46,179 nucleotides of DNA. It comes from Promethearchaeota archaeon. Lineage in GTDB: Archaea; Asgardarchaeota; Lokiarchaeia; Sigyniarchaeales; SOKP01. The notes beneath the pieces are model-generated. The model was not told the origin of the DNA. It saw only the letters and a list, made by a program, of their open reading frames with translations, and did no database searches. The stretch covers positions 1-46,179 of the forward strand of contig JAEOSD010000004.1 in the NCBI GenBank assembly GCA_016840545.1, given 5' to 3'. Within the stretch, counting starts at the first letter, position 1. Each line of letters starts with the position of its first letter. Positions 1 through 46,179 of the stretch are shown here, piece by piece. The translations under genes were made by a program, and so were the position numbers.

Positions 1-60
1 AATTGTAATCGTAGCAATACGTCCTTTTATTTCATATAAAATTAGATCTTGGTTACTCAT
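1..60 (-). CDS. Enoyl-CoA hydratase/isomerase family protein, N-terminal fragment (runs off left edge)
   Basis: The first 60 bases, read on the minus strand from an ATG at 58-60, give 20 uninterrupted codons beginning MSNQDLILYEIKGRIATITI. The pattern of a short polar start followed by 'I-Y-E-hydrophobic-x-G-R-I-A-T-I-T-I' is the usual first beta-strand pair of crotonase-superfamily proteins, which normally continues with 'NRP'. Only this piece lies in the window, so neither the catalytic residues nor the substrate can be judged. If correct, this is one of four crotonase genes in 46 kb. The call rests on a short stretch and is moderately sure. Confidence 0.55.
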   Translation of the reverse strand, partial: MSNQDLILYEIKGRIATITI

Positions 61-213
61 AAGAACTGACACTTAAAATTCAATTTAAGATATAAATAAA
101 ATGATTTTTAGATTACTAATGGACTATCAATCTAATATGTAATAAATATTTTAACTATTAACGTTGATATAGACTATTAAGAAAGATGAAAACATACAAT
201 TTACAATTGGTAG

Positions 214-675
214 GTGATAAATATAGAAAATATCATAATGATTAAAGAAGAATTAAATTGTGATGTACATACAGCTTTTAAGATGTTTACAGAAAACAAT
301 TTATTAGAATCTTGGCTAACTGAAAAGGCTGATGTAGAACCAATTATTAGAGGCAAGTATGAACTTTTTTGGGACCCTAGCAATCCCAAAGATAATAGTA
401 CCATCGGTTGTAAAGTTACTGGAATTGAGCTAAACAAATTTATTTCATTTGATTGGAAGGGACCTGTTCAATTTAAATCCTTTATGAATTCTGCTGATCC
501 GTTAACTCACGTTATAGTGTTTTTTTTTTCTAGCGGTTCTAACCACAATAACACAACTATGCACTTTTTCCATACAGGTTGGAGAAAAACCCAAGAATGG
601 CAAGAAGCTCGCAATTTCTTTGAAAATGCCTGGAAAAAAGCTTTCAAAGAATTAAAGGAAAGAATTAGGGAATGA
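214..675 (+). CDS. SRPBCC/AHSA1-like domain protein
   Basis: This 153-residue protein fits the START/SRPBCC fold of the AHSA1 (activator of Hsp90 ATPase homologue 1-like) family in length and pattern. It has an N-terminal strand (IKEELNC), the helix 'AFKMFTENNLLESWLTEKAD' carrying the typical W, then 'GGKYEL-like' RGKYELFW, and a C-terminal amphipathic helix (residues about 125-153). Family members bind small hydrophobic ligands or act as co-chaperones; no specific role can be read here. The frame opens with GTG at 214, placed just after a GGTAGG stretch; ATG at 238 is an alternative that still keeps the first strand. A run of ten T at 520-529 sits inside the gene, but the protein reads coherently through it. 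It stands alone between two oppositely oriented genes. Confidence 0.75.
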   Translation: MINIENIIMIKEELNCDVHTAFKMFTENNLLESWLTEKADVEPIIRGKYELFWDPSNPKDNSTIGCKVTGIELNKFISFDWKGPVQFKSFMNSADPLTHVIVFFFSSGSNHNNTTMHFFHTGWRKTQEWQEARNFFENAWKKAFKELKERIRE

Positions 676-705
676 GTGAAATAGGAAAATGGAGGAAAAA
701 ATTTT

Positions 706-1701
706 TCACTTATTCGTATTAAGTATACTTTTAGGGATATGAATTGCGAATTTACATTCTAGAGCACCATTTAATGCGGTTAGTACAGGTTCAACTTTAA
801 TGGATTGCTCGAAAAGTTGATCCCAATAAAGCTTATACCAACCTGCGCTACAATGACAGAAATCTTCTGTAATTTCTTTTTCAGTACCATTTTTTATTGC
901 CCCTCTAATCCAAGGACAATAACAAATAAAAAATTTCTTCATTCTATCATCTTTAGCATCTAAAAACTTCCTCATTTGGTAAGGAAGTTTTGACACGTAT
1001 ATGATATTTCCATCTCTAATCCCTTCAGCAATCATCTGATTTTCTTTCACACATTGGATAATTTCATCGTCTATCTTCTGTGCAAATTCTAAAGTACCTT
1101 CATCTCTATGTTTCTCAAGTCTTGCTATTAGATCTTGATGTTTCTTCTCTAAAAAACTATCTATCCCAACTTCTTTTAGGAGTTTTTTATCACCCTCAAT
1201 ATCATCTGGAGGTCGTCCATGAAGGCATGGTGAAAGGAGATCAACAATTTTTTCCTTCCCAATTTTTTTTTCCAGTCTTTTTAAAATAACCTTTGTAAAT
1301 TCTGGTTTCTTTTCAGGATGAATACCAAGTGGGGGAATAATTAAATCTTCAAATATTTCATCCCTTAAAGGTTCGCCATAAAATTCTGCTACTCTCGAGT
1401 ACAAGTTATCCATTGCGTTATAAGATTCACTAATATCTATTACTTTAGTAATAAATTCATATCTCTTAGAAAAATTAGCATAGTATATTATTGCTTCTAG
1501 GAAATCTAAAATAAATTCTCCACCCAGCGAGACGAGATATTCAGAATATTCCATAATTTTTTCAGGTAAACTTATTTCGAGGGTTAGATTTTCTTTAGAG
1601 AGAAATTTTTCATAATTCTTAATTTGTTCAATAAATTTTGTAATGATTTGATCCTCAACTTTTCTTTTTTTCAAATACTTTTTAAATTCAGCATCATTCA
1701 T
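706..1701 (-). CDS. Conserved protein with Cys-rich C-terminal motif (DUF6144-like)
   Basis: A 331-residue soluble protein. The N-terminal 230 residues are mostly helical and charged. Near the C-terminus are closely spaced cysteines in 'CYCPW' and, about 20 residues later, 'CHCSAGWYK', followed by a Cys/Phe/Ala-Ile strand (ALECKFAIHIP). The C-x-C-P-W ... C-x-C-x-A-G-W arrangement with a terminal 'C-x-F-A-I' strand is one I associate with DUF6144-type proteins of anaerobic bacteria and archaea; that assignment is from memory. The paired C-x-C motifs suggest metal or Fe-S binding, which is inference. The ATG at 1699-1701 is the obvious start. It is convergent with the AHSA1-like gene and divergent from the amidase. 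Biological role unknown. Confidence 0.7.
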   Translation of the reverse strand: MNDAEFKKYLKKRKVEDQIITKFIEQIKNYEKFLSKENLTLEISLPEKIMEYSEYLVSLGGEFILDFLEAIIYYANFSKRYEFITKVIDISESYNAMDNLYSRVAEFYGEPLRDEIFEDLIIPPLGIHPEKKPEFTKVILKRLEKKIGKEKIVDLLSPCLHGRPPDDIEGDKKLLKEVGIDSFLEKKHQDLIARLEKHRDEGTLEFAQKIDDEIIQCVKENQMIAEGIRDGNIIYVSKLPYQMRKFLDAKDDRMKKFFICYCPWIRGAIKNGTEKEITEDFCHCSAGWYKLYWDQLFEQSIKVEPVLTALNGALECKFAIHIPKSILNTNK

Positions 1702-1976
1702 GGCTATTCTATTAATGAGTTATTTTGGGAAAAATATATATATTTTTAATTTCAACCTAAAAACCCTTAAATGTTATTTATATTGAAAGTGACCCACATG
1801 AGATATTTTAGGATAATCTATTAAATATTCAAATAGACAAGAGAAAAAAAAAACTGAAGAATTAAAACAAAGACAATTTTCAGATTCAATTGTCGAATAT
1901 TTTTCGGAAAAATTTAGGTACCAGCGACAATAATTTAGCATTAATAGAATATGCAGCCGAATCAGGATGTAAAAAA

Positions 1977-3473
1977 ATGAAGGAATATAGTATTAATGAA
2001 ATTCAAGCCTTAATGGAAAAAGGGGAAATCTCTGCTAGGAAACTAACTGAGATGTACCTAACTCGCATTCATGAAGTTGATAAATCTGGTCCCAAATTAA
2101 ATTCTATAATTGAAATTAATCCAGAAGCATTAGAAATTGCAGAAAATTTAGATAAGGAATGGAAAAACAAAAAAATCCGTGGACCTTTACATGGTATTCC
2201 GGTTATTATTAAAGATAACATTAACACTGCGGATAAGATGCAAACAACTGCGGGATCTTTAGCCTTTAAAGTGCACATTGCTTTAGAAGATGCGTTTATT
2301 GTTAAAAAATTACGAGAAGCAGGAGCAATAATTCTCGCAAAAGCAAATTTAAGTGAATGGGCAAATTTTCGTTCAACCCGTTCTACCAGTGGTTGGAGCA
2401 GTCGAGGAGGACAAACTCTTAACCCATATTCATTGGATAGAAGTCCATGTGGCTCTAGCTCTGGATCTGCTGTTGCTGTCGCAGCTAATTTATGTTCAGT
2501 GGCCATAGGAACTGAAACTGATGGATCGATAATATGTCCTTCACAAGTTAATTCAATTGTAGGAATTAAACCAACAATCGGATTAGTTAGTCGAACTGGA
2601 ATTATTCCAATTTCACACAATCAGGATACCGCTGGACCTATGGCAAGAACCGTTCAAGATGCAGCAATTTTATTGGGTATAATAGCAGGGGTAGATTCTA
2701 ATGATTTAAGCACTATAAAGCATAAAAAAGAAATTCCTTCAGATTATACGAGATTCTTAGATTCTAATGGCTTGAATGGAGCAAGAATTGGTGTTGCTCG
2801 AAAGTATTTTGGTAAAAATGATCGTATAGATAAAATTATAGAGGGAGCGATTAAAAAAATGAAGGAACTAGGAGCAGAAATAATAGATCCTGTTGAAATT
2901 AAAACTATTGATGATTTAGAGGATCCTGAATTTGAGATCCTTTTATTTGATTTTAAACATGATTTGAATGAGTATTTAGCCAAATATGGACCTATTAATT
3001 CTATAAAGAATATAGATGATATTATCCAGTTTAACAAAGAACATCAAGAGAAAGTTATGCCTTATTTTGGACAAGAAATATTCATTATGGCAAGCGAAAA
3101 AGGCCCCCTAACGAGTGATGAGTATAAAGAAGCATTAAAGAAGTGTCATCGTTTAGCTCGAGATGAAGGAATTGATGCAGTTTTGAAAGAGCATCAATTA
3201 GATGCTATTATAGCTCCAAGTGGAGGGGCTGCTTGGCCAATAGATTATGTCAATGGAGATCATTTCACTGAGGGAAGTTCTTCTGCTGCAGCAGTTGCAG
3301 GATATCCCAATATAACAGTTCCAGTAGGTTATGTTTTTGGGTTACCCGTTGGTATTTCATTTTTTGGTGGTGCTTTTCAGGAGCCAAAATTACTCAAAAT
3401 TGCGTATTCTTTTGAGCAATCAACCCAAATACGCAAATCCCCTAAATTTTTACCAAAATTAGATTTATTGTAA
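1977..3473 (+). CDS. Amidase (amidase signature family)
   Basis: This is an amidase-signature hydrolase of about 498 residues that cleaves carboxamide bonds with a Ser-cisSer-Lys triad. From the ATG at 1977 the triad is visible: Lys79 in 'GIPVIIKDN', cis-Ser160 in 'PCGSSSGSA', and nucleophile Ser184 in 'GTETDGSI'. The 'IVGIKPTIGLVSRTGIIP' and 'DTAGPMARTVQDAA' segments are also typical. The C-terminal 'VAGYPNITVPVGYVFGLPVGISFFG' closes the fold, and the length is normal. The frame is open further upstream to a TTG at 1890, but the ATG at 1977 begins exactly where family alignments normally start and is preceded by AGGA; the longer form adds 29 residues. There is no GatB/GatC partner nearby, so this is not evidently the GatA subunit. 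The substrate is unknown; it is a cytosolic enzyme without a signal peptide. Confidence 0.9.
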   Translation: MKEYSINEIQALMEKGEISARKLTEMYLTRIHEVDKSGPKLNSIIEINPEALEIAENLDKEWKNKKIRGPLHGIPVIIKDNINTADKMQTTAGSLAFKVHIALEDAFIVKKLREAGAIILAKANLSEWANFRSTRSTSGWSSRGGQTLNPYSLDRSPCGSSSGSAVAVAANLCSVAIGTETDGSIICPSQVNSIVGIKPTIGLVSRTGIIPISHNQDTAGPMARTVQDAAILLGIIAGVDSNDLSTIKHKKEIPSDYTRFLDSNGLNGARIGVARKYFGKNDRIDKIIEGAIKKMKELGAEIIDPVEIKTIDDLEDPEFEILLFDFKHDLNEYLAKYGPINSIKNIDDIIQFNKEHQEKVMPYFGQEIFIMASEKGPLTSDEYKEALKKCHRLARDEGIDAVLKEHQLDAIIAPSGGAAWPIDYVNGDHFTEGSSSAAAVAGYPNITVPVGYVFGLPVGISFFGGAFQEPKLLKIAYSFEQSTQIRKSPKFLPKLDLL

Positions 3474-3610
3474 AGAAAGATAGAGTTTAATCATGTAGTT
3501 CTTAGAAATTTGCTTTAAAGCTAATATACCATATATTCTATATAGATTAACTTTTTTTAAAATAGAGATAATAATTACTATATTACTAATTATATTAAAA
3601 TGAGAAAACT

Positions 3611-4387
3611 ATGATCACTTGGATTTTAGGTGTAATCCTAATTATTTGGATAATAATAATGCGTTTTAGTAAAGCGGGAAAAATTGAGGGAGAACCATTA
3701 TCTTTACCACGTGGTACAATAAGAGCATTAATTACGTTATTAATTGTATCTTTTCCATTGAATAATTTAATTCAAGGTAAAGAAATTCCACCTATAATAA
3801 TTAATGCTATTTTTATATTAGTTGCTTTTTACTTTGAAGCGAGAAAAGGTATCAAAGAAGAATTAAAAAAGATTATCAAGGATATCAAAAGTCCTGAAAA
3901 ATTGGAATTAGAAAGAAAAACACAAAAATATCCTTTATATTTACCAAAATACTCAGTGAGAATTACATTAATAATTATTTTAGCATTCACATTAGTTTAT
4001 AATCTACTAGGACCTAATGTCCCTTTTGTAACAACAAACACTCTTCAAGATATTTTGATTATTATTGTGTTATTCATAATTGGAGCTATATTTAGAGCAA
4101 TTGGAATTGCACTTAAAAAGGGAAAGCTAAAAGAAGAAATTGAAAATATTAATGGAAATAAATCCTTATCAACTGAAGATATTATCGAGAAATTATCTCA
4201 AAAAGAAGCAAGAAAATGGAAAACAATAGGAAAAAGCTTAATATCAATCATTTTGTTAGTTGCGATATTGATTGCATTAATGTTATATACTCTTGATATT
4301 ATTATCTTAGTTATTCCTTTCATTAATATCTCTCTAAGAGACACATTATTACTTTTAATTAATGTCTATTATGGATTTAGAGATTAA
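3611..4387 (+). CDS. Multi-pass membrane protein of unknown function
   Basis: A 258-residue membrane protein. Hydrophobic segments lie at about residues 2-17, 36-54, 60-77, 115-134, 143-166 and 205-245 (the last long enough for two helices). A charged cytoplasmic-looking stretch (about 78-112) separates the third and fourth segments, and another (167-203) precedes the last. The sequence 'LSLPRGTIRALITLLIV' after the first segment matches a 'L-x-L-P-R-G-x-x-R-A-L' motif I have seen at the start of membrane domains in many uncharacterised proteins, but it does not reveal a function. The ATG at 3611 has no strong ribosome site. A long T-rich run follows the stop codon. No neighbour suggests a role. 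Confidence 0.7.
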   Translation: MITWILGVILIIWIIIMRFSKAGKIEGEPLSLPRGTIRALITLLIVSFPLNNLIQGKEIPPIIINAIFILVAFYFEARKGIKEELKKIIKDIKSPEKLELERKTQKYPLYLPKYSVRITLIIILAFTLVYNLLGPNVPFVTTNTLQDILIIIVLFIIGAIFRAIGIALKKGKLKEEIENINGNKSLSTEDIIEKLSQKEARKWKTIGKSLISIILLVAILIALMLYTLDIIILVIPFINISLRDTLLLLINVYYGFRD

Positions 4388-4414
4388 TATTTCTCTTCAT
4401 CTTCAAATCTACCT

Positions 4415-4436
4415 ATTTTTTTATTTTTTTATTTTA
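4415..4436 (+). terminator. T-rich probable archaeal terminator
   Basis: A nearly continuous run of T in three blocks directly follows the membrane-protein gene. Archaeal RNA polymerase terminates at such oligo-T tracts without needing a hairpin, so this probably separates that gene from the E1 operon. Confidence 0.4.
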
Positions 4437-4542
4437 TTAATTCTATATTATTAAATTTGCCAATTTTAAGAAAGAATTAAATATTTCAAATCCAATTTAA
4501 TATAATATTAATTATTATAACTATAAAAAAGAGTGTTTATTA

Positions 4543-5544
4543 ATGAATGGTGGTGAATTACCTAAGGAATTGAGTTCCGATGAGTTAATTAACATATATA
4601 AGAAGATGTTATTGATTCGTAAATTTGAACAGAGAATTACCAAAGATTTTGGTAAAATCAAATCACCTTTAGTTCACACTTATACAGGTGAAGAGGCTAT
4701 TGCTGTTGGAGCCTGTATGGCGATTAATGAAGATGATTATATTACTTCTACACATAGAGGTCATGGACACTTTATTGCTAAAGGCGGGGATGTTAATTCT
4801 TTAATGGCAGAAATATACGGAAAAGAAGGTGGAATATGCAAGGGCCGTGGTGGGTCGATGCATGTCGCAGACTTTTCAAAAAGTATGCTTGGAGCGAATG
4901 GAATTGTAGGTGCAGGACCCCCATTAGCCCTTGGAGTTGCCTTAGCCTCAAAAATGAGAAATGAAGGTAAGGTTGTACTTACTTTTTTTGGTGATGGGGC
5001 AGCAAACCAAGGTATGTTGCATGAATCAATGAATCTAGCAGCTGCATGGAAACTTCCTGTAATCTTTATTTTAGAAAATAACATGTATGGATGGAGTACA
5101 CCTTTTCATGCTGCAACTGCTATTAAAGATTTTTCAATTCGAGCACAAGGATACGGAATGAAGGGTTTTACTATTGATGGGAATGATGTAATCGAGGTAT
5201 ATAAAACAATAAAGGAAGCAGTTGACATTGCACGAAATGGGGGAGGCCCTACATTAATTGAATGTAAGACTTATAGGTGGCAGGGTCAAACCATAATGGA
5301 TCCTGATAAGTACCGATCTCCAGAAGAAAAAGAGGAGTGGAAAAATAGATGTCCAATAAAAGCTTATAAAACTAGACTTATCAGGGGGGAAATCATTGAT
5401 AAAGTTATGATCCAAGAAATTGAGGAAATGACTTTAGTAAAAATTGATGAAAGTTTTAAATTTGCTAAAGAAAATAAAAATCCAGATCCAAGCACTGTTT
5501 TAGATAACGTTTACAAAAAACCAATTAAATATGGAGGGAATTAA
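4543..5544 (+). CDS. pdhA: 2-oxoacid dehydrogenase E1 component, alpha subunit (pyruvate/acetoin dehydrogenase type)
   Basis: The alpha subunit of a thiamine-diphosphate-dependent 2-oxoacid dehydrogenase (E1), which decarboxylates pyruvate or a related 2-oxoacid, or acetoin, and passes the acyl/hydroxyalkyl unit to lipoyl-E2. The ThDP/Mg motif is complete: G150-D151-G152 in 'FFGDGAANQG' and N179-N180 in 'ILENNMYGWS', 27 residues apart. 'THRGHGHFIAKGGDV' and 'GGICKGRGGSMH' are typical of PdhA/AcoA, and 333 residues is normal for the family. The beta subunit follows with its start region overlapping this stop, so the two are translationally coupled. The exact substrate (pyruvate, branched-chain oxoacid, acetoin) cannot be fixed from sequence; the compact length favours the pyruvate/acetoin group. 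No lipoyl E2 or E3 gene is adjacent. Confidence 0.93.
   Translation: MNGGELPKELSSDELINIYKKMLLIRKFEQRITKDFGKIKSPLVHTYTGEEAIAVGACMAINEDDYITSTHRGHGHFIAKGGDVNSLMAEIYGKEGGICKGRGGSMHVADFSKSMLGANGIVGAGPPLALGVALASKMRNEGKVVLTFFGDGAANQGMLHESMNLAAAWKLPVIFILENNMYGWSTPFHAATAIKDFSIRAQGYGMKGFTIDGNDVIEVYKTIKEAVDIARNGGGPTLIECKTYRWQGQTIMDPDKYRSPEEKEEWKNRCPIKAYKTRLIRGEIIDKVMIQEIEEMTLVKIDESFKFAKENKNPDPSTVLDNVYKKPIKYGGN
5533..5538 (+). promoter_or_regulatory. Shine-Dalgarno GGAGGG that decides the E1 beta start
   Basis: GGAGGG lies inside the last codons of the alpha gene, too close to the ATG at 5531 to serve it but 7 nt before TTG 5546. It implies coupled translation from a TTG codon. Confidence 0.5.
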
Positions 5545-5545
5545 A

Positions 5546-6532
5546 TTGGTTGAAGAAACTAAAACAATGAGAGGTTTAGATGCCATACGATTAGCTATTG
5601 AAGAAGAAATGGAACGGGATGAATCTGTTTTCATAATGGGAGAAGATATCGGAAAATTTGGTGGTTGTTTCTTTGTAACTGAAGGTTTATTAGAGAAATT
5701 CGGCCCTGAAAGAGTTCGCGATACACCCATTAGTGAAAATGCTATTTTAGGTTGTGCAATTGGTGCTGCGATGGCGGGTATGCGTCCTATTGCAGAAATT
5801 ATGTTTGCAGACTTCTTGACGGTTTGTATGGAAATGATTGTGAATCAAGCAGCAAAGGCAAGTTATATGTATGGAGGTCAAATTTCTGTCCCCGTCACAA
5901 TTAGAGTTCCATTTGGAACTGGTATAATGGGAGCGGCACAACACTCACAATCTTTTGAATCATGGTTTATGCATGTACCAGGTTTAAAAGTTATATTGCC
6001 ATCGGAAGCAAGTGATTTTAAAGGTTTGATGAAAACCGCAGTGAGGGATGACGATCCAGTAATTTTTTTTGAAAATAAAAGGGCATATTACCTTACTGGT
6101 GATGTTCCTTTAGATAAAGATTTCAAAATACCATTTGGTCAAGCAAGAATCTTCACTGAAGGTGATGATGTGACATTAGTCGCTACAGGTGCTATGGTGC
6201 AGGAAAGTATGATAGCAGCGACTAAATTAACAGAGGAAAATATTCATTGTGAAGTTATCGATCCAAGGACTTTAGTTCCATTGGATAAAAAAACAATCCT
6301 AGCTTCAGTTGAAAAAACAGGAAAGTTAATTATCGTTGATGAAGGCTGTAAAACTTGTTCAGTTAGTGCAGAAATTGCAGCTATTGTTGTAGAAGAGGGT
6401 TTTCAATATTTAAAGAAAGAAATTATAAGAATTAACACCCCAGATGTTCCAATTCCTTATTCTCCAAAGTTAGAAAAAAAAATCATTCCAAATGCAAAAT
6501 TAATTCAGGAAAAAATTAAGAAACTAATTTAA
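5546..6532 (+). CDS. pdhB: 2-oxoacid dehydrogenase E1 component, beta subunit
   Basis: The beta subunit pairs with E1 alpha to form the alpha2beta2 ThDP enzyme. Motifs present include 'MGEDIGKFGG' near the N-terminus, 'RVRDTPISENAILGCAIGAA', 'RPIAEIMFADF', 'VTIRVPFGTG' and the C-terminal transketolase domain ('VEVIDPRTLVPLD'-like and 'IIVDEGCKT'). The frame opens with ATG at 5531, but a strong Shine-Dalgarno GGAGGG sits at 5533-5538, three bases after that ATG, and is correctly spaced (7 nt) for the TTG at 5546. I therefore choose TTG, giving 328 residues; the ATG form would be 333. The neighbour on the far side is convergent, so the transcript probably ends here. Confidence 0.9.
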   Translation: MVEETKTMRGLDAIRLAIEEEMERDESVFIMGEDIGKFGGCFFVTEGLLEKFGPERVRDTPISENAILGCAIGAAMAGMRPIAEIMFADFLTVCMEMIVNQAAKASYMYGGQISVPVTIRVPFGTGIMGAAQHSQSFESWFMHVPGLKVILPSEASDFKGLMKTAVRDDDPVIFFENKRAYYLTGDVPLDKDFKIPFGQARIFTEGDDVTLVATGAMVQESMIAATKLTEENIHCEVIDPRTLVPLDKKTILASVEKTGKLIIVDEGCKTCSVSAEIAAIVVEEGFQYLKKEIIRINTPDVPIPYSPKLEKKIIPNAKLIQEKIKKLI

Positions 6533-6567
6533 ATAAATTTAGAGTTAAATTAGATTTTTTTTAAATC

Positions 6568-7167
6568 TTATAGTTTTTTAGCAAATATCCAATATTGAAA
6601 TTCGCCACCTCTAACAAGAACACCTTCAAATAATATTGAAAACCCAACTGATTTAACAATTTCCAATGTTCTCTTAGGATCATAATTGCTCCAAAACATA
6701 GGTTCCCCAAAAAATTTACTTACTCCTTCAGATTCAGAAGTTCCTGTATTAATTAGCAAAATTCCATCGGGTTTTAGGATTTTAAAAAATTGTTTGAAAA
6801 TATTCAGGTGATTATTTTTTGGAACATGAAATAAGGTATAAACAGAAATAATGCCATCAAATGAATTTCTTTTAAAATCAAGCTTATTCATATCTTTATT
6901 AATAAAATCGGCTTCTGGTACATTTTTCCTAGCCATCTCAAGCATTGTATCTGAAATATCTATACCAGTCACTTTTAACCCTCTACTTACTAAATATTTT
7001 CCTGTGGGGATTCCAGCACCGCATCCAACATCTAAAACATGCCCATTCTTAGGTAGGAGATCAATAAATTTATCCAATTCACCATTAAATTTGTTTAAAT
7101 CTCTATGTGAATAATAAGACGCAGCAATTTTATTATAACTTGTTTTTACCATTTCTGTTTCAAACAT
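6568..7167 (-). CDS. Class I SAM-dependent methyltransferase
   Basis: A 199-residue Rossmann-fold methyltransferase. The SAM-binding motif I is 'VLDVGCGAGIPTGKYL' (about residues 45-60), followed by 'VTGIDISDTMLEMARKN' (motif II with the acidic residue that binds the ribose) and 'FDGIISVYTLFHV' (motif IV/post-I). 'FKILKPDGILLINTG' is the strand-5 region. It belongs to the methyltransf_11/25 group, which methylates small molecules or quinone-like substrates; nothing indicates the acceptor. The gene is convergent with the E1 beta gene. The ATG at 7165-7167 is used; a second Met five residues in is possible. Confidence 0.88.
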   Translation of the reverse strand: MFETEMVKTSYNKIAASYYSHRDLNKFNGELDKFIDLLPKNGHVLDVGCGAGIPTGKYLVSRGLKVTGIDISDTMLEMARKNVPEADFINKDMNKLDFKRNSFDGIISVYTLFHVPKNNHLNIFKQFFKILKPDGILLINTGTSESEGVSKFFGEPMFWSNYDPKRTLEIVKSVGFSILFEGVLVRGGEFQYWIFAKKL

Positions 7168-7355
7168 AACTTATCATACTACAAATTATATTGAATAATT
7201 AAAATAAACTCATTTAATTATAACGACAGAAAAGGAATAATAAAAGTGGGTTTAATAACTCATAAAAGTCAAATGCATTTCATCAGTTTTTTAAAAGTTG
7301 ATTTGATATTTCTTTGATAAATAAAAAATGAATATTCATTTAAATTATCCTATGA

Positions 7356-7898
7356 TTACAATTCTCTTTTGGATTCGAATTCTTCTAAAGATGAATATCC
7401 CAATTTTTTAATAAGGTGATCAAATCTTTCTTTTGCTAAACTTATGCCACTTATTTTTGCTAATTCAATGTCTTTTACATATAAATCAATTGATCTATCA
7501 GAATAAGTTTCTAACTCACATGAGAGATATGTAGTAAAATATTCTGTTTTATGATTTACACTTGATGGATATCGATTTGATAATTCATTCATCCAATCTG
7601 ATTCTACAGAAACAATTTTTTGGATTAGTGGATTAACTTTAAGCGCAGGAATAAGTTTATTCATACGGGCATATTTTTCAGTCATTAAGTTCCTTCCCTT
7701 TGACTTTGCAGTTTTTAAATCTTCAAGATATGATTTAAGGACGCTTATGGATAATGCACTATGATTCATTTCCCTCATTAACTTAAATGTCACAGGGTTT
7801 TCTTGACATAAAGATGGCTGACTAGTTCTAACATTTTCAAACATTTCAAGTTCAATTTTTATTATCTTTTTTAAAATATTTTTCTTCTTCTTAGGCAT
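7356..7898 (-). CDS. DUF4125 family protein
   Basis: A 180-residue protein matching the pattern I recall for DUF4125. It starts with a helix containing 'IEMF-x-N-V', then 'CQENPVTFKLMRE', 'LKSYLEDLKTAKSKGRNLMTEKYARM', 'SDWMNELSNRYPS', 'YLSCELETYS' and a final 'KKLGYSSLEEFE'. The conserved Cys-Gln, Glu-x-x-W-M and E-L-E-T-Y-S residues are all present. The family is common in anaerobes and has no established function. The frame extends to TTG at 7907, but the ATG at 7896-7898 followed by a lysine run is more likely. It lies between two other minus-strand genes and may be cotranscribed with the upstream regulator gene (44 nt gap). Confidence 0.8.
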   Translation of the reverse strand: MPKKKKNILKKIIKIELEMFENVRTSQPSLCQENPVTFKLMREMNHSALSISVLKSYLEDLKTAKSKGRNLMTEKYARMNKLIPALKVNPLIQKIVSVESDWMNELSNRYPSSVNHKTEYFTTYLSCELETYSDRSIDLYVKDIELAKISGISLAKERFDHLIKKLGYSSLEEFESKREL

Positions 7899-7942
7899 AA
7901 GAACCAATTAATTTGTATTAATTCAGATAAGTGAAAATCGTT

Positions 7943-8755
7943 TTAATTAACGGACTTAAGCTCTCTCTTAATAAAAGGTTTCAGATTTTTTCCTTTCTTC
8001 CAATACCATTCGAATAATTCTATTGTCCAGTTTTTAAAAGAATCATTAGAATCGATTAAACACTGACTATAATCAATTTGACCATCTTTATTCAAAAAAA
8101 GTATGGCTCCTTTATCAGATACTATTAAAGAGAAATTTAGTTGATCTAATAAACGAATATTTTGGTAAATATCTAATTTCTTGAAAAATTCCTGAGCGTT
8201 TTTAAATAATTTTAACCATTCGTTAGGAATTTCATAAGATTTAGCAAGAGCAGGGTTTATTAAAGCTCTTACATCTAATGATTGATCTTTAATTTTTTTT
8301 TCAACAATAGGTAAAAGAGAATTTTGTAGCTGGTCTGAAATTGCAAAAATAAATTTTTGGGATTCAGTCACTAAATTGGACCAAAGCTCAATATTTTGTA
8401 ATGTTTTATTTTTAATTCCTATTGTTTTTAATTTACCTAATTGAAGTATAAGGTGCACTGGAATTGAAGTTAAATTATGTGTATTGAAAAACTCTTTCAA
8501 ACTAATTGAAACCTCAAAAATATCCATTATCCTATAAAAAATTCTGCCAATATTAGAAATCGTATATTTGTTATCAATAGTCTTTATTATTAAATCTTTT
8601 TCTAACAATCTTTTTAGGTGTCGAGAAATTTCCGATCCTGGGACATCTAACTCTTTCTCTAATTGACTGTGTCTTTTTTCTTTATCATATAAGTTTTTAA
8701 AGACAATTAACCTCTTGTTATTTGAGAATTCGAGAAAAATTTCATTCAAATTCAA
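7943..8755 (-). CDS. Winged-helix transcriptional regulator with FilR1 (DUF1724-type) C-terminal domain
   Basis: A 270-residue archaeal regulator. Residues 1-75 form an ArsR/MarR-like winged helix ('LEKELDVPGSEISRHLKRLLEKDLI' is the helix-turn-helix with the recognition helix SEISRHLKRL). The remainder ('ELWSNLVTESQKFIFAISDQ', 'RALINPALAKSY', 'LNFSLIVSDKGAILFLN', 'WTIELFEWYWKKG') matches the FilR1 domain found in archaeal regulators, named after the methanogenesis regulator. It is divergent from the acyl-CoA oxidation operon across a 219-bp gap, which makes that operon the obvious candidate target (inference). The start appears to be TTG at 8755; there is no better in-frame codon nearby. Confidence 0.8.
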   Translation of the reverse strand: MNLNEIFLEFSNNKRLIVFKNLYDKEKRHSQLEKELDVPGSEISRHLKRLLEKDLIIKTIDNKYTISNIGRIFYRIMDIFEVSISLKEFFNTHNLTSIPVHLILQLGKLKTIGIKNKTLQNIELWSNLVTESQKFIFAISDQLQNSLLPIVEKKIKDQSLDVRALINPALAKSYEIPNEWLKLFKNAQEFFKKLDIYQNIRLLDQLNFSLIVSDKGAILFLNKDGQIDYSQCLIDSNDSFKNWTIELFEWYWKKGKNLKPFIKRELKSVN

Positions 8756-8906
8756 GAAATACTCACTTTGAAATTGTTAAAATCCAACTAAAATTATTAG
8801 TATTCTTCTAAATATTTTAATTTTATTCAAAATATTTTTACCCTCTTAAATTTACTTTAAAAAAATTAAGACTCCTTTTAGGATTTTCTTAAATGTATTC
8901 AAGCTA

Positions 8907-8957
8907 TTATATAACGTAATCTAAATTATTTAAGAATTTTTAGTTTAAAATAAACTA
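8907..8957 (+). promoter_or_regulatory. Candidate promoter and operator of the acyl-CoA oxidation operon
   Basis: TTATATAA at 8907-8914 is a plausible TATA box; with the usual 22-27 bp spacing the transcript would begin near 8936-8940. A palindrome TAGTTT-AAAAT-AAACTA follows at 8941-8957, just downstream of that start and upstream of the ribosome site AAAGGTG. It could bind the divergent FilR1-type regulator or the small winged-helix protein encoded first in the operon. In AT-rich DNA such elements also arise by chance. Confidence 0.35.
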
Positions 8958-8974
8958 TTAAAAAGGTGTAAGAT

Positions 8975-9274
8975 TTGTACGAAGAATTAGAATTAAAAGC
9001 GCTTAAATTATTAGCTAGGCAATTTGAATATAATCAATCGCTTCATATGGAGGCAGTTGATATGGCAAAGTTATTAGATGTGAAGAGAAAAGATATCCAA
9101 ACTGTTCTAAAAACACTAGCAGATACTAAACTTATTAATATTTATGAAGAACGGGATAAGATTAAATTAGCGAAGATATCTTGGCAAGGCTTAAATGAAA
9201 TTGGTGAAGTTAATTTAAAATTTGGCATGGGAAAAGATGCATATGCTAATTATAAAAAAGAGGGATTAGAATAA
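8975..9274 (+). CDS. Small winged-helix DNA-binding protein
   Basis: A 99-residue protein starting with TTG at 8975 after the ribosome site AAAGGTG. 'HMEAVDMAKLLDVKRKDIQTVLKTLADTKLI' reads as the helix-turn-helix of a winged helix (helix 2, turn, recognition helix), with 'IYEERDKIKLAKISWQGLNEIG' as the wing and final helix. It is the first gene of the acyl-CoA dehydrogenase operon and ends one base before the next start codon, so it is translated in step with the dehydrogenase. A role as local autoregulator is likely by position but not shown by sequence. No ligand-binding domain is present. Confidence 0.75.
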   Translation: MYEELELKALKLLARQFEYNQSLHMEAVDMAKLLDVKRKDIQTVLKTLADTKLINIYEERDKIKLAKISWQGLNEIGEVNLKFGMGKDAYANYKKEGLE

Positions 9275-9275
9275 A

Positions 9276-10523
9276 ATGACGTTTGATTATATGCCATGGT
9301 GGAGTGATAGAACAAAAAAATTCGCAGATGAAGTTGAGAATTTTATGGATACAGAACTCCAGCCCCGAGCAATTAAGCTTCTTGAGCAGAATAAAGATCC
9401 AATGACAATTCAATGGGAAGCTTCAAAACTTTGTATTGATAAAGGGTTCCATCCTTTAATGGTTTTAGCTGAAGAGGAATATGGTGGAGTTGATCAAGGA
9501 TATGCAGGTTATACTATTTTGAATGAAGAAGTAGGAAGGGCAATGATAAACATAAACCCTTTGTTAACAAGCGTATTTGGAGCCGGCCCGATACATTTGT
9601 TTGGGACTGAACAACAAAAACAAAAATTTATGGTTCCATTAGTAAAAGGTGAGAAATGGGCTTCTATTACTGTTACTGAACCAGATGTGGGTAATGATGC
9701 TGCTGGAATTCAGTTAAGTGCTGAAAAAGATGGAGATGAGTGGGTCCTGAACGGTTGGAAGCGTTATATTACTTTAGGAGCAATTAGTGATTATTTTATG
9801 CTTTATGCAAACTCAGATCCAGACATGAGGAGAGTTTATAGACATTTAACAGCTTTTTTTGTTCCTACTGATCTTCCCGGAATCTCAATTGAAAAAATTA
9901 ACTCATTAATAGGTGATGTTGAAATGGCTAATTCAGTAATTAGATATAGAGATGTTCGAGTACCAGAAGAAAATATGATACTAGATCCTGGGGATGGTTG
10001 GACTGTTATGACTAGCGCTTTAAATATTGAGCGCTTGGGAATAGCCGGAGTTGTAGGTTCATCAAGAAATCTATTAGAAACAGCAAGAGCTTATGGACGT
10101 AGAAGAGTTCAATTTGGAATGCCAATTTCAAGATATAATGGCGTTCAATTAAGAATGGCAAATATCTCAATAAAAATGAATCTAACCAGAGTCTTCTTAT
10201 ATTATTTAGCTGATTTATTGGATAAAGGTGAAGCTGATATGTTCAGCTTTGGGGTTAAATCTTCAATTTCTAAAGTATTTGGAACACAGTCATTAACTGA
10301 GATGGCTTTGGATGCTCTCTTCATTTGTGGAGGAGACGGATATCTCCAAGAAATAGGCGTAGGAGGAGTTCTCAAAAATGCTGCCTTGATGCAGATAGCA
10401 GGAGGTTCCAATGATATTCTGAAATTATTTATTGGAAGAAATGAGTTTATGCAAGAGGTTGATACTCGCATGTTAACTCCATCTGTAAGAGGTCCAACTG
10501 AAGAAGATGCTAAAAATTTATAA
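9276..10523 (+). CDS. Acyl-CoA dehydrogenase (isovaleryl/long-chain-type active-site arrangement)
   Basis: A flavoenzyme that introduces the alpha,beta double bond into acyl-CoA, passing electrons to an acceptor such as ETF. At 415 residues it shows the N-terminal helical domain, the beta domain with 'WASITVTEPDVGNDAAGIQ' (FAD/substrate signature 1) and the C-terminal helical domain ('YGRRRVQFGMPISRYNGVQ', 'ICGGDGYLQEIGVGGVLKN'). The catalytic-base position of MCAD/SCAD (the E of 'YEGTSEI') is Gly376 here ('IAGGSNDI'). Glu252 in 'LNIERLG' occupies the position used as base in isovaleryl-CoA and long-chain acyl-CoA dehydrogenases. The enzyme is therefore probably active with branched or longer acyl-CoA, though substrate prediction is inference. 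No ETF gene lies in the window. Confidence 0.93.
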   Translation: MTFDYMPWWSDRTKKFADEVENFMDTELQPRAIKLLEQNKDPMTIQWEASKLCIDKGFHPLMVLAEEEYGGVDQGYAGYTILNEEVGRAMININPLLTSVFGAGPIHLFGTEQQKQKFMVPLVKGEKWASITVTEPDVGNDAAGIQLSAEKDGDEWVLNGWKRYITLGAISDYFMLYANSDPDMRRVYRHLTAFFVPTDLPGISIEKINSLIGDVEMANSVIRYRDVRVPEENMILDPGDGWTVMTSALNIERLGIAGVVGSSRNLLETARAYGRRRVQFGMPISRYNGVQLRMANISIKMNLTRVFLYYLADLLDKGEADMFSFGVKSSISKVFGTQSLTEMALDALFICGGDGYLQEIGVGGVLKNAALMQIAGGSNDILKLFIGRNEFMQEVDTRMLTPSVRGPTEEDAKNL

Positions 10524-10541
10524 GAAGGGAGGTTAGAAAAA

Positions 10542-11342
10542 ATGGCAAAATATGAAGAAATTAAGTTTGAAGTGGAAGATAATATTGGGTGGATTACTAT
10601 AGATCGTCTTGAAAGAAGAAATGCACTATCTAGGGATGTATGGGCAAGCATAGGCCAAGTTTTATCAGATACTTGGGATGATATTAATGTAAGAGTAATC
10701 GTATTAACGGGAAATGACGAGGAATATAAAGGTGGTCGGGCTTTTTCAGCAGGACTTGATATAAAGGAGATGTCAACAACGGGATTTAAGAACCTTGGTG
10801 ATTTTCTAGGAATCTTGCTTGATCCATGTGAATTAATGGCACGTTATCCTAAACCCTTGATCGCAATGATTAATGGTTATGCATATGCCGGAGGTTTAGA
10901 GCTTACTTTATGGTGTGACTGTGCTGTTGCTGCGGACGATGCTCTAATGGGCTTTTGGGAAAATCGAAGAGGGTTAGCAAGCGGTGTTGCATTTCTATTG
11001 CTTCCCGAACTAATTGGAATGCGCCATGCAAAAGAGCTTTTATTAACTGGGAAAATTATTTCTGCAGATGAAGCTTATAGAATGGGGTTGGTTAACAAAG
11101 TAGTACCCCATGATCAATTAAGGGAAGCTACTAAGGAAATGGCCGAAGAAATGAAAAAAGTAGCTCCTATAAGCCATAAATGGACTAAAAAGTGGTTCCA
11201 ACAAGGATATCATTATACTAGAACTAGAGCAATCGGTAGTCTTTGGGAGCCATTCCAGGAGCTCTTCCACTCTGAGGATGTTATTGAGGGTTTTACTGCT
11301 TTTATGGATGGTAATCGAGAACCAAAATGGAAAGGAAAATAA
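10542..11342 (+). CDS. Enoyl-CoA hydratase (crotonase family, both catalytic Glu present)
   Basis: A 266-residue crotonase-fold enzyme that hydrates the 2-enoyl-CoA made by the preceding dehydrogenase. The oxyanion-hole segments are 'GGRAFSAGLDIKEM' and 'GYAYAGGLELTL'. Glu120 ('GLELT') and Glu140 ('GFWENRRG') align with the two catalytic glutamates of rat crotonase (144 and 164) and have the same 20-residue spacing, which supports true hydratase chemistry. A strong Shine-Dalgarno (GGGAGG) precedes the ATG at 10542, 18 nt after the dehydrogenase stop. A C-terminal trimerisation helix is present. The chain-length preference cannot be told. Confidence 0.9.
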   Translation: MAKYEEIKFEVEDNIGWITIDRLERRNALSRDVWASIGQVLSDTWDDINVRVIVLTGNDEEYKGGRAFSAGLDIKEMSTTGFKNLGDFLGILLDPCELMARYPKPLIAMINGYAYAGGLELTLWCDCAVAADDALMGFWENRRGLASGVAFLLLPELIGMRHAKELLLTGKIISADEAYRMGLVNKVVPHDQLREATKEMAEEMKKVAPISHKWTKKWFQQGYHYTRTRAIGSLWEPFQELFHSEDVIEGFTAFMDGNREPKWKGK

Positions 11343-11388
11343 ATTTTTTTAAAACTATATTAAAATTAAAATTTTAGGAGGAAAAATT

Positions 11389-11718
11389 ATGTCAGATGAA
11401 GAATTAGTTGAAGGAATTAAGAAAATGGTTAGTAAACTGGATGACCCTGCTTACCAAGAACGGTTTAAGGGATTTGATAGGATTTTACAATTTAACTTTA
11501 CAGATACTAATAATTACTATTTAGTTTTTAAAGATGCTAAATGTGAAATAAAAGATGGTGATGTTGACGATCCAAATATAACTATTACGACAACTAGTGA
11601 TGTAATCATTGATATAATGGATGGCGAGTTAAGTCCTACCAAAGCATTCATGGGAGGAAAGTTAAAAGCAAAGGGTCCTATGAAAGATATGCTTAAAATG
11701 CAAATGCTAATGAAATAA
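11389..11718 (+). CDS. SCP2 sterol/lipid-carrier domain protein
   Basis: A 109-residue stand-alone SCP2 domain: an amphipathic N-terminal helix, then the beta-sheet ('RILQFNFTDTNNYYLVFKD', 'CEIKDGDVDDPNITITTTSDV') and the C-terminal helices with 'SPTKAFMGGKLKAKGPMKDMLKM', the characteristic 'F-M-x-G-K-L-K-x-x-G' SCP2 signature. Such domains bind hydrophobic tails such as fatty acyl-CoA. Its place between an enoyl-CoA hydratase and another crotonase recalls the hydratase-SCP2 fusions of eukaryotic peroxisomal multifunctional enzymes; here it would carry acyl-CoA intermediates (inference). The ribosome site TAGGAGG is strong. Confidence 0.88.
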   Translation: MSDEELVEGIKKMVSKLDDPAYQERFKGFDRILQFNFTDTNNYYLVFKDAKCEIKDGDVDDPNITITTTSDVIIDIMDGELSPTKAFMGGKLKAKGPMKDMLKMQMLMK

Positions 11719-11741
11719 ACATTTGAAATTTTTATAAATTA

Positions 11742-11760
11742 ATTTTTTTATTTTATATTT
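11742..11760 (+). terminator. T-rich tract inside the operon
   Basis: Blocks of T follow the SCP2 gene. They may cause partial termination, leaving more transcript for the first four genes than for the later ones; this is only a possibility. Confidence 0.2.
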
Positions 11761-11785
11761 AATGATAATAAAGAGGGTAAAAAGA

Positions 11786-12604
11786 ATGGATTTCAAATAT
11801 CTATTATTTGAAGTAAAAAATAATGTTGCTGTTATAACATTTAATCGAGAGTATAAATTAAATGCTATAAATGGCAAAATGTTTGATGAGATTTATGAAG
11901 CTTTAGATGAGATAGCAAATAACAAGGAAATTAGAGCTGCAATTATTACAGGTAAAGGTCGTGCTTTTTCCACTGGCGGAGATTTCAATCAAGCTAGTCA
12001 AGGAATGGCAGGAGATGTAGATAATGTAGAAGATGGAGGAAAAATGCAATCTGGAGAAATAGAAATAGATGTTTCTCAAAAAAGATTAGTGTTAAAATTG
12101 CAAAGGACTCCTAAACCCATTATAGCTGCGATTAATGGGCTTGCTCTTGGAGGAGGGTTAAATGTTGCCTTAAATTGCGACTTGATTTATGCTGCAGAAA
12201 ATGCTGAGCTCGGTACTTTTTTTATGAAAAGGGCAATTATTCCAGAAATGTCTTCTACATATATATTACCAAGAATAGTTGGTATACATAAGGCAAAAGA
12301 ACTCATCTTTTTTGGCGATAGATTCAGTGCTCAAGAAGCTTTAAAAATGGGATTGATTAATGGTGTTTTTCCTGTTGATGAATTCATGGATAAGGTCATG
12401 GAAGTTGCTGAGAAATTAGCAAAAGGGCCCACATTTTCAATTGGATTGGCAAAATTGATTATTAACAAAATATTAGAGAGTAAAACAATTGAAGCACTTG
12501 AAAATGAAGCAGAGGCTTTATTTAAAGCATTTGATTCAGAAGATTTTACTGAAGGTTTGTTAGCATTTTTTGAAAAAAGGGATCCTGACTTTTTAGGAAG
12601 GTAA
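11786..12604 (+). CDS. Crotonase-superfamily protein lacking both hydratase glutamates
   Basis: A crotonase-fold protein of about 272 residues with intact oxyanion-hole segments ('GKGRAFSTGGDFNQ' and 'GLALGGGLNVAL'). The positions of the two catalytic glutamates of enoyl-CoA hydratase are Asn126 and Phe146, so simple hydratase activity is doubtful. 'FFMKRAIIPEMSSTYILPRIVG' resembles the isomerase/PaaG-like branch, so an enoyl-CoA isomerase or another thioester-enolate reaction is more likely. The frame starts at ATG 11762, but AAGAGGG at 11771-11777 is correctly spaced for ATG 11786, which I use. A short acidic insertion (about residues 70-92, rich in D/E/G) follows the first oxyanion motif. 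Confidence 0.85.
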   Translation: MDFKYLLFEVKNNVAVITFNREYKLNAINGKMFDEIYEALDEIANNKEIRAAIITGKGRAFSTGGDFNQASQGMAGDVDNVEDGGKMQSGEIEIDVSQKRLVLKLQRTPKPIIAAINGLALGGGLNVALNCDLIYAAENAELGTFFMKRAIIPEMSSTYILPRIVGIHKAKELIFFGDRFSAQEALKMGLINGVFPVDEFMDKVMEVAEKLAKGPTFSIGLAKLIINKILESKTIEALENEAEALFKAFDSEDFTEGLLAFFEKRDPDFLGR

Positions 12605-12626
12605 GAAAAGTGAAAGGGAGAAAAAA

Positions 12627-13061
12627 ATGGAAGAAGAAAAGGCAAATAAAATATTGAAAATTTTATCAATGATTGGAGGTATTTATGAAATACTTTTTGG
12701 AATTTTGATGATATTTTTAATAGTACCTTTATTAAATTTAATGGGTTTAAATATTTTGCATTTAGATTATCCTATATTTGCTCATACTGCTGGATTATTG
12801 GCGATAATCCTCGGTTTAATATTATTTTTCTCAGCATTTAATGTAAAAAAATTCTTAAACAATATTATTTTCATAATAATTCTGCGTTTTACTATTCAAA
12901 TTGTTATTATTGTAAACATTTTTATAATTCCAATGATTGGTATAGGGTTGTTTTTATTCGGCTTAATTGATTTAACCTTTGCTATATTTACTATTTATTT
13001 CATCAAAATCTCAAAGTTATCATTCAACATTTTTAAAAATATAAAAGATGAGGGGAGCTAG
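12627..13061 (+). CDS. Small four-helix membrane protein
   Basis: A 144-residue hydrophobic protein with four predicted membrane helices (about residues 13-36, 48-70, 77-101 and 105-128) and a short basic C-terminus. It has no motif I recognise. It lies inside the acyl-CoA operon: 22 nt after the second crotonase with a GGGAG ribosome site, and its last codons overlap the beginning of the acyl-CoA synthetase beta frame. Position suggests a membrane function linked to acyl-CoA use, such as substrate entry or anchoring the enzymes, but nothing in the sequence proves it. Confidence 0.7.
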   Translation: MEEEKANKILKILSMIGGIYEILFGILMIFLIVPLLNLMGLNILHLDYPIFAHTAGLLAIILGLILFFSAFNVKKFLNNIIFIIILRFTIQIVIIVNIFIIPMIGIGLFLFGLIDLTFAIFTIYFIKISKLSFNIFKNIKDEGS

Positions 13062-13776
13062 GATAACAAAAGTGGATACTATAATTAGAAGTGTCCTTAA
13101 TGAAAATAGAACATTCCTAATGGAGCATGAAAGTAAGGATCTTATTGCTAAGTATGATATTCCAGTTGGAGAATATAAAGTTATTAAAGATGAGGATGCG
13201 GCCGTAAAATTTTCTAATAAAATAGGTTATCCTGTAGTTGCAAAATTAATGAGCCCTGATATAATCCATAAAACTGAAGCCGGTATAATTAAGTTAAATT
13301 TAAATTCTGATGAAGAGGTTAGGAAAGCTTATAAAGAGGTTATTAAGAATGGCAAAAACTACAATTATGAGGCTCAAATAGAAGGAGTAAATATACAGAA
13401 AATGATAGAAAAAGGGATCGTTGAGATAATAATAGGAAGCATGAGAGATATTAATTTTGGGCCAGTTCTTATGTTTGGATTAGGTGGTATTTTTGTTGAA
13501 ATATTCAAAGATGTGTCATATCGAGTATGTCCAATTTCTCAAGATGAAGCTAATAAGATGATTAGAAGCATCAAAGCTTTTCCATTGTTGGACGGATATC
13601 GAGGACAACCGAAAGCGGATAATGAAAGAATAATAGATACTTTATTGAAATGTTGTCGTCTTTTAATTGAAAATCCGGAAATAGAACAATTAGATTTAAA
13701 TCCTGTAATTGTGTTTGAAAAAGGTAGAGGGTTAATGGTTGTTGATGCAAGAATTATTTTAAGGGAGGATGAATAA
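13048..13776 (+). CDS. acdB: ADP-forming acyl-CoA (acetyl-CoA) synthetase, beta subunit
   Basis: The ATP-grasp subunit of the NDP-forming acyl-CoA synthetase, which with the alpha subunit converts acyl-CoA + ADP + Pi to acid + ATP + CoA. 'YPVVAKLMSPDIIHKTEAGIIKL' is the ATP-grasp strand region with the conserved His (residue 74 from ATG 13048) that relays phosphate in this family. 'QIEGVNIQKMIEKGIVEIIIG' and 'GPVLMFGLGGIFVEIFKDVSYRV' complete the domain, and 'QLDLNPVIVFEKG' is the metal-binding end. The length of about 240 matches archaeal beta subunits. ATG 13048 overlaps the previous gene; GTG 13072, preceded by AGGA, is an alternative start. Its stop overlaps the start of the alpha gene by one base (TAATG). 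Confidence 0.92.
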   Translation: MRGARITKVDTIIRSVLNENRTFLMEHESKDLIAKYDIPVGEYKVIKDEDAAVKFSNKIGYPVVAKLMSPDIIHKTEAGIIKLNLNSDEEVRKAYKEVIKNGKNYNYEAQIEGVNIQKMIEKGIVEIIIGSMRDINFGPVLMFGLGGIFVEIFKDVSYRVCPISQDEANKMIRSIKAFPLLDGYRGQPKADNERIIDTLLKCCRLLIENPEIEQLDLNPVIVFEKGRGLMVVDARIILREDE

Positions 13777-15239
13777 TGAATAAATTCGAAGAATTTAATG
13801 GATTTTTTAATCCTAGTACTGTTGCTTTTTTTGGTGCTTCTAATGTGATGCAAAAATTTGGAAGTCTGCATCTTACAAACTTATTAACTGCAGGATTTCA
13901 AGGAAAAATAATACCAATTCATCCAAATGGAGAGAAAATCTTAGGTTTTAAAGCTTATAAAAATATCAAAGATGTGCCTGAAGATGTTGATTTAGTTGTA
14001 ATAGCTACTCGTCCTGATATAATTAATAATATTTTAGAAGATTGTGGTCAAAAAGGGGTAAAATATGCTATCATTGTATCAGGCGGTTTTTCAGAAATCG
14101 GTAATGAAGAAGAACAAAACCGAATGAAAGAGATAGCTCAGAAATATGGAATTAAAATTATGGGTCCGAATTGTTCGGGAGAAGTAGTAGCCCCAAATAT
14201 TAATATTACTCATGTTCCTTGGCCACCTAGAAAAGGAGGAGTTTCAATTATCTCACAATCGGGAACTTATGCCGTACAACCTTTAATTGCGATAAGTACA
14301 AAGATAGGTGTAGGGATTTCTAAAATAATTTCAGTTGGAAATGAAGTCAATACAGATTTAGTTGATTATCTAGAAGTACTAGAAGAAGATCAAAATACCA
14401 CTTGTATTGGTTTATATTTTGAAGCGGTTAGGCGAGGTAAAGAATTTATAGAATTAATTGAAAGAATAAATAATAAAAAACCAGTTGTTATAATTCCAAT
14501 AGGGCAAACAGAAGCAGGTACAAGATCTGCCAAGTCTCATACAGCAGCAATTACTTCTCCGGGTTACATAATTGACTCAATTTGCGAGCAGACAGGAGCA
14601 GTTAAGGTAAAAAATAGTATAGAGATGTTAAACTTATTAAATGGTTTTGATTCACTTCCTCTTCTAAAGGGAAATCGTGTAGCGATACTTACTATGGGGG
14701 GTGGACCTGGCACATTGATGTCTGATTTATTTGAAAGTCATGGAATGAACGTTCCTGTTTTAAGTGAAGCATTACAAGAAAAAATAAAACCATGGCTCCC
14801 ACCAACCGCATCAACAATGAATCCTATTGACCTTACCTATAGTGATGATATGCAAAACTATCTAAACGTTGTACCAGAAATTCTTTTAAAAAGTAATGAG
14901 ATCGATTCTTTAATATTCTATGGGCTAATGGGAAATCAATATTTTACTAATATACTTAAAGTTCCAGATTATATGAAGGATCTGGAAAGTGTAATTGCTT
15001 TGAAAAACTTTGGAGATATGATGGATGATTTTTTTATGGCCCTTTTCGATGAGCTTGTAGATTTTAAGGAAAAATACAATAAACCCATAATTTTAACGTG
15101 TTATAATACCAGAGAGGAAAAATTTGTAGCCTATTTACAGGATCATGGAATTCCAGTTTACTATCCAGAAGAAGGAGTATGGGTTTTAATACGTATGTGG
15201 CAATATTCAAATTTTATGCTCTCTAAACTCAATAAATAA
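13776..15239 (+). CDS. acdA: ADP-forming acyl-CoA (acetyl-CoA) synthetase, alpha subunit
   Basis: The CoA-binding and ligase subunit, 487 residues. Domains are a CoA-binding Rossmann domain ('STVAFFGASNVMQKFG', 'PIHPNGEKILGFKAYKN', 'YAIIVSGGFSE', 'GPNCSGEV'), then two succinyl-CoA-ligase-like domains ('GGVSIISQSGTYA', 'ISVGNEVNTDLVDYLEVL'). The catalytic His255 in 'GTRSAKSHTAAI' is phosphorylated in the family. Together with the beta subunit it makes ATP from the acyl-CoA thioester by substrate-level phosphorylation. Being last in the oxidation operon, it probably handles the operon's end product or a branched acyl-CoA; the specific acid is unknown. A T-run follows the stop. Confidence 0.93.
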   Translation: MNKFEEFNGFFNPSTVAFFGASNVMQKFGSLHLTNLLTAGFQGKIIPIHPNGEKILGFKAYKNIKDVPEDVDLVVIATRPDIINNILEDCGQKGVKYAIIVSGGFSEIGNEEEQNRMKEIAQKYGIKIMGPNCSGEVVAPNINITHVPWPPRKGGVSIISQSGTYAVQPLIAISTKIGVGISKIISVGNEVNTDLVDYLEVLEEDQNTTCIGLYFEAVRRGKEFIELIERINNKKPVVIIPIGQTEAGTRSAKSHTAAITSPGYIIDSICEQTGAVKVKNSIEMLNLLNGFDSLPLLKGNRVAILTMGGGPGTLMSDLFESHGMNVPVLSEALQEKIKPWLPPTASTMNPIDLTYSDDMQNYLNVVPEILLKSNEIDSLIFYGLMGNQYFTNILKVPDYMKDLESVIALKNFGDMMDDFFMALFDELVDFKEKYNKPIILTCYNTREEKFVAYLQDHGIPVYYPEEGVWVLIRMWQYSNFMLSKLNK

Positions 15240-15240
15240 T

Positions 15241-15250
15241 TTCTTTTTTT
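15241..15250 (+). terminator. T-run after the acyl-CoA operon
   Basis: A T-rich decamer immediately follows the alpha-subunit stop codon, a likely oligo-T terminator; the next gene is on the other strand. Confidence 0.35.
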
Positions 15251-15257
15251 AATATTA

Positions 15258-15476
15258 TTAAGAGAAAAAATCCTTTAATAAACTAGATATTATATTATAG
15301 CTCTCATTAATTTTGCCGTTTTTATTATTTTCTAATTTTAATAAGAGAGTTTGATTTCCAGAACTTAATTTAATTGTTAATTTTTTTGTTCCATTAGAGT
15401 TATTACCCCACATTTTCTCAAGACTATCGCAAAATTGATCTTTTTTCTTTTCTTTTATTAAAGCTTCTTCTTTCAT
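15258..15476 (-). CDS. Small hypothetical protein (72 aa)
   Basis: An open frame in the gap between two plus-strand genes. It has an ATG at 15474-15476 preceded on its own strand by AAAGGAAAATT, a fair ribosome site. The product has a charged N-terminal helix (rich in E and K), then alternating polar/hydrophobic strands ('KKLTIKLSSGNQTLLLKL') and a final helix ending in 'LLKDFF'. I recognise no family. Support is the ribosome site, the sensible composition and the absence of any competing gene. It could be spurious. Confidence 0.45.
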   Translation of the reverse strand: MKEEALIKEKKKDQFCDSLEKMWGNNSNGTKKLTIKLSSGNQTLLLKLENNKNGKINESYNIISSLLKDFFS

Positions 15477-15583
15477 AATTTTCCTTTTATCTATAGTATC
15501 TTTAATTCTAATACAAACTTTTTAAAGTGAACAAAAAATTACAAATAAAATATACAATATAATAGTTAGCTAATACAATTCAA

Positions 15584-16660
15584 ATGCTACCTAATCTACC
15601 TTCTACTAATAAAAAAATATTTACAAAAGTTAATAAGGAAATTATTTTAATTCATCAGGATTCAATGGCAACCATGAATTTTAATTCATGCAATTGTTAT
15701 TTAATTAATATTAATAATAAAGAATACGCTATAATAGATCCTGGGTGTTCAAAAAGAAAATTATATACGACTTTGAAACAAAATGAAATAAATTTCTCAG
15801 AAATAAAATATTTTTATATCACTCATGGCCATAGTGATCATATTGGATTAATTGATTACCTTCAAAAAAAAAATAGAGGAATTCAAGGATATATTCATAA
15901 GTTAGACAAGAGATTCATAGAAAGTTCAAAAGAATACTATAGTATGCTCTTTGATATTTCTCTGTTAGAAAACAATAAAAAATACAAAGATTTCATTGAT
16001 ACAATAAAATATTATACTACTCCTAATTCCACTATTCCAATTAAACAGAGTTTTAAAATGATTTTTGACATTTGGAATATTAAAAATAGGAAAATTTCCA
16101 ATACATTTAAGGACGGAGAAATTTTACCTGGAAATTTGAAGGTGATTCATGCTCCAGGACATACTCCTGGAATGTGTATGCTATTTAAAGAAAATGAATA
16201 TTTGCTTTTTTCTTCCGATATCCATTTAAGTAGTATTGGACCAAATTTCTCAGGTAATTATACTAATATATCTGATTTTAAATCATCTATTAATAAGATT
16301 ATAAAGTTTGTAGAAAGTGGATTAGTAAAAGTTATATTATCTGGACATGGTAAAAATCCCATAACTGAGAAGTTAAAAAATCGATTATTGGATTTCTATA
16401 AAGGTATCCGAACTAAGGAAAATCAGTTATTGATGTTATTACAAGAAAAAGGTAACTTAACACTTGAACAAATTACAAAAGAAACATTTAAAGAATATAT
16501 CAAAAGATTTGACAAGTTTCTTCATAAGACTAAATTACGCGATACAATAGTTATTGCTGAAGCATCAGAAATGATGTCAAACTTAAATATATTAAAAGAG
16601 TTAGAAAGACTAGGAAAAGTATCAAAACTAAAAAGACAGAATGAAATTTATTGGAGTTAA
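15584..16660 (+). CDS. Metallo-beta-lactamase-fold hydrolase with C-terminal helical domain
   Basis: A 358-residue MBL-superfamily hydrolase. The metal site is complete: H81-x-H83-x-D85-H86 in 'THGHSDHIG', His193 in 'HAPGHTPGM', Asp212 in 'FSSDIHL' and His255 in 'LSGHGK'. Residues about 275-358 form an additional helical, winged-helix-like region ('LLQEKGNLTLEQITKETF', 'NILKELERLGKVSKLKR'), the arrangement seen in LACTB2-like proteins. Members hydrolyse thioesters, phosphodiesters (RNA) or similar bonds; which applies here is open. It begins at ATG 15584 without a strong ribosome site and stands alone, convergent with the methyltransferase downstream. Confidence 0.88.
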   Translation: MLPNLPSTNKKIFTKVNKEIILIHQDSMATMNFNSCNCYLININNKEYAIIDPGCSKRKLYTTLKQNEINFSEIKYFYITHGHSDHIGLIDYLQKKNRGIQGYIHKLDKRFIESSKEYYSMLFDISLLENNKKYKDFIDTIKYYTTPNSTIPIKQSFKMIFDIWNIKNRKISNTFKDGEILPGNLKVIHAPGHTPGMCMLFKENEYLLFSSDIHLSSIGPNFSGNYTNISDFKSSINKIIKFVESGLVKVILSGHGKNPITEKLKNRLLDFYKGIRTKENQLLMLLQEKGNLTLEQITKETFKEYIKRFDKFLHKTKLRDTIVIAEASEMMSNLNILKELERLGKVSKLKRQNEIYWS

Positions 16661-16669
16661 ATTAATATA

Positions 16670-17233
16670 TCACTTTTTATAATAATTAAAAATTTGAAAT
16701 TCTTCAATCCAACTCCAATGAAACATTGGTTTATTAAATTTTTCTAACAATATTAATTCTTTTTCCTTCATTAAATTATGAATTTTTTCCAAATTTACAT
16801 TGGATTCATGCAAATGAGTTGCCAAATAAGAAACAAATCCTCCTTTTCTTAGAGTTCGTCTACTTTCTCTTAAAAAATCTATTCGTTCATTATCGCTTAA
16901 AAGATGCCATACGTCATAAATTAATATAACATCCAAATGACTATCATGAATGGGAAAAGATACTTGTTTTGAGGTTTTAAATATTTCTACGTTTTTTATA
17001 TTATTTAATTTAATCTTAGAATTCAATTCTTCCAGCTTATCCTCATTATAATCAAGAGCATAGACTTTACCTCTATTTGCTACAATATTGGAAATAAGCG
17101 TAGTATAAATACCTGAACCGCAGCCAAAGTCTAATACTTTAAAGCCTGCTTTAATTCCAATTTCTTTTAAAATATGTTCAGCTTTTTCATTCAGCCACTC
17201 ATCTACATTCAAATTATTTTGACCTGTGATCAA
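16670..17233 (-). CDS. Class I SAM-dependent methyltransferase
   Basis: A 187-residue methyltransferase. 'GFKVLDFGCGSGIYTTLIS' is SAM motif I, 'GKVYALDYNEDKLEELNSK' binds the ribose, and 'LDVILIYDVWHLL' follows at motif IV. 'LRESRRTLRKGGFVSYLATH' is the strand-5 region. The sequence resembles UbiE/arsenite-methyltransferase-like enzymes but is shorter than the cysteine-bearing arsenite methyltransferases. The only start that keeps the N-terminal helix is TTG at 17233. It ends ten bases from the convergent MBL gene. Acceptor unknown. Confidence 0.85.
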   Translation of the reverse strand: MITGQNNLNVDEWLNEKAEHILKEIGIKAGFKVLDFGCGSGIYTTLISNIVANRGKVYALDYNEDKLEELNSKIKLNNIKNVEIFKTSKQVSFPIHDSHLDVILIYDVWHLLSDNERIDFLRESRRTLRKGGFVSYLATHLHESNVNLEKIHNLMKEKELILLEKFNKPMFHWSWIEEFQIFNYYKK

Positions 17234-17387
17234 TATATATTAAAAAGAATCTAGGTTCACCTAAAAAAGATTACATTATTCATTTTCATTTACCATAACA
17301 ATTCTGCTTTTTGCCAAAATTGAAGCTCTTTTGAGATTTTTGTCGCAAGGAACTAATATTCCGTTCTATCATCACGTAAAATATTTT

Positions 17388-17553
17388 TTTTAAATAAACT
17401 TTAACTATGTACAAACAGAGATCTAATTAAGAAACGGAAGGATTCCATTAACTCGAGCTAAACATTGGATTTCGCCCTCTATTAAGCAGAAATGCTTAAT
17501 TATTTCTAAACCTTATAATTTTTGCTCGAACTATGGATCCTTACGCTTTTTTT
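17388..17553 (+). ncRNA. Candidate structured non-coding RNA (large hairpin with GAAA-capped inner stem, U-run end)
   Basis: In the 420-bp gap 17234-17653 there is an imperfect inverted repeat richer in G+C than its surroundings. Bases 17438-17458 pair with 17524-17542 (AAGGAT/ATCCTT, CCAT/ATGG and TCGAGC/GCTCGA, separated by a bulge and a small internal loop). Inside it lies a perfect 8-bp stem ATTAAGCA/TGCTTAAT (17481-17500) capped by the tetraloop GAAA. Seven T follow at 17547-17553. A TTTAAATAA box at about 17388-17396 would place a transcript start near 17420. Promoter, stem and U-run in order suggest a transcript of about 130 nt. It does not match tRNA, 5S or SRP RNA layouts. It could instead be a decayed mobile-element end. 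Confidence 0.3.
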
Positions 17554-17653
17554 ATAAAACTTATGATTCATACAAATTTAATTCCAGAAAAATTAAAAAA
17601 TATTAGACATTACATCTCTTAGAGTTAATTTAAAAATAAGATTCATTTTATTT

Positions 17654-17779
17654 ATGAAAAAGAAATGCAAAAAGTGCGGAATGATTAGATCTACTAAAGA
17701 TTTAGTTAAAAATGAGGGCGGAGATTATATCTGCTTTTCATGTTGGAATAAATATCTTAGAGAGAAAAAACTAATTTAA
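17654..17779 (+). CDS. Very small zinc-ribbon protein (41 aa)
   Basis: A 41-codon frame from ATG 17654 to TAA 17777-17779. The product begins MKKKCKKCGM and contains two C-x-x-C knuckles, Cys5/Cys8 and Cys27/Cys30 ('YICFSCWNKYL'), the signature of a zinc ribbon, with a basic tail. Such proteins bind nucleic acid or other proteins. The spacing of the knuckles and a leading 'K-C-x-K-C-G' make chance unlikely despite the size. There is no strong ribosome site; a leaderless or short-leader transcript is possible. Confidence 0.6.
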   Translation: MKKKCKKCGMIRSTKDLVKNEGGDYICFSCWNKYLREKKLI

Positions 17780-17820
17780 CTCAAAATTTCTTGTTAATAA
17801 AATTGAGTTCTAAATGTATA

Positions 17821-18036
17821 CTAATCATAAGAAACTAGGTAAGTGTATTTAGTTAAATCAAATTTCTTAATTTTTATATCTTTTTTAGGACTTTTCCTTG
17901 GAATTAAAGGCATTTTAACTACAATCTTATAATCATCTAAATAGATATTATTGTAAAAGCAATTTTCAAACTTGTCCCAATCAATAAATTTACTTAGCAT
18001 TATCTCATCCTTTTTTGTAGTTGGGAATAAAGACAT
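17821..18036 (-). CDS. Small hypothetical protein (71 aa)
   Basis: The ATG at 18034-18036 is preceded on the minus strand by TTTGGAGGTATGAA, an excellent Shine-Dalgarno at correct spacing; the frame also opens at ATG 18054, but that codon lies before the ribosome site. The 71-residue product begins MSLFPTTKKDEIMLSKF, with an acidic/aromatic middle ('DWDKFENCFYNN') and a lysine- and proline-rich second half. No family recognised. The strong ribosome site is the main argument that it is translated. Confidence 0.5.
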   Translation of the reverse strand: MSLFPTTKKDEIMLSKFIDWDKFENCFYNNIYLDDYKIVVKMPLIPRKSPKKDIKIKKFDLTKYTYLVSYD

Positions 18037-18719
18037 TTCATACCTCCAAAACATTCTTGAAAATATGATTTAGTATTATCATTTTATTGCTTTTGATTAA
18101 TTTCTCCGAAGATTACCCTTAAACCATTAAATCCTAATAAGCTAATGGCATTAACTAAAGTTCTCTGATAAATCTCTAAACTATTATAATATACAAAACG
18201 ACATATTTATAAGTTTCGACCATTTGATTAAAAGGGTTGTTAAATAAAAGCTTAATTTCTAATTTAAAAGTTTAGAAATGGGATTATAAAAAGAACTTAT
18301 TAAAAATAGTATATATTAATTAGAAATCTTGGCAAAAATCCATAAAACTTTCGATTTCTTTTTCTATTTTCTCAAATTTTTTAATGTCCTTTTCTTAAGA
18401 ATAGGGTATATCCTAAAATAGATCGCCTATGGGAAGATTAAGGTGTTTTCGTGCCTATTTTTCTAATTTAGTAAATGGAATTTTAGTTCTAGAGAATTTA
18501 TATAACTTTAATTTAATTCTACTTAATTTACCCTCCCATTCTTTAGCAAACTCCCCACTTTCAATGTTTTCAGGTACTTCTTTTTGAAATTCTTTTATAT
18601 CTTTAGATTTCAGATTTTTACTTTTATACTTGGAGCAATTTATGAAAAGTTTTTTTCTCTAACTTCATTTTAAATTATAAATCTAAATAAAATTCAAAAA
18701 TAAGAAATATACTCTACTT
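18037..18719. other. 683-bp gap with decayed coding DNA
   Basis: No intact gene is visible. On the minus strand three short stretches have coding character but are cut by stops: 18083-about 18201 (reads YYNSLEIYQRTLVNAISLLG and onward), 18320-18394 (ending IESFMDFCQDF) and 18455-18658 (ketol-acid-reductoisomerase-like, listed separately). This looks like a graveyard of pseudogenes upstream of the AOR gene. Confidence 0.4.
18455..18658 (-). pseudogene. ilvC: Fragment resembling the C-terminus of ketol-acid reductoisomerase (IlvC)
   Basis: Between in-frame stops at 18659-18661 and 18455-18457 the minus strand encodes 67 residues. The part 'KEFQKEVPENIESGEFAKEW' lines up well with the IlvC C-terminal helix consensus as I remember it (K-E-x-x-K-E-V-L-x-x-I-Q-S-G-E-F-A-K-E-W). 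The following residues no longer follow IlvC well, there is no start codon, and the preceding 270 residues of the enzyme are absent (the AOR gene occupies that side). It is therefore best read as a remnant. The match is short and made by eye. Confidence 0.35.
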
Positions 18720-20684
18720 ATGTCTTACGGATTTTTTGGTAAAGTATTGTGGGTAGATTTATCAAATGGTAAATTTGAAGAAGCTAACTTACCAGATAAA
18801 TTATATCTTCATTATTTAGGGGGATATGGTCTAGGTTGTAGAATATTATATGAAAACATGAAACCTGGAATTGATCCATTAAGTCCTGAATCAATCCTAG
18901 GATTTTTTCCTGGATTACTTACTGGCACAACAGCTCCTTTATCTGGAAGATATATGGTTATAGGAAAGTCACCTTTAACTGGGACATGGGGTGATGCTAA
19001 TAGCGGCGGAACATTTGGACCTGGGATAAAAAAGTGTGGTTATGATGCAATTTTAATAAAGGGGATTGCTCAAAATCCAGTATATATATCAGATATTAAT
19101 GGCAACAAAGAAATTTCAGATGCATCGGATTTGTGGGGGATTGATTTTGTTAAGGCTGAAAAACTTTTAAAAGAAAGATATGGGAAATCTGTTAAAGTAG
19201 CAGGAGTAGGACAAGCAGGTGAAAAATTATCTAAAATATCTGGAATTGCAAATGATAAGGGCCGAATTGCTGCTAGATCAGGTTTAGGGGCGATAATGGG
19301 ATCGAAAAACCTTAAAGCACTTGTTTTAAAAGGAAATCAGAACTTAAATATCTATAATAAAGAGCTCTTCATGAATTTAGTAAAAAATTATAATAGAATG
19401 GGGTTAAAGAAGGAACCAGGAAAACTGATTAAGTCTGTTTTAAATAAAGTTCCTAATTTTGCTAAATTAATACGGAGATTTAGAATAAAGTTTTCAGGTC
19501 CTGCAGGAATGATTAGACATATCTATCGAAAATTTGGAACTAGTATTGGAAACACTCTTGCTGCAGAAACAGGTGATTCTCCTGTTAAAAATTGGTCTGG
19601 AATTGGTATGTATGATTTTCCCTTCTCAAAATCAAAAAATATTTCTACACTTATCATCCATGATTATAAGGTTAGAGATTTTGGGTGTTTTAGCTGTCCC
19701 ATTCAGTGTGGAGCAATTTTAAAAGTTCCAGAACTTAATTTAGAAGAAACACTTCTACCTGAGTATGAGACCTGCTGCTCATTTGGAACGCTTTTGTTAA
19801 ATGATGACTTAATGTCAATATTGGAGATTAATGATTTGTGCAACCGTGCGGCAATTGATACCATTTCAACAGGGGCCACTGTTGCTTTTGCTATTGAATG
19901 TTTTGAAAAGGGTATTTTAAGCTTAGAAGATACTAATGGTTTAGAATTAACATGGGGAAATTCAAAAGCTATAGTTGAGTTAGTAAAAATGATTATTAAT
20001 CGGGAAGGAATAGGAGATCTTTTAGCTGATGGTTGTAATATTGCAGCGAATAAAATAGGAAAAGATAGCCAAAAATATGCTATGACCTCCCTTGGTTCTG
20101 AAGTTGCTATGCATAACCCAAGAACATTTCGTTCCTTAGCATTTACATATAATTTTGACCCCACTCCTGGTAGGCATACAGCAGCAAGTGTAGATTTTAT
20201 TGATATTGGCCCGATTGATACATTCCAAAAAGCATTTAAACTACCGAAAGGTTGGAACAAAAGCGATAAGATTAAACAAAAAGCCCAGAAATTAACAACG
20301 TGTTTTCATCAAACTTTATGCAGTGCAGGTTTATGTATGTTTTCAACTCTATTTGGACCATATCCATTTATGGATCTTATCAATTCTTTAACAGGTTGGA
20401 GTCTCAATATGGATGATATTATTGGAATAGGACAGAGAATTCAAACTTTAAGGCAATCATTTACGTTACGAGAGGGTGTGGAAATCAGTAGAAATGAATT
20501 GCCCGGTAGAATTACTGGACATCCACCTGATCAAAGAGGTCCTGCTAAAGGTATATCTGTTGAGTATAAAGATTTCTATAAAGGATATTGTTCTGAAATG
20601 GGATGGAATCCAGAAAATGGGTATCCATTGGAAAAAACTTTAAAAAATCTAGATTTGAATTTTGTTATCAAGGATTTATATTAA
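18720..20684 (+). CDS. aor: Tungsten-containing aldehyde:ferredoxin oxidoreductase family protein
   Basis: A 654-residue AOR-family enzyme that oxidises aldehydes to acids with ferredoxin, using a tungsto-bispyranopterin and one [4Fe-4S] cluster. 'GFFGKVLWVDLSNGKFEE' and 'YLGGYGLGCRILYENM' form domain 1. The cluster ligands are Cys323, Cys326 and Cys330 ('GCFSCPIQCG') with Cys534 or Cys539 as the fourth. 'DPTPGRHTAAS' lies in the pterin region. It is longer than the usual 600-620 residues because of an extra basic stretch at about residues 225-265 (KLIRRFRIKFSGPAGMIRH). The substrate class (AOR, FOR, GAPOR or WOR) cannot be assigned by eye. No MoaD-like gene is adjacent. It would provide reduced ferredoxin or scavenge aldehydes from fermentation. 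Confidence 0.93.
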   Translation: MSYGFFGKVLWVDLSNGKFEEANLPDKLYLHYLGGYGLGCRILYENMKPGIDPLSPESILGFFPGLLTGTTAPLSGRYMVIGKSPLTGTWGDANSGGTFGPGIKKCGYDAILIKGIAQNPVYISDINGNKEISDASDLWGIDFVKAEKLLKERYGKSVKVAGVGQAGEKLSKISGIANDKGRIAARSGLGAIMGSKNLKALVLKGNQNLNIYNKELFMNLVKNYNRMGLKKEPGKLIKSVLNKVPNFAKLIRRFRIKFSGPAGMIRHIYRKFGTSIGNTLAAETGDSPVKNWSGIGMYDFPFSKSKNISTLIIHDYKVRDFGCFSCPIQCGAILKVPELNLEETLLPEYETCCSFGTLLLNDDLMSILEINDLCNRAAIDTISTGATVAFAIECFEKGILSLEDTNGLELTWGNSKAIVELVKMIINREGIGDLLADGCNIAANKIGKDSQKYAMTSLGSEVAMHNPRTFRSLAFTYNFDPTPGRHTAASVDFIDIGPIDTFQKAFKLPKGWNKSDKIKQKAQKLTTCFHQTLCSAGLCMFSTLFGPYPFMDLINSLTGWSLNMDDIIGIGQRIQTLRQSFTLREGVEISRNELPGRITGHPPDQRGPAKGISVEYKDFYKGYCSEMGWNPENGYPLEKTLKNLDLNFVIKDLY

Positions 20685-20742
20685 ATATTGATTTTTCTAT
20701 TATTAATCTTTATTAAAAAAATACCAATAGAGATAAATTAAC

Positions 20743-21198
20743 TTGAAAGATGAATCATTTCTTAAAACTGAAATAATTAAAAAAGCTAAAGAATTAAAAG
20801 CTAGATATCCTTCTATTTCAGAAATTGTAGATGGAACACAAAAAATTCTAAAAATTAAAAATTTTTATGAAATGAGAGACGAATTTAAAAACTACTATCT
20901 TATTAAAGTCAAGAATTATAACAATGATCCAAAATTTAGACATTTTTTAGCAATAATTTTAGCATCTCAAAGCTCTGATTTCTTAGCATCAATTGCAAAA
21001 GAGACTATAAAAGAGATTGGTAGTATAAAATTAATTCAATTCTCAATTTACCCAAAAAACTTTAGAATAAGTTTATTAGCCCTAAAAGAAATTCGAAATA
21101 AAGATGAATTTTTGAAATCAGTTAAAATTTTGAAAGATTCAAGAATAAATTTTAAAAAAAAAATAGATAAGATAAAAAATCTAATAGAAAATAAATAA
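20743..21198 (+). CDS. Hypothetical helical protein (151 aa)
   Basis: A soluble, lysine- and isoleucine-rich protein that appears all-helical. 'FRHFLAIILASQSSDFLASIAKETIKEIG' and 'NFRISLLALKEIRNKDEFLKSVKILKD' could be repeat-like helical pairs of a HEAT type, but this is weak. It starts with TTG at 20743; no in-frame ATG lies near. It is 58 nt after the AOR gene and 38 nt before pyruvate kinase, so it may be cotranscribed with either. No family recognised. Confidence 0.6.
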   Translation: MKDESFLKTEIIKKAKELKARYPSISEIVDGTQKILKIKNFYEMRDEFKNYYLIKVKNYNNDPKFRHFLAIILASQSSDFLASIAKETIKEIGSIKLIQFSIYPKNFRISLLALKEIRNKDEFLKSVKILKDSRINFKKKIDKIKNLIENK

Positions 21199-21236
21199 TT
21201 TTTAAAGAAAAAAGAAATAATATTAAATTGATTTAG

Positions 21237-22703
21237 ATGTCTTTTCGTGAAAATACTATTAAAATAATAGCTACTTTAGGTCCAGCTTCAAATTCCAAAA
21301 ATATGATTAAAAGTTTAATAGATGCGGGGGTAGATATATTCAGATTAAATTTTTCTCATGGAACACATGATGAAAAAAGAGAATTAGTTGAAAGAATTAG
21401 GGAAATTGATAATTATGTGGGAATTTTAGCTGATATTCAAGGACCAAAAATAAGGGTTGGCAAATTCAAAAATGATGAGGCATATAATTTAAATGTAGGT
21501 CAAGAAGTAAAAATTTATGAGAACGAAATAGATGGTGGAGGAGACCAAACTCAGTTTTCCGTGCCCTTAGTCGGATTTCTAAAATCCATGAAGAAAGGAG
21601 ACTTTTTTTATGTTAATGATGGGATTATTAAGATCAAAGTAAAAAGTAAAGAAAAAGATCATTTCATAGGTGAAATAATTGCAGGTGGGTTAATAAGTAA
21701 CAATAAAGGAGTAAATATACCACATGGTGAATTGGAAACGAGAGTTCCCACTGAAAAGGATATAAAAGATCTTGAATTTATCTCTCAACTAAATCCTGAA
21801 TTTGTGGCAATTTCTTTTGTTTCTGGAGGAGATGATGTACTAACTGTAAAGAAACTTCTTGAAAATTATGGTAATAATACAATAAAATTAATTTCAAAAA
21901 TAGAACGCCCAGTTGCGTTAGATAATTTCGATCAAATATTAGAAGTTTCTGATGGAATAATGGTAGCTAGAGGAGATCTAGGAGTAGAAATATCTCCAGA
22001 TCAAGTCCCTATTAAACAAAAAGAGCTTATTTATAAGTGTAATAAAGAGGGAAAGCCTGTTATTGTAGCTACCCAAATGTTAGAATCAATGACAAACACA
22101 CCTATTCCAACTCGCGCGGAAGCTAATGATATATTTAATGCTGTAATAGATGGAACTGATGCGGTAATGCTCTCTGCTGAGACTGCTGTTGGTAAGTTTC
22201 CTATAAACTCTGTCGAATATATGAATAAAATCGCTACTACAGCTAGCCAACATACTCCTTTAAGATCACCAGATGATTATGACTCGGATCGATTAACGCA
22301 TACTCAAACTCTTGGTCATGCAATTCATGCCTTAGCTAAAGATATGGAAGAATTAAATTTTCGAGGAAAAATCTTAGTGATAACTCGACAAGGTTATGGT
22401 GCACGTATGATTTCAAAATTCCGTCCACCATTACCGATAATCGCGATGACACCATTTATGAAAACTGCTAGAGAATTACATTTAGTATGGGGAGTCCAAC
22501 CAATCCATATTGAAAATATAGATTTCTTTAATTTAGATGTAGAAAACTTAATAGAACAATCTGTTAAGTATGGAGTTGAAACTGGAAATTTAGACGAAAA
22601 TGAACATGTCATTATCTTATTAGTTTCAAGGAAATTTCAAAAGAGAGGAAATTTAGTAGGTCTTTATTATATAGGAGAAATTCTTGAACCAAACTCAGAT
22701 TAA
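21237..22703 (+). CDS. pyk: Pyruvate kinase
   Basis: The last step of glycolysis: phosphoenolpyruvate + ADP to pyruvate + ATP. At 488 residues it has the full layout. 'KIIATLGPASNSKNMIKSLIDAGVDIFRLNFSHG' is the N-terminal substrate site. The B-domain follows. 'ISKIERPVALDNFDQILEVSDGIMVARGDLGVEI' holds the catalytic Lys and metal-binding Glu/Asp, 'QMLESMTNTPIPTRAEANDI' is the K+/PEP loop, and a C-terminal domain ends the chain. The chain is normal with no frameshift. Its product feeds the neighbouring pyruvate-type E1 enzyme and ferredoxin-linked reactions. ATG 21237 agrees with the family start. Confidence 0.96.
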   Translation: MSFRENTIKIIATLGPASNSKNMIKSLIDAGVDIFRLNFSHGTHDEKRELVERIREIDNYVGILADIQGPKIRVGKFKNDEAYNLNVGQEVKIYENEIDGGGDQTQFSVPLVGFLKSMKKGDFFYVNDGIIKIKVKSKEKDHFIGEIIAGGLISNNKGVNIPHGELETRVPTEKDIKDLEFISQLNPEFVAISFVSGGDDVLTVKKLLENYGNNTIKLISKIERPVALDNFDQILEVSDGIMVARGDLGVEISPDQVPIKQKELIYKCNKEGKPVIVATQMLESMTNTPIPTRAEANDIFNAVIDGTDAVMLSAETAVGKFPINSVEYMNKIATTASQHTPLRSPDDYDSDRLTHTQTLGHAIHALAKDMEELNFRGKILVITRQGYGARMISKFRPPLPIIAMTPFMKTARELHLVWGVQPIHIENIDFFNLDVENLIEQSVKYGVETGNLDENEHVIILLVSRKFQKRGNLVGLYYIGEILEPNSD

Positions 22704-22869
22704 AACATTACTTAATTCTATTTATAATTCTTTTTATTTGACTTCATTAATGTATTATACTTTTTCTCACAAATAAATATATACTTTAAGTATAAGTGAA
22801 AACTTAAAATATAAAAAACCTAAATATTATTAAAAATCAATTTAAAATAGAAAATGAAGGATTGAGGTA

Positions 22870-23325
22870 ATGAATGATATGGGAGAATCAACTGGTTGGA
22901 AACATGAATCACTTGCCTCTGGTATGGGTAAATGGGCTTGGATTGTCGTACTTATAAACGGAATAATAGAAGTTATCTGGTGGCTATGGAGTTTAATTCC
23001 TATTATACAGTGGAACATCGCATTTCCAAGTTATCGTATATCAATGTTTAGGCAAATTTGGTGGATAATCTGGGGAGTATTATTAATTGTTTTGGCAGTA
23101 GCAATTATTAAACCAAAGTTTTCAGATAAATGTGCTGCAAAGGATTGGGATGCTTTATATGAATGGATACTACCTCTTGGGAAACTTAGAGTGCCATGGA
23201 TGCTAATATGGGGAATTATCGCTGAGATCTTTGGTTTTTGGGGATGGGCAGGTATCCTAATTATTGTTCCAGCATGTTTGCTATTATTTGCTGGTCCAAA
23301 GAAGTTTAATTGGAAAACAGAATAG
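22870..23325 (+). CDS. Trp-rich four-helix membrane protein
   Basis: A 151-residue membrane protein with helices at about residues 20-44, 58-80, 104-122 and 123-142. It is unusually rich in tryptophan (motifs WWLWSL, IWWIIWG, FGFWGWAG), which tends to concentrate at membrane interfaces. A short soluble loop ('SDKCAAKDWDALYEW') joins helices 2 and 3. No family recognised. ATG 22870 lies after GATTGAGGTA, a good ribosome site; ATG 22879 is the only close alternative. Confidence 0.7.
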   Translation: MNDMGESTGWKHESLASGMGKWAWIVVLINGIIEVIWWLWSLIPIIQWNIAFPSYRISMFRQIWWIIWGVLLIVLAVAIIKPKFSDKCAAKDWDALYEWILPLGKLRVPWMLIWGIIAEIFGFWGWAGILIIVPACLLLFAGPKKFNWKTE

Positions 23326-23419
23326 TAAATTTTTTTAAACCTTTTTTTTTTAATTTCTAATCACTATAATTGTTCTGAATAAAGAAAGGCTTATATTTAT
23401 GTGAATTTAATTTTATTTC

Positions 23420-24253
23420 ATGAATTTTGAACATTTAATTTATGAAGAAAAAGAACAAGTAGCATATATAACTCTAAATCGACCTAAAGTTTTGAATGCC
23501 TTAAGTATCAAACTTTCTGACGAAATAATAAATACAATTGAATTAGTGCGTCAATCTACCAAAATAAAATTTTTAGTAATTAAAGGAGCTGAAAACAATT
23601 TTTGTGTAGGTGATGACATTACTGAAATGATGAAATGGGGTGATGCGAATGATATTACTAGAAGAGCTAGGTATTATCAAAATATGGCGAATCAACTTGA
23701 GGAATTAGATAAAATTACAATTTGCGCTGTAGATGGATATGCTGTTGGTGGTGGTTTAGAAATAACTATGGCTTGTGATTTTGTTATTGCCACAGAGCGA
23801 GCTAAATGGGGAATGCCTGAGGTAGATGTAGGAATCACTCCAGGTTGGGGTGGTACTACTAGACTTGCACGTTTAATCGGAAGACGTAGGGCAAAAGAAA
23901 TAAACCTTATTGGAGCTTTACATACTGCAAAACGTGCTGTCGAGTGGAATCTCTGGAATCGAGTAGTTCCAAATGATAAACTTGATGCTGAAGTACATAA
24001 ATTACTAGATGTGCTTAAATCTAAAAATCAACAGGGATTAAGGCAATTAAAGTTTATAATAAACCGAGGAGTTGAGTGTGACCTTTATACTGCTCAAGGA
24101 TTTGAAGTTTTATCAGCAGGTCTTACTGGTGCTGTAAGCGGTATGTGGAAAATAAAAGATGCAGATCAAGGGTTAGGGATTATAGCTTTCTCTAAAAAAA
24201 ATGAATTATGGGAAAAAAGAAGAAGTTTAGCAAGACATTTTTGGGTTGATTAA
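23420..24253 (+). CDS. Enoyl-CoA hydratase (crotonase family, both catalytic Glu present)
   Basis: A 277-residue crotonase-family enzyme with oxyanion-hole segments 'AENNFCVGDDITEMM' and 'GYAVGGGLEITMACD' and both catalytic glutamates, Glu114 and Glu134 ('WGMPEVDVG'), at the canonical 20-residue spacing. This supports true 2-enoyl-CoA hydratase activity. 'GITPGWGGTTRLARLIGRRRAKE' is typical of the family. It is outside the acyl-CoA operon, 94 nt after the Trp-rich membrane protein, and might serve a second acyl-CoA route. The frame stays open for 47 codons beyond its stop (to 24397), noted as a finding. Confidence 0.92.
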   Translation: MNFEHLIYEEKEQVAYITLNRPKVLNALSIKLSDEIINTIELVRQSTKIKFLVIKGAENNFCVGDDITEMMKWGDANDITRRARYYQNMANQLEELDKITICAVDGYAVGGGLEITMACDFVIATERAKWGMPEVDVGITPGWGGTTRLARLIGRRRAKEINLIGALHTAKRAVEWNLWNRVVPNDKLDAEVHKLLDVLKSKNQQGLRQLKFIINRGVECDLYTAQGFEVLSAGLTGAVSGMWKIKDADQGLGIIAFSKKNELWEKRRSLARHFWVD

Positions 24254-24474
24254 ACGAAAGTATACAAGGCTATTATAATTTCACCAATTTTATTTTCTAT
24301 AAAAGTGATTCTTAAATATTGGGATAACTTTGATCCACCAATTTGTAGAACTGAAGATATAAGCGTCTTTCTAAAATTCGTAGAAAAAAAAACTTAGATG
24401 TGAAATTGACAAAAAGAAATCCATAAAAATATAAATTAGAAGTATATTATAATCATAGACATAGTTTTATTGAT

Positions 24475-24645
24475 TTACTCTTTTATTATCCCTTGGTGCT
24501 TCTCATAATCTTCTTTAGTGATACCCCTAAGACAATCTTTTTTACCGCAGTTTTCACAATATACTCTTTCCATATTAGAAAACTCTCCGCAATTAGTACA
24601 AATATATGGATATGATTTCCTAAATGTTTTCCATTTAACCTTCAT
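24475..24645 (-). CDS. Small zinc-ribbon protein (56 aa)
   Basis: A 56-codon gene from ATG 24643-24645 to TAA 24475-24477 on the minus strand, preceded by AGAGAAGAAAA. The product contains 'YICTNCGEF' (Cys16, Cys19) and 'VYCENCGKKDC' (Cys30, Cys33, Cys38), a textbook rubredoxin-like/zinc-ribbon pair with one extra Cys, between basic flanks (MKVKWKTFRK at the start). It is likely a structural zinc-binding, nucleic-acid- or protein-binding module. It is divergent from the grpE operon. Confidence 0.65.
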   Translation of the reverse strand: MKVKWKTFRKSYPYICTNCGEFSNMERVYCENCGKKDCLRGITKEDYEKHQGIIKE

Positions 24646-24960
24646 TTTTCTTCTCTTTTTTCCTAATTATATTATTTAACTATATTATTAAATCTATAAA
24701 AATTGTAAAAACTTAAAAGTTCTATTATATTTCTATGATATTTTAATTATAGAACCATAATTCCAATATAATAATCAAAAAGAGGAATCAAACTACTTCT
24801 TTTTTGTTACTGTTTAATTGAAAATATTAATCGATTAAAAGTTTACTAATTTTAAAATAAAAAATGTATTTTAAAATTCTAAATATAATTTTTTAAGATA
24901 TATTCATAAAAGTGTTAATTTTAATCAAAAAGTAACTTTATACGCATTATTATTTAAAAT
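24646..24960. other. Gap upstream of the chaperone promoter
   Basis: Very AT-rich with no gene seen. It holds a perfect 12-bp inverted repeat at 24848-24878 (listed separately) and a weaker repeat, GTTCTAT at 24719-24725 with ATAGAAC at 24749-24755. Confidence 0.4.
24848..24878. repeat. Perfect 12-bp inverted repeat, 7-nt spacer
   Basis: AATTTTAAAATA at 24848-24859 and TATTTTAAAATT at 24867-24878 are exact reverse complements. It lies about 110 bp upstream of the chaperone TATA box and between divergent genes. Being made only of A and T, it may be chance or a DNA-bending site. Confidence 0.4.
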
Positions 24961-24975
24961 CGAAACCTTTAAATA
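24961..24975 (+). promoter_or_regulatory. BRE and TATA box of the grpE-dnaK operon
   Basis: CGAAA (24961-24965) directly before CCTTTAAATA gives a classic archaeal BRE/TATA arrangement with TTTAAATA at 24968-24975. The expected transcript start, 22-27 bp downstream, is about 24998-25002, inside the palindrome described next. Confidence 0.6.
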
Positions 24976-24994
24976 CTTATTTCAACATATAGTA

Positions 24995-25033
24995 ATTGTC
25001 AATCATGAATTGACAATAAAAATTAATTGACAA
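24995..25033 (+). promoter_or_regulatory. Palindromic operator candidate of the chaperone operon
   Basis: ATTGTCAAT (24995-25003), five bases CATGA, then ATTGACAAT (25009-25017) is a perfect 9-bp-arm palindrome centred on the expected transcription start. A third half-site ATTGACAA follows at 25026-25033, a direct repeat 17 bp further on. A repressor bound here would block initiation. It does not look like the bacterial CIRCE element (TTAGCACTC-N9-GAGTGCTAA). Confidence 0.6.
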
Positions 25034-25040
25034 AAATAAA

Positions 25041-25724
25041 TTGAAAAAAATGGTATTTGAAGACTATTATGATAAATTTTTCAATGCTCGGAGGTCATTA
25101 GAGGACCCTTATAGCAAGATTACAATATCTAAAAACGAATATAGGCAATTGAGAGAAATTGCTGAAAAATATGAGACTTTAGTTAAGAAATTTAAAGACG
25201 TCGAAGCTAAAAAATCAGAATTACACAGACAACTTGAGGAAATGAGAGATGATGGTAGAAAGCTTAAAGATTTAGAGGAGAAGACAGAAAAATATTTAAA
25301 TTCACTCGTAAGAGTACAAGCTGATTTCGAAAATTATAAAAAATCAAATCATCGTGAAAATGAAAGGTATAAGATGAGAATAAAGGAAGAAATACTAAGA
25401 AAATTGATTAAGCATTATGAAGATTTACAACGGGCATTAAAAATCTTAGAAACCTTAGAAAATAGTGAGCAAGTAAAAAAAGGGTTTGAGATGATCATGA
25501 AGAACTTTGAAAAAATTCTCGAAGTAGAGGGGGTAAGAGAGATGAAATGTGAAGGACAAAAGTTTGATCCTTATAAGCATGAAGCTCTTATGGTTGAAGC
25601 GAACGATAATCTCCCTGAAAATACTATTATTGAAGAATTAGATAAAGGTTATTATTTTAATAACACTATATTGAAACCCGCAGGGGTTAAAGTATCAAAA
25701 TTAAAATTTAATATAAAAAATTAA
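25041..25724 (+). CDS. grpE: GrpE nucleotide-exchange factor
   Basis: The co-chaperone that releases ADP from DnaK. At 227 residues it has a long N-terminal coiled coil (about 30-110, heptads of L/E/K), the 'RVQADFENYKKSNHRENERYK' helix and the C-terminal beta-wing domain ('EGQKFDPYKHEALM', 'NNTILKPAGVKVS'), all diagnostic of GrpE. The frame opens with TTG at 25041; the ATG three codons later (25050) could be the real start, and no strong ribosome site separates them. It is first in the chaperone operon, 31 nt before dnaK, behind the palindromic operator. Confidence 0.93.
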   Translation: MKKMVFEDYYDKFFNARRSLEDPYSKITISKNEYRQLREIAEKYETLVKKFKDVEAKKSELHRQLEEMRDDGRKLKDLEEKTEKYLNSLVRVQADFENYKKSNHRENERYKMRIKEEILRKLIKHYEDLQRALKILETLENSEQVKKGFEMIMKNFEKILEVEGVREMKCEGQKFDPYKHEALMVEANDNLPENTIIEELDKGYYFNNTILKPAGVKVSKLKFNIKN

Positions 25725-25755
25725 AAACCAAAAAAAAAGAAAAAAGTGAAGAAAT

Positions 25756-27642
25756 ATGGGAAAAATAATTGGTATCGATTTAGGAACTTCAAATTCTGCT
25801 GCTGCCGTATTAATTGGTGGTAAACCAACCATTATTCCTAGTGCAGAAGGTAATACATTAGGGGGTAAGGCATTTCCCTCAGTTGTAGCATTTACGAAAG
25901 ATGGACAGCGATTAGTTGGTGAACCCGCACGAAGACAAGCTATTTCAAATCCAGATCGCACTATAACAGCTATTAAACGTAAAATGGGTACTTCTTACAA
26001 GGTAACAATTGATAGAAAGGATTATACCCCACAGGAAATTTCAGCAATGATTTTAAGAAAGATCAAAGAGGATGCTAGCGCTTATCTAGGTGAAGAAGTT
26101 ACTGAGGCAATAATTACTGTTCCAGCTTATTTTAATGATAATCAAAGACAAGCTACGAAAGATGCGGGAAGGATCGCGGGATTGAACGTTAAGCGTTTAA
26201 TCAACGAACCTACTGCCGCCGCCGTCGCTTATGGATTAGATAAAAAAGACGCTCGGCTAAAAATTGCTGTTTTAGATCTTGGTGGCGGTACTTTTGATGT
26301 CACTATAATGGAAATGGATAATCAAGTATTCGAAGTTATTTCCACGGCTGGAGATACTCAACTTGGTGGCACAGATATGGATAGAATTCTCGTTGACTAC
26401 ATAATTGATGAGTTTAAAACTAAAGAAGGTATTGATTTAAGAAAAGATTCAATGGCAATGCAAAGAATAAGAGAAGCTGCGGAACAAGCTAAAATTGAGT
26501 TATCAACTTCAATTACAACTGATATAAATCTACCATACATTACAGCTACAGATTCAGGGCCTAAACATCTTAATATGTCAATTACAAGAGCAAAATTAGA
26601 ACAATTGATTGAAACTGTTTTGAAAAGATTAGAGGCTCCAATTATTAAAGCTCTGGACGATGCAAAATTGAAGAAAGGTGAAGTTGATAAAGTAATATTA
26701 GTAGGTGGACCCACAAGAATGCCAAGTATTCAAGAGAAGTTTGAGAAATTCTTAGGTAGAAAACCGGAAAGAAGTATCGATCCTATGGAATGTGTTGCTA
26801 TTGGTGCTTCAATTCAGGGTGGAGTTTTAACTGGTGAAGTCAAAGATTTGCTACTTTTAGATGTTACTCCATTATCATTAGGAGTTGAAACATTAGGAGG
26901 CGTTTTTACTAAATTAATTGAAAGAAATACTACTATTCCAACTAAAAAAACTGAAATTTTTAGTACAGCTGCTGATAATCAACCTGCAGTAGAAATTCAT
27001 GTTTTACAGGGAGAGAGACCTAGAGCTGCAGATAACATAACATTAGGTAAGTTTCATTTGACCGGTATTCCTCCAGCACCAAGAGGCATGCCTCAAATCG
27101 AAGTTACTTTTGATATAGATCAAAATGGTATCTTAAATGTATCTGCAAAAGATAAAGGAACGGGAAAAAGTCAAAGTATAACTATTACAGCCTCAACAAA
27201 AATGTCTGAAGATGATATCGAACAAAAAGTAAGAGAAGCGGAGCGAAATGCTGAAGAAGATAGGAAGTTCAAAGAGCTAACAGAAGCTAAAAACCAAGCA
27301 GAAGCTCTGATATATCAAACAGAGAAACTTATTAAAGAAAACGAGGCTGTAATCGGAGATTTGAAATCAAGGATTCTCGAGAAAATTTCAGATTTGCGAA
27401 GTGCTATGGAATCAGATGATGTCTCCAGGATTAAAAGCGCAACAGAAGCTTTGCAAAGTTCATTACATGAAGTTTCAGCTCGGATTTATGGACAACAACA
27501 AGGTGCACATCAGGGGGCCCCACCTGGAGGTATGGGTGGAACAAGTCCAAAACATCAAGGAAAAACTCAAGATGAAATTGAAGAAGAGCAATTTAGACGT
27601 GCTACTGGTCAAGAAAACGTTGTAGATGCAGATTATGAATAA
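25756..27642 (+). CDS. dnaK: Chaperone protein DnaK (Hsp70)
   Basis: The ATP-dependent Hsp70, 628 residues. The N-terminal ATPase begins '[15 protein letters not shown]', with '[10 protein letters not shown]'-like, '[16 protein letters not shown]', '[17 protein letters not shown]' and '[14 protein letters not shown]'. The linker and substrate-binding domain follow ('[20 protein letters not shown]', '[20 protein letters not shown]'), then a helical lid and a Gly-rich tail ending in 'VVDADYE', like bacterial DnaK. Most hyperthermophilic archaea lack Hsp70, so this gene group is generally regarded as acquired from bacteria. It works with the adjacent GrpE, DnaJ and ClpB in refolding and disaggregation. 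Confidence 0.97.
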
Positions 27643-27647
27643 TTCCA

Positions 27648-27677
27648 TTTTTTTTAATTTTATTTTTTTATTTTATA
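27648..27677 (+). terminator. T-rich tract after dnaK
   Basis: Repeated T-runs follow the dnaK stop. They could cause partial termination between grpE-dnaK and dnaJ-clpB-tfb; the 80-bp gap here is the largest within the cluster and could also hold a second promoter. Confidence 0.3.
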
Positions 27678-27722
27678 TTAATTCACGATTATTATGATAA
27701 TTATTAAATAAAGGGGTTAAAA

Positions 27723-28736
27723 ATGGCTAAAGATTATTATAAAATTTTAGACGTCCCAAAAAATGCTACAAAAGAAGAAATAAAAAGAGCATTTCGAAAG
27801 ATGGCTCGGAAATATCACCCAGATGTAAATCCAGATGAACCAAAATCAGGTGAAACTTTTAAAGAAGTAAACGAGGCTTATGGTATTTTAAGTGATGATA
27901 AAAAGAGAGAAATGTATGATAAATTTGGCGTAGTAGATGGAGACCCTTCAACATATCAACAATCTGGACAGGGATTTCCTGGGGGAGGAAGAACATATAG
28001 AAATCCAGATGGAAACACAACTTATTATTATTCAACCTCTGGTAATCCAGGAGGATTTGATTTTAGTGAAGTTTTTGGAAATAATAAATCTTCAAGAGGC
28101 GGGTTTGGAGGATTTGATTTTTTCAATGATTTAGGAGATATTTTTGATGTATTTTCGAAAAGAGGTACTGGTAGTACAAGAGCTCGTTCACCGTCATATA
28201 ATTATCCACGAGAAGGAGATGACTTACGATATGATATGGAGATTGAGTTTATGGATGCTTTTTATGGAGGAAAAAAGAAGATTCAATATAAAGATCCAAA
28301 ATCTGGTCAAATGAAGACCTTAACAGTCAATATACCTAAAGGTATTAGGGACGACCAAAAATTAAGATTAAAGGGAAAGGGAATGCCTGGAGAAAATGGA
28401 GGCTCTCCTGGAGATTTGTATATTGCAGTTCATATAAAGGAACATCCTCTTTTTGAAATAAGAGGTGATGATCTTTATATAGAACGTGAAATTTCTTTCT
28501 CAGTTGCAAGTTTGGGAGGAAAAACTCAAGTTCCTGGTATTGAAAAAACATTAAATGTAACAATACCTCCTGGAACAAGCGATTCATCTACATTAAGATT
28601 AAAAAATCAAGGATTTTTCAAAATTAATTCAAATGAAAGAGGAAATTTATTAATTAGAATAAAAATTAAGATTCCTGAAAGATTAAGTAAAACCCAAAAA
28701 CAATTAATTGAACAATTAAAAGCAGTCGGATTATAA
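27723..28736 (+). CDS. dnaJ: DnaJ-type co-chaperone without zinc finger (class B Hsp40)
   Basis: A 337-residue J-protein that stimulates DnaK ATPase. The J domain at residues 3-68 contains the essential HPD ('[12 protein letters not shown]'). A Gly/Phe-rich region (about 80-150) follows, then two beta-barrel C-terminal domains ('[22 protein letters not shown]', '[18 protein letters not shown]'). The four C-x-x-C-x-G-x-G zinc repeats of canonical DnaJ are absent, and the protein has no cysteine at all, so it is of the CbpA/DnaJB type. It is 16 nt before the clpB start, with AAAGGGG as its own ribosome site. Confidence 0.94.
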
Positions 28737-28752
28737 AGAGGTGGGAAAAAAA

Positions 28753-31374
28753 ATGATGAAATTTGATAAATTTACGATAAAAGTTCAAGAGGCTGTTATG
28801 GCTGCAAGATCATTAGCTCAAACTAATAATAATCAGCAAATTGAACCAATTCATTTATTAATCTCCTTAATAGAGCAACAAGATGGTATTACTACCCCAT
28901 TATTGCAAAAATTAGGGATAAATAACTCCCAATTATTACACGATTTGAATGAAGATTTAGAGAAATTACCGAAGGTAACTGGATCAGGAGCAACTGATGT
29001 AGTTTTATCACGAAATTCTGGAAAATTATTTGATAATGCATGGAAAGAAGCTGAATCTATGAAAGATCAATACCTAAGTACAGAACATTTAATATTAGCT
29101 ATGTCTAAAGACCAAGCTTTACCTATTTACTCCGTTTTAAAAAAATTTGGAATAACTAACGATAGGATTTTACAAGCATTAACTTCTATTCGAGGAAGCC
29201 AAACTATTAATGATCAAGATCCAGAAGGGAAATATCAAGCAATTGAAAAATATAGTCGCAATCTCACGGATTTAGCGAAAAGAGGGAAAATTGATCCTGT
29301 TATTGGAAGAGATGATGAAATAAGAAGAGTAATGCATATACTTTCAAGAAGAACCAAAAATAATCCCGTTTTAATAGGAGAAGCTGGTGTAGGAAAAACT
29401 GCAATTGTAGAAGGATTAGCCCAACGCATTGCTAATAATGATATTCCAGAATCTTTAAAGAATAAAGATATAATTGCGATGGATTTAGCAGCGATGGTTG
29501 CGGGCGCTAAGTATCGCGGAGAATTTGAAGATCGGTTAAAAGCATTTATTAAAGAAGTAGAAAAGGGAGCAGGAAAATATATATTATTTATTGATGAATT
29601 GCATACTTTAATCGGAGCAGGTGCTGCTCAAGGGGCTATTGATGCATCAAACATGTTAAAACCGGCATTAGCAAGAGGAGAATTACGGGCAATAGGAGCA
29701 ACTACTATAGATGAATATAGGAAGTATATAGAGAAAGATGCCGCATTAACACGAAGATTTCAGACTGTGTTTGTAGAAGAACCTAATGTAGAAGATTCAA
29801 TAGCTATTTTAAGGGGATTAAAAGAGAAATATGAAATCCATCATGGAGTAAGAATAACTGATTCAGCAATTATAGCAGCTGTTATGTTATCACATAGGTA
29901 TATTGCTGATCGTTTTTTACCAGATAAAGCTATTGACTTAATGGATGAGGCCGCATCAAGATTGCGAATTGAGATTGATAGTATGCCAACGGAGATAGAT
30001 GAAATAGAGCGAAAGATAATTCAATTAGAAATTCAAAAAGAAGCTTTAAAAAAAGAGAGCGACAAATCAATAAAAGAAAAGATGAAGAAATTGGATGAGG
30101 AACTACATAATCTTCGAGAAGAAAGTGATAAGCTAAAGATTCAATGGAATAATGAAAAAAATTTCATATCAAAAATCAATGAAATTAAAAAGAAAATGGA
30201 AGAAACTAAGATTGAGGCTGAAAGAGCTGAAAAAGGAGGGGATCTTGAAAAAGCTGCGGAATTAACCTATGGAGTTTTAAACCAACTAAAAAAAGATTTA
30301 GAGCAATCCAATTCTAAGTTAAATGAGATTCAAGAAAATAAAATAATGTTAAAGCAAGAAGTTGATGAGCAAGATATCGCAAAAATCGTTTCTCAATGGA
30401 CAGGAATTCCTGTTTCAAGAATGTTAGAAGGTGAGCGTGACAAATTATTAAAAATGGAGGATCGTTTAAAAGAAAGAGTAATTGGTCAAGATGAAGCGTT
30501 GAACATAATTTCAAATGCTATTAGAAGAGCAAGAGCTGGGATTCAAGACCCAAATAGACCAATTGGGACATTTATTTTTATGGGTCCTACTGGAGTAGGA
30601 AAGACCGAGACCGCAAAAGCATTAGCCGAATTTTTATTTGATGATGAAAATGCCATGGTAAGAATTGATATGTCAGAATTTATGGAAAAACATAGCGTAG
30701 CTAGATTAATAGGGGCTCCTCCTGGTTATGTGGGATATGATGAAGGAGGATATTTAACAGAAGCAGTAAGAAGGAGACCATACTCCGTAATTTTGTTTGA
30801 TGAAATTGAAAAAGCACATCAAGAAGTTTTTAACATTCTTCTACAAATTATGGATGATGGAAGATTGACGGATGGTCATGGAAGGACTGTTGATTTTAAG
30901 AATACAATAATTATAATGACAAGTAATATCGGTAGTCAATATATCCTCGAGTTAAGGAAGGAAGATAAAGATCAGAATAAAGAGATGATATTAAATACTC
31001 TAAAGAGTTACTTCAGACCAGAATTCTTGAATCGAGTTGATGAAATCGTCATATTTAACTTCTTAAAAGAGGAACAAATTAAGTTTATTGTAGATATACA
31101 AATCATGAATCTAAATAAAATTCTTTTAGAACATAAGATTCAAATAGAATTATCAGATGCAGCAAAAGAGATGCTCGCTAAAAAAGGTTTTGATCCTGAT
31201 TATGGTGCAAGACCTCTAAAAAGAGCAATTCAAAATCTTATTCAAAATCCATTATCACTCAAGATTTTAGAAGGTGAGATAATTGACGAAGATCTTATTA
31301 AAGTCGATTTAAATAAACATGGAACTTTTGTTTTTGAAAAAATAGGTAAAATTTCGAGGGATTTATCATTATAA
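28753..31374 (+). CDS. clpB: ClpB disaggregase (Hsp104 family)
   Basis: A hexameric AAA+ unfoldase that, with DnaK, extracts proteins from aggregates. Domain order is: N-domain (1-145); AAA-1 with Walker A 'GEAGVGKT', pore loop 'KYRGEFEDR' and Walker B 'FIDELHTL'; the coiled-coil middle domain typical of ClpB and not of ClpA/ClpC (about 400-520); AAA-2 with '[14 protein letters not shown]', pore loop 'GYVGY' and 'LFDEIEKAH'; and a C-terminal small domain ('[17 protein letters not shown]'). No ClpP-binding loop is evident. The frame opens at GTG 28741, but AGAGGTGGG at 28737-28745 is correctly spaced for ATG 28753, giving 873 residues. Confidence 0.95.
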
Positions 31375-31380
31375 ATTTAA

Positions 31381-31408
31381 TTTTTGTTGTTGTTTTTTAT
31401 TTTTTTTA
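31381..31408 (+). terminator. T-rich tract after clpB
   Basis: A long T/G-T run follows the clpB stop and precedes tfb by about 25 bp. It may weaken read-through from the chaperone genes into tfb. Confidence 0.3.
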
Positions 31409-31432
31409 TAAAATAATTAAAGTGATGTTGTA

Positions 31433-32320
31433 ATGAATGCTGTTTATAATTTGAATAAAACCATCAATTTATGCCCAGAATGTGGGGGCAATATTATTTC
31501 GCTCCAGGAAACTGGAGATGTTGTTTGTAATCAATGCGGGCTAGTTATGCAAGAAAGAAATGTTGATTTTTCTCATAGTGGGAGAAGAGCTTATAGTAAT
31601 GAAGAAAAATCCAAAAGGGAAAGAACTGGCGCGCCCATTTCAAGTCTTGTACCAGATATTGGATTAACTACAACAATAGATAAAAATAAAATAGATAATC
31701 CTGATTTAAAAAGAGCAGCAAAATGGGATACAAGAATTTCTTGGAAAAAGCGTAACATACTAATTGCCACCACAGAACTCAAAAGAATTAGTACTAATTT
31801 GAATATACCAAATCATGTAAAGGAAGAAGCAATGCGCCTTTATAGAGAGGTATTCAAGCAGAATTTACTTCGAGGTAGATCAATAAACTCAATGATTGCA
31901 GCTTGTTTATATTATGCAATTAGAAAATATAGATTGTCTAGAACTCTACATGAAATCTTAGAGGAAACTGCTGAGAAAGATAAAGATGTTAGACGATGTT
32001 ATAGAGTTTTAATTCGAGAATTAAATTTAAAAGCCCCAAATACTAAGCCAAGTGCTCTAATTCCAAGATATATTGCTGAATTAGGATTATCGCCAGAAGT
32101 TGAAAATTTAGCCACAAAAATAGTGAAAACTTTCATTTCCAATTTTTCTAGTAGTGGAAAAGATCCGAAGGGGATAGTTGGTGGAGCTATTTATCTAGCA
32201 TGTAAAATAAAGAATAAAAGTTATACCCAGAAACAAATCGCAGATTCAATTGGGGTGACTGAGGTAACCCTTCGTTCAAGATATAAAGAATTAAGACAAA
32301 AACTTAATATTTCTCTGTAA
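31433..32320 (+). CDS. tfb: Transcription initiation factor B (TFB)
   Basis: The archaeal TFIIB homologue, 295 residues. The N-terminal zinc ribbon has Cys14, Cys17, Cys32 and Cys35 ('CPECGG', 'CNQCGLVM'). The B-reader/linker ('RRAYSNEEKSKRERTGAP') follows, then two cyclin repeats ('SWKKRNILIATTELKRIS...' and 'PRYIAELGLSPEVENLATKI'), the second ending in a helix-turn-helix that contacts the BRE ('QKQIADSIGVTEVTLRSRYKEL'). It recruits RNA polymerase to TBP-bound promoters. Its position directly after clpB suggests it may be a stress-associated TFB paralogue rather than the housekeeping one; that needs a genome-wide TFB count. Confidence 0.97.
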   Translation: MNAVYNLNKTINLCPECGGNIISLQETGDVVCNQCGLVMQERNVDFSHSGRRAYSNEEKSKRERTGAPISSLVPDIGLTTTIDKNKIDNPDLKRAAKWDTRISWKKRNILIATTELKRISTNLNIPNHVKEEAMRLYREVFKQNLLRGRSINSMIAACLYYAIRKYRLSRTLHEILEETAEKDKDVRRCYRVLIRELNLKAPNTKPSALIPRYIAELGLSPEVENLATKIVKTFISNFSSSGKDPKGIVGGAIYLACKIKNKSYTQKQIADSIGVTEVTLRSRYKELRQKLNISL

Positions 32321-32389
32321 AATTTACAAACTTCTTTTTTTTAATTGAGAGTTTTTATCAAAATCTCAAGATAATTTTTAGTATAATTT

Positions 32390-33322
32390 CTAGAGATAAG
32401 ATTTAAGCCTAGGGAAAAGTAATAATGCATTTTCTTGTTCAATAGCTAAGCGTCTTTGTTCGTTAAATTCACTATAGTTTTTAATTCCTTGAATCATTTC
32501 TTTTATCCTTATTTCATGCACAAAAGGAAAATCACTACCAAAGAGTATATGAGAAGGATCTACTAATTCGATGATAGATTGAAAAACATTCCTTGTTGCA
32601 GTTAATGCTGTACCATAATAGAGTTCTTTGAATTGTTTCATCAATCTTTTATTTCCAAATGTAATTCTCCATGCGATATATGGCGCTGTTCCTCCTGCAT
32701 GGGCAAAAATAAATCTAATATTAGGAAACTTTTTAAAAATACCTTTATGCATAAGATTTGCAATTGCTCGTGTTGTATCAAAAACAAATTCTAAAACTGA
32801 GGATGGCAAATTAAGATCAGGTAATTTTTCTTTAGGCGGAATATCTGGATGAATGAACACTACTGTATTCCTCCGATTCAGTTCTAGAAAGAGATCATCA
32901 AATTCAGGATCTCCAATATATTTGCCATTAAAATTTGTGAGCATTACAACACCGTCTAATTTTAATTTATCCAAGGCATACTCCAGCTCATGGATTGAAG
33001 CCTTGAAATCAGGAAGAGGTAAAGTGGCAAAACCCCCAAAACGCTCTGGATACTCTTCTATTAAATCGGCTGAATATTCATTACAAAGACGTGCTAGATT
33101 TCTTGTAAATTCAAGATTTCCAAAATATATTCCTGGCGAAGATATGGAGGTTATCGCTATTGCAATACCTTGGCGATCCATTAACTCAAGGCTATGTTCT
33201 GGATCCCATTTAGGGAAAGGTAAATTAGTGACAGTAGTAATGCCAATATTAGCTAATGAATTTAAATATTCAGGAGGGACAATATGATGATGGATATCAA
33301 TTCGATGTGGTTTTATTATCAT
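32390..33322 (-). CDS. Amidohydrolase-2 family metal-dependent hydrolase/decarboxylase (ACMSD-like)
   Basis: A 310-residue TIM-barrel enzyme of the amidohydrolase_2 group, which includes ACMSD and aromatic-acid decarboxylases. Metal ligands appear as the N-terminal 'RIDIHHHIVP', His in 'VFIHPDIPP', His in 'IFAHAGGTAPY' and Asp in 'LFGSDFPFV'. 'GGFATLPLPD' is a family hallmark. Members catalyse non-oxidative decarboxylation or hydrolysis; the substrate here is not deducible. The ATG at 33320-33322 is clear. It is divergent from the aldolase, with about 100 bp between them. Confidence 0.87.
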   Translation of the reverse strand: MIIKPHRIDIHHHIVPPEYLNSLANIGITTVTNLPFPKWDPEHSLELMDRQGIAIAITSISSPGIYFGNLEFTRNLARLCNEYSADLIEEYPERFGGFATLPLPDFKASIHELEYALDKLKLDGVVMLTNFNGKYIGDPEFDDLFLELNRRNTVVFIHPDIPPKEKLPDLNLPSSVLEFVFDTTRAIANLMHKGIFKKFPNIRFIFAHAGGTAPYIAWRITFGNKRLMKQFKELYYGTALTATRNVFQSIIELVDPSHILFGSDFPFVHEIRIKEMIQGIKNYSEFNEQRRLAIEQENALLLFPRLKSYL

Positions 33323-33420
33323 TTTAAAAATATATTTAATGCAAATTTAACTCTTCAATTTTTAAGCTTTTTTATACTGATATAATATAATTAGTTTTAA
33401 CAATATAAAAAGTGATAATT

Positions 33421-34404
33421 ATGGTTTCATTTGAAGAAATGGGGCTTTCAAATACAAAAAAAATGTTTGAAGTAGCCTTAAAAAAGAAATTCGCTATACC
33501 TGGATATAATGCTAGTAATCTTGAACAATTACAAGGAATTATTATTGGTTGTGGAGATTCAAAATCACCCGTCATTATTCAGATTACCCAAACTTCTTTA
33601 AAGTACGCAAATAAAACAATGATTCGATATATGGGAGAAGGATGCGTTGCAATGTCAAAGAATTTAGGGTATGATATTCCTATTGCACTACATTTAGATC
33701 ATGGGAGTTACTATGAATCATGTAAATCTTGTGTTGATATTGGTTTTTCTAGTGTAATGTTTGATGGGAGTCATTTAGAATATCAGAAGAACGTTATGAT
33801 AACAAAAAGAGTAGCAAATTATGCTCATCAAAGAAATGTTAATGTAGAAGCAGAATTAGGGATTATAGGCAGAGAAGATAAAAGTAAAGAAGTAGAAATT
33901 CAACAATATACCGACCCCGAACAAGTGGAAGATTTTGTAAATAGAACGGGATGTGATTCCTTGGCAATAGCTATAGGAACATCTCATGGGGCCTATAAAT
34001 TTAAGGTAGAAAGAGCAGAAGATATACCAGAACTAAGATTCGATATTCTCCAAGAGATAAGAAAGAGATTAGGAAAATTTCCAATAGTACTTCATGGAGC
34101 ATCCTCAGTTCCAAAAAAATATGTTGACATAGTTAATAATTATGGAGGATCCTTAAAAAAGAGTTTTGGAGTGCCAGAAACTCAATTAAGAAAAGCGACA
34201 CAACATGGTGTATGTAAAATTAATGTAGCTACAGATAGCCGCATACTTTTTACAGCTATGATAAGAAAATATTTTAAAGAACACGTAGATCATTTTGATC
34301 CAAGACTGTATCTTGGAACTGCGCGTCAAGAATTAATTGAAATGATAATAAGAAAGAATAAAGAAGTCTTAGGCTCTTCAGGACAAGCAAAATATATAAG
34401 CTGA
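33421..34404 (+). CDS. fba: Class II fructose-bisphosphate aldolase
   Basis: A zinc-dependent aldolase interconverting fructose 1,6-bisphosphate and two triose phosphates (or a related ketose-bisphosphate). Zinc and substrate motifs are 'IALHLDHGSYYESC', 'NVEAELGIIG', 'AIAIGTSHGAYKF', 'VLHGASSVP' and 'CKINVATDSR', and the length of about 327 residues is usual. The frame also opens at GTG 33412; ATG 33421 gives the standard N-terminus. A close relative could act on tagatose bisphosphate. Many archaea use the bifunctional FBP aldolase/phosphatase instead, so a bacterial-type class II enzyme is notable. It links to the pyruvate kinase elsewhere in the window. Confidence 0.92.
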   Translation: MVSFEEMGLSNTKKMFEVALKKKFAIPGYNASNLEQLQGIIIGCGDSKSPVIIQITQTSLKYANKTMIRYMGEGCVAMSKNLGYDIPIALHLDHGSYYESCKSCVDIGFSSVMFDGSHLEYQKNVMITKRVANYAHQRNVNVEAELGIIGREDKSKEVEIQQYTDPEQVEDFVNRTGCDSLAIAIGTSHGAYKFKVERAEDIPELRFDILQEIRKRLGKFPIVLHGASSVPKKYVDIVNNYGGSLKKSFGVPETQLRKATQHGVCKINVATDSRILFTAMIRKYFKEHVDHFDPRLYLGTARQELIEMIIRKNKEVLGSSGQAKYIS

Positions 34405-34406
34405 AA

Positions 34407-34676
34407 TTAGCCTTTTTCATAAATCACTCCTGTACCACCAGCTGGATACTGGAAACTTATAGCACCAGCATCGCAAACTTGATAACATGCAGCGCACTCT
34501 AAACATTTCTCTTTATAATCCTCAGAAATATATATCCTATTATCTTTTCTACTCCATAAGTTTACCAAACAAACAAGAATACATCCACCGCAATTATTAC
34601 ATTTACTAATATCGATTGAAATAAAATCCCCAGTTCCCAGAATATGTTTCGTTAATCCATCAATTTCAATCTTCAT
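34407..34676 (-). CDS. Two-cluster ferredoxin (FixX-like)
   Basis: An 89-residue ferredoxin with two [4Fe-4S] sites: Cys26, 29, 32, 36 ('CNNCGGCILVC') and Cys58, 61, 64, 68 ('CLECAACYQVC'). The spacing and the 'AGAISFQYPAGGTG' tail resemble FixX-type ferredoxins paired with flavoprotein dehydrogenases. The ATG overlaps the stop of the upstream flavoprotein gene (ATGA), and GGAGGG precedes it, so the two are made together. It probably feeds electrons to that flavoprotein. Confidence 0.93.
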   Translation of the reverse strand: MKIEIDGLTKHILGTGDFISIDISKCNNCGGCILVCLVNLWSRKDNRIYISEDYKEKCLECAACYQVCDAGAISFQYPAGGTGVIYEKG

Positions 34677-36079
34677 ACTTTTTCCCTCCTTTGCTTTTTC
34701 TTTTTCGGGATCAAATCCATAATTTTTGGAATTACAGACATCAACTTCTGGGGGTCCATTATTCTATCAAGATCATTCTCAAATATTTTTGCCACTAGAG
34801 GAAATACATATTTCATAATGAATGGTAAAGCTTTTGGCATATATGATTTAATATGGGCAGCAATTTGGCGAACCCGCTTCGCATGTGGCTGGGACCAATC
34901 ATAAATCCCTCCCATTACTTCCATGAACATCGGTACAAACCAACTCATTGTCTCTTTAGGACTGAAGGGCATTGCTTTCCAGATATTATATAATTCCTCT
35001 CCCGCTTCAAATTCTTCCCCAACACTTGTTTTTTTCCACATTTCATCAAATTTGGAGAGGGCACTTTTTGAAATATCTTCTGATGTAATTGCTTCAGTAG
35101 CAACTTCTGCTGCAATTTTTCCTGTCACCATTGCAGGATAAATTCCTTCAGCTTCGAGAGGGCAAGGAAATCCGCCAGCATCTCCAATTAAAATAACACC
35201 ATCGGTGTGTGTGTTGTAGGGATATTTTAACCAAGGAAGAAGATGCGATTGTAGTTCTCTTGGTTTAGCATCTAGAATTTTTAATAATCTTTGATAATAT
35301 TTCAGGCTTATAACACGATTTAGATAAAATAATGGATTCTTATCCCATTTATTCAACCAGTTTCCTAAACCTTGATGAAAACCATCATGAAAGAAAACTT
35401 GATACGATGCTGGGAATATTGCAGACCACCAAACCGCAAGTGCTTCATCTCCCATAATATCATCAATTTTATTGGGGGGCGCAAAAAAATCATATTGAGG
35501 AGTAACTGTAATTTGATCCTGAGCCCATTTTGTCCGTAAACCGCTCTGTTTCGCAACCATTGAAACAGCACCATCAGCTCCAATTACAATAGGTGCTTTA
35601 TATTTTTCTCCGTGTTCATCAACCACCCCACAAATTTTTCCATCTTCTTTTAAGAGATTCACAATTAGGGTTGAATTTTTTAACTCAGCGCCTGCATCAG
35701 TAGCAAATTTAGCAATCCATGGGTCAAAATCGCTTCTATAACAATTCATTGTAATCCAGCTTTTAGCCGGTTCATAAGATACTGATTCAGTTGGGCGCGT
35801 CATAACATAGCCAACTACTATGCCTTTTTCATTAATGAAATAATTTCTAGCCGCTGCTCCTGCTCTCAGAGAAGGACATTTTTCTGGAGTTAAATATTTC
35901 ATCATTGATGGGAAATCCTTCCACATGCGTGGTCCTAATCCACAACCTGAAGAATTCTTTTCACCAGGCTTTCTACCTCTTTCAAAAAATATTGTTTTAA
36001 GCCCATTTTCAGCAGCAGTTTTAGCTGCCATAGATCCACCAGGTCCAGCACCAACAATAATTAAGTCATAAGTTTTCAA
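34673..36079 (-). CDS. FAD-dependent oxidoreductase of the geranylgeranyl reductase/FixC family
   Basis: A 468-residue flavoprotein. The dinucleotide-binding motif is 'LIIVGAGPGGSMAAKTAA' with 'FFERGRKPG'. A second FAD motif, 'GVILIGDAGGFPCPLEAEGIYPAM', is typical of geranylgeranyl reductases and of FixC/ETF-quinone oxidoreductases. 'GEKNSSGCGLGP' corresponds to the substrate-side loop of the family. In Methanosarcina acetivorans a geranylgeranyl reductase works with a ferredoxin encoded beside it to saturate archaeal lipids, so the overlapping ferredoxin here supports a similar role; a FixCX-type electron carrier is the alternative. It starts with TTG at 36079 after GGGTGG. The C-terminal region (about 395-455) is unusually hydrophobic and could touch the membrane. 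Confidence 0.9.
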   Translation of the reverse strand: MKTYDLIIVGAGPGGSMAAKTAAENGLKTIFFERGRKPGEKNSSGCGLGPRMWKDFPSMMKYLTPEKCPSLRAGAAARNYFINEKGIVVGYVMTRPTESVSYEPAKSWITMNCYRSDFDPWIAKFATDAGAELKNSTLIVNLLKEDGKICGVVDEHGEKYKAPIVIGADGAVSMVAKQSGLRTKWAQDQITVTPQYDFFAPPNKIDDIMGDEALAVWWSAIFPASYQVFFHDGFHQGLGNWLNKWDKNPLFYLNRVISLKYYQRLLKILDAKPRELQSHLLPWLKYPYNTHTDGVILIGDAGGFPCPLEAEGIYPAMVTGKIAAEVATEAITSEDISKSALSKFDEMWKKTSVGEEFEAGEELYNIWKAMPFSPKETMSWFVPMFMEVMGGIYDWSQPHAKRVRQIAAHIKSYMPKALPFIMKYVFPLVAKIFENDLDRIMDPQKLMSVIPKIMDLIPKKKKQRREKV

Positions 36080-36216
36080 TCATTTTCCACCCACAATTTT
36101 TTAGTATAAAAAGAATTAGATTTAATCTATATATAAAATTCACTTAATTATAGTAATCAAAACATGATTATTGATTAAAAAATTGTTGTTAGTTATTGCA
36201 CTTTAAAGGGAATATT

Positions 36217-37686
36217 ATGAAGATCAGCGAGAATATTCTATCTCAGCAATTAGTAAAAATTTGCGGTTCTAAAAATGTCACAAATAATCCAGAGATTTTA
36301 AAGGAATATTCTACAGATATGAGTTTTTTTATGGGAAAAGTGCCAAAATTTGTTACTTGGCCATCTAAAACGCAAGAAATATTAAAAATTTTAAAATTAG
36401 CGAATCAAATGAATTTTTCTATCATTCCTGTAAGTTCAAGCTCTAAACTTAGGCAACATGGAGATACAGTTCCTAGGAAAGATAATTGTGTTATTATCGA
36501 TTTATCTAAGATGAATAAAATAATTTCCATTAATAAGGAAAATCGCGTTGTTATGATTGAACCAGGTGTTACTTTTAAAGATTTAATCCCTAAACTTAAG
36601 CAAAAAGGTTTGAGATTATTATTACCGCTCCATCCTACTGGAACAAAATCAGTACTTACAAGTGCACTTGAAAGGGAACCTATCGTTATCCCTCGTTATC
36701 ATTGGGATAGCTCAGATCCATTGTTGTGTACAGAAGTTATTTTTGGCACGGGAGATTTGTTTAGAACGGGAACAGCTGCAGGGCCAGGTACAATCTCTCA
36801 ACAACAAAAAATTGGTCAAGCTCAATTGAATCCTATGGGACCTACACAATTTAGTCCTTTTAGGGTTATACAAGGAGCACAAGGTAGTTTTGGGGTTGTC
36901 ACATGGGCTACTTTGAAATTAGAATTAATTCCTACAATGCAAAAAGTATACCATTATCATTCGAACAATATTGAAGAATTATTAGATTTTCAACAACAAC
37001 TTGTAAAGTATAGATTATGCGATGATACTTTTATTTTAAATAATTTAAATTTAGCTAGTTTGGTTAGAAAAATAGATGGAGAAATAGAAAATTTAGCCAA
37101 ATCTCTCTTAAAATGGAATATGATTTTTATAATATCTGGGAGAGGAGATTTAGCCAAAGATAAATTGGACTATCTTGAAGGAGATATTAAAGATCTTTTA
37201 AGAGAATCTAATTATGTGCATTTAGAGAAATCTGATCTAATTAATTCTGATATATTTTTAAAGTGCGTAAATGAATCCACTTCAGAACCATGGAGAACGA
37301 GATATAAAGGTTATTATCAAGATATTTTCTTTCTTAGCAATTTTGAGAATATCTCTAATTATATCTTGATGGTACAATCCAAATATTCTGAAGATTTGGG
37401 TATATATATTCAACCTATTAATCAAGGGACTTCATTCCACTGTGAATTTGATTTTTTTTATGATCCAAACGATAATATTAAAGTAGATAAAATTAAAAGG
37501 AAAATCTCAGAAATTATTATTAATTTAATGGATTCTGGAGCATTCTTTAATCGCCCATATGGCTATTGGGCAAAAGAAATGTATACAAGACATATTGAAC
37601 AAACATCTATAGCTTTAAAAAAAGTAAAACGTATTTTTGATCCAAATAATGTTCTAAATCCCGGGGTTCTCTGTTTTGATGATTAA
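36217..37686 (+). CDS. FAD-linked oxidase (GlcD/PCMH-type), first copy
   Basis: A flavoprotein of about 489 residues with a PCMH-type FAD domain: 'FVTWPSKTQEILKILKLANQ', 'SIIPVSSSSKLRQHGD', 'VIIDLSKMNKIISINKENRVVMIEPG' and 'VIQGAQGSFGVVTWATLKL'. The C-terminal cap ends in 'VKRIFDPNNVLNPGV', the usual FAD_oxidase_C closing motif. The frame opens at TTG 36196, but AAGGG at 36206-36210 favours ATG 36217. Relatives oxidise 2-hydroxy acids, alkylglycerone phosphates or phenolic compounds; the substrate-binding half is divergent, so none can be assigned. It is followed 41 nt later by the Fe-S protein and a second FAD oxidase, a likely complex. Confidence 0.85.
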   Translation: MKISENILSQQLVKICGSKNVTNNPEILKEYSTDMSFFMGKVPKFVTWPSKTQEILKILKLANQMNFSIIPVSSSSKLRQHGDTVPRKDNCVIIDLSKMNKIISINKENRVVMIEPGVTFKDLIPKLKQKGLRLLLPLHPTGTKSVLTSALEREPIVIPRYHWDSSDPLLCTEVIFGTGDLFRTGTAAGPGTISQQQKIGQAQLNPMGPTQFSPFRVIQGAQGSFGVVTWATLKLELIPTMQKVYHYHSNNIEELLDFQQQLVKYRLCDDTFILNNLNLASLVRKIDGEIENLAKSLLKWNMIFIISGRGDLAKDKLDYLEGDIKDLLRESNYVHLEKSDLINSDIFLKCVNESTSEPWRTRYKGYYQDIFFLSNFENISNYILMVQSKYSEDLGIYIQPINQGTSFHCEFDFFYDPNDNIKVDKIKRKISEIIINLMDSGAFFNRPYGYWAKEMYTRHIEQTSIALKKVKRIFDPNNVLNPGVLCFDD

Positions 37687-37727
37687 TTCTACAGTATATC
37701 AAAAAAAAGAAAAGCAATAGGATAAAG

Positions 37728-39032
37728 ATGGATGAAGAAGAATATCAAAAAATGATAAAACGTTGTTTGCGCTGTTCTATTTGTAAATGGATTCCTCAAG
37801 TCCAAATTAAGAGCCAAAAGTATGCAACAGCTTGCCCTGCTATTGATCTTTATAATTTTCATCCTTATAGTGGAGGTGGAAAGATTATTTTAGCTCTAGC
37901 ATTAGAAATGGGCAGAATTAAACCCTCTGAGGAATTACGTGATATCGTCTATAAATGTACTGAATGTGGTAATTGTGCTATTGCATGTAAATTTCTTAAT
38001 ACATTAGAACCACTTGAAATAATAATGAGACTAAGGGAGAAATTAGTTGAAGCAGGTTGTGGTCCAATGCCAAAACAGAAAGCCTATACTGAGGCAGTGA
38101 AAAATGTTAACAATCCATATAGCGAACCGCACGAAAATAGAATGGATTGGCTCCCTAATGATATTAAAATTGATCCTAATGCCAAATTGCTCTATTACAT
38201 TGGATGTACATCATCATATAGGAGAAAAGAAATGGCAATAGCTGCAGCTAGAATAATGAACGCAGCAGGAGTAGCATTTCGTATTTTACAAGACGAAGAA
38301 TATTGCTGCGGCAGTCCAATATTAAGAACCGGTGAAATCCATACTTTTCAAGAGTTTTTAAATAAGAATGTCGATATCATTGAATCAAAAGGAATAGAAA
38401 CAGTTGTATTCAGCTGTGCAGGATGTTACGATACTTTTAAGGTAGATTATCCCTTATATCGAGATTATAATTTTAAAGTGTGTCATACTGTAGAATTCTT
38501 TAATGAGTTACTTGAAGCTGGTGAATTAAAGTTAACTAAAGAAATACCAATAACAGCAACTTATCATGATCCCTGCCATTTAGGAAGGAATGCAGAGAGA
38601 TATGAACAATGGGATGGAGAAGAGGTTAAATTAATACCTTTAATATCTATTAATATACCTCCTAAACCCAAACGTACTGGTAAAGCTGGTATCTACGATC
38701 CTCCTAGAAACATCCTAAAAAAAATTCCTGGATTAAAATTTATAGAAATGGAAAGAATTAGAGAATATGCTTACTGTTGTGGAGCTGGAGCAGGCGTAAA
38801 ATCCGCATTTCCTGAAATGGCACTTAATACCGCAAAAATAAGAATAGAAGAGGCGGAAGATACTGGAGCTGATGTTATAGTATCAGCTTGTCCATTTTGC
38901 TCTACAAATTTACAAGATGGAATAAGTGAGAGCGGTTCAAAATTAAAATATTATGATATTAGTGAATTATTATTAATGAGCTTGGGTTTAGAACCTGAAA
39001 AATTGAAACAAGCATTAGCAGAGGTAGCATAA
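37728..39032 (+). CDS. Fe-S protein with two CCG domains (GlcF/HdrB/HdrD-like)
   Basis: A 434-residue electron-transfer protein. The N-terminal ferredoxin part has Cys13, 16, 19 and 36 and a second cluster Cys77, 80, 83, 87 ('CTECGNCAIACK'). Two cysteine-rich CCG domains follow: 'YIGCTSS..', 'YCCGSPILRTGE' and 'SCAGCYDTF', then 'YHDPCHLGR', 'YCCGAGAGVKS' and 'SACPFCSTNL'. This is the arrangement of GlcF, LutA-like and heterodisulfide-reductase subunits, which pass electrons between a flavoprotein and a quinone or disulfide. The stop is two bases before the second FAD-oxidase gene. It is presumably the electron-transfer partner of one or both flanking FAD oxidases. Confidence 0.92.
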   Translation: MDEEEYQKMIKRCLRCSICKWIPQVQIKSQKYATACPAIDLYNFHPYSGGGKIILALALEMGRIKPSEELRDIVYKCTECGNCAIACKFLNTLEPLEIIMRLREKLVEAGCGPMPKQKAYTEAVKNVNNPYSEPHENRMDWLPNDIKIDPNAKLLYYIGCTSSYRRKEMAIAAARIMNAAGVAFRILQDEEYCCGSPILRTGEIHTFQEFLNKNVDIIESKGIETVVFSCAGCYDTFKVDYPLYRDYNFKVCHTVEFFNELLEAGELKLTKEIPITATYHDPCHLGRNAERYEQWDGEEVKLIPLISINIPPKPKRTGKAGIYDPPRNILKKIPGLKFIEMERIREYAYCCGAGAGVKSAFPEMALNTAKIRIEEAEDTGADVIVSACPFCSTNLQDGISESGSKLKYYDISELLLMSLGLEPEKLKQALAEVA

Positions 39033-39034
39033 TC

Positions 39035-40594
39035 ATGTTAAAAAAACAAATATTAGAAGAATTTCAAAAGACAGTTGGTCCAGAAAACATAGATGACGGT
39101 GAAGTAATGACAAATGCATATGCATATAATTGGTGTATGGAATTAGTAAATTGTATGGAAGAAAAAGAGCCTATTCCTTTTTCTCCTATTCCAAAAGCCA
39201 TAATATTACCTTCTAATGTAGAAGAAGTTCAACAAATTGTTAAACTCTGTAATAAATATGATATTCAATTTAAAGCTCAATCTACTGGACTCGGTCCATG
39301 GAATCAACCATCATCAGAAAATTGCATTATTCTTGATTTGCGAAGGATGAATAAGATTGTAAAAATTGATGATAAAAATCTTTACGCTGTTGTTGAGCCG
39401 TATGTAAGTGGTGCACAATTACAAGCAGAAACCATGAAATATGATTTAACAGTTCATATGCCGGGAGCAGGACCTCAAGTTTCACCCTTAGCTAGCGCTA
39501 CTAGCATGAATGGACCAGGATTTACCTCTCCTCACACAGGACATAGTGCTCGAAATGTTTTAGGTGTTGAATGGGTATTACCTGATGGAGAAATCTTAAG
39601 GTTAGGGTCTACTGGCCTAAAAAACAATCCCGATTGGTTTAGTGGAGACGGCCCGGGACCAAGTTTGCGAGGAATTATGCGTGGTTGGGCGGGAGCAAAA
39701 TCAGGTATAGGTGTGTTTACAAAGGTTGCTTTTAAACTCTTTCCGTATCCATGCAGTACCAAATTTAAATTAAAAGGAATTTCTCCAAATTATGAATTTG
39801 ATATTCCTGATTTTATGAAATTATATGTTATGGATTGTAAAAACTATAATTATCTTAAAAAAGTCTTTTTAGCGGTTGAAAGGGAGGAAATTTCATTCAT
39901 TTGTAGTCATTTATCAGGTTATGGTTTAGGAGCAATATTTTCTAACAGTATTGAATCATTAATGGATAAAATCCCAATCGCTAGTACCCACGCACCCTTG
40001 GTAATAGTTATAGCAGCAAGAACTAGACGTGAATTTGAATATAAGCAAAAAGTAATGAATAAGATAATGGCAGAATTTAAATTAGAAAATATAATTGGAA
40101 CTAAATATACTCCCAATTCCTTATTTTATGCAGAAGCATTACGTTCAAATTTGGGTCTTCACGGATTTATCGCAACAGGAGGCTTTCAATCCTCGAAGGG
40201 TCAATGCGACACAGCAACGGTGTGTTTAAATACTACTAAAATGAGCATTCCTTTAAAAAAGAAATATATAAAGAAAGGAGTAATTGCAAATGATTTTGGA
40301 GAGGGTGTATGGATGACTTCCTACGAATCAGGACATTATTTCCATGTTGAATCTCCTACATTGTTTGATCAAACCAATGAGAAGAGTGTTAATGGAATGG
40401 CTGAAAATATGAATGAAAACTATCAATTTGATTTAATAAAACATCTTGGAGCTCCATTTTTCGTAGAAGGTGATAGGATGCATGATAAGTTTGGTCCACA
40501 TATGATGAATTATCATAAATGGTTAAGAAAAATAAAGGAAGCGTTTGATCCGAATGGAATTGCTGATTCAGGATTTTATATTTCTGCTAAATAA
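39035..40594 (+). CDS. FAD-linked oxidase (GlcD/PCMH-type), second copy
   Basis: A 519-residue PCMH-type flavoprotein. FAD-binding segments are 'PKAIILPSNVEEVQQIVKLCNKY', 'FKAQSTGLGPWNQPSS', 'IILDLRRMNKIVKID', 'HMPGAGPQVSPLASATSMNGPG' (phosphate loop region) and 'AGAKSGIGVFTKVAFKLFP'. The C-terminus 'IKEAFDPNGIADSGFY' is standard. It shares only the general FAD-domain pattern with the first copy and its substrate half differs, so the two are distinct subunits rather than a recent duplication. Tight linkage to the CCG protein (2-nt gap) suggests a dehydrogenase complex similar to glycolate or lactate dehydrogenases but with an unknown, perhaps lipophilic, substrate. Confidence 0.88.
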   Translation: MLKKQILEEFQKTVGPENIDDGEVMTNAYAYNWCMELVNCMEEKEPIPFSPIPKAIILPSNVEEVQQIVKLCNKYDIQFKAQSTGLGPWNQPSSENCIILDLRRMNKIVKIDDKNLYAVVEPYVSGAQLQAETMKYDLTVHMPGAGPQVSPLASATSMNGPGFTSPHTGHSARNVLGVEWVLPDGEILRLGSTGLKNNPDWFSGDGPGPSLRGIMRGWAGAKSGIGVFTKVAFKLFPYPCSTKFKLKGISPNYEFDIPDFMKLYVMDCKNYNYLKKVFLAVEREEISFICSHLSGYGLGAIFSNSIESLMDKIPIASTHAPLVIVIAARTRREFEYKQKVMNKIMAEFKLENIIGTKYTPNSLFYAEALRSNLGLHGFIATGGFQSSKGQCDTATVCLNTTKMSIPLKKKYIKKGVIANDFGEGVWMTSYESGHYFHVESPTLFDQTNEKSVNGMAENMNENYQFDLIKHLGAPFFVEGDRMHDKFGPHMMNYHKWLRKIKEAFDPNGIADSGFYISAK

Positions 40595-40623
40595 CAATTA
40601 AAAGTATAAAGTAAGTGAAATAA

Positions 40624-41031
40624 ATGAATAAAAATGAATTAATTAATCCAAAAGCAAGAGGATTTGCAGGACTTATAAAGAATATAATGGAACCTCTAAA
40701 TGAGAATCAAGAATTCCAAAAAAAGTTCAAAAATTTTAAGAAAAAATATCTAATCAATGCTTCTAATTTAAATCATGCCGCACTAGTAACTATCAATGAG
40801 GGGCGTCTAAAGGTTGAAAGTATTCCAAATAAACCCAAATCTAATTTGAAGAAGAAAATTATTGGATGGGATGGTTTTATCTCTATGGACTCACAAATAT
40901 TTCTCGCGTTAGCAATGGATAGAATTTCCTTATTAAAAATAGTAAGTAACTGGTTATTAGGAAAAGTGAAAATGAAGGGGATTTTGAAATTACTCTCTCT
41001 ATTAAAAATTTTTGAAATTATAAAAAGATAA
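40624..41031 (+). CDS. Small SCP2-like lipid-binding domain protein
   Basis: A 135-residue protein resembling an SCP2-type lipid-binding domain: strands 'LINASNLNHAALVTINEGRLKVESI', 'IIGWDGFISMDSQIFLALAMDR' and the C-terminal 'LLGKVKMKGILKLLSLLKIFEII', echoing the SCP2 'G-K-x-K-x-x-G' ending. The match is weaker than for the SCP2 protein in the acyl-CoA operon. It lies 29 nt after the second FAD oxidase and 39 nt before the CrtC-like gene, so it may carry the hydrophobic substrate of these enzymes (inference). Confidence 0.65.
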   Translation: MNKNELINPKARGFAGLIKNIMEPLNENQEFQKKFKNFKKKYLINASNLNHAALVTINEGRLKVESIPNKPKSNLKKKIIGWDGFISMDSQIFLALAMDRISLLKIVSNWLLGKVKMKGILKLLSLLKIFEIIKR

Positions 41032-41070
41032 GATTTTTTTAATTAAATAATAATTAAAGGTGAATAAAAA

Positions 41071-42135
41071 TTGGGGAAAAAGAAAAATAATAAGCCTAAA
41101 GTACTTGAAGCATGGTCTGGACCAGGAAGAAAAGACGAGAATATAAAGGTTTTTAAACCCGAATTTGATGCTTTGCATATTGATATGAAAAAAAGAGGAA
41201 ATACAGAATGGTGGTATTTTGATGCTCGGCTTGAAGGAGGATATATTGTGGTTGGGTTCTTTCGAGCAAAACATGAACGTACAGGGAAAACTGGGGTAGA
41301 AATTACAATCTATAAACCTAATGGGGAAAAAATACAAAATGTATACGATTATAATCGTTCTGATCTGAAAGTGTCTCGTGAGATTGCAGATGTGAAAATT
41401 GGAAATAACTATATAAAAGTTGATTATTCAAATGAGAAATTCCCTGCTTATGAAATATTTTTAGATGAAGGCGAATTTGGTTTGCATTTAAAATACATTG
41501 CTCAAGTCCCTGGATGGATGCCTGGTAATGGATATACTCGATTTGGTAAATTAGGTGAATTTGGATGGGTTGTGCCTTTACCAAGAGCAAGAGTTGAAGG
41601 AATAATTAAAATACATAATAAGACAATATCAGCGAAAGGGATTGGGTACCACGACCACAACTGGATTAATTTTAATCTTATTAAAGTTGTTGATTATTGG
41701 CATTGGGGCCGAATTTATTCAGAAAATTTTACTATCATATATGCACATATTAAATGTAATAAGAAAATGGATGATTATACTGTTAAGGTTTTTATGCTCG
41801 CAAAAAATGAGGATATCATTCTAAGCACAGGTGAATATGAATTGATAGAAGAAAATTTTCAATATAATGAAAAAGCAAGAAATAAATATCCACAAAATTT
41901 AAAATTCAAACTTTCTGAACAAAATGAGGTTAATCTCAATGTTAATAAAATTATTGATGCTGATCATTTACTTTCTGAATTTAACCCTATATTACGGTTT
42001 TTAGCAAAAAATATATTAAAACTAAACCCAGGATATTTCAGATTCAATTCAAACTTTGAGATCAAGATGACTCATAATGGTATGCATTACAAAGAACAGG
42101 GAAATACCTTACACGAGATGGTAATAGTAAAATAA
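41071..42135 (+). CDS. CrtC/AttH-type lipocalin-like protein (carotenoid 1,2-hydratase family)
   Basis: A 354-residue protein with the hallmarks of the CrtC/AttH superfamily: 'NTEWWYFDARLEGGYIVVGFF' near the N-terminus, the central 'GIGYHDHNWINFNL' and 'YWHWGRIYSENF'. It consists of two consecutive lipocalin-like beta-barrels. CrtC itself adds water to the terminal double bond of acyclic carotenoids; many homologues have no known activity. TTG 41071 is the start, preceded by AAAGGTG. No phytoene synthase or carotenoid desaturase is seen nearby, so the substrate may be another isoprenoid or lipid. It ends the run that begins with the FAD oxidase at 36217. Confidence 0.82.
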   Translation: MGKKKNNKPKVLEAWSGPGRKDENIKVFKPEFDALHIDMKKRGNTEWWYFDARLEGGYIVVGFFRAKHERTGKTGVEITIYKPNGEKIQNVYDYNRSDLKVSREIADVKIGNNYIKVDYSNEKFPAYEIFLDEGEFGLHLKYIAQVPGWMPGNGYTRFGKLGEFGWVVPLPRARVEGIIKIHNKTISAKGIGYHDHNWINFNLIKVVDYWHWGRIYSENFTIIYAHIKCNKKMDDYTVKVFMLAKNEDIILSTGEYELIEENFQYNEKARNKYPQNLKFKLSEQNEVNLNVNKIIDADHLLSEFNPILRFLAKNILKLNPGYFRFNSNFEIKMTHNGMHYKEQGNTLHEMVIVK

Positions 42136-42164
42136 TAAATTCTTAAATAAAAGAAATAAATTTT

Positions 42165-42863
42165 TTATTGTTCTGATTTTTTTTCTAGAGCTTTTTTTGC
42201 AAATAGTCTTCTTTTCAATTTAACAAGAGATTTTTCCTCATCGTACTGTAATACATCAATATTTGCTAATTCATGAACAGCCCTCAGAACCATTGCCCCA
42301 GAAATCCCAGTAGTATTTTTTATTTCTTCACGTGTCATTTCTTCTTTATCGCCATGGAGTGTTAATAGAATTCTATAATGAGGCTGGCCCTGCCATATTT
42401 CCTGTATTAGTAACATAGTAATGGATAATAAAGCTTTAATTCTTTCAAAATTATATTCAGATTCTTCTTGATCTTGAGCAATTTTCATAAATTTTTTTAA
42501 CTCAATTTTTAAATTCTTATATTCATCTAACAATCGTAACTGTTCTCCAGTTAATTCCCCTATTTTTTGTTCTTTTTCTGCCTTTTCCGCTTCTAACTTT
42601 TGCTTTGCTAGTTCTAATTCTGCCTTTTCTCGCTCAAGTGCTTGTTTTTCAGTTTCTAGCAATCTTGTTGCTTCTTCAAGTTGGCGTTTTTCACGCTCTA
42701 AAAGATTTTTATCCTGACTTAATTGAGTTTTATCTTGTTCTAAAATAATTAATTCATTCTTAGCGGTTTCCAAAACATCAATAAATTTTTTAAAATTAGC
42801 TTCTACACTTTTAAGCGTTCCATCAATTATCTTTAAAGTATTTTTTTCAGACATTGGAATCAT
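42165..42863 (-). CDS. Coiled-coil protein with C-terminal winged helix
   Basis: A 232-residue protein. Residues about 25-125 form a continuous highly charged coiled coil with recurrent 'EREK-x-x-LE' and 'LETEKQALEREKAELELAKQ' heptads. Residues about 165-225 form a winged helix ('RILLTLHGDKEEMTREEIKNTTG', 'AMVLRAVHELANIDVLQYDEEKSLVKL'). A dimeric DNA-binding protein is likely, with the coil as dimerisation or sensor arm. It is divergent from an MFS transporter (58 bp apart), which may be its target. The ATG at 42861-42863 is used; a second ATG lies three codons in. Confidence 0.8.
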   Translation of the reverse strand: MIPMSEKNTLKIIDGTLKSVEANFKKFIDVLETAKNELIILEQDKTQLSQDKNLLEREKRQLEEATRLLETEKQALEREKAELELAKQKLEAEKAEKEQKIGELTGEQLRLLDEYKNLKIELKKFMKIAQDQEESEYNFERIKALLSITMLLIQEIWQGQPHYRILLTLHGDKEEMTREEIKNTTGISGAMVLRAVHELANIDVLQYDEEKSLVKLKRRLFAKKALEKKSEQ

Positions 42864-42921
42864 AATTTTTTTTTATCACTTATTTTTAATATATTCATTC
42901 TAATAAAAAAAGTTACTAAAA

Positions 42922-44148
42922 ATGGCACAAGGAAATAATTCTCATCGTTCACAAAAGCTAATTCTAGGAGTCTCAGTTCAAGTTTTTATAATGGGATTGG
43001 TTTCTTTTTTCACAGATGTTTCAAGTGAAATGATCCAAAGCATTCTACCTCTATTTATCTTGTTGGAACTTGGTGGAACAGCTGTAATTATTGGTTTAAT
43101 TTCTGGCATTACCACTGCTATTTCTAATATTTTAAAAGGAGTTACAGGTTGGTTGAGTGATAAGGTAAATAAAAGGAAACCATTTGTTATTGCTGGTTAT
43201 ACCTTATCAAATTTATCTAAACCTTTTATAGGACTGAGTCCATCATGGGAATTTGTTTTAGGGCTAAAAGCAGCAGATCGCTTTGGGAAAGGTATTAGAA
43301 CTTCTTCAAGAGACACACTTATATCTTATTATGCTGTAGATAAAGGTAAAACTTTTGGACTCCATAGGGCCATGGACACATTAGGTGCTGTAGTTGGCTC
43401 ACTTTTGGCTTTTCTTTTTTTATTTTTGACATGGTCATACTCCGATATTATATTCTTTTCAATCTTACCTGGAATTTTAGCAATTATTTTGATATTAACC
43501 GTGAAAGATGTTGATCCTAATGAAATTGATAAAATTTTAGGTTTTAAGGAAGAAAAACCTAAAGATGAAAAAATTGATAAAAATTTTATCAAATTAATTA
43601 TTATTTTGGGAGTTATTGAATTTGCTAGTTTAGATATCGCATTCCTCCAAACCAGAGCTTTAAATTACATCCCAGGAGTTTTTTTTATTCCTATCTTATA
43701 CTTAATTAGCAATGTTGTTTATGCTTTCTTTTCTCCAATAACCGGAACTTTTTCTGATAAAATTGGTCGTAAACCAATTATTATAATTGGTTTGTCGGTA
43801 TTATTAATCTCCTGTATTCTTTTGGCTTTTCCTATTGATATTTCTTTCTTTTCAATAATATTGATATTTATTATTTTTATTGTATATGGTTATTATTTAG
43901 CTTCTGTAGATCCCATTTCAAGAGCTTATATTGCAGATTTATCAGGGAAGAAAAAAAGGGGTCGTGCTTATGGATATTATTATCTCTCAGTAGGTCTTAT
44001 ATCTTTAGCAGAATCTTTAATCTTTGGTTTAATATATGATATTTTTTCTTTTACATGGGCGTTTATATATCTCTCAATTCTATTACTTATCTGTATTATA
44101 ATATTTGCCCTTACAGATTTCTCTAAAATTATTAAGAAAGAAAAATAA
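42922..44148 (+). CDS. Major facilitator superfamily transporter
   Basis: A 408-residue MFS permease with 12 predicted membrane helices. Conserved elements are 'LVSFFTDVSSEMIQSILPLFIL' in helix 1, the loop 2-3 motif 'GWLSDKVNKRKPFV', 'ADRFGKGIRTSSRDTLIS' in loop 4-5, and the duplicated second-half motif 'GTFSDKIGRKPIIIIGL'. The 'D-R-x-G-K-G-I-R-x-x-x-R-D' loop is shared with a bacterial/archaeal drug- or sugar-efflux-like subgroup whose substrates are unknown. The cytosolic central loop (about 195-225) is Lys/Asp/Glu-rich. It is convergent with pepT. Confidence 0.9.
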   Translation: MAQGNNSHRSQKLILGVSVQVFIMGLVSFFTDVSSEMIQSILPLFILLELGGTAVIIGLISGITTAISNILKGVTGWLSDKVNKRKPFVIAGYTLSNLSKPFIGLSPSWEFVLGLKAADRFGKGIRTSSRDTLISYYAVDKGKTFGLHRAMDTLGAVVGSLLAFLFLFLTWSYSDIIFFSILPGILAIILILTVKDVDPNEIDKILGFKEEKPKDEKIDKNFIKLIIILGVIEFASLDIAFLQTRALNYIPGVFFIPILYLISNVVYAFFSPITGTFSDKIGRKPIIIIGLSVLLISCILLAFPIDISFFSIILIFIIFIVYGYYLASVDPISRAYIADLSGKKKRGRAYGYYYLSVGLISLAESLIFGLIYDIFSFTWAFIYLSILLLICIIIFALTDFSKIIKKEK

Positions 44149-44171
44149 TAAAATTAACTTTTTTATTTTCA

Positions 44172-45431
44172 TTAAACTTCAGTCCATAATTCAGCTAAAT
44201 AAAGTATAACCTCAGCCGCTTTTTGTAAAGCTAAAGTGGGTATATATTCTTTTCTAGAGTGAGCTAATAATCCTCCTGTAAAAATATTTGGTGTAATAAT
44301 TCCTTTTGCACTCAATTGAGCTCCATCTGTTCCTCCTCTAATTGGTTGTGATTTTACTTTTAACCCTGCTTTTTCAATTGCTTTTTTAGCTAAATCAACA
44401 ATAATTGGCTTCTTTTCTATAAACTTTAACATATTTTCATATTGATGAAGAAAGTCTAATTCAACAACTAAACCAGGATAACGTATTTCATAAATTTTTT
44501 TTAAATTTTTTAGATAATCAGCTCGTCTCTGGTTATTTTTTGGGTCAAAATCTCTAATTAATAACCTGGCATTTGATTCCTCGGTTTTTCCTTGCAAATT
44601 TGATAAATAAAAATAACCTTCTCTATTTTCTGTATGCTCAGGTGATTCAGATTCAGGAAGTTCACTAAAAAATCTACTAGCAATTTGGATTGTATTAATC
44701 ATCAAATTTTTAGCATATCCCGGATGAACACTTAAACCTTTAAATTTAATAGTGGCAAGCCATGCATCAAAACATTCAAATTCCAATTCTCCCATTTCTG
44801 CTCCGTCTATTGTATAACAAGTTTTAGGTAATTTTTTCTCATCGATATTTTCAATACCTTTACCAATTTCTTCGTCAGGAGTAAAACATATAATTATTGG
44901 GCCATGCTTTAATTCTGGAAATTTTTTCCAAGCACAACAAGCGGCTATAATTTCAGCAATTCCAGCTTTATCATCAGCTCCCAACAGAGTATCTCCTTGT
45001 GTTGTAATTATATCTAGACCAATATATTCGCTTAATTGAGGTGAATCATTAGTAGTTAAGAGTAACTCCTTATCAGTAGCAAACTTAATTTCACTTCCAT
45101 TATAATTTCTATGTATAACAGGTTTTACATCTTTACCACTGACTGCAGAGGATGTATCTAGGTGTGCTAAAAAACCTATAGGATTAACGTGTTCAAAACC
45201 TTGATTTGGTGGAAGATAAGCATAAACAAATCCTAAATCATCTTGAATAACATCCTCTAACCCAAGTTGGTTTAATTCTTCTACTAATATCTTTCCTAAC
45301 TCAAATTGATTATCAGTCGATGGCAAAGAAGTAGAGCTCTCATCTGAGGTTGTCCAAACCTTAACATATCTTAAAAATCTTTCTAATGCATCATTTAATA
45401 AAAAATCTTGAATTTCTTTTGATACAACCAT
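44172..45431 (-). CDS. pepT: Peptidase T (tripeptide aminopeptidase, M20B)
   Basis: A 419-residue zinc aminopeptidase that removes the N-terminal residue of tripeptides. All five expected metal ligands are recognisable: His in 'GFLAHLDTSSAVSG', Asp in 'GADDKAGIAEI', Glu in 'FTPDEEIGKGI', Asp in 'YTIDGAEMGELEFE' and His in 'GGLLAHSRKEY'. 'PIRGGTDGAQLS' is the conserved C-terminal active-site loop, and the dimerisation domain ('FKGLSVHPGYAKNLMIN') is inserted as usual. The length is normal and the ATG clear. It fits a peptide- and amino-acid-using heterotroph. Confidence 0.95.
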   Translation of the reverse strand: MVVSKEIQDFLLNDALERFLRYVKVWTTSDESSTSLPSTDNQFELGKILVEELNQLGLEDVIQDDLGFVYAYLPPNQGFEHVNPIGFLAHLDTSSAVSGKDVKPVIHRNYNGSEIKFATDKELLLTTNDSPQLSEYIGLDIITTQGDTLLGADDKAGIAEIIAACCAWKKFPELKHGPIIICFTPDEEIGKGIENIDEKKLPKTCYTIDGAEMGELEFECFDAWLATIKFKGLSVHPGYAKNLMINTIQIASRFFSELPESESPEHTENREGYFYLSNLQGKTEESNARLLIRDFDPKNNQRRADYLKNLKKIYEIRYPGLVVELDFLHQYENMLKFIEKKPIIVDLAKKAIEKAGLKVKSQPIRGGTDGAQLSAKGIITPNIFTGGLLAHSRKEYIPTLALQKAAEVILYLAELWTEV

Positions 45432-45510
45432 TATTAATCATTCTTAGGTTTAAAGATATTATTAATAAATTTTCTATCTTCCTTTAAATTTGGGTTCTCT
45501 TTTTTTAAAA

Positions 45511-45537
45511 ATGATTTCTCACCTACCCCAAAATCAT
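45511..45537 (-). promoter_or_regulatory. Small hairpin upstream of pepT with G-rich loop
   Basis: In the 194-bp gap between the ECF-like gene and pepT, ATGATTT (45511-45517) pairs with AAATCAT (45531-45537). On the minus strand, in which both genes are read, the 13-nt loop is TGGGGTAGGTGAG. It could be a leader hairpin of pepT; evidence is slight. Confidence 0.2.
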
Positions 45538-45625
45538 GAGTTCTAATATTTTTTAAATATAATCGAAATAAAAAATTGATTTAATAATATGATAAAAGAA
45601 AAAAATAGAGAATTTAAGGAATAAA

Positions 45626-46179
45626 TTACCAAATTTCGTACTTTTGATCAAGTTTAGTCCCAAATACAATTATATAAGGAATAATTAAATCTAAGCCACT
45701 TTGCCAAGCATTAATTATCGGAGCTCCAATAATAATTGCCGTTATACCAGTAATTCCTGGTAAGCCCATAAACTCAAGTGTGATAGTATCAAGAAACATT
45801 GAATAAATTGTCAAACCTATTAAAATGTTTAATAAGAGCATAATAATAATTCGAAGTGCTGTACCTAATAATCCATAAATAATAATATTTCGGGGATTTT
45901 TCAATTTTTGACTTTTTCTTATTCCTTCTTCCTTTCTATACAATTTTAAAAACAAAATTGGGACAATTATTAAAGAAACAGTAGCTGCTAGTTTCATTAA
46001 AGGCCCTATAGGTGCTGTAGTATCAAATGGCATTAATCCTAATGCACCAATTACACAACATAATAATCCTGCTTTTTCCCCAAATAAAAAGAAACATGTA
46101 ACCCATATTAAAGATATTAAATCAATGATTGCAATCTGCCATCCAGGAACTCTTAGTAAATCAGTCAAAGTTGGAGTTA
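45626..46179 (-). CDS. Membrane protein, probable ECF transporter S-component-like (N-terminus outside window)
   Basis: The minus-strand frame is open through the right edge (codons before 46168 read ...TPTLTDLL), so the start is probably beyond the window and at least 184 residues are seen. Five or six hydrophobic helices are visible. 'VPGWQIAIIDLISLIWVTCFFLFGEKAGLLCCVIGALGLM' is the pattern of ECF S-components (RibU-like): a 'P-G' loop, then a helix with small residues and 'G-x-x-x-G'. A charged loop ('LYRKEEGIRKSQKLKNPRN') precedes a second half with 'GPIINAWQSGLD'-like spacing. The vitamin specificity is unknown. No EcfA/T genes are in view. Confidence 0.6.
   Translation of the reverse strand, partial: TPTLTDLLRVPGWQIAIIDLISLIWVTCFFLFGEKAGLLCCVIGALGLMPFDTTAPIGPLMKLAATVSLIIVPILFLKLYRKEEGIRKSQKLKNPRNIIIYGLLGTALRIIIMLLLNILIGLTIYSMFLDTITLEFMGLPGITGITAIIIGAPIINAWQSGLDLIIPYIIVFGTKLDQKYEIW

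Follow-up and report, generated by a model that had tools for sequence, protein, structure and literature searches.

The grpE-dnaK operon and its promoter

The window (the whole stretch of 46,179 nucleotides that was analysed) contains a chaperone operon on the forward strand, in the order grpE (25050..25724; Pfam GrpE, E=1.1e-37), dnaK (25756..27642; Pfam HSP70, E=1.6e-225), dnaJ (27723..28736; Pfam DnaJ and DnaJ_C), clpB (28741..31374; Pfam Clp_N, AAA_2 and ClpB_D2-small) and, at the operon end, tfb, a transcription factor B paralogue (31433..32320; Pfam TFIIB, E=4.8e-38). The conserved start of grpE is the ATG at 25050 rather than the TTG at 25041 given by a mechanical ORF call, and the GrpE protein is 96% identical to that of the closest named relative, 'Candidatus Lokiarchaeota archaeon YT2_053'.

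Upstream of grpE, a BRE/TATA box (CGAAACC TTTAAATA; 24961..24975, forward strand), in which TCGAAACC lies immediately 5' of TTTAAATA (24968-24975), is followed by the exact palindrome ATTGTCAAT-N5-ATTGACAAT (24995..25017), the candidate heat-shock operator, and by a third half-site, ATTGACAA (25026..25033), 17 bp after the second arm. The original prediction had named these same elements, a good BRE/TATA at the right distance before a perfect palindrome with 9-bp arms and an additional half-site, and each of them is in place. With 34.5 bp between the TATA centre and the dyad, the operator would extend over the predicted start site of grpE and its early transcribed region; related chaperone promoters mostly have distances of 27.5-42.5 bp. 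We also noted that the TATA-to-dyad distances are mostly 20.5, 27.5, 34.5, 41.5 or 55.5 bp, that is, in 7-bp steps, in roughly 18 of 25 non-redundant promoters, a tally assigned partly by eye from the chaperone promoters in L005-L033, L139-L168, L200-L217 and L311-L335. An extra half-site, TGT[CA]AA, lies 14 bp 5' of the left arm in 10 of 28 chaperone promoters.

The palindrome is rare in the DNA that carries it. Allowing up to three mismatches, the window holds one match where shuffled sequences give an expectation of 0.07, and across the whole 2.88-Mb genome the grpE site is the only one with fewer than three mismatches, the next-best matches having three. This genome was searched both by patterns and with a sequence-only model of 31 positions, whose two best sites were the grpE promoter (22.7 bits) and the promoter of an hsp20-like-cdc48 operon (18.1 bits). 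The latter site is degenerate, matching at 14 of 18 positions, as is the site at the genome's own canonical hsp20 gene, which scored 15.1 bits and fell below two intragenic sites (17.8 and 15.6 bits) that were taken as chance matches. A winged helix-turn-helix gene lies 3' of a weak site on another contig of this genome (C193).

Conservation of the operator and extent of the predicted regulon

In order to determine whether the palindrome recurs in orthologous promoters, where its absence would have counted against the original prediction, upstream regions were compared across Lokiarchaeia. The genomes compared are mostly incomplete MAGs, and many of the sites are related by descent. At the grpE orthologues of the genus, the BRE/TATA (TCGAWACC TTTAAATA) occupies the same upstream place in most promoters and is followed by TTGTCAA-N7-TTGACAA. 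With the spacing relaxed to N4..8, the pattern was found in 16 of 24 genus genomes, mostly at grpE, compared with 4 matches for a reversed control pattern. The third half-site is less constant, appearing as TGACAA or TTACAA at the same distance in several grpE promoters of the genus and in only 5 of 29 promoters of a broader set. Some family promoters have a weak operator (four) or one that was not recognised (three).

The remaining N7 matches in the genus lie upstream of a gene for a 206-219 aa protein that is followed by cdc48. As this protein has a weak Pfam Hsp20 match (E=0.033) and a relative in the sister family matches an Hsp20-like model, we refer to it as hsp20-like. The same element lies 3' of the TATA box in hsp20-like-cdc48 promoters across the family, and for 27 of 30 of these promoters a weight matrix made from grpE sites only gave scores beyond the 99th percentile of a background of 162 promoters (p=8e-18). 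The highest background score is equal to that of a canonical hsp20 promoter, and one such promoter (G009) was part of the background.

A sequence-only model built from 28 sites was then run on whole genomes. Among the 30 best distinct sites (E<0.05) in the scans of 24 genus genomes, 25 were chaperone promoters. Other high-scoring sites, three in the window's genome (contigs C5, C83 and C61) and one in each of two relatives (G019 C52 and G021 C54), are intragenic and were taken as chance. Because the model was partly trained on the sites that it recovered, the independent tests are the genes on which it was not trained and the sister family described below. The untrained genes recovered were nine canonical hsp20 genes in eight genomes, including that of the window, and stand-alone dnaK genes in two others. 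In families without a close orthologue of the regulator introduced below, there was no model match at E<0.018, and the sole chaperone-type gene among the matches examined was a small Hsp20-like gene in a single genome. A 478-aa coiled-coil protein encoded 3' of a possible operator half in another genome (G024 contig C347; L336 525-1961) may be a further member of the regulon.

The comparisons give good support to the view that the palindrome behind the grpE promoter is a real, conserved site, predicted to bind a repressor and common to several heat-shock operons. Equally well supported by the same kind of evidence is a predicted regulon that comprises the grpE-dnaK operon, the hsp20-like-cdc48-regulator operon and canonical hsp20 genes. 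The original prediction proposed a dedicated repressor for a KJE/ClpB regulon; comparative genomics upholds a dedicated chaperone regulon, but its limits must be widened to take in the hsp20-like-cdc48-regulator and canonical hsp20 genes.

A candidate repressor encoded behind cdc48

The strongest HTH_20 match of the genome is on the hsp20-like-cdc48 contig, directly 3' of cdc48 (contig C113, about 5600-6429), giving the gene order hsp20-like, cdc48, candidate regulator. In most genomes the regulator and hsp20-like matches share a contig and are some 3 kb apart, and the regulator is present in 35 of 37 family genomes in one copy each, the two genomes without it being incomplete. Pfam assigns the protein to HTH_20/HTH_5, and its best PDB match is 2p4w, the Phr protein of Pyrococcus furiosus, both for the single protein (E=4e-9) and for the family profile (E=1.2e-16). 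A fold search with the predicted model (mean pLDDT 78.7, pTM 0.44) also placed 2p4w at ranks 1 and 2, with a whole-chain rmsd of 14 A and a TM of 0.36, so the comparison is a loose one over the C-terminal half. Within the window's family, the recognition helix, (S/T)RQA(V/I)H(S/N/V)QL, hardly varies.

Two observations concern the gene itself and its neighbour. The repressor gene of the window's genome (L239 5594-5653) and that of its nearest relative (L274) have no in-frame ATG, GTG or TTG before the conserved domain; in the former, an ATA follows a likely ribosome-binding site at the position of the homologues' start ATG, making an ATA start possible. After the repressor gene, the family encodes a small HExxH (zincin-like) protein without a Pfam match (L239 6450-6962 and orthologues), possibly a heat-shock protease.

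Several of the features by which membership of the HSR1/Phr regulon (arCOG01684) is judged are found together here. The regulator is an ArsR-type winged-helix protein homologous to Phr/HSR1, its gene lies in or beside the hsp20/cdc48 operon, and the palindrome lies 3' of the TATA box at what is predicted to be the start region. In addition, the operator precedes the regulator's own operon (hsp20-like-cdc48-regulator) in the window's genome and in relatives, pointing to autoregulation through putative read-through into the regulator gene.

A sister family of the same order (f2) provides further evidence. In two of its genomes (G046 and G050), hsp20-like genes, cdc48 and a diverged regulator stand in one row, and in a third (G042) the regulator again follows cdc48 while the hsp20-like gene is elsewhere. 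The recognition helix reads SKQAIKKHL in f2 and SRQAVHSQL in the window's family, and the f2 hsp20-like promoters carry GTTAAC-N5-GTTAAC or variants of it. All seven exact copies of GTTAAC-N5-GTTAAC in eight f2 genomes are upstream of chaperone genes, namely hsp20-like (four), dnaK (two) and clpB (one). Several of the copies with one mismatch are upstream of dnaK, clpB or hsp20-like genes and most others are intragenic; one such site (G046 C275) has no recognisable chaperone gene downstream. Compared with GTTAAC, the window's operator, GTCAAT-N5-ATTGAC, keeps the N5 spacer and has two transitions in each arm. The f2 core, TAAC-N5-GTTA, is the core of the published HSR1 operator, CTAAC-N5-GTTAG (PMC9133787), and the palindrome of the window is therefore best read as a diverged operator of HSR1/Phr type and not as an unrelated element. 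In going from one family to the other, operator and recognition helix both change while the regulon is largely retained, a correlation that forms the strongest link between the site and its putative regulator. The pair of families would thereby offer a natural experiment, that of a repressor changing specificity without losing its regulon.

Proposed mechanism and its alternatives

Our preferred reading, to which we assign a probability of about 0.84, is that the palindrome is the operator of the Phr/HSR1-family (ArsR-type winged-helix) repressor encoded 3' of cdc48, in an operon that carries the same operator, with release upon heating and feedback by the repressor on itself. The support for this model is comparative throughout; what ties the candidate regulator to the operator is where its gene lies, the family to which it belongs and its co-occurrence with the site. 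In unstressed cells, a dimer of the repressor would occupy the promoter start region, 3' of the BRE/TATA, and would prevent RNA polymerase from being loaded onto the TBP-TFB complex. Phr is published to act in this way, blocking polymerase recruitment from a position overlapping the start site, with its repression lifted upon heat shock (PMC9133787). Heat or unfolded protein would release the repressor, so that GrpE-DnaK-DnaJ-ClpB-TFB, Hsp20-like-Cdc48 and the small Hsps would be switched on together, and the loop would close as the repressor's own operon, once induced, supplied fresh protein.

The site could instead be a heat-shock operator read by a winged-helix protein other than the one linked to cdc48. 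The genome has many ArsR/HTH_20-like proteins (27 HTH_20-like matches), a second ArsR-type member of which could read the same site, and in some relatives a TrmB-like regulator stands 3' of a similar palindrome, TTGTCA-N8-TGACAA. The cdc48-linked protein, however, is nearly universal in the family, is itself under the operator and is a Phr homologue, and in f2 a different operator goes with a different recognition helix of this protein, all of which makes another reader unlikely. The TrmB-like protein was rejected as the repressor, being patchy in relatives and absent from the window's own genome, with a palindrome whose spacing is off by one base. The conserved palindrome upstream of the TrmB-like gene was seen in seven genomes (L218-L224) and probably serves in autoregulation; its sequence resembles that of the heat-shock operator, but its spacing is different.

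Bacterial chaperone leaders often hold RNA thermometers, and a perfect pair of 9-bp arms would fold as a hairpin if transcribed, so that the palindrome might act in RNA, blocking grpE translation until heated. Across the promoters, however, the arms vary without compensation, with pairing and covariation no higher than in shuffles, and it is the letters TGTCAA and TTGACA that are conserved and not the pairing; in the window's genome, moreover, the left arm falls at the expected start or 5' of it, judging by the distance from the TATA box. A leader hairpin was rejected on the lack of covariation, and we regard an action in RNA as highly improbable. That the site serves an activator, or is a promoter element recognised by the TFB of the same operon, is an idea drawn from the TFB gene in the chaperone operon and from the multiple TFBs linked to the heat response in other archaea. 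It has just as slim a chance of being correct, the site being palindromic, located in the start region 3' of the TATA box, a usual place of action for repressors rather than for activators or BRE contacts, and accompanied in its regulon by a gene for a homologue of a known repressor.

With the Phr/HSR1-type repressor retained as the preferred reader of the site, the tfb gene may have a role downstream of it. The genome has 8 TFB-like genes, this one included, and many genus members have a TFB gene directly 3' of dnaJ or clpB (six loci). The operon-linked TFBs form one clade (support 94/96), which also takes in two copies from contigs that lack grpE; the 7 other TFB-like genes of the window's genome fall outside it. 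The operon-linked protein is possibly a heat-induced alternative TFB. In bacteria, HrcA and sigma-32 form two tiers of control, and a parallel can be drawn, as a speculative proposal that we consider doubtful, to a circuit in which the repressor releases the chaperone operon, after which the TFB induced by heat would steer RNA polymerase towards another group of genes.

Comparison with known heat-shock systems

No description of heat-shock control in Asgard archaea was found in the literature searched, which left out most subscription papers. The operator sequence of this Lokiarchaeia family is new, as is the apparent shift in specificity between sister families. The operator and its likely Phr/HSR1-related repressor indicate a probable route by which chaperones are switched on in these relatives of eukaryotes, and the outcome is an operator, a repressor and a regulon that can be tested.

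Like the HrcA/CIRCE system of bacteria, the locus combines a grpE-dnaK-dnaJ operon with a palindromic operator close to its start, but the promoter is archaeal and the putative regulator is of a different family. CIRCE is TTAGCACTC-N9-GAGTGCTAA, with a 9-bp spacer, and on reading the grpE promoter this sequence is absent, as originally predicted.

The Phr site of P. furiosus overlaps the hsp20 start, and Phr targets include the Cdc48-type ATPase VAT1 (PMC9133787, PMC10746257). The Loki protein resembles Phr, its best PDB match by sequence and fold, in being an ArsR-type winged helix with long C-terminal helices, but is longer, at about 260-275 aa compared with 202. The Phr operator has a TTTA, TGGTAA, AAAA arrangement (PMC9133787), and a reading of 24961-25050 showed no TGGTAA. 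The original remark that the palindrome is unlike the Phr site holds for this arrangement; it does not extend to archaeal heat-shock sites as a whole, given the HSR1-like geometry and a likely reader homologous to Phr/HSR1.

The closest parallel is HSR1, which forms one family with Phr (arCOG01684), with hsp20 and cdc48 as targets (PMC5852551). In Archaeoglobus fulgidus, the HSR1 gene is linked to those for Hsp20 and Cdc48 and is itself subject to the HSR1 operator (PMC9133787, PMC5852551), as the Loki regulator is linked to hsp20-like and cdc48, and both operators are palindromes with a 5-bp spacer, the arms in the window being of the form GTYAAY. The arms of the window's family are GTCAAT, not GTTAAC or CTAAC, and the Loki regulator gene comes after cdc48, whereas in A. 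fulgidus hsp20 is downstream of HSR1. Finally, the Loki regulon takes in the GrpE-DnaK-DnaJ-ClpB operon, which is of bacterial type, as well as a TFB gene. The presence of such genes inside a regulon of the HSR1/Phr type is new and suggests that an archaeal repressor acquired control over bacterial-type DnaK and ClpB genes.
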